Below, piece by piece: positions 1 to 21,680 of a DNA stretch of 21,680 nucleotides. Each line of letters starts with the position of its first letter. Position 1 is the stretch's first letter. The notes under the pieces are model-generated. The model saw only the letters and a list, made by a program, of their open reading frames with translations, ran no database searches and was not told the origin of the DNA. This stretch comes from a virus. Both the position numbers and the translations under genes were made by a program. The stretch is from positions 1-21,680 of the IMG/VR virus record IMGVR_UViG_3300047365_000287. One strand, written 5' to 3'.

Positions 1-177
1 GTTTCTCGTCCTTTTCTCTGGCGTATCAACTCCTGCAACTCTAACTCTTTCTTTCTTGTATAAATCAAACCCGAGGTCAATAGTGACATCGATAGTATCG
101 CCATCAAGAACACGGTTAATCTCCGTGACTCGGAAGTTGTAGCAGCTCTTTCTGCTCGGTGGTGTCATTGATCCCAT
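1..177 (-). CDS. Thermonuclease (staphylococcal nuclease-like), 5' part only
   Basis: The first 59 codons of a gene that continues past the left edge. The visible part matches the N-terminal half of the staphylococcal nuclease fold, a Ca2+-dependent phosphodiesterase that cleaves DNA and RNA. It shows a DGDT motif (residues 25-28) and RVAGVDTPE (46-54). By spacing, D27, R46, D51, T52 and E54 correspond to D21, R35, D40, T41 and E43 of the S. aureus enzyme. The chosen ATG (175-177) has a strong AAGGAG ribosome-binding site seven bases upstream; a second ATG lies three codons further in. The 3' end of the 90-residue membrane-protein gene overlaps it by 62 bases in another frame. Related small nucleases are common in T4-like cyanophages and may help degrade host DNA, but that role is inferred. 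The distal catalytic arginine lies outside the window. Confidence 0.85.
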   Translation of the reverse strand, partial: MGSMTPPSRKSCYNFRVTEINRVLDGDTIDVTIDLGFDLYKKERVRVAGVDTPEKRTRN

Positions 178-388
178 GGGTAATCTCCTTGGCATCTGCT
201 GCCATTGCTATTCCAATGATTGTGATTGCTGCTGATATGACCGCTGCAGCGCCCCATACCCACTTCTCAAGTTTACGAACTCTTTGTCTGAGTTCTTCTT
301 GTGTTTTTTCGGCGTCTTCAATCCTGTGTGTCAGGAGTGCTATCTGCTGGTCCTGGTTCGCATCTTTCTGGTTGATTTGGTCTGCCAT
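116..388 (-). CDS. Small coiled-coil plus single-TM protein, XhlA/holin-like candidate
   Basis: A 90-residue protein. Residues about 10-42 are charged and heptad-like (coiled coil) and lead directly into one hydrophobic segment at about 44-64 (WVWGAAAVISAAITIIGIAM), followed by a polar tail. An N-terminal cytoplasmic coiled coil before a single membrane helix is the layout of XhlA-type phage lysis accessory proteins. I cannot show homology, so the holin-like role is a hypothesis. The ATG at 386-388 has no clear Shine-Dalgarno sequence. The gene lies inside the 3' end of the 68-residue gene upstream (71-base overlap) and runs 62 bases into the nuclease gene, so translational coupling is likely. 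Confidence 0.6.
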   Translation of the reverse strand: MADQINQKDANQDQQIALLTHRIEDAEKTQEELRQRVRKLEKWVWGAAAVISAAITIIGIAMAADAKEITHGINDTTEQKELLQLPSHGD

Positions 389-524
389 CGTCTAATTCAG
401 CAAATGCTTCTCTCAGTATGTATACAATTACAAATAATGCTCCTATGACTGCAAGTATCACACAAATAATTACAGACCATACAGGATCAGCTGGATTATC
501 TAAAGGACGTAATAATAAATTCAT
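318..524 (-). CDS. Small single-TM protein
   Basis: A 68-residue protein with one strongly hydrophobic helix at residues about 16-37, followed by an acidic and proline-rich tail. Its ATG (522-524) overlaps the stop codon of the 2OG-Fe(II) oxygenase gene by one base (TAATG), which indicates coupled translation. The last third of the frame overlaps the start of the next coiled-coil/TM gene. I do not recognise the family. Paired small membrane proteins in overlapping frames are often lysis or lysis-timing genes (holin/antiholin), but nothing in the sequence proves this. Confidence 0.6.
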   Translation of the reverse strand: MNLLLRPLDNPADPVWSVIICVILAVIGALFVIVYILREAFAELDDGRPNQPERCEPGPADSTPDTQD

Positions 525-1138
525 TAGTAAAAACTAAACCAACCCGTAGCAATAGTTTTTTCTTGTGTTGGGGATGGAATTCCTCTGTGAAAATGTGTCC
601 AGTCAGATGGCCATATTAATGTTTTACCAACAACTGCATCTGTTATTAATTTTTGGTGATAAAATTCAGTTCCGCCTTTATCAGTTACTGTATTTAAATA
701 TGTCATAAAAACTAAATGTCTTGATGCAAATGGAAAATGACCTGAACTCCTTTCTGTATGCCACTCTTTGTAACCTTCTCCAGGTTTGTAATGTTGAATA
801 TTAAATGGTTCAACGATAGTCCAAGGTGCTCCGCTATCACAATAGTTAAATTTTTTACAATATTCATCTACACAGTTTTGTAATTCTGTAAGGTATCGTT
901 CTACTATTTCATTTACTGGGAGAGCAACTTCGATGTATGCACTGTGACCAGATACATTAATACCAATTTCTGTACACTGTTTTCTTTCGATATTTACTTC
1001 CTGTTCCCATTCGTTAGTATCAGCATTTCTCCAAACACTTTTAGCTTGTTTTTTATATGGAACATCTACAGAATGAAAATATTCAATTAAATCCGAGCAT
1101 ACTTTTGCATCAATAAAACATTCATTAATAAAATTCAT
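524..1138 (-). CDS. 2-oxoglutarate/Fe(II)-dependent oxygenase (prolyl 4-hydroxylase-like)
   Basis: A 204-residue protein, counted from the ATG at 1136-1138. The C-terminal half carries the double-stranded beta-helix signature of 2OG-Fe(II) dioxygenases: an HTE triad start (H127, E129), GGTEFY, then WTHFHRG with the distal iron ligand H184 and the 2-oxoglutarate-binding K194 ten residues later. That His-Lys spacing equals the one in prolyl 4-hydroxylases. The middle ligand is Glu rather than the usual Asp. Such enzymes hydroxylate protein, nucleic acid or small-molecule substrates; the substrate is unknown here. An in-frame TTG at 1154-1156 would add six residues, but it lies inside the upstream 39-codon gene, whose stop is only four bases before the chosen ATG. 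The family is widespread in T4-like cyanophages. Confidence 0.85.
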   Translation of the reverse strand: MNFINECFIDAKVCSDLIEYFHSVDVPYKKQAKSVWRNADTNEWEQEVNIERKQCTEIGINVSGHSAYIEVALPVNEIVERYLTELQNCVDEYCKKFNYCDSGAPWTIVEPFNIQHYKPGEGYKEWHTERSSGHFPFASRHLVFMTYLNTVTDKGGTEFYHQKLITDAVVGKTLIWPSDWTHFHRGIPSPTQEKTIATGWFSFY

Positions 1139-1142
1139 AATA

Positions 1143-1262
1143 TTATTTTTTACCAAAAGGTTCCCAATGTTGCCAATTATATTTATGAACGAGATCCATT
1201 CCTATAATAGGAACTACTATTAAGATCATTGATAGGAGACCTAAACTCCACTGATGTTCCAT
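1143..1262 (-). CDS. 39-residue single-TM microprotein
   Basis: Translation from the ATG at 1260-1262 gives a 39-residue peptide. It starts MEHQWSLGLL, has a hydrophobic helix at about residues 7-22, then a Trp/His-rich polar tail (KYNWQHWEPFGKK). The stop lies four bases before the ATG of the 2OG-Fe(II) oxygenase gene, and the start lies seven bases after the stop of the 32-residue peptide gene. This tight spacing in one strand is the main support for a real gene. I do not recognise the protein. The Trp/His-rich tail could sit at a membrane surface. It is below the size cut-off of usual gene callers. Confidence 0.6.
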   Translation of the reverse strand: MEHQWSLGLLSMILIVVPIIGMDLVHKYNWQHWEPFGKK

Positions 1263-1269
1263 CGTATAT

Positions 1270-1368
1270 CTAATAAGGATAAGCATTACCCAACCCCCAT
1301 ACTACAAACAGTGCTACGAAACTGAGTATAAAAAAACCTGTAACTCTTACATTAGAAACTTTTTCCAT
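1270..1368 (-). CDS. 32-residue single-TM microprotein
   Basis: The ATG at 1366-1368 opens a 32-residue peptide: MEKVSNVRVTG, then a hydrophobic helix (FFILSFVALFVVWGLG) and the end NAYPY. The basic N-terminus suggests N-in topology. The start overlaps the last 22 bases of the coiled-coil gene upstream, and the stop is seven bases before the next microprotein gene. Size, single helix and the VVWG end of the helix loosely recall small cytochrome b6f or photosystem subunits such as PetN, but the likeness is only a few residues and may be chance. Function unknown. Confidence 0.55.
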   Translation of the reverse strand: MEKVSNVRVTGFFILSFVALFVVWGLGNAYPY

Positions 1369-1499
1369 GGATCTTCGTTGTGAAGGCAAGATTTGGGATG
1401 CACCCAATTACTATTTACTTCTTCTAACCTTAACTTGAGGTGCTTATTTTCGAGTTTCAACATATAGATTTCATTTCTTAATTCTTTAATCAGATTCAT
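1347..1499 (-). CDS. Small coiled-coil protein
   Basis: A 50-residue protein starting MNLIKELRNE. Residues about 3-28 form a Leu/Ile heptad pattern rich in Lys and Glu (short coiled coil); the C-terminal half is polar with one Cys, one His pair and two Trp. The ATG at 1497-1499 is chosen because GGAAAAA precedes it by about eight bases and the overlap with the upstream gene is then only 14 bases. An earlier ATG at 1539-1541 would give 64 residues but has no ribosome-binding site and overlaps by 56 bases. Function unknown; it may be a small oligomeric or adaptor protein. Confidence 0.55.
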   Translation of the reverse strand: MNLIKELRNEIYMLKLENKHLKLRLEEVNSNWVHPKSCLHNEDPWKKFLM

Positions 1500-1794
1500 A
1501 TCGGTTTTTCCATAACTCCAAAAAATATCGATCAACTTCATACAAGTCAGATCGAGAGGGTGTAATGATATCTATAGCGTTTGCCCATTTACTTGCTATA
1601 GATCTCATCTCAATTGTAATATGATCTGGTCTAAACATTCTACCAAATGATGACATAGCAAACGCATATCTCATTCTAATGCGCTGTTCCATTTCCTGAG
1701 TAGGCGTCGGTTTCATAATAGTTATTCTCACCTTTTCTGTACCCGAAATATGCGGTGGCACATATAAAGGGTAGTGATCCGAAAAATAAGACAT
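1486..1794 (-). CDS. Hypothetical protein, 102 residues
   Basis: A soluble, mixed alpha/beta-looking protein with many aromatic and Met residues. It begins MSYFSDHYPLYVPPHISGTE, has a basic middle (EQRIRMRYAFAMSSFGRMFR) and ends in a predicted helix rich in Tyr, Trp and acidic residues. No signal peptide or membrane segment and no motif I recognise. It starts nine bases after the stop of the beta-rich protein gene and overlaps the next coiled-coil gene by 14 bases, so it belongs to the same accessory operon. Confidence 0.65.
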   Translation of the reverse strand: MSYFSDHYPLYVPPHISGTEKVRITIMKPTPTQEMEQRIRMRYAFAMSSFGRMFRPDHITIEMRSIASKWANAIDIITPSRSDLYEVDRYFLELWKNRYESD

Positions 1795-1803
1795 GTGCTA
1801 GAG

Positions 1804-2277
1804 TCATTTGAAAAATACCTTAAATCCTAGAGATGTTCTACCACCTTCAAATTCTTTTATGCTGCTTAAGTATTCAGCAAATAATTTTAAATCATTACCA
1901 TACTCAATACCAATAGATCCTAAAGGACCTTCAAAGTTATCTCTACTATCAAACTTTGAGTTATTCACAGATATACCACTATACACCGTAAGATCTTGTG
2001 ATAGTGGTGCTAAAAATTTTACACCTGCATGATTGATACCAGGATGATCATCACACTGCATTGGTGATGAAAGATGTTCAGCAAACAATCTTATATGTGT
2101 GTACATGTCATATTCAATACCAAAGGAACCAGAAGGTTCATGTAAATCAAATTGCTCAGTATCATATGGTTCTATATTGACTCCAATATAGGTTTTAACA
2201 CTATCTGGACTCATAACTCCAAGTATTGCAGTTGTTAGTGTTCCAACAATAGTGCTTGGTCCAATACATAACATCAT
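1804..2277 (-). CDS. Duplicated beta-rich protein, possible small outer-membrane barrel
   Basis: A 157-residue protein. Residues 1-23 are hydrophobic and could be a signal peptide, though without a basic n-region. The rest is two copies of a unit of about 62 residues (about 28-90 and 95-157). Each has a GSFGIEY/GSIGIEY strand, an LFAEHLSS/LFAEYLSS strand and a closing AGVKF/LGFKVFF strand. The alternating polar/apolar pattern, about eight predicted strands and aromatic C-terminus fit a small eight-stranded membrane barrel (OmpX/PagP/PagL size class). The EHLSS segment weakly recalls PagL-like lipid A deacylases, but a PagL-type active site is not evident. The ATG overlaps the stop of the 6PGDH-like gene (TAATG). 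Confidence 0.65.
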   Translation of the reverse strand: MMLCIGPSTIVGTLTTAILGVMSPDSVKTYIGVNIEPYDTEQFDLHEPSGSFGIEYDMYTHIRLFAEHLSSPMQCDDHPGINHAGVKFLAPLSQDLTVYSGISVNNSKFDSRDNFEGPLGSIGIEYGNDLKLFAEYLSSIKEFEGGRTSLGFKVFFK

Positions 2278-2744
2278 TAAACATTACCTGGTGAAAGAGA
2301 TTGGAAAATTTTGGAACATGCATTGACAGCATAGGGTGCTCCATATATTCCAGAGAAGATATATGAGATACCTAACTTACTACAATACTTTTGGAGTTCC
2401 TGACATTTTGTTATGTCACTGGTGCTATGATCAATGATAATATCACCCTCCTCAAGTAAAGGTAACAACTCATCAAGCGTGTCTTCTGCTTTTTGCTCTG
2501 GACATGTCATCTGAAAAATGCCAGGAATCTTACCAGCACTAGTGAACTTCTTGCTATCAGATTTAACTGCCTGAACAAGATACTCTATTGAGGTTACACA
2601 ACCGCTAATGTATCCTGCTTCATATTGTCCACAGGCATTCTCATAGTTGGTACTACTATAACCCCAAACTTCGATACCTTTTTCAATCATACGGCGAGCC
2701 ATACCTTCACCAGTACGACCCAACCCAATCATTCCAACTTTCAT
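2277..2744 (-). CDS. gnd-like: 6-phosphogluconate dehydrogenase-like NAD(P)-binding domain protein, single domain
   Basis: A 155-residue Rossmann-fold protein matching the N-terminal domain of the 6PGDH/3-hydroxyisobutyrate dehydrogenase family. It has the dinucleotide-binding GLGRTG loop (7-12), a GYSST turn after beta-2 (28-32), a DIIIDHSTSD segment (101-110) where 6PGDH has DGGNS, and SGIYGAP (131-137) where the family has its GGV/SGG loop. It stops there. The all-helical C-terminal domain holding the catalytic Lys and the dimer interface is absent, and the next gene starts at once. Cyanophage gnd proteins are normally full length (pentose phosphate pathway, NADPH production). This form probably binds a nucleotide but cannot do the standard decarboxylation alone. 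Whether it is a remnant or a repurposed domain is open. Confidence 0.75.
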   Translation of the reverse strand: MKVGMIGLGRTGEGMARRMIEKGIEVWGYSSTNYENACGQYEAGYISGCVTSIEYLVQAVKSDSKKFTSAGKIPGIFQMTCPEQKAEDTLDELLPLLEEGDIIIDHSTSDITKCQELQKYCSKLGISYIFSGIYGAPYAVNACSKIFQSLSPGNV

Positions 2745-2831
2745 TTACTTTCCTCTATATCTTACTGGCCATGTTATATGCATTCCAACTGTTAGTAATG
2801 TAATAAATCCAAAGACAAATAATGTACTCAT
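2745..2831 (-). CDS. 28-residue single-TM microprotein downstream of petE
   Basis: The ATG at 2829-2831 overlaps the petE stop codon (ATGA), and the TAA at 2745-2747 directly abuts the ATG of the 6PGDH-like gene, so the frame exactly fills the space between two recognised genes. The peptide starts MSTLFVFGFITLLTVGMH, a single hydrophobic helix, and ends in a basic tail (WPVRYRGK). The basic C-terminus suggests C-in topology by the positive-inside rule. I do not recognise the family. Position directly after plastocyanin suggests a thylakoid or electron-transfer role, but that is inference. Confidence 0.65.
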   Translation of the reverse strand: MSTLFVFGFITLLTVGMHITWPVRYRGK

Positions 2832-3151
2832 TCTACATGTACCGTTCCAGTCATACCAGCACCTTGGTGAGGACCACAGAAAAAGTTGTAATCTCCCACA
2901 TCAGCAAATACAACGTCTTGTGATTCTCCAGGAGCAAACAATAGTGATTCTCTAGAAAGATCAGGACGTGCCTCTACAATAATATTATGTGGAGGTAGTG
3001 ATTCATTAATAAAATGAACCGTATCACCTGCAGAGATTGTGATCTCATTCGGTGAGAATGCCAGGTTGCCATTAGCACCCATTGATACATCTACTGCCCA
3101 TGATGGAGCAGCAAAAAATAGTGCAATCAAAGTTGCAATTATAAATTTCAT
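2828..3151 (-). CDS. petE: Plastocyanin, phage-encoded electron carrier
   Basis: A 107-residue precursor. Residues 1-19 are a signal peptide (basic start, hydrophobic core, cleavage probably after SWA), which would send the protein to the thylakoid lumen. The mature part of about 88 residues is a cupredoxin with the full type-1 copper set: H55 in PPHNI, C92 and H95 in FFCGPH, and M100 in GAGM. Plastocyanin carries electrons from cytochrome b6f to photosystem I or to terminal oxidases. PetE is a known auxiliary metabolic gene of marine T4-like cyanophages and probably helps keep electron flow going during infection. The ATG overlaps the stop of the 55-residue gene by ATGA, and the stop overlaps the 28-residue gene in the same way. 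Confidence 0.95.
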   Translation of the reverse strand: MKFIIATLIALFFAAPSWAVDVSMGANGNLAFSPNEITISAGDTVHFINESLPPHNIIVEARPDLSRESLLFAPGESQDVVFADVGDYNFFCGPHQGAGMTGTVHVE

Positions 3152-3315
3152 TTCGCTACAGAATGTTGTTCTTTGTAAGTGTTGAGTTTTTGAATTAAAT
3201 CGTTATACTCGTCCCACATGTATTCAGAACCCGTCTTCTCTTGATAGAGTTGGCAGGCTTTAACTAAACGTGTGATGTCGCTGTCGTTTAAACGCATTGT
3301 CATATCAGAACTCAT
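3148..3315 (-). CDS. Conserved-looking small protein, 55 residues
   Basis: Translation from the ATG at 3313-3315 gives a 55-residue soluble, mostly helical protein with the segment LNDSDITRLVKACQLYQEK and an acidic SEYMWDEYNDLIQKL stretch. The stop overlaps the petE ATG (ATGA), so the two are probably translationally coupled. In-frame Met residues at positions 5 and 7 are alternative starts. I have an impression that similar short proteins occur in cyanomyoviruses, but I cannot verify it. Function unknown. It is the first gene of the accessory chain. Confidence 0.65.
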   Translation of the reverse strand: MSSDMTMRLNDSDITRLVKACQLYQEKTGSEYMWDEYNDLIQKLNTYKEQHSVAK

Positions 3316-3376
3316 AGTATAATTATAGATTGTGTGAGTAAAATTGCTCTATTTTAACATACTTTTAATAAGTGTG

Positions 3377-3378
3377 TT
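3377..3378 (-). other. Start of a short gap between the DUF6321-like gene and the accessory operon (3316-3376)
   Basis: The 61 bases at 3316-3376 hold no gene. A weak AT-only stem (AACA-ACTT pairing with AAGT-TGTT around ATTAA) follows the DUF6321-like stop, without a U-tract. A TATAATTA sequence (3320-3327, minus) sits only four bases before the ATG of the 55-residue gene. Neither is convincing as a terminator or promoter, so I cannot say how the accessory operon is started. Confidence 0.3.
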
Positions 3379-3694
3379 AGCAATTCCACGCACGAAGTGA
3401 TTTATTGATACGACTATCTTTGTCGTTAGCAGTTTTCTTACTGGTCAACTTCTTTTTCATGCCCTTCATTCGAGCGCAGAAGGATGCCCTCCTGGGATTT
3501 CCAGCCTTCTTGCTTGGTGCCTTAAGGTCAGATCCTGGATTTTCCTTTTCATAAGATTTTCGTCCTTTTTCATTGAGTCCTCCAGATTTTTTCTTTCCTT
3601 CTTTTCTTGTCCAGGCTGATTCGTCAAGTTGATTGCCGGTATTCTGCGCCGTTCTCACCTCACATAAGTTCCTAAACTCTTTAAAATTTTTCAT
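3377..3694 (-). CDS. Small basic protein, DUF6321-like
   Basis: A 105-residue, Lys/Arg-rich protein with the conserved-looking block WTRKEGKKKSGGLNEKGRKS (29-48), ENPGSDLKAP, RRASFCARMKGMKKKLTS and a C-terminal SRINKSLRAWNC. I recall this combination from the DUF6321 family of marine T4-like phages and some algal viruses. Strong basicity and the late-gene position fit a nucleic-acid-associated or virion-packaged protein, but no function is established to my knowledge. The ATG at 3692-3694 lies 28 bases from a GATAAATA late-promoter-like box that overlaps the gp16 stop codon. It is followed by 61 bases with no gene before the accessory operon. Confidence 0.75.
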   Translation of the reverse strand: MKNFKEFRNLCEVRTAQNTGNQLDESAWTRKEGKKKSGGLNEKGRKSYEKENPGSDLKAPSKKAGNPRRASFCARMKGMKKKLTSKKTANDKDSRINKSLRAWNC

Positions 3695-3722
3695 ATACTA
3701 CTACGACGGAGTTGTACCCGCT

Positions 3723-3730
3723 TATTTATC
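3723..3730 (-). promoter_or_regulatory. T4-type late promoter-like box (GATAAATA)
   Basis: Minus-strand GATAAATA, one mismatch from the T4 late consensus TATAAATA. It overlaps the TAA stop of gp16 and lies 28 bases upstream of the ATG of the DUF6321-like gene, the same spacing as the boxes before gp13 and the 152-residue virion gene. The same octamer also occurs once inside a coding region (14212-14219), so a chance match is possible. Confidence 0.45.
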
Positions 3731-4133
3731 TCTTTCCACCGCTCATATCTTTGAGCATCTTCTGTAGTTCTGATGTAGATCCTACAAACATTGCATTGTT
3801 AGTGACTTTAGATGGACCTTTCTTGTCTTCATCTAGATCCTTCATCTTCTTATGAAGGTCTTGTAGTTTCTCAGTCATGTCTGCAACATGCTTCATTGCC
3901 GCTACAGCAACTTCATACGCTCTCGGATGCCCAGATTCTTGAGCAACCTCTAAGGCACCTCTGACCGCCTCCTGACCGTGATCGATCAAAGAGTATAGTT
4001 CTCCCCTTGTGTACTCATAATCTTTTGTACGGTCATCCTGGTTCTTCTCAGGGGGTTTTGGTTTGCTTGGTTTGCTTTCTACAACCTCAGCATCAATGTT
4101 AAGAATGTCTTCCATGTTTTCTTCTAAACTCAT
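3726..4133 (-). CDS. 16: Terminase small subunit gp16
   Basis: A 135-residue homologue of the T4 gp16 DNA-packaging protein, which forms a ring, recognises the DNA and stimulates the gp17 ATPase/nuclease. After an acidic, Pro/Lys-rich start (1-35) comes the conserved helical core with DYEYTRGELYSLIDHGQEAV (38-57) and HPRAYEVAVAAMKHVADMTE (68-87), a coiled coil of Lys/Asp/Glu (88-105), and a tail with TNNAMFVGSTSELQKMLKD. T4 gp16 is 164 residues; cyanophage forms are shorter, like this one. The ATG overlaps the gp15 stop (ATGA). In T4 gene 17 follows at once; here a basic protein and the accessory block follow instead. Confidence 0.85.
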   Translation of the reverse strand: MSLEENMEDILNIDAEVVESKPSKPKPPEKNQDDRTKDYEYTRGELYSLIDHGQEAVRGALEVAQESGHPRAYEVAVAAMKHVADMTEKLQDLHKKMKDLDEDKKGPSKVTNNAMFVGSTSELQKMLKDMSGGKR

Positions 4134-4927
4134 AAGAATTCCATCCCTTCATTAAATCCAAAATCATCTGTAGCAACTACAAATTGATCATCTGCGGCAT
4201 CAATCTGTCCGTCTTGGTTGTAGTCAACGGTTGCTTTAGGTGTGTATGATAACTCAACATGTCGTTTACCAACATTTTGATCGCCAATTGTTTCAATAAC
4301 ACGTGCCTTACGAATAACATCTGCCTTGGTGTAAGGACCATAGATGTAAGTTTTAGCAGTAAATTGAAGAGTATATGTAATAGATCTTCTTGTGCTAAAG
4401 TCCCCTTCCCAATCATCTTCCAAACTTACGTTGTTTAAAACAATAGCAACGTCTCTCGATTCATCCATATCAGGGATAAATTTTATAGTGACGTTAAATG
4501 ATGGTTGGAAGTATGGAAGGATTTGTTCTAAAATTTGTAATCCATCATCCTGTGATTTAGAAATAATACCAAGTTCAAAACTAATATTGTATGGAACTGG
4601 TACATATTGAGTTCTTACTTCAGAACCACTATCTGAAATAATTGCTTTATATTTTTGAGTTGCTGGAGTTTTTCTAGATCCATCATAGTCAATCGCAGTC
4701 ATTTCAAAATATAAACGTGGCAAAGTAATAGCTACTTTTCTTCCATCCTCAGCATTTCCTTGTAATGGATATAAAAATTTTTGTTTTGGTCCATAAGCAA
4801 GAGGAACTTTCTCCACTTCCATTACTTGACCGTCAACGGTTTTTTTCAACTCAATATTGTTGAATAATGTACCAAACGTAATAACAGTTTTTCTAACTGC
4901 TTCGTTATAAAATTGTACGCCTAACAT
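4130..4927 (-). CDS. 15: Proximal tail sheath stabilisation protein gp15
   Basis: A 265-residue protein, close to the 272 residues of T4 gp15, which forms the hexameric ring that ends the tail and joins it to the neck. Family hallmarks are the N-terminal VQFYNEAVRKTVITFGTLFN, the PKQKFLYPLQ segment (about 48-56), the PVPYNISFELGI strand (110-121) and the ISYTLQFT-like strand near 183-190. The C-terminus carries a calcium-loop-like segment (D235, N237, D239, G240, I242, D243, D246) followed by DDFGFNEG. Start and stop overlap neighbouring genes 14 and 16 by a few bases, so 13-14-15-16 forms one coupled operon in T4 order. Confidence 0.9.
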   Translation of the reverse strand: MLGVQFYNEAVRKTVITFGTLFNNIELKKTVDGQVMEVEKVPLAYGPKQKFLYPLQGNAEDGRKVAITLPRLYFEMTAIDYDGSRKTPATQKYKAIISDSGSEVRTQYVPVPYNISFELGIISKSQDDGLQILEQILPYFQPSFNVTIKFIPDMDESRDVAIVLNNVSLEDDWEGDFSTRRSITYTLQFTAKTYIYGPYTKADVIRKARVIETIGDQNVGKRHVELSYTPKATVDYNQDGQIDAADDQFVVATDDFGFNEGMEFL

Positions 4928-6330
4928 CAGAAACTACCTGTAAAATTACCAAACTCACCGAATGGGTTTCTTTCACCCCAATCAATAATATCATCCGCAC
5001 CATCTTCTATTGCTTGATTTTGATCAAACTCAGTGCTTTCATTATCTATAGTAGAGAATGAACCTAATGTATATATCGCGTTTGATTCAACTCCACGAAT
5101 CAAATCCCCGTCTATGAAGTTTCCAGTACGGTTCATAACCTCTAATGTATAGGTAGTACCATTCCAGTCGGCAACCTCAGCAATTGTTGCACTATCTAAA
5201 TCATATAATGTCGCACGCGACCCACTAGTGGCAGTTTCTGTATATGCATTTATAATATATTTTAAATTTGCTGTATCATAATAAAATAATCCGGGAACAT
5301 TAGTAGGACTTGTTCCATTGAAAGTGTAGACATAAGATATTCTAGTGTCTTCAAATTTCCAGTAAAAGTATTTTTTCTGGACCGTAGTAGCATATACAGG
5401 ATCAAATCCACCAAGAGCAGTTACTTCAATTACACTGTTAGATGAAGTCCAAGTTCTACTACCACTTTGTTGTGTAAATCCTCCAATGACTACATGCTCA
5501 TCTTTTATAAACTGGACAGGACCAACTGGTGCATCAATTGTGATTGTTGGTAAATTGGTTGGATCATATGAAGATCCAACATCAGTAACCAGAAGGGACG
5601 TTACTTTGCTATCTCCAATCTTAGTTTCTATAATTCCACCAGATCCTATTCCTGTAATTGATACCGATGGTGGTATATTATAACCAAAACCTGGATTGGT
5701 TATTGTTGCTCCTGATATCTCACCATTAGAATTAACTGTAACTGTTCCAGTAGCTTGTTGTCTGGGAGAAATGCTAAGAGTAAGGGTGGTGATATTGCTG
5801 AACTGTCTTTCAATATCGTCAATTTCGTCAATCCCTGTGTCAAACTTGTCTGCTCCTTGCTCGTAGAGTTCAGCAGTAAGAATATAAAAATACTGTTTTC
5901 CCAATTGGAAGAATGGTTGTTCTCGTTCAACATACTTGATTTCATAAGTATCTTCTGTTAAAGGATAATAAATTAAATCTCCTTCATTAGGTCTACCATC
6001 TACTGCTAAATTCATTGCAGGATTTGCAGATTGTTCCCATCTTCTCCGGGAAACAATAAATGTAATTTCATCAGTAATTCTCAAACCAAACTTACTGACA
6101 AATTCATTACCCGCTCCAAATCCTTCAACGTTGGCAAGCAACATTTCAATCATATAACTTTGATTGAATTCTGATTGAATAACTTCTCCTAAAGTTTTAT
6201 CTTTAATTTGAACTCTAGGGACGTAGTAAACATCAGTGCCAAACAGTTTAATCTGTTCGTCTACTAAATCTTGTACAAGATTTTGTTCAGTTCTGCTACC
6301 CCCATTTTGGGGAAAATAAACTTTCTTCAT
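4927..6330 (-). CDS. 14: Neck protein gp14, enlarged
   Basis: A 467-residue homologue of the T4 head-completion/neck protein gp14 (256 residues in T4). The recognisable N-terminal part (1-180) starts KKVYFPQNGGSRTEQNLVQD and includes DVYYVPR, EFNQSYMIEMLLANVEGFGAG and the QYFYILTAELYEQG segment with an acidic helix (FDTGIDEIDDIERQF). A beta-rich insert of about 80-200 residues follows, with two repeats of a pattern like NPGFGYNIPPSVSITG and DVGSSYDPTNLPTITI. The gene-14-type tail (DDIIDWGERNPFGEFGNFTG) closes it. Its ATG overlaps the gp13 stop (ATGA) and its stop overlaps the gp15 start. Confidence 0.9.
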   Translation of the reverse strand: MKKVYFPQNGGSRTEQNLVQDLVDEQIKLFGTDVYYVPRVQIKDKTLGEVIQSEFNQSYMIEMLLANVEGFGAGNEFVSKFGLRITDEITFIVSRRRWEQSANPAMNLAVDGRPNEGDLIYYPLTEDTYEIKYVEREQPFFQLGKQYFYILTAELYEQGADKFDTGIDEIDDIERQFSNITTLTLSISPRQQATGTVTVNSNGEISGATITNPGFGYNIPPSVSITGIGSGGIIETKIGDSKVTSLLVTDVGSSYDPTNLPTITIDAPVGPVQFIKDEHVVIGGFTQQSGSRTWTSSNSVIEVTALGGFDPVYATTVQKKYFYWKFEDTRISYVYTFNGTSPTNVPGLFYYDTANLKYIINAYTETATSGSRATLYDLDSATIAEVADWNGTTYTLEVMNRTGNFIDGDLIRGVESNAIYTLGSFSTIDNESTEFDQNQAIEDGADDIIDWGERNPFGEFGNFTGSF

Positions 6331-7397
6331 CCGATCATATCCATTGGGGGAAGTTCAAATGTCCTGCTTGATTTTTCCATCAAAGCAGCAATTTCTTTTT
6401 CTGCATCCGTGTATAATTCTCTTCCATTTATGCTAACACCACCTGGAAGTTGAATGCCATTAAATTTAATAAGGTTTTGACCCCACTGTCTTTTAATTAA
6501 TGCAGTGGTATATTTTTTAATGAATGGATCGTTATACACTTGAGTAAACGTTTCTGGATCAAGTGCTCTAAAACAATCAATAAGTAACCAGTGATCTTTA
6601 GTAATTCTTTTTGGATCAACATCAAGATACAAACGATCTTGTCTACAATTAAATCTATATGAAATCAATGAACCAGTATTGACAATCATATCAATATTTT
6701 CAAAGTGTTGCTTTATCATGTAGTAGTTGACCATATCAAAACCACCAAAAGCAAGACCTGTACCTGATGCATTTGAAAACAAATCCATCAAATAATACTG
6801 GTTGCTCATACCAAACATATTATTTCTTACAAAATTTGAACTGATACCATATACTTTACTGATACCAATTATATGATCGGGAATTTCTAAGTAATTATTT
6901 CTATTCTCCCACTCTGTATCTCTTTTAACTGCTCTAACTTCTATAGTAGCATCATTGCTACCACCGGAAACGGTAATGGTATCTCCAATCTCATAATCCT
7001 GACCATCAGAATCGATCAGTATCTTTGTGATCGCACCATTAGTAGTTGAGATATTTAATGTTAACCCAGTACCACTACCACTAGTAGATGTTGCAACAGC
7101 AGTAGCATCAGCATAATTTGACCCACCATTGGTTACAATAAATGTAACAAGGCCATCATCACCGGGTAACGAAACTACTTTATCCGAACCTGTAAACTTT
7201 TCTGCATCTGCAGCAGTAAACACGTGCTTGAGGTACATTCTCTCAACACCATCATAGTGGCGCTCACGATAATATTGCAATGCATCATCAATAGCATCGT
7301 CAACTTGATCGTCATCGATATTAATTTCTAGAACTGGGAATCCTAACTGTCTAAGACAATAGTCCCTTAGCCCGGTCCTACTTGCAGGCTGAGCCAT
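6327..7397 (-). CDS. 13: Neck protein gp13, enlarged
   Basis: A 356-residue homologue of T4 head-completion protein gp13 (309 residues), which with gp14 forms the neck that seals the filled head and accepts the tail. The N-terminus ASRTGLRDYCLRQLGFPVLE, the acidic DDDQVDDAIDDALQYY helix and the C-terminal GQNLIKFNGIQLPGGVSING are family hallmarks. Residues about 80-160 are a Gly/Ser/Thr-rich beta insert (GGSNYADATAVATSTSGSG and DGQDYEIGDTITVSGGSN) that breaks the conserved core. The ATG (7395-7397) directly follows the U-tract of a terminator hairpin; AGGGG in the hairpin's second arm is the best ribosome-binding site, about eight bases upstream. Confidence 0.9.
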   Translation of the reverse strand: MAQPASRTGLRDYCLRQLGFPVLEINIDDDQVDDAIDDALQYYRERHYDGVERMYLKHVFTAADAEKFTGSDKVVSLPGDDGLVTFIVTNGGSNYADATAVATSTSGSGTGLTLNISTTNGAITKILIDSDGQDYEIGDTITVSGGSNDATIEVRAVKRDTEWENRNNYLEIPDHIIGISKVYGISSNFVRNNMFGMSNQYYLMDLFSNASGTGLAFGGFDMVNYYMIKQHFENIDMIVNTGSLISYRFNCRQDRLYLDVDPKRITKDHWLLIDCFRALDPETFTQVYNDPFIKKYTTALIKRQWGQNLIKFNGIQLPGGVSINGRELYTDAEKEIAALMEKSSRTFELPPMDMIG

Positions 7398-7429
7398 AAA
7401 AAAATACCCCTAGTTTCCTAAGGGTATTT
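7398..7429 (-). terminator. Rho-independent terminator between the fibre operon and gp13
   Basis: On the minus strand AAATACCC pairs with GGGTATTT (8 bp). Inside lies TAG-GAAA-CTA, a 3-bp stem closed by a GNRA-type tetraloop, across one mismatch. Seven U follow and run directly into the gp13 ATG. The hairpin starts 20 bases after the stop of the 101-residue gene, so it would end the operon from 9303 to 7449. Its first arm overlaps the late promoter of gp13, and its second arm holds the likely gp13 ribosome-binding site. Confidence 0.75.
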
Positions 7430-7432
7430 ATA
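7425..7432 (-). promoter_or_regulatory. T4-type late promoter of the gp13-14-15-16 operon
   Basis: An exact TATAAATA on the minus strand, the T4 late promoter consensus read by the host polymerase with the phage gp55/gp33/gp45 system. It lies in a short intergenic gap, 27 bases before the gp13 ATG. Initiation a few bases downstream would start the RNA in the loop region of the terminator hairpin, so this transcript would lack the hairpin's first arm. Confidence 0.7.
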
Positions 7433-7448
7433 AATCGTTCATTTAATA

Positions 7449-7754
7449 TTATTCTGGAACTGAATCTAGAACATTAAAATTTGCATCATAGATTGTGTCG
7501 CCACCAGGACCAGCAGGAACTGCTTGACCTGCTGCTTCCAGTGCTTGTGCTTCTGCACCAGAGAGACCAGGTTCCGCAAACGCATCTGCGAAACTACCAT
7601 CCCCCTGTAATTCTTGTCCATTCAAAGTTCCTTCAGGAACTTCCTCAAACTCTGCTGCTATAGAAGGAGCAAATTGAACATTTGGATCTCCTTCTGTATA
7701 ATCAGTAACGATTTTTTTACCGTTACTTCCGTCTAGTAATCTTGCGTATGCCAT
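7449..7754 (-). CDS. Small acidic protein after the glycine-rich fibre
   Basis: A 101-residue, strongly acidic protein with no Cys and only four basic residues: MAYARLLDGSNGKKIVTDYT, then many Glu, Ala, Gly and Pro, ending DTIYDANFNVLDSVPE. No signal or membrane segment. An AAGGGA ribosome-binding site overlaps the stop of the glycine-rich gene, so the two are cotranscribed and probably coupled. Its position right after an adhesin-like gene resembles that of fibre chaperones or fibre-tip subunits, but there is no motif to support either. Unknown function. Confidence 0.65.
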   Translation of the reverse strand: MAYARLLDGSNGKKIVTDYTEGDPNVQFAPSIAAEFEEVPEGTLNGQELQGDGSFADAFAEPGLSGAEAQALEAAGQAVPAGPGGDTIYDANFNVLDSVPE

Positions 7755-7768
7755 TTAATTAAATTCCC

Positions 7769-8950
7769 TTAGAGAGTTGCGTATTGAATAAAGACCATAC
7801 CATCTCCGCCCCAACCGTGAGGTTGGTCGCTTGATGGGTACATTCCGTAACCCGATCCACCACCACCGCCAGCGGTGCCACCAAGTCCACCAACGTTGTA
7901 CTGACCAGTACCACCGCCGCCACCTAGGACGCCGCCACCGCCGCCCATCATGTATGACATGTTTGCAGTAGATGAGTAACTGTGGCAAGAACCGCCACCA
8001 GCACCAGGACCACCACAACCTGCGTTGGATCCTTGCTTTTCACTAGAGTGATAGTTAGCAGAGTTACCTCCACCTCCACCACCGCCTAAGAAGATGTGGT
8101 TAGCACCCCAAATTGCACTTCCTTTGCCGTCGTCACCTGAATTACCAAATGCTGCAGCGTTAGAATAACCACCTGAAGAACCACCACGTCCACCTGCACC
8201 ATCTAAACCGGGACCACCATGTCCACCAAACGAATAGTTGGTAGAACTATTTAATGAGCATTGTCCGTATCCCGCAGTACCTGAACCACCAGTACTGGTG
8301 TAACTAGTATAAGGTCTAAATCCGGGGAAATTAATGGAAGCACCGGAACCACCAACGTAACTAAATGAGTTACCACCATTATATCCATTTTTGAAGTGAT
8401 CTGGATGTGGAGCAGCACCACCGCCACCACCGTAACCAGAACTTGGGTTAACACTACCAGATCCACCATCTCCACCACGGAAATTCTGAGAGGTGATAGT
8501 TCCACTTACACCCATTCCACCATTACCATAGGCACTTTGTCCTTGGTTTGAGCTAGAGGAAGCACCTGAGTTTCCACCCGTAGCAGACATGTAGCTACCG
8601 AATGATGATGTTCCGGAATTACCATTATAGCTTCTGCTTCCTTGTCCAACGGTAATTGAGACACTACCACCAGCAGTAATATTGCTATCGGCAGGAATTT
8701 CTGCCCATGCTAGACCACCGGCACCACCGCCATATCCAGTACCACTGCCGCCGCTATTTCCGCCGCAACCACCAGCACCATAAACCCATACTCTAATGGG
8801 AATAGACCCATCAAAGTCGGATGGAATACTCCAATTGTAACTGCCATGGCCAGTAAACAAGGCAGTTTGATTTCTTTGTCCTGTGTGACCGTATTTGTCG
8901 GACGAGATTCCACCGCCTCCTCCGCCAGTTTGTGTAATTGATCTTCCCAT
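7769..8950 (-). CDS. Glycine-rich tail-fibre/adhesin-like protein
   Basis: A 393-residue protein. After a short start (MGRSITQTGGGGGGISSDKY) comes a strand-rich part with the pattern GSYNWSIPSDFDGSIPIRVWV, where phage glycine-rich domains place the WxxP...V/I.V.G core. From about residue 75 to 380 it is dominated by runs of Gly with Ser, Asn and Tyr, ending in GWGGDGMVFIQYATL. Gly-rich domains of this type, including the polyglycine helices of T-even gp38 adhesins, form host-recognising fibre tips, so a receptor-binding role is a reasonable inference. AGGA lies about 11 bases before the ATG. The low-complexity DNA also opens several false overlapping frames, which I leave out. Confidence 0.75.
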   Translation of the reverse strand: MGRSITQTGGGGGGISSDKYGHTGQRNQTALFTGHGSYNWSIPSDFDGSIPIRVWVYGAGGCGGNSGGSGTGYGGGAGGLAWAEIPADSNITAGGSVSITVGQGSRSYNGNSGTSSFGSYMSATGGNSGASSSSNQGQSAYGNGGMGVSGTITSQNFRGGDGGSGSVNPSSGYGGGGGAAPHPDHFKNGYNGGNSFSYVGGSGASINFPGFRPYTSYTSTGGSGTAGYGQCSLNSSTNYSFGGHGGPGLDGAGGRGGSSGGYSNAAAFGNSGDDGKGSAIWGANHIFLGGGGGGGNSANYHSSEKQGSNAGCGGPGAGGGSCHSYSSTANMSYMMGGGGGVLGGGGGTGQYNVGGLGGTAGGGGGSGYGMYPSSDQPHGWGGDGMVFIQYATL

Positions 8951-8988
8951 TTTTATTATGTCCTAAAGTAAAATATAATTGTTAATGA

Positions 8989-9303
8989 TTAACCGTCAAT
9001 ACCATATGCGACAACAGATACTCCTGTTGCGCTAACATATGCCATTAAACCATTAGATGCACTTAAAACAATGCCTGATCTTTCTAAAACTCCATTAGCA
9101 GGAATTTTTACATCATACTCTAGATAGTCAGCACTTGCTACAGCACCCGCAGTGGCAGCAACTGCAAGACGAAGAGTAACTTCGGCAGCAGATCTGTTAC
9201 ACACACTAACGCTGGCAACTTTAATGCCCGATGTTGGAGCTGCTACAATTTCGGTCATTGTAGTTGCGGATAAATCCGCTTTTCCGAATACTCCTGAAGC
9301 CAT
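8989..9303 (-). CDS. Small beta-rich virion-type protein
   Basis: A 104-residue protein rich in Ala, Val, Ser and Thr with predicted strands only: MASGVFGKADLSATTMTEIV, then VASVSVCNRSAAEVTLRLAV, LEYDVKIPANGVLERSGIVL and MAYVSATGVSVVAYGIDG. This pattern (attachment turn, CNRS strand, KIPANGVLE loop) looks like the small jelly-roll proteins found beside fibre genes in marine phages, but I cannot name the family. GGAG stands six bases before the ATG, and an exact late promoter lies 41 bases upstream, so it heads its own late operon with the glycine-rich and acidic proteins. Confidence 0.7.
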   Translation of the reverse strand: MASGVFGKADLSATTMTEIVAAPTSGIKVASVSVCNRSAAEVTLRLAVAATAGAVASADYLEYDVKIPANGVLERSGIVLSASNGLMAYVSATGVSVVAYGIDG

Positions 9304-9344
9304 GTTACTCTCCGTCTTTATTAAACAAGATTTGGTATTTGTAT

Positions 9345-9352
9345 TATTTATA
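9345..9352 (-). promoter_or_regulatory. T4-type late promoter
   Basis: An exact minus-strand TATAAATA in the gap between the long fibre gene and the 104-residue gene, 41 bases before the ATG. It would drive the 104-residue, glycine-rich and acidic protein genes late in infection. A perfect palindrome lies ten bases upstream. Confidence 0.7.
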
Positions 9353-9362
9353 CTATAATTTG

Positions 9363-9390
9363 TCCTATCACTAATTAATTAGTGATAGGA
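9363..9390 (-). terminator. Perfect 28-base palindrome after the long fibre gene
   Basis: The half TCCTATCACTAATT is followed directly by its exact reverse complement, beginning 14 bases after the stop of the 1560-residue gene. RNA would form a long hairpin, which fits an end-of-transcript signal. There is no U-tract behind it (CAAATTATAG on the minus strand), so it may act as a 3'-end stabiliser or a weak terminator. It overlaps a second perfect palindrome, TAGGATATCCTA (9386-9397), offering an alternative fold. Confidence 0.5.
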
Positions 9391-9404
9391 TATCCTAATA
9401 ATAA

Positions 9405-12400
9405 TTAGTTCAATGATAGGAAGTATGATGATGCAGATACTTGAGCATCAATCTGCTCGGTAACCGCTTCAACTGTTGGAATAGCACTATCAGTAACTGA
9501 ATCAAAATCAGTTGCGATAGTACATCCAAGAACAGATGTTTCGGATAGTACTGTAGTTCCATCAATCATATATGCTTTGCCATCGGCAAGATCTGCATGC
9601 TCGGATAGTTTCCAAGCAGAGTTTGATGCTTGCCAAGAGATAGTTCTATCAACCGATGATTTAAGTGTAATACCACCGCCATCAGCTGTAGTGTCTGTAG
9701 CACCACCAGCACCGAATACAGTACCAGTTGCACTACCACTACCTTGGAATACGCCGCTTAGAGTTACTGTTGTACCACTAATTGATTGAACGGTGTATGC
9801 ACCACTCATCGTAACGGTTCCACCACCAGAAGTTAAACTGACTTGAACACCCGGAGCAAGATTAGTAGTATCGCTAACATTAGTAATGTCGGCCTCACCG
9901 GCATTAATATCTCCAGTGAAACTTCCAGTTGAAACTATACCAAGTTCAATATTACGATCTTTTGCTTGTACCGTAACTGAAGAAATTGTAGTCGTAGTTC
10001 CTGTAACTGTTAAGTTACCACCAACACTGAAGTCGGAATCAACGCCAGTTAGGTTTTTAACAAAAGTAACGACTGCTGCCTGAGTAGGAACTTTCTCGTT
10101 ACTGTTCTGCGCCATCGTGCCATCAGTCGAGAACTCGTTAATAGCAGCACCCAACTGAGCACCGATAGAACCAAGTCTCAAACTTGATAGACCAGATAGG
10201 TCAAACGCAGAAGCATCTAGAGTTGCCTTACCAGTTGCCTGTTCAACTCTAAAGTACTTACCAACTGCGAAGTTACCATCTTGGTCCGTGGATACGTAGT
10301 AAACACGACCTGGACGAGCTTCGTCAGTTTCCTGTGAAGGAACATTTGGCGAGTTGGGAAGACCTGGCCAATTAGTATTGGCTTTGTTTCCAGTACCAAC
10401 GTCTAGGAAATCGTGTGCAGTTAATCTAACTTGCGAATAGCGATAACGAATCTTGAAGTCCTGACCATCACCGGCAGCAACTACTTTCTCGTCAGCAAAT
10501 AGTAGTGTAGTGATACCAGTAGTATCAGTAGTTACTGCACTAATGAGGAAGAATTCATTATCAACTTTAACATAATCATTTGATTCAAAACTGATATTTG
10601 ATTTAGCAACACGGAGGAACAACTGAGAATTATTTACATCTTCAATCAGTTCGTCAGCAGCAGCATCATTTGATGCAACTTTTGGTTGATAAATTGTTAC
10701 TCCATCACCCTGTGCGTGGTTTTGTGCAACTGTTCCATCTTGTGCTCTAGCAACTTCAATTTGTTGTGCTCCGGAAATAGATACAACTTTGAATAGTTCT
10801 TGATTTACAACAACATATCCAGTTGCAACCATTCCAGCAACACTATCAACACCCATGATATATGGAGATGCTTCAGTACCAGTAGAAGTTGAGTTAATCG
10901 CACCTGTTAGAGATGTGGATTCACCGTTAACGTTCTCTTTATAGTGAGCAATTCCAGTTGTACCATTATGCGTTGATGCAGATGATCCCAGAGCGCCTCT
11001 ATTGACTGTTAGCGAACCTCTGCCATCTGGAGCAACATAACTTGCATTGGAGATAACATATGAACCGGAATCATTATTAGATCCGTTATCCTGTAGTTCA
11101 ACAGAACCACCTTGGTCAGGACCAGCAGCAAGATTAACAACAGTAAGTACGAAACCTTTCTGACCAGTAACGGCATCAGTATTATTAACAAGAGTTACAT
11201 ATGCAGATGAAAGTTGTCCTGTAATTACTTCACCTTGTACAAAGGTTCCTGTAACTGGGAAGTAGTAAAGGTAACCTGAAGGTGATTGATCGCTGATCAA
11301 TTCACCAACTGCACCTGAAGTACCACCAATGATTCTTTCGCCTGGTGTATATCCTCCATCTTTAGCGCCAGCAGGATTAATTTCTAGACGACCACCTTTG
11401 ACTTTACCATCAACGGTAACTTCATTAGCATCAAATCCTCTAGCAATTGCACCATACTTACCATAAGAAGAGTTTCCAGAAACACCACGAATTCTACCGC
11501 CTCTTGTAGAGGTGTATGAAATGTGATTATAATACGTGAAGCAAGATACAATCTCAGAAGCAGCAGCTCTTGTGATATAGAAACCAACACCGTCATCTAA
11601 AATTTGAGTATATGAGTCAAATACCATCGACTTGTTAGATCTAGTCGCAGTATTGTCATATCTTTCGTGTACTCCACCATCAAGAACCACACCAACAGCA
11701 GCACCACCGATAGCGGCACAGTTTTGGATATAAGGTGACTTAGTGATTGGAGAGTTAGCATTTAGGCGTAGATATACACCCTTCAGCGTTGCATGGTCAA
11801 CGTCCTTATCATTTGTTGCATAAGGAATGAATCCAGACATTCCCTCCATAACAATATCTTTAAGGATGGTATGAGTACCAATAAAGAACATTGTTGTTTC
11901 TTGGTTAACAATGCCAGTAGCAGTAGTGATGCTAAGATATGCATCATAATTTATACCGCTTTGCATTGACCCAAGATCAATGGAATTAAATGCAAGATCA
12001 GTTAAAGTGCCAATTGCACTTTTAATTGTTGCACATCCACCAGCATCAACCGTAATACTATTATCTTTCGTTTGAGTAGCAGTAGCAGCAAGGTTGTCAA
12101 CTGTCTCATTGTTGATAACTTTCTTCGCATCATTACCGATGTATTGAATAAGTACTTTATCTTCTGCTAGAACACCAGTAATTGAATCAGTTGATTGCAA
12201 TAAAGCATCAACTAACTCATGAATTTTATTGTTGCCACCTGCTCTTACGTTAAAGGCTAGACGATCAACATAATCTTCTAAGTTTGCAACTACTGTTGCT
12301 GCGACACCACTTGGAACATTTCCGATATCTCGTGCATACAAACCATAAGCGTTCTCCGCCAAGAAATTCTGGTTTGACTTAAGCAAAGCACCAGCATCAG

Positions 12401-14087
12401 CTGAAGAATTTGATAATGTGTTTATCCACTTATCTGCAGATGTCCAACTAGAACCGGTCCTTTGATTAATAGTTAGAGTTCTTGTAGTCGAGACATACTC
12501 AAGAATTTCTGCCGTCTTAGATCCACTTTCGTTAGCAACTACATCGCCATATTGGAATTCCGCTAAACCTGTAGCAAGAATTAAAGTTTGTGAAGTAGAG
12601 TTAAAACCAGATTTTGGTTTGATGATACTATTTCTTAAGTTATCACCAACAATGGAGCAATGAGGAGGAACAAAAATTGGTAAGATTTCTTGATAAACAC
12701 CTGCTTTAATGTAGATAGTAACAGGATTAGTAGAAGATGGTTTTTCTGAACCTGTCAATGCAGAGATGAAATCACAAGCATATCTTACGGTTGCAAATGC
12801 CCTAGAGATACTTCTACCACTGTTGCTATCTGAACCTTCTTTAGCAATGTAGTAAACTTGAGCGGAGGTATTATTTGATTCCCATCTTGGTAGAATTGGA
12901 GAACCACCAACTGTTAAAACTTTACCACTTGCTTCGCGAAGTTCTGCTGCAGTTGCAGTTGAAACGTTTGCGGGTAGTGCAATTCTGTTAATACCAGAAG
13001 CAGATTGATAGAGTAGGTCACCAGTTTCTTGTAGAACTTGAGCAGCGTCACCACCCTGTGATAGGTAATTCCAGTAATCTGCATTAGTGTCTAGTTCAGG
13101 TGCAGTTGCTGCTCCAGTTGTATTAAGAGTAATACAAACATAAGAGTTACCATTTCTGTTAACAACATCACCGAGTTGATAAACTGCTGTGTTGTTCCAA
13201 GCACCAGTAAAGTTGAGACCTTCAATAACCAAATCCCAGAATCTGGTGTTTGATGGAACAGGAATATAAGCAGCAGATCCACCAGAAGCGTTTGATGTTA
13301 ATGCAGTTGCAAATGTAAATCCTGCAGTTGAACAAGTAGCAACACGGAAAGTAGTATTGAAATCAACAATACTTGCTCCGCTGATGGTTACTTCATCACC
13401 AACACCAAATGGTGCTGCAGGTTGACTGGTTGTAAATACTAGAGTTCCTGTTGTTCCATCGGCACTAATTGTGTCGATAGAATAATTTTCCGTAGATGTG
13501 GTAACCTTACATGAATAACTATTACCACCGTATTTGACTAGGTTACCTGGTTCATATACTTCAGCAGAATTATAATCTCCTTGTGGCGAGAAACCTGTAC
13601 TGAGAACTTTCCAATACGCTTCATCTGTATTGGGAGCAATGTTTGTTGAATTTTGCTGAGATATGTAAGTGTAACCACCAAAGGTTACAATATCTCCTTT
13701 TTGATATAATGTAGCTGAGGACCAAGAATTTTCAAAATTTAGACCTTCGGAATAAACTTCAAATTTGGTGAAGTCAAAACTTGCAGGACCAGTATGTGCC
13801 GTGGTACAACGATAAACGCTATTGCCATACTTGACAAGATCGTTAAGTGTATACCAATATCCCGTATTGTTATACATTCCGCGATTTCTAAGACCTTCCG
13901 TGTGAAGATCCCAGTTGCCCAAATCAGCAGAGTAAAAAGATGTCTCCGCTGCTGAAGCGGTATGATTGGTGGTACAGACGTATGCGTTTGCACCGTACTT
14001 AACAATATCGTCAATGACATAAGCAGTAGTCGCCGCCCAATCACCGCGCCACTTAAACTTCAGTCTGCCGAGTCTAAAATCTGCCAT
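9405..14087 (-). CDS. Long tail-fibre-like virion protein with carbohydrate-binding repeats and beta-helix
   Basis: A 1560-residue protein. Residues 11-345 hold five repeats of about 50 residues with the pattern Y..GD.V.YG...Y.C.T...., each ending in W/F-x-(x)-EGL-like sequence; this resembles chitin-binding CBM5/12-type modules. The fourth unit has an insert at about 203-280. From about 411 a pectate-lyase-like (DUF1565-type) beta-helix region begins (YYIAKEGSDSNSGRSISRAF, then VTIYIKAGVYQEILPI and HCSIVGDNLRNS). Near 1240-1330 are YYVSTDQDGNFAVGKYFRVE and LGAAINEFSTDGTMAQNSNE, which I associate with large cyanomyovirus structural proteins. It probably binds cell-surface polysaccharide; enzymatic action is unproven. 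AAGGA precedes the ATG by about seven bases and overlaps the upstream stop. Confidence 0.8.
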   Translation of the reverse strand: MADFRLGRLKFKWRGDWAATTAYVIDDIVKYGANAYVCTTNHTASAAETSFYSADLGNWDLHTEGLRNRGMYNNTGYWYTLNDLVKYGNSVYRCTTAHTGPASFDFTKFEVYSEGLNFENSWSSATLYQKGDIVTFGGYTYISQQNSTNIAPNTDEAYWKVLSTGFSPQGDYNSAEVYEPGNLVKYGGNSYSCKVTTSTENYSIDTISADGTTGTLVFTTSQPAAPFGVGDEVTISGASIVDFNTTFRVATCSTAGFTFATALTSNASGGSAAYIPVPSNTRFWDLVIEGLNFTGAWNNTAVYQLGDVVNRNGNSYVCITLNTTGAATAPELDTNADYWNYLSQGGDAAQVLQETGDLLYQSASGINRIALPANVSTATAAELREASGKVLTVGGSPILPRWESNNTSAQVYYIAKEGSDSNSGRSISRAFATVRYACDFISALTGSEKPSSTNPVTIYIKAGVYQEILPIFVPPHCSIVGDNLRNSIIKPKSGFNSTSQTLILATGLAEFQYGDVVANESGSKTAEILEYVSTTRTLTINQRTGSSWTSADKWINTLSNSSADAGALLKSNQNFLAENAYGLYARDIGNVPSGVAATVVANLEDYVDRLAFNVRAGGNNKIHELVDALLQSTDSITGVLAEDKVLIQYIGNDAKKVINNETVDNLAATATQTKDNSITVDAGGCATIKSAIGTLTDLAFNSIDLGSMQSGINYDAYLSITTATGIVNQETTMFFIGTHTILKDIVMEGMSGFIPYATNDKDVDHATLKGVYLRLNANSPITKSPYIQNCAAIGGAAVGVVLDGGVHERYDNTATRSNKSMVFDSYTQILDDGVGFYITRAAASEIVSCFTYYNHISYTSTRGGRIRGVSGNSSYGKYGAIARGFDANEVTVDGKVKGGRLEINPAGAKDGGYTPGERIIGGTSGAVGELISDQSPSGYLYYFPVTGTFVQGEVITGQLSSAYVTLVNNTDAVTGQKGFVLTVVNLAAGPDQGGSVELQDNGSNNDSGSYVISNASYVAPDGRGSLTVNRGALGSSASTHNGTTGIAHYKENVNGESTSLTGAINSTSTGTEASPYIMGVDSVAGMVATGYVVVNQELFKVVSISGAQQIEVARAQDGTVAQNHAQGDGVTIYQPKVASNDAAADELIEDVNNSQLFLRVAKSNISFESNDYVKVDNEFFLISAVTTDTTGITTLLFADEKVVAAGDGQDFKIRYRYSQVRLTAHDFLDVGTGNKANTNWPGLPNSPNVPSQETDEARPGRVYYVSTDQDGNFAVGKYFRVEQATGKATLDASAFDLSGLSSLRLGSIGAQLGAAINEFSTDGTMAQNSNEKVPTQAAVVTFVKNLTGVDSDFSVGGNLTVTGTTTTISSVTVQAKDRNIELGIVSTGSFTGDINAGEADITNVSDTTNLAPGVQVSLTSGGGTVTMSGAYTVQSISGTTVTLSGVFQGSGSATGTVFGAGGATDTTADGGGITLKSSVDRTISWQASNSAWKLSEHADLADGKAYMIDGTTVLSETSVLGCTIATDFDSVTDSAIPTVEAVTEQIDAQVSASSYFLSLN

Positions 14088-14098
14088 TTTTTAAATCC

Positions 14099-14467
14099 TT
14101 ACTTAGGTCCTTGAGTAGTATGATCATATTCTTTATTTAGCCTTGCGACTAAGTATCCATCATCATCAACAAAATATGTCAAGCGTCTGAAATCAAACCT
14201 GAACTGTTGGTATTTATCATCACTGTCATTTGAATATTGTCTTGCAGCATTGGGTGTTGCATCTACATATTCAGTTCCTTGGAGGAAATCTTTATATTCC
14301 TCACCATCAGTTCTATGAAAATCGTAAACTACGTCTTCAGTTGATCTCGCGTTAGTATAATGAAGCATACCGTCCTTATCTCTTCTCAGAGCGTGTACGG
14401 TAAAGTCGTTTGAATTGGCAACATTTTGTTCTTGTGTTGCGGTACTTGCACTAAGATATAAACTCAT
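14099..14467 (-). CDS. Hypothetical virion-region protein, 122 residues
   Basis: A soluble acidic protein starting MSLYLSASTATQEQNVANSN, with VHALRRDKDGMLHYT, DGEEYKDFLQGTEYVD and a C-terminal FRFDFRRLTYFVDDDGYLVA strand pair. The ATG at 14465-14467 is chosen because it overlaps the stop of the upstream gene by ATGA; an upstream ATG at 14495-14497 would add ten residues but lies inside that gene. No recognised family. The position between a fibre-domain protein and the long fibre gene suggests a baseplate or fibre-attachment part. Confidence 0.7.
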   Translation of the reverse strand: MSLYLSASTATQEQNVANSNDFTVHALRRDKDGMLHYTNARSTEDVVYDFHRTDGEEYKDFLQGTEYVDATPNAARQYSNDSDDKYQQFRFDFRRLTYFVDDDGYLVARLNKEYDHTTQGPK

Positions 14468-14922
14468 GCCATGATCCTCCAGTAAGTTCCATCCCAAATA
14501 AACTGAACATAAAGACCAGCTACATCAAGAACAAACGTGGAGTCAGTATTTCCAAATTTATTCAGAAACTGTTGTCCACCAGTAGTTGTCAACGTAACAT
14601 TATTTATAGCCCACGTTGCTTTAAAATCAACTAGTTCTAGCATATCACCAACGTGGGGAACTTTACCATTTGATTCATATGGCATCTGTAATGATAATGC
14701 AGAAGCAGATGTATCAACTAACCATCGTAATCCACATGATAAAGTACCGTTTGTGCTTACAACTTCCCACCTAGCACGTTGAAGTTCAAAACCGCCAACA
14801 TCTTGACCGTCATGAATAACAGCAGTATTTTTGCTAGTATCGACTGTAATTTCAGCAACTGCCCCGGTAAATTGAGCGTGCTCGGAAGTTGTGCCTTTTC
14901 TAAATTGTACCTGGGTGGTCAT
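14464..14922 (-). CDS. Virion protein with tail-fibre-type N-terminal domain
   Basis: A 152-residue protein. Residues 1-48 (TTQVQFRKGTTSEHAQFTG, then AVAEITVDTSKNTAVIHDG) follow the pattern of the N-terminal attachment domain in the phage major tropism determinant and many tail fibres (I/VQ.RRGT..E...FTGA.GE.TVDT....VHDG). The rest is a beta-rich part ending DVAGLYVQFIWDGTYWRI, a strand pattern seen at the ends of small tail proteins. Likely a baseplate or fibre-network component. It starts 38 bases after the stop of the giant protein, behind a GATAAATA late-type box. Confidence 0.75.
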   Translation of the reverse strand: MTTQVQFRKGTTSEHAQFTGAVAEITVDTSKNTAVIHDGQDVGGFELQRARWEVVSTNGTLSCGLRWLVDTSASALSLQMPYESNGKVPHVGDMLELVDFKATWAINNVTLTTTGGQQFLNKFGNTDSTFVLDVAGLYVQFIWDGTYWRIMA

Positions 14923-14948
14923 TATTAGTACACACTTTTTCTCAAAAG

Positions 14949-14956
14949 TATTTATC
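14949..14956 (-). promoter_or_regulatory. T4-type late promoter-like box (GATAAATA)
   Basis: Minus-strand GATAAATA in the 37-base gap between the giant gene and the 152-residue gene, 26 bases before the ATG. It differs from the consensus at the first base only. It overlaps a 12-base palindrome, ATCTAATTAGAT, that spans the giant gene's stop codon. Confidence 0.5.
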
Positions 14957-14959
14957 TAA

Positions 14960-17900
14960 TTAGATTACCCAAACGTATACGCGAGGTGGTTGGAATAGTT
15001 GTACTTGAACAAAACCAGCACCTGTAATTTTAACCTTACCAGATGCCTGATATGGAGCACGTACATATGCTTCATCTCCATTATCAAATCCGAATAGAAC
15101 TCCGGATCCAGCGAACGCATGAGTTCTAAGGATAGCACCAACGCCATCAACATAAATTTCACCGAGTGGTTGTTCGGAGAATGTGAGGAGAGGATCGCCT
15201 GAAGTTCCTTGTAGTGTAAACTCGCCAGGTGTTCCAAGTTCTCTTGCAGTAATCTTTTCTGCAATTCTTTCTCCAACAAACGAGAATAGCATTTGCTTCT
15301 CGTCTGGATTGAAGGTAATTGCTTCTGCAGATCCGCTGAGTACTGGAATAAATCCAGTTCCGATGAAATCTCTTGCTCTGGCAATATGTGCATTTCCAGT
15401 AACAAGAGTACTTCCATTTCCTTCGTGAGCAATAGAAACTCGTACTGAAGAATCTCCAGACAGTTTGATTGTTCCACCTTGACTGATTTCTCTTGCAGCA
15501 ATCTTTTCTGATTTTCTCGTTCCGATGAACGAGAAGAGCATCTGTCTTTCGTCTGGGTTGAACGATACAGATTCTGCAGCACCAGATAGTTTTCTGAAGG
15601 AACCAGTTCCAACATAATTTGCAGCAAATTTGTTGACGGAATTTCCAACAACGTCGAACAGTGGTTGATCTGTTGGTGGTGTAAACGTAATAGATTCTGC
15701 GCCACCGGAGAAAGCAAATAGTGAACCAGAACCAATATGACGTAGTGCTGCTCGGATTCCAGCAACACCAGATACAGATATCTGTACTTCTGGTTGCTCT
15801 GCGAATGTGAGAACAGGATCACCGGAAGTTCCAGATAGAACAATTGTTCCACCCTCACTTACTTCACTAGAAGTTCTCTTCTCAGAATCTCTAGTTCCAG
15901 TGAACGAGAACAGCATCTGCTTCTCGTCTGGGTTGAATGTAACTGCTTCCGCAGATCCACCAATACTAAAGATGTTACCAAATCCGATGTTATTAACAAC
16001 GAAACGATCTGAAACTTCTCCTGTAATAGTAAGAGTTCCAAATCCTCTATGTACAAAGGATTTCGTAAATGATCCAATTCCTGCAACATCAACTTCAATT
16101 TGCTTGGTTTCGGCAATACTGAAGGATTCGAGTAGAGTTCCTGTAAACGAGAAGAGCATTTGCCTCTCGTCTGGATTCGCAGTAAAGGATTCTGCTGCAC
16201 CGGATAGTTTTCTGAAGGAACCAGAACCAATGTGTAACAGAGATGCTTTGATTCCAGCAACACCAGATACTGCAATCTGTACTTCTGGTTGCTCTGCGAA
16301 TGTAAGGATGGGATCGCCAGAGGCACCAGAAAGAGTAATTGTTCCTCCTTCGGTCTGCGAGATAATTCTTGTACTTTCGTTTGCTCTTGTTCCTGTAAAC
16401 GAGAAGAGCATTTGTCTCTCGTCTGGATTAACCGTGCGAGATTCTGCAGCACCATTAATTGCAAATATGTTGCCGAATCCAACATTATTCGGAACGAACT
16501 TATCGCGTACAGTACCTGTAACAACAGGACCACCACTTGATACCCAAGAAGGTTGCCAATCAAATGTCTCGAAGTCGGAAAGTGCTCCTCTACGAACTCT
16601 AATTGGATTATCAATACCAACGTATACTTCGGTATGTTTCTCGCTTGTAATTCCGCTTGTGAACGAGAATAGGAGTTGTTTCTCGTCTGGGTTGACTGTA
16701 AGAGATTCTGCAGATCCGGAGAGGGTTTTGAATGAACCGGAACCAATAACGTTTGGTGTATAACGTTGACGTGCTGTGTCGAATACCGATATTTGTACTT
16801 CTGGTTGCTCGGCAAAAGTAAGAAGTGGAGTTGGTATCTCTCCAGAAATCTTAATTTCTGTTTGACCAATGTATGGTGCCTTAGCAAATGCTTCTTGAAG
16901 TTCTCCGGTGAAAGAGAACAGCATTTGTCTCTCGGTTGGATTGACCGTAAGAGATTCTGCAGCACCAGATAGTTTTCTGAATGAACCAGAACCATTGTGG
17001 TTTGGAGTGTAGCTGTTGACGGACTCTCCGGAAACAATGAATGTTCCTGCGCCAACGTAATCATTAGATACACTTTCAACCAGAGTACTGAGAGTGAATA
17101 GATCACCAGATCCAATTTCAGTTGCTGGAGTAAACGATTCTGCAAGAGTTCCAGTAAAGGAGAATAGCAGTTGCTCCTCAACAGGATTGACCGTAAGAGA
17201 TTCTGCAGCACCAGAGAATGTTGAGAAGAGACCAGAACCATTGTGGTTTGGAGTGTAGCTGTTGACGGACTCTCCAGAAACAGGAATAGTTCCGCTGCTA
17301 ACAAATGATTGCTGCCAATCAAATGTATCAAAGTCGGAGAATGCTCCCCTACGAATCTTGAATAGATATGCAGGACATAGAACACCAGTTTCACCAAGGA
17401 TATGACCGTAATCGTGCAGACCATCTGGTGGTTCTGAAGTTAGATCATAATCATAGAATTCTGTAGCGGTTCCATCATTAATATCAATTCTATACGTACT
17501 ATTAACAGAAGCAGTAGTTCCTGGTTCGACCTTAACAATACATGAATTTGTTGTTCCGGTAACTGATCCTTGTATCGTCTCAGTTGTAAGACATTCACCT
17601 TGTAGGAATCCATAATCATAATCCTGAATATCTTTGCAGATACCACCATCATATACATACGTTCTTGCTTCTTCCTTGCTATTAAATCCAAATAGGGTTC
17701 CAGAACCATGATATGAATACTGAACTCTAATATCTCCACCACTAAAGGAGAATAGATTTCCTTCTCCAGTATGAGAAAGACGAATTCCTGGATTTCCAGA
17801 AGTTCCGCGAAGTTTGATCGTTGGAACATCTTCGGGTGGGTTGAATCTAACTGCTTCTGCTGCACCAATAAATCCGAATAGTGAACCAGATCCAATCCAA

Positions 17901-20900
17901 CTGGGAACGAATGCAATATTTGCAGATCCAGTGATATCAAATAGATCTGTTGATTCTTCTGCAATTGCAATAGATTCTGCAGCACCAGAGAATGTTGAGA
18001 AGAGACCAGAACCATTATGGTTTGGAGTGTAGCTGTTGACGGACTCTCCAGAAACAAGCAGAGTTCCTTGACCAACATATGAGGGTGCAAACTTATCTGT
18101 CGCAGCTCCTCTGAATTCAATAGTTCCGTAAATACATCCAGGTAAACCTTCTCTTGGAGTATCGAAGATATGACCATAATCGAGAACTGCATTCTCACGA
18201 TCAATAATCAGACCATATTCAACAAATTCTGATGCAATACCATCAGGTAGATCTACTTGATATGATCCATTAATAGATGCGGTAGAACCTAGATCAACTC
18301 TTGCTGTACATCCAACTGCTTGACCAGAAACAATTCCATTGATAGATTCCAGTACAGAACAAGATTGTACTAAACCATAGTCCGGTGTCTCAAATTCAAC
18401 AATGGAAGAGCAGTTGTATGAATATACTCTTCTCTCTTCTTTGCTGTCGAATCCAAATAGAGTTCCTGAACCAACGTAATCATATACTCTACGCTCAACT
18501 GCAGTTTGAAGCGTGAATAGATTTCCATCTCCTGCCCATGCTTTTGCAAGAGAATCTTCCGATTTTCCAATAAACGAGAACAGCATCTGCTTCTCGTCTG
18601 GGTTGAATGTGGCAGTTTCTGCTGCTCCACCCAAGGATGGAATTGTTCCCGATCCAGGGAATCCGAGGGTAAAGTTGAAGTTTGTGAGAGTTCCATGGAT
18701 TCTTGCAAGTTGCCCACTACCAGGATGAAGCAAACTGAAGTTGGGAATACTCTCTCCATAAAATGTTCCAATTGTACCAAAGATTGGAATAGCAACATCT
18801 AGAGGAACAGTTGCTACACCAGTAAGTTTGCTGATGAAACCTGCTGCAATATATGTGGGTTGTAGTTTATATGATGCAGAACCACTAATTGCAATTTCAC
18901 CATAGATGCAACCAGGAAGTCCTTGACGTGGAGTGTCAAGAATATGACCATAATCAACTAGAGCATTTGCGGCATCTGTGATGTACTCATAATCAGCAAA
19001 CTCGGAAGCAATATCCGAGTTGAGAGCAGATCTATAACTTTGACCAGAAATAATTCTTGCAGATCCATTTTCTTCAACTCTAACTGTTGAAGCATTTGTA
19101 GTTCCAGAGATATCTCCGGAAACCGTTTCTGTGAGCAAGGATCTTTCAACAAATCCATAATCAGGAGATTCAAACTCAACAATACTAGAGCAATTGTATG
19201 AGTATACTCTTGCTTCTTCTTTGCTGTCGAATCCAAATAGAGTTCCTGAACCAACCCACTCGTAGACAACTTTTTCAACAGCGGTTTGTAGTGCGAAGAG
19301 AACACCTTCGCCAGTATGACTGGTTGCAGTATTTTCTGTTCCCTCTCCGATGAAGGAGAAGAGCATCTGCTTCTCTTCTGGATTGAACGATGCGGATTCT
19401 GATGCTCCACCGAGTGTTGGTAGAGATCCTTCTCCAGTAATTCCGGCAACAATTCCGACTTTTCCTTCGCCAAAGAATCTTCCAAGTTCTCCTTCTGCTG
19501 GATGTAGAATACTGAAGTTTGGAATTGTAAATCCAACAACTGGACCAATTACACCACCTCCAAATACAGATACATCGAGTGGAACTCTTGCAACGCCGCT
19601 GAGTTTTGAAATGTATCCAAATCCATTGAAGTTTGGAGTAAAACTATTTTGCGATTCTCCTGAAATTTCAATTTCACCATAGATGCAACCAGGAAGTCCT
19701 TGACGTGCAGTATCAAGAATATTGCCATAATTAATTACTGCATTTGCTGCGTCTCTTACATATCCATAATCTAGGAATTCGTTTGCTATATCCGAATCAA
19801 GTTCAATCTTATATGTTTGTCCAGAAACAACTCGTGCTGTTGTTCCTTCTTCAATCTTACTAGTGCAAGCAGATGTATCTCCAGAAATATCACCCGATAT
19901 AATTTCAGAAGAGGTGCATCTCTCGATAAATCCATAGTCGGGAGATTCAAATTCAACAATTGACTCGCAATTGTATACATAAACTCTGCTTTCTTCGGTA
20001 TTATTGAATCCAAATAGAGATCCTGATCCTACCCATTCATAAACAAATTTCTCTACAACTGTATTAAGTGTGAATAGATTACCACTACCAATTTGTGTGG
20101 AAGTTGATGCAACATTTGCTTCTCCAATTGCAGAGAATAGAATTTGTTTCTCTTCTTTATTGAAGGTTACAGATTCTGCTACTCCACTGATTGTTGGAAT
20201 AGTTCCTGATCCATGGAATCCTTGAGTGATAATAACATCAACAGATCCAACAAAATCAAATAAACCATTTCCAGGTTGAAGTAAACTGAAGTTGGTAATT
20301 GAATCGCCACCGAGTGTCTTGATGGTTCCTGTACCATATACAGATACATCCAGAGGAACACTGGCTTCACCAGTAATCTTACTGATGTATCCTCTACTTG
20401 TCCAAGTTGGTAGGAACTTATCTGCTGCACCAACGCTTGGATCAATGTCAAATAAACCAAATGGTGTTAGATCACTACTTACATGAATATGTCCATAATC
20501 ATGCTGCGGACTTGCAGCAATAGTTATTGAACCAAGATCCGTAAGTACTCCTGGTTCATTTACACCCAGTGATACTTTATATTCTTGGTTTATTGATGCT
20601 GTTGTTCCTAGTTCAATTTGTACTGCACATGCAGTTGAAGAACCTGAAAGAGAACCTGTGACTATTTCTGAAGTATCACAATAACCAATAAATCCATAAT
20701 CAAAATCACGGAATACTACAATATCAAAATTATTATAGGATTCTGCAATCCTTTCTTTATTATTACTTCTTAACTTAAGTGTACCTGATCCAGCGTAAGA
20801 ATTTGTAGAGAGTATTCTTGCGTTGTTAAATTCAAATAGTGTTCCTGATGTAATATAAGTTCTGGCATATTCTTCTTGTGCAATGCCAGTAATAGAAATA

Positions 20901-21680
20901 TTTCCAGAAGCAGAGACATAATCATATGTCTTTGACTCTTCTGTATTTGAAATATTGAATAATGAACCAGAACCAGAAAATTTGAGTGAGAATCCAATCC
21001 GAGCACTATTGCCAATGGAAGTATTCCCTCCAACAATTGTGGTTGGAGAGAATACAGTATGACTAGAACCGGTAAGTTTAATCTTACCATCAACAAGTTC
21101 TGAGTATACTGCTGCGTTAGTTCTATTACTAAAGGAAAATGCGATACCGCTTCCTTCGTATGTATTAGTCGCTTTCCAGGAAGCGGCATTAAGGTATTTA
21201 AAGAATCCGAAAGATTCTACATTTGTTACATAGATAACTCTTCCATAATCTTCTAATGTAACGTTATCATCTAAAATACTACCAAAATTTATTGTTGGTA
21301 TTACTGGAGTTGTTGTATGTGTATATGTTACTGATTTTAATCCATAGTGATCCCAATTATTCCCATTATGAGATGGTTGTATTAACCTGAATTGTGTTCC
21401 CGCTGTCCTCGCTACAGAAGGAATTGTAATTTCTACAGATTTTAAAGTATTAAATGTAGTGTCATTATGCGCTACTACAGTATCAATAGAAGTCCACGAA
21501 CTTCCGTCATAATACTCTAAGTATAAACTCTCGTTGATGAGATCTGGATCTTCACCACCATTGGCATCATTGCCTCTAATTACTTCAAAGGTTAGTGAAG
21601 AATTAACATTATTTGGTAAACTAAACTCTACTATTCTGGATGCTGCGGTACTGCTGTTGAATCTAATATGTCTACCAATA
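14960..21680 (-). CDS. Giant repetitive virion structural protein, 5' part outside the window
   Basis: The frame is open from the right edge to the TAA at 14960-14962: 2239 residues, with the start beyond the window. The first in-frame Met is at 19366, but it lies inside a repeat, and no ATG, GTG or TTG was found in frame from there to the edge. The sequence is beta-rich and modular. At least eleven units carry a motif like NPDEKQMLFSF, about 250 bases apart where dense; Y/HxGSG.LF.F.G units alternate with it. Five longer modules of about 85-110 residues run from a DYGF motif to YGHI or similar, with Cys residues. Residues at the right edge (21335-21680) resemble a reelin-type sandwich. No enzyme motif is visible. 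Size and position suggest a long fibre or extended tail structure; the exact role is unknown. Confidence 0.75.
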   Translation of the reverse strand, partial: IGRHIRFNSSTAASRIVEFSLPNNVNSSLTFEVIRGNDANGGEDPDLINESLYLEYYDGSSWTSIDTVVAHNDTTFNTLKSVEITIPSVARTAGTQFRLIQPSHNGNNWDHYGLKSVTYTHTTTPVIPTINFGSILDDNVTLEDYGRVIYVTNVESFGFFKYLNAASWKATNTYEGSGIAFSFSNRTNAAVYSELVDGKIKLTGSSHTVFSPTTIVGGNTSIGNSARIGFSLKFSGSGSLFNISNTEESKTYDYVSASGNISITGIAQEEYARTYITSGTLFEFNNARILSTNSYAGSGTLKLRSNNKERIAESYNNFDIVVFRDFDYGFIGYCDTSEIVTGSLSGSSTACAVQIELGTTASINQEYKVSLGVNEPGVLTDLGSITIAASPQHDYGHIHVSSDLTPFGLFDIDPSVGAADKFLPTWTSRGYISKITGEASVPLDVSVYGTGTIKTLGGDSITNFSLLQPGNGLFDFVGSVDVIITQGFHGSGTIPTISGVAESVTFNKEEKQILFSAIGEANVASTSTQIGSGNLFTLNTVVEKFVYEWVGSGSLFGFNNTEESRVYVYNCESIVEFESPDYGFIERCTSSEIISGDISGDTSACTSKIEEGTTARVVSGQTYKIELDSDIANEFLDYGYVRDAANAVINYGNILDTARQGLPGCIYGEIEISGESQNSFTPNFNGFGYISKLSGVARVPLDVSVFGGGVIGPVVGFTIPNFSILHPAEGELGRFFGEGKVGIVAGITGEGSLPTLGGASESASFNPEEKQMLFSFIGEGTENTATSHTGEGVLFALQTAVEKVVYEWVGSGTLFGFDSKEEARVYSYNCSSIVEFESPDYGFVERSLLTETVSGDISGTTNASTVRVEENGSARIISGQSYRSALNSDIASEFADYEYITDAANALVDYGHILDTPRQGLPGCIYGEIAISGSASYKLQPTYIAAGFISKLTGVATVPLDVAIPIFGTIGTFYGESIPNFSLLHPGSGQLARIHGTLTNFNFTLGFPGSGTIPSLGGAAETATFNPDEKQMLFSFIGKSEDSLAKAWAGDGNLFTLQTAVERRVYDYVGSGTLFGFDSKEERRVYSYNCSSIVEFETPDYGLVQSCSVLESINGIVSGQAVGCTARVDLGSTASINGSYQVDLPDGIASEFVEYGLIIDRENAVLDYGHIFDTPREGLPGCIYGTIEFRGAATDKFAPSYVGQGTLLVSGESVNSYTPNHNGSGLFSTFSGAAESIAIAEESTDLFDITGSANIAFVPSWIGSGSLFGFIGAAEAVRFNPPEDVPTIKLRGTSGNPGIRLSHTGEGNLFSFSGGDIRVQYSYHGSGTLFGFNSKEEARTYVYDGGICKDIQDYDYGFLQGECLTTETIQGSVTGTTNSCIVKVEPGTTASVNSTYRIDINDGTATEFYDYDLTSEPPDGLHDYGHILGETGVLCPAYLFKIRRGAFSDFDTFDWQQSFVSSGTIPVSGESVNSYTPNHNGSGLFSTFSGAAESLTVNPVEEQLLFSFTGTLAESFTPATEIGSGDLFTLSTLVESVSNDYVGAGTFIVSGESVNSYTPNHNGSGSFRKLSGAAESLTVNPTERQMLFSFTGELQEAFAKAPYIGQTEIKISGEIPTPLLTFAEQPEVQISVFDTARQRYTPNVIGSGSFKTLSGSAESLTVNPDEKQLLFSFTSGITSEKHTEVYVGIDNPIRVRRGALSDFETFDWQPSWVSSGGPVVTGTVRDKFVPNNVGFGNIFAINGAAESRTVNPDERQMLFSFTGTRANESTRIISQTEGGTITLSGASGDPILTFAEQPEVQIAVSGVAGIKASLLHIGSGSFRKLSGAAESFTANPDERQMLFSFTGTLLESFSIAETKQIEVDVAGIGSFTKSFVHRGFGTLTITGEVSDRFVVNNIGFGNIFSIGGSAEAVTFNPDEKQMLFSFTGTRDSEKRTSSEVSEGGTIVLSGTSGDPVLTFAEQPEVQISVSGVAGIRAALRHIGSGSLFAFSGGAESITFTPPTDQPLFDVVGNSVNKFAANYVGTGSFRKLSGAAESVSFNPDERQMLFSFIGTRKSEKIAAREISQGGTIKLSGDSSVRVSIAHEGNGSTLVTGNAHIARARDFIGTGFIPVLSGSAEAITFNPDEKQMLFSFVGERIAEKITARELGTPGEFTLQGTSGDPLLTFSEQPLGEIYVDGVGAILRTHAFAGSGVLFGFDNGDEAYVRAPYQASGKVKITGAGFVQVQLFQPPRVYVWVI
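17198..17282 (-). repeat. 85-base near-identical direct repeat, copy A
   Basis: This stretch matches 17972-18056 with one mismatch (G/A at 17233, 18007 region). The offset is 774 bases, or 258 codons, so the frame is kept. It encodes the end of an AAES-type unit and the segment SGESVNSYTPNHNGSGLF. A shorter third copy of about 50 bases lies at 16986-17037. Confidence 0.85.
17972..18056 (-). repeat. 85-base near-identical direct repeat, copy B
   Basis: Second copy of the repeat at 17198-17282. Near identity at the DNA level, while neighbouring modules differ, points to recent duplication or gene conversion inside the giant gene. Confidence 0.85.

Follow-up and report, generated by a model that had tools for sequence, protein, structure and literature searches.

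Results

The window, a virus record of 21,680 bases, carries on its minus strand a 55-aa ORF, petE, a 28-aa ORF and a short gnd in this order (Table 1). Two ATGA overlaps, at 3151-3148 between the 55-aa gene and petE and at 2831-2828 between petE and the 28-aa frame, join the first three, and the TAA stop codon of the 28-aa frame abuts the ATG of the short gnd at 2744 (TAA directly followed by ATG, 'AGAGGAAAGTAAATG'). The original prediction had placed these junctions correctly. The purine-rich AGAGGA in the RGK codons at the end of the micropeptide gene could serve as ribosome site for the short gnd. A scan for sigma-70 promoters yielded matches no more frequent than in shuffled sequences.

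Table 1. Features of the petE locus in the window
Feature	Position	Strand	Evidence
28-aa micropeptide gene	2745..2831	(-)	ORF, overlaps, relatives, selection, hydropathy and charge; sequence MSTLFVFGFITLLTVGMHITWPVRYRGK
ATGA, petE stop and micropeptide start	2828..2831	(-)	same 4-base overlap in 80/122 placed copies
petE, plastocyanin, 107 aa	2828..3151	(-)	phrog_515; PF00127, E 4e-20
55-aa gene, known hypothetical protein, T4-GC_850-like	3148..3315	(-)	phrog_5190, E 1e-30
short gnd, 155 aa, NAD-binding domain of 6-phosphogluconate dehydrogenase	2277..2744	(-)	phrog_3646; PF03446
last micropeptide codons AGAGGAAAGTAA with Shine-Dalgarno-like AGAGGA, putatively for short gnd	2745..2758	(-)	sequence; role inferred

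The copper-site segments of PetE (PHN ... CGPHQGAGM) look intact in the sequence. Since the protein starts with an apparent signal peptide (MKFIIATLIALFFAAPSWA, judged by eye), the 28-aa peptide would not be needed as a thylakoid anchor for PetE export, one of the roles originally considered for it. Both tiny genes flanking petE had been taken as unannotated. This holds for the 28-aa frame, but the 55-aa gene is, judged by its match to phrog_5190, not new; it is annotated in S-MbCM7 (similar to T4-GC_850) and in ACG-2014i, and was present at 48 of the 84 petE loci examined, with a -4 overlap with petE in 34 of these 48. The order petE-peptide-gnd recurs in contigs L120 and L174, whose petE is 65% identical to that of the window, compared to 88-92% for their short gnd, and it seems that petE was swapped amid conserved neighbours. 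Other close relatives have the order petE-phrog_1096-peptide-gnd, or petE followed immediately by gnd only a few bases away.

The short gnd lacks the catalytic domain; the phrog_3646 profile comprises 158 positions, and S-MbCM100 has an annotated gnd of this short form too. It is a conserved half-enzyme. Farther along the minus strand, a 157-aa ORF (1804-2277) with no PHROG match contains several GSxGIEYxxxxxLFAEYLSS-like repeats, perhaps the strands of a small beta-barrel, and shares an ATGA overlap with an apparently membrane-spanning 43-aa ORF (1676-1807, phrog_2173) on the same strand.

Relatives of the 28-aa peptide were found by tblastn in 259 of 50,697 phage records (E up to 10), every one a cyanophage, and with two consensus versions in 255 records (E up to 1). 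A DNA-pattern scan of IMG/VR added at least 119 further stretches. Searching the petE loci with a profile brought another 48 ORF matches, most of them belonging to a second subtype with TW(P/S)VKNK at its end. It had been proposed to look for a frame directly after petE at other petE loci. Such an arrangement is rare; the 48 further matches lay mostly at petE loci, 50-2000 bases downstream, and a conservation test limited to the codons directly after petE would have misled. After removal of identical sequences 133 distinct copies remained.

The dN/dS check suggested along with the original prediction was run on 116 distinct codon strings. The median dN/dS of nearer pairs was 0.36 and the overall pN/pS 0.38; the two other frames gave ratios of 1.0 and 1.4 and are interrupted by stops in 95% and 48% of the same strings. 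The 28-aa frame is thus under purifying selection at the protein level, in this frame. Translation follows from this selection by inference, and on these sequence grounds the frame is a functional gene.

No model in Pfam, NCBIfam or PHROGs fits the micropeptide (best PHROG E 0.025-0.03), and no PDB chain matched the single peptide or the profile at E up to 10, in searches that can miss sequences this short. A motif scan of 84,980 species for a host origin gave 32 scattered matches, none in cyanobacteria. Among the matches listed, most copies lie under no annotated feature or only under the end of a neighbouring gene; an annotated exception is the hypothetical protein SShM2_046 (T4-GC 1105) of S-ShM2. 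One contig (L163) holds two divergent paralogues, at 1949-2044 and 3883-3966, which end in WPGRYRG and WPTKNPKFKK. Another (L014, ~3500-3592) bears a decaying copy whose sequence diverges once the helix is past (ITWSMNWV) and is followed by remains of the former end.

The micropeptides are 22-33 residues long, mostly 27-28, and follow the consensus LFVFxFxxLLxxxMxLTWPxRYRG, a single hydrophobic helix whose C-terminus is basic. F9 never varies, and F5, F7, L12, M17, T20, W21 and P22 are nearly invariant. The mean hydropathy of the best 17 residues has a median of 2.4, and the net charge is 0 over the first five residues and about +2.3 from residue 21 on. Hydropathy and charge bias, read by the positive-inside rule, predict a single membrane helix with the C-terminus in the cytoplasm. 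The low-entropy positions 5, 9, 13, 17 and 21 line up in one strip; periodicity of the entropy is highest at 90-100 degrees, with the moment peak at 90 and a permutation p of 0.06 at 100, which suggests that the strip may be a packing face.

Upstream genes were identifiable for 122 copies, a sample skewed by the way of collection to petE loci and the RYRG subtype, and fall into 19 similarity groups: PTOX (29), zwf (27), phrog_1096, a 73-aa membrane protein (21), endonuclease (11), phrog_2075 (10), petE (4), talC (2), nrdB (1) and others, including DUF1825, an HNH endonuclease and a 2OG-Fe oxygenase. The peptide starts by an ATGA overlap with the upstream gene in 80 of these copies and by a one-base overlap in 13; as background, 15% of ORFs of at least 100 aa overlap an ORF of at least 25 aa in the ATGA manner in five cyanophage genomes. 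Direct adjacency of petE and peptide was seen in about four contigs only. Among 17 complete genomes the two lie within 12 kb in 11 and 57-75 kb apart in 6; membership of the cassette of petE, PTOX, zwf, gnd and endonuclease holds in the window and in those 11. The peptide of S-SSM5 lies between DUF1825 and gp32, and that of ACG-2014d behind nrdB.

Some neighbourhoods show further features. In S-RIM12 RW_06 (L521, 3126-4420) a glycine-rich tail-fibre-like gene with a late-promoter-like box (TATAAATA) stands between the peptide and gp17, and the last codons of the peptide recur beyond it, which looks like an insertion of the gene by recombination. S-B43 (L530, near 212,069) lacks petE and carries the peptide twice, the second time directly after an HNH homing-type endonuclease. 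In S-SCSM2R (L082, 4408-4542) a gene near zwf, gnd and the peptide has the annotation NdhP, which denotes a small NDH-1 subunit, and is thus a further case of a cyanophage gene for a small component of a photosynthetic complex.

Of the first 26 records searched with the profile, 19 had peptide and petE together, and the 7 that lack petE also lacked the peptide; a weak match in P-HM2 (E 0.02) was gone with a better profile. Nine further isolates were added, seven of them picked as likely exceptions. The peptide was then present in 22 of 25 petE-positive and 2 of 10 petE-negative large myovirus-type records (Fisher p 0.0003, host uncontrolled), counts that the hand-picked exceptions bias against the link and that phage relatedness could bias either way. 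S-RIM2 and S-CAM9 have both genes, and P-SSM7 and P-RSM4 neither. S-CAM1, S-SSM4 and ACG-2014f have petE without the peptide, and a search of their whole sequences for divergent copies gave none above the noise of petE-negative phages. The peptide without petE was seen in S-RIM12 RW_06 and S-B43. By tblastn, 413 records matched petE or the peptide and a query with petE alone matched 401, which leaves about 12 that carry the peptide but no petE. Sampling of petE-negative phages from IMG/VR by the capsid gene gave mostly short contigs.

On a gp23 tree of 32 rows the peptide was associated with petE (p 0.001), and an association with PTOX (p 1.0), zwf (0.43) or CP12 (0.22) instead was rejected in this sample. 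Both petE and the peptide change about eight times on the tree, with clustering no greater than for shuffled labels; about four of seven independent pairs were concordant and none discordant, a count too small for significance. With the petE status taken from Table 3 of PMC3037559, the peptide was found in 8 of 8 petE-positive and 0 of 5 petE-negative scored phages (p 0.0008; the entries for Syn1 and Syn33 rest on tblastn only). petE is commoner in Synechococcus phages (PMC3037559), and within Synechococcus isolates alone the association had p 0.18. The host is therefore an uncontrolled confounder of the petE link. Since the petE of the window is 92% identical to petE of phages carrying the other peptide subtype, there is no tight co-evolution of petE and peptide.

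Discussion

The 28-aa frame belongs to a micropeptide family that is carried by most marine T4-type cyanophages, almost never annotated and found mainly in plastocyanin-carrying phages; its range comprises T4-like cyanophages and S-TIM5. That the perfect fit of the gene chain is unlikely by chance was right, as relatives in 255-259 cyanophage records, selection and the recurrence of the petE-peptide-gnd order in L120 and L174 indicate. The prediction of a real single-helix membrane-peptide gene below gene-calling limits was right as well. Both the gene status and the membrane character are well supported. The frame could instead go untranslated and simply result from leader or spacer DNA in which the following gene has its Shine-Dalgarno site. 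Although the AGAGGA of the window does lie in the last codons before the short gnd, this is hardly credible for a frame with a dN/dS of 0.36 that is open in this phase only, retains its ATG at the overlap in 80 copies and codes for the same protein even where the genes that follow it are unrelated.

The presence mainly with plastocyanin suggests that the peptide helps phages to rewire host photosynthesis. Most likely, it is a single-helix membrane peptide with an accessory part in photosynthetic electron transport as modified by the phage, and as best explanation we propose, with a probability of roughly 40%, a membrane micropeptide gene that tunes electron flow where the phage plastocyanin works. 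Its translation would be coupled to that of the upstream gene or re-initiate behind it, and the peptide would insert as one helix, with the N-terminus outside (lumen or periplasm) and the basic WPxRYR tail in the cytoplasm. The conserved strip F5-F9-L13-M17-W21 might then pack against a membrane protein belonging to the electron chain of photosynthesis or respiration and tune electron flow at the plastocyanin section (cytochrome b6f, photosystem I or a terminal oxidase). The peptide would thus act much like the small one-helix subunits of these complexes, though by sequence it is none of them. This choice of partner complexes is derived from the size of the peptide, its probable topology and its neighbours PTOX, zwf and petE. 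A role in lysis or as holin was set aside, because several phages of this group do without the gene.

That the peptide is functionally linked with plastocyanin is likely, though short of settled. Of the dedicated petE partner that had been postulated, a probable link by genome co-occurrence stands, but a positional tie does not, given adjacency in about four contigs and 19 upstream groups. A farther-reaching idea, in our estimate rather unlikely, is that the uncatalogued 28-residue family represents virus-made small subunits of the host photosynthetic electron chain, functionally paired with phage plastocyanin and kept together with it by selection though scattered.

Other explanations accept the micropeptide as real and differ in why it accompanies petE. 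It could have a general role in host takeover, such as modulation of membranes or proteases, defence or superinfection, and co-occur with petE via a gene pool shared by Synechococcus phages. The many different upstream genes, the exceptions in both directions, the enrichment of petE in Synechococcus phages (PMC3037559) and the p of 0.18 within this host group agree with a general role, which we consider possible. However, P-SSM2, isolated on Prochlorococcus, has both genes and S-PM2, isolated on Synechococcus, neither, the gp23-tree neighbours S-SSM5 and P-RSM4 differ in both petE and peptide, and the peptide does not track PTOX, zwf or CP12. Protein-level selection also argues against a mere passenger of the mobile carbon-metabolism cassette (petE, PTOX, zwf, gnd and the endonuclease T4-GC228) that is kept by linkage with modest benefit to the phage. 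The cassette itself is described in PMC3037559, the peptide often follows PTOX, zwf or the GC228 endonuclease, and proximity to petE within 12 kb in 11 of 17 genomes would fit a passenger. But an association with PTOX or zwf is absent, and the peptide is already retained in unlinked genomes, lying far from petE in 6 of 17, S-SSM5 and ACG-2014d among them. Due to the 57-75 kb separation in these six, cassette linkage alone does not explain the co-occurrence, and we regard a passenger as quite improbable.

The reason why phages carry plastocyanin was left open (PMC2984593), and a micropeptide active in electron transport would offer a small testable handle on it. T4-like cyanophages belong to the marine viruses that have been studied best, and metabolic reprogramming by viruses is commonly illustrated with their photosynthesis genes; here a protein in several hundred sequenced isolates is almost without annotation and has no family model. 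Its gene spreads by attachment to the stop codons of many different genes.

Small subunits of cytochrome b6f and the photosystems (PetN, PetL, PetG, PsaI, PsaM, PsbT and others) comprise about 25-40 residues with one membrane helix and are often missed by gene calling. The micropeptide is likewise tiny with a predicted single helix, but differs from them in that it matched no PDB chain and its motif no cyanobacterium among the 84,980 species. Unnamed ORFs in a few phages and SShM2_046 of S-ShM2 (T4-GC 1105) are the nearest recorded entries; SShM2_046 corresponds to the peptide with an N-terminal extension of ~10 residues and was entered as a lone hypothetical protein, with no family recognised. 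In the part of PMC3037559 used here, in which annotation is based on GeneMarkS and the mobile cassette of T4-like cyanophages comprises petE, PTOX, zwf, gnd, T4-GC119 and an endonuclease, no mention of the peptide was found, and as the literature search covered open papers, an earlier notice is possible. Like the genes of this cassette, the peptide usually lies inside it, behind PTOX, zwf or the endonuclease, and in the window between petE and gnd. Unlike them, it also occurs alone far away and tracks petE, not PTOX or zwf. The peptide is therefore best seen as an overlooked member of the cassette that also travels alone.
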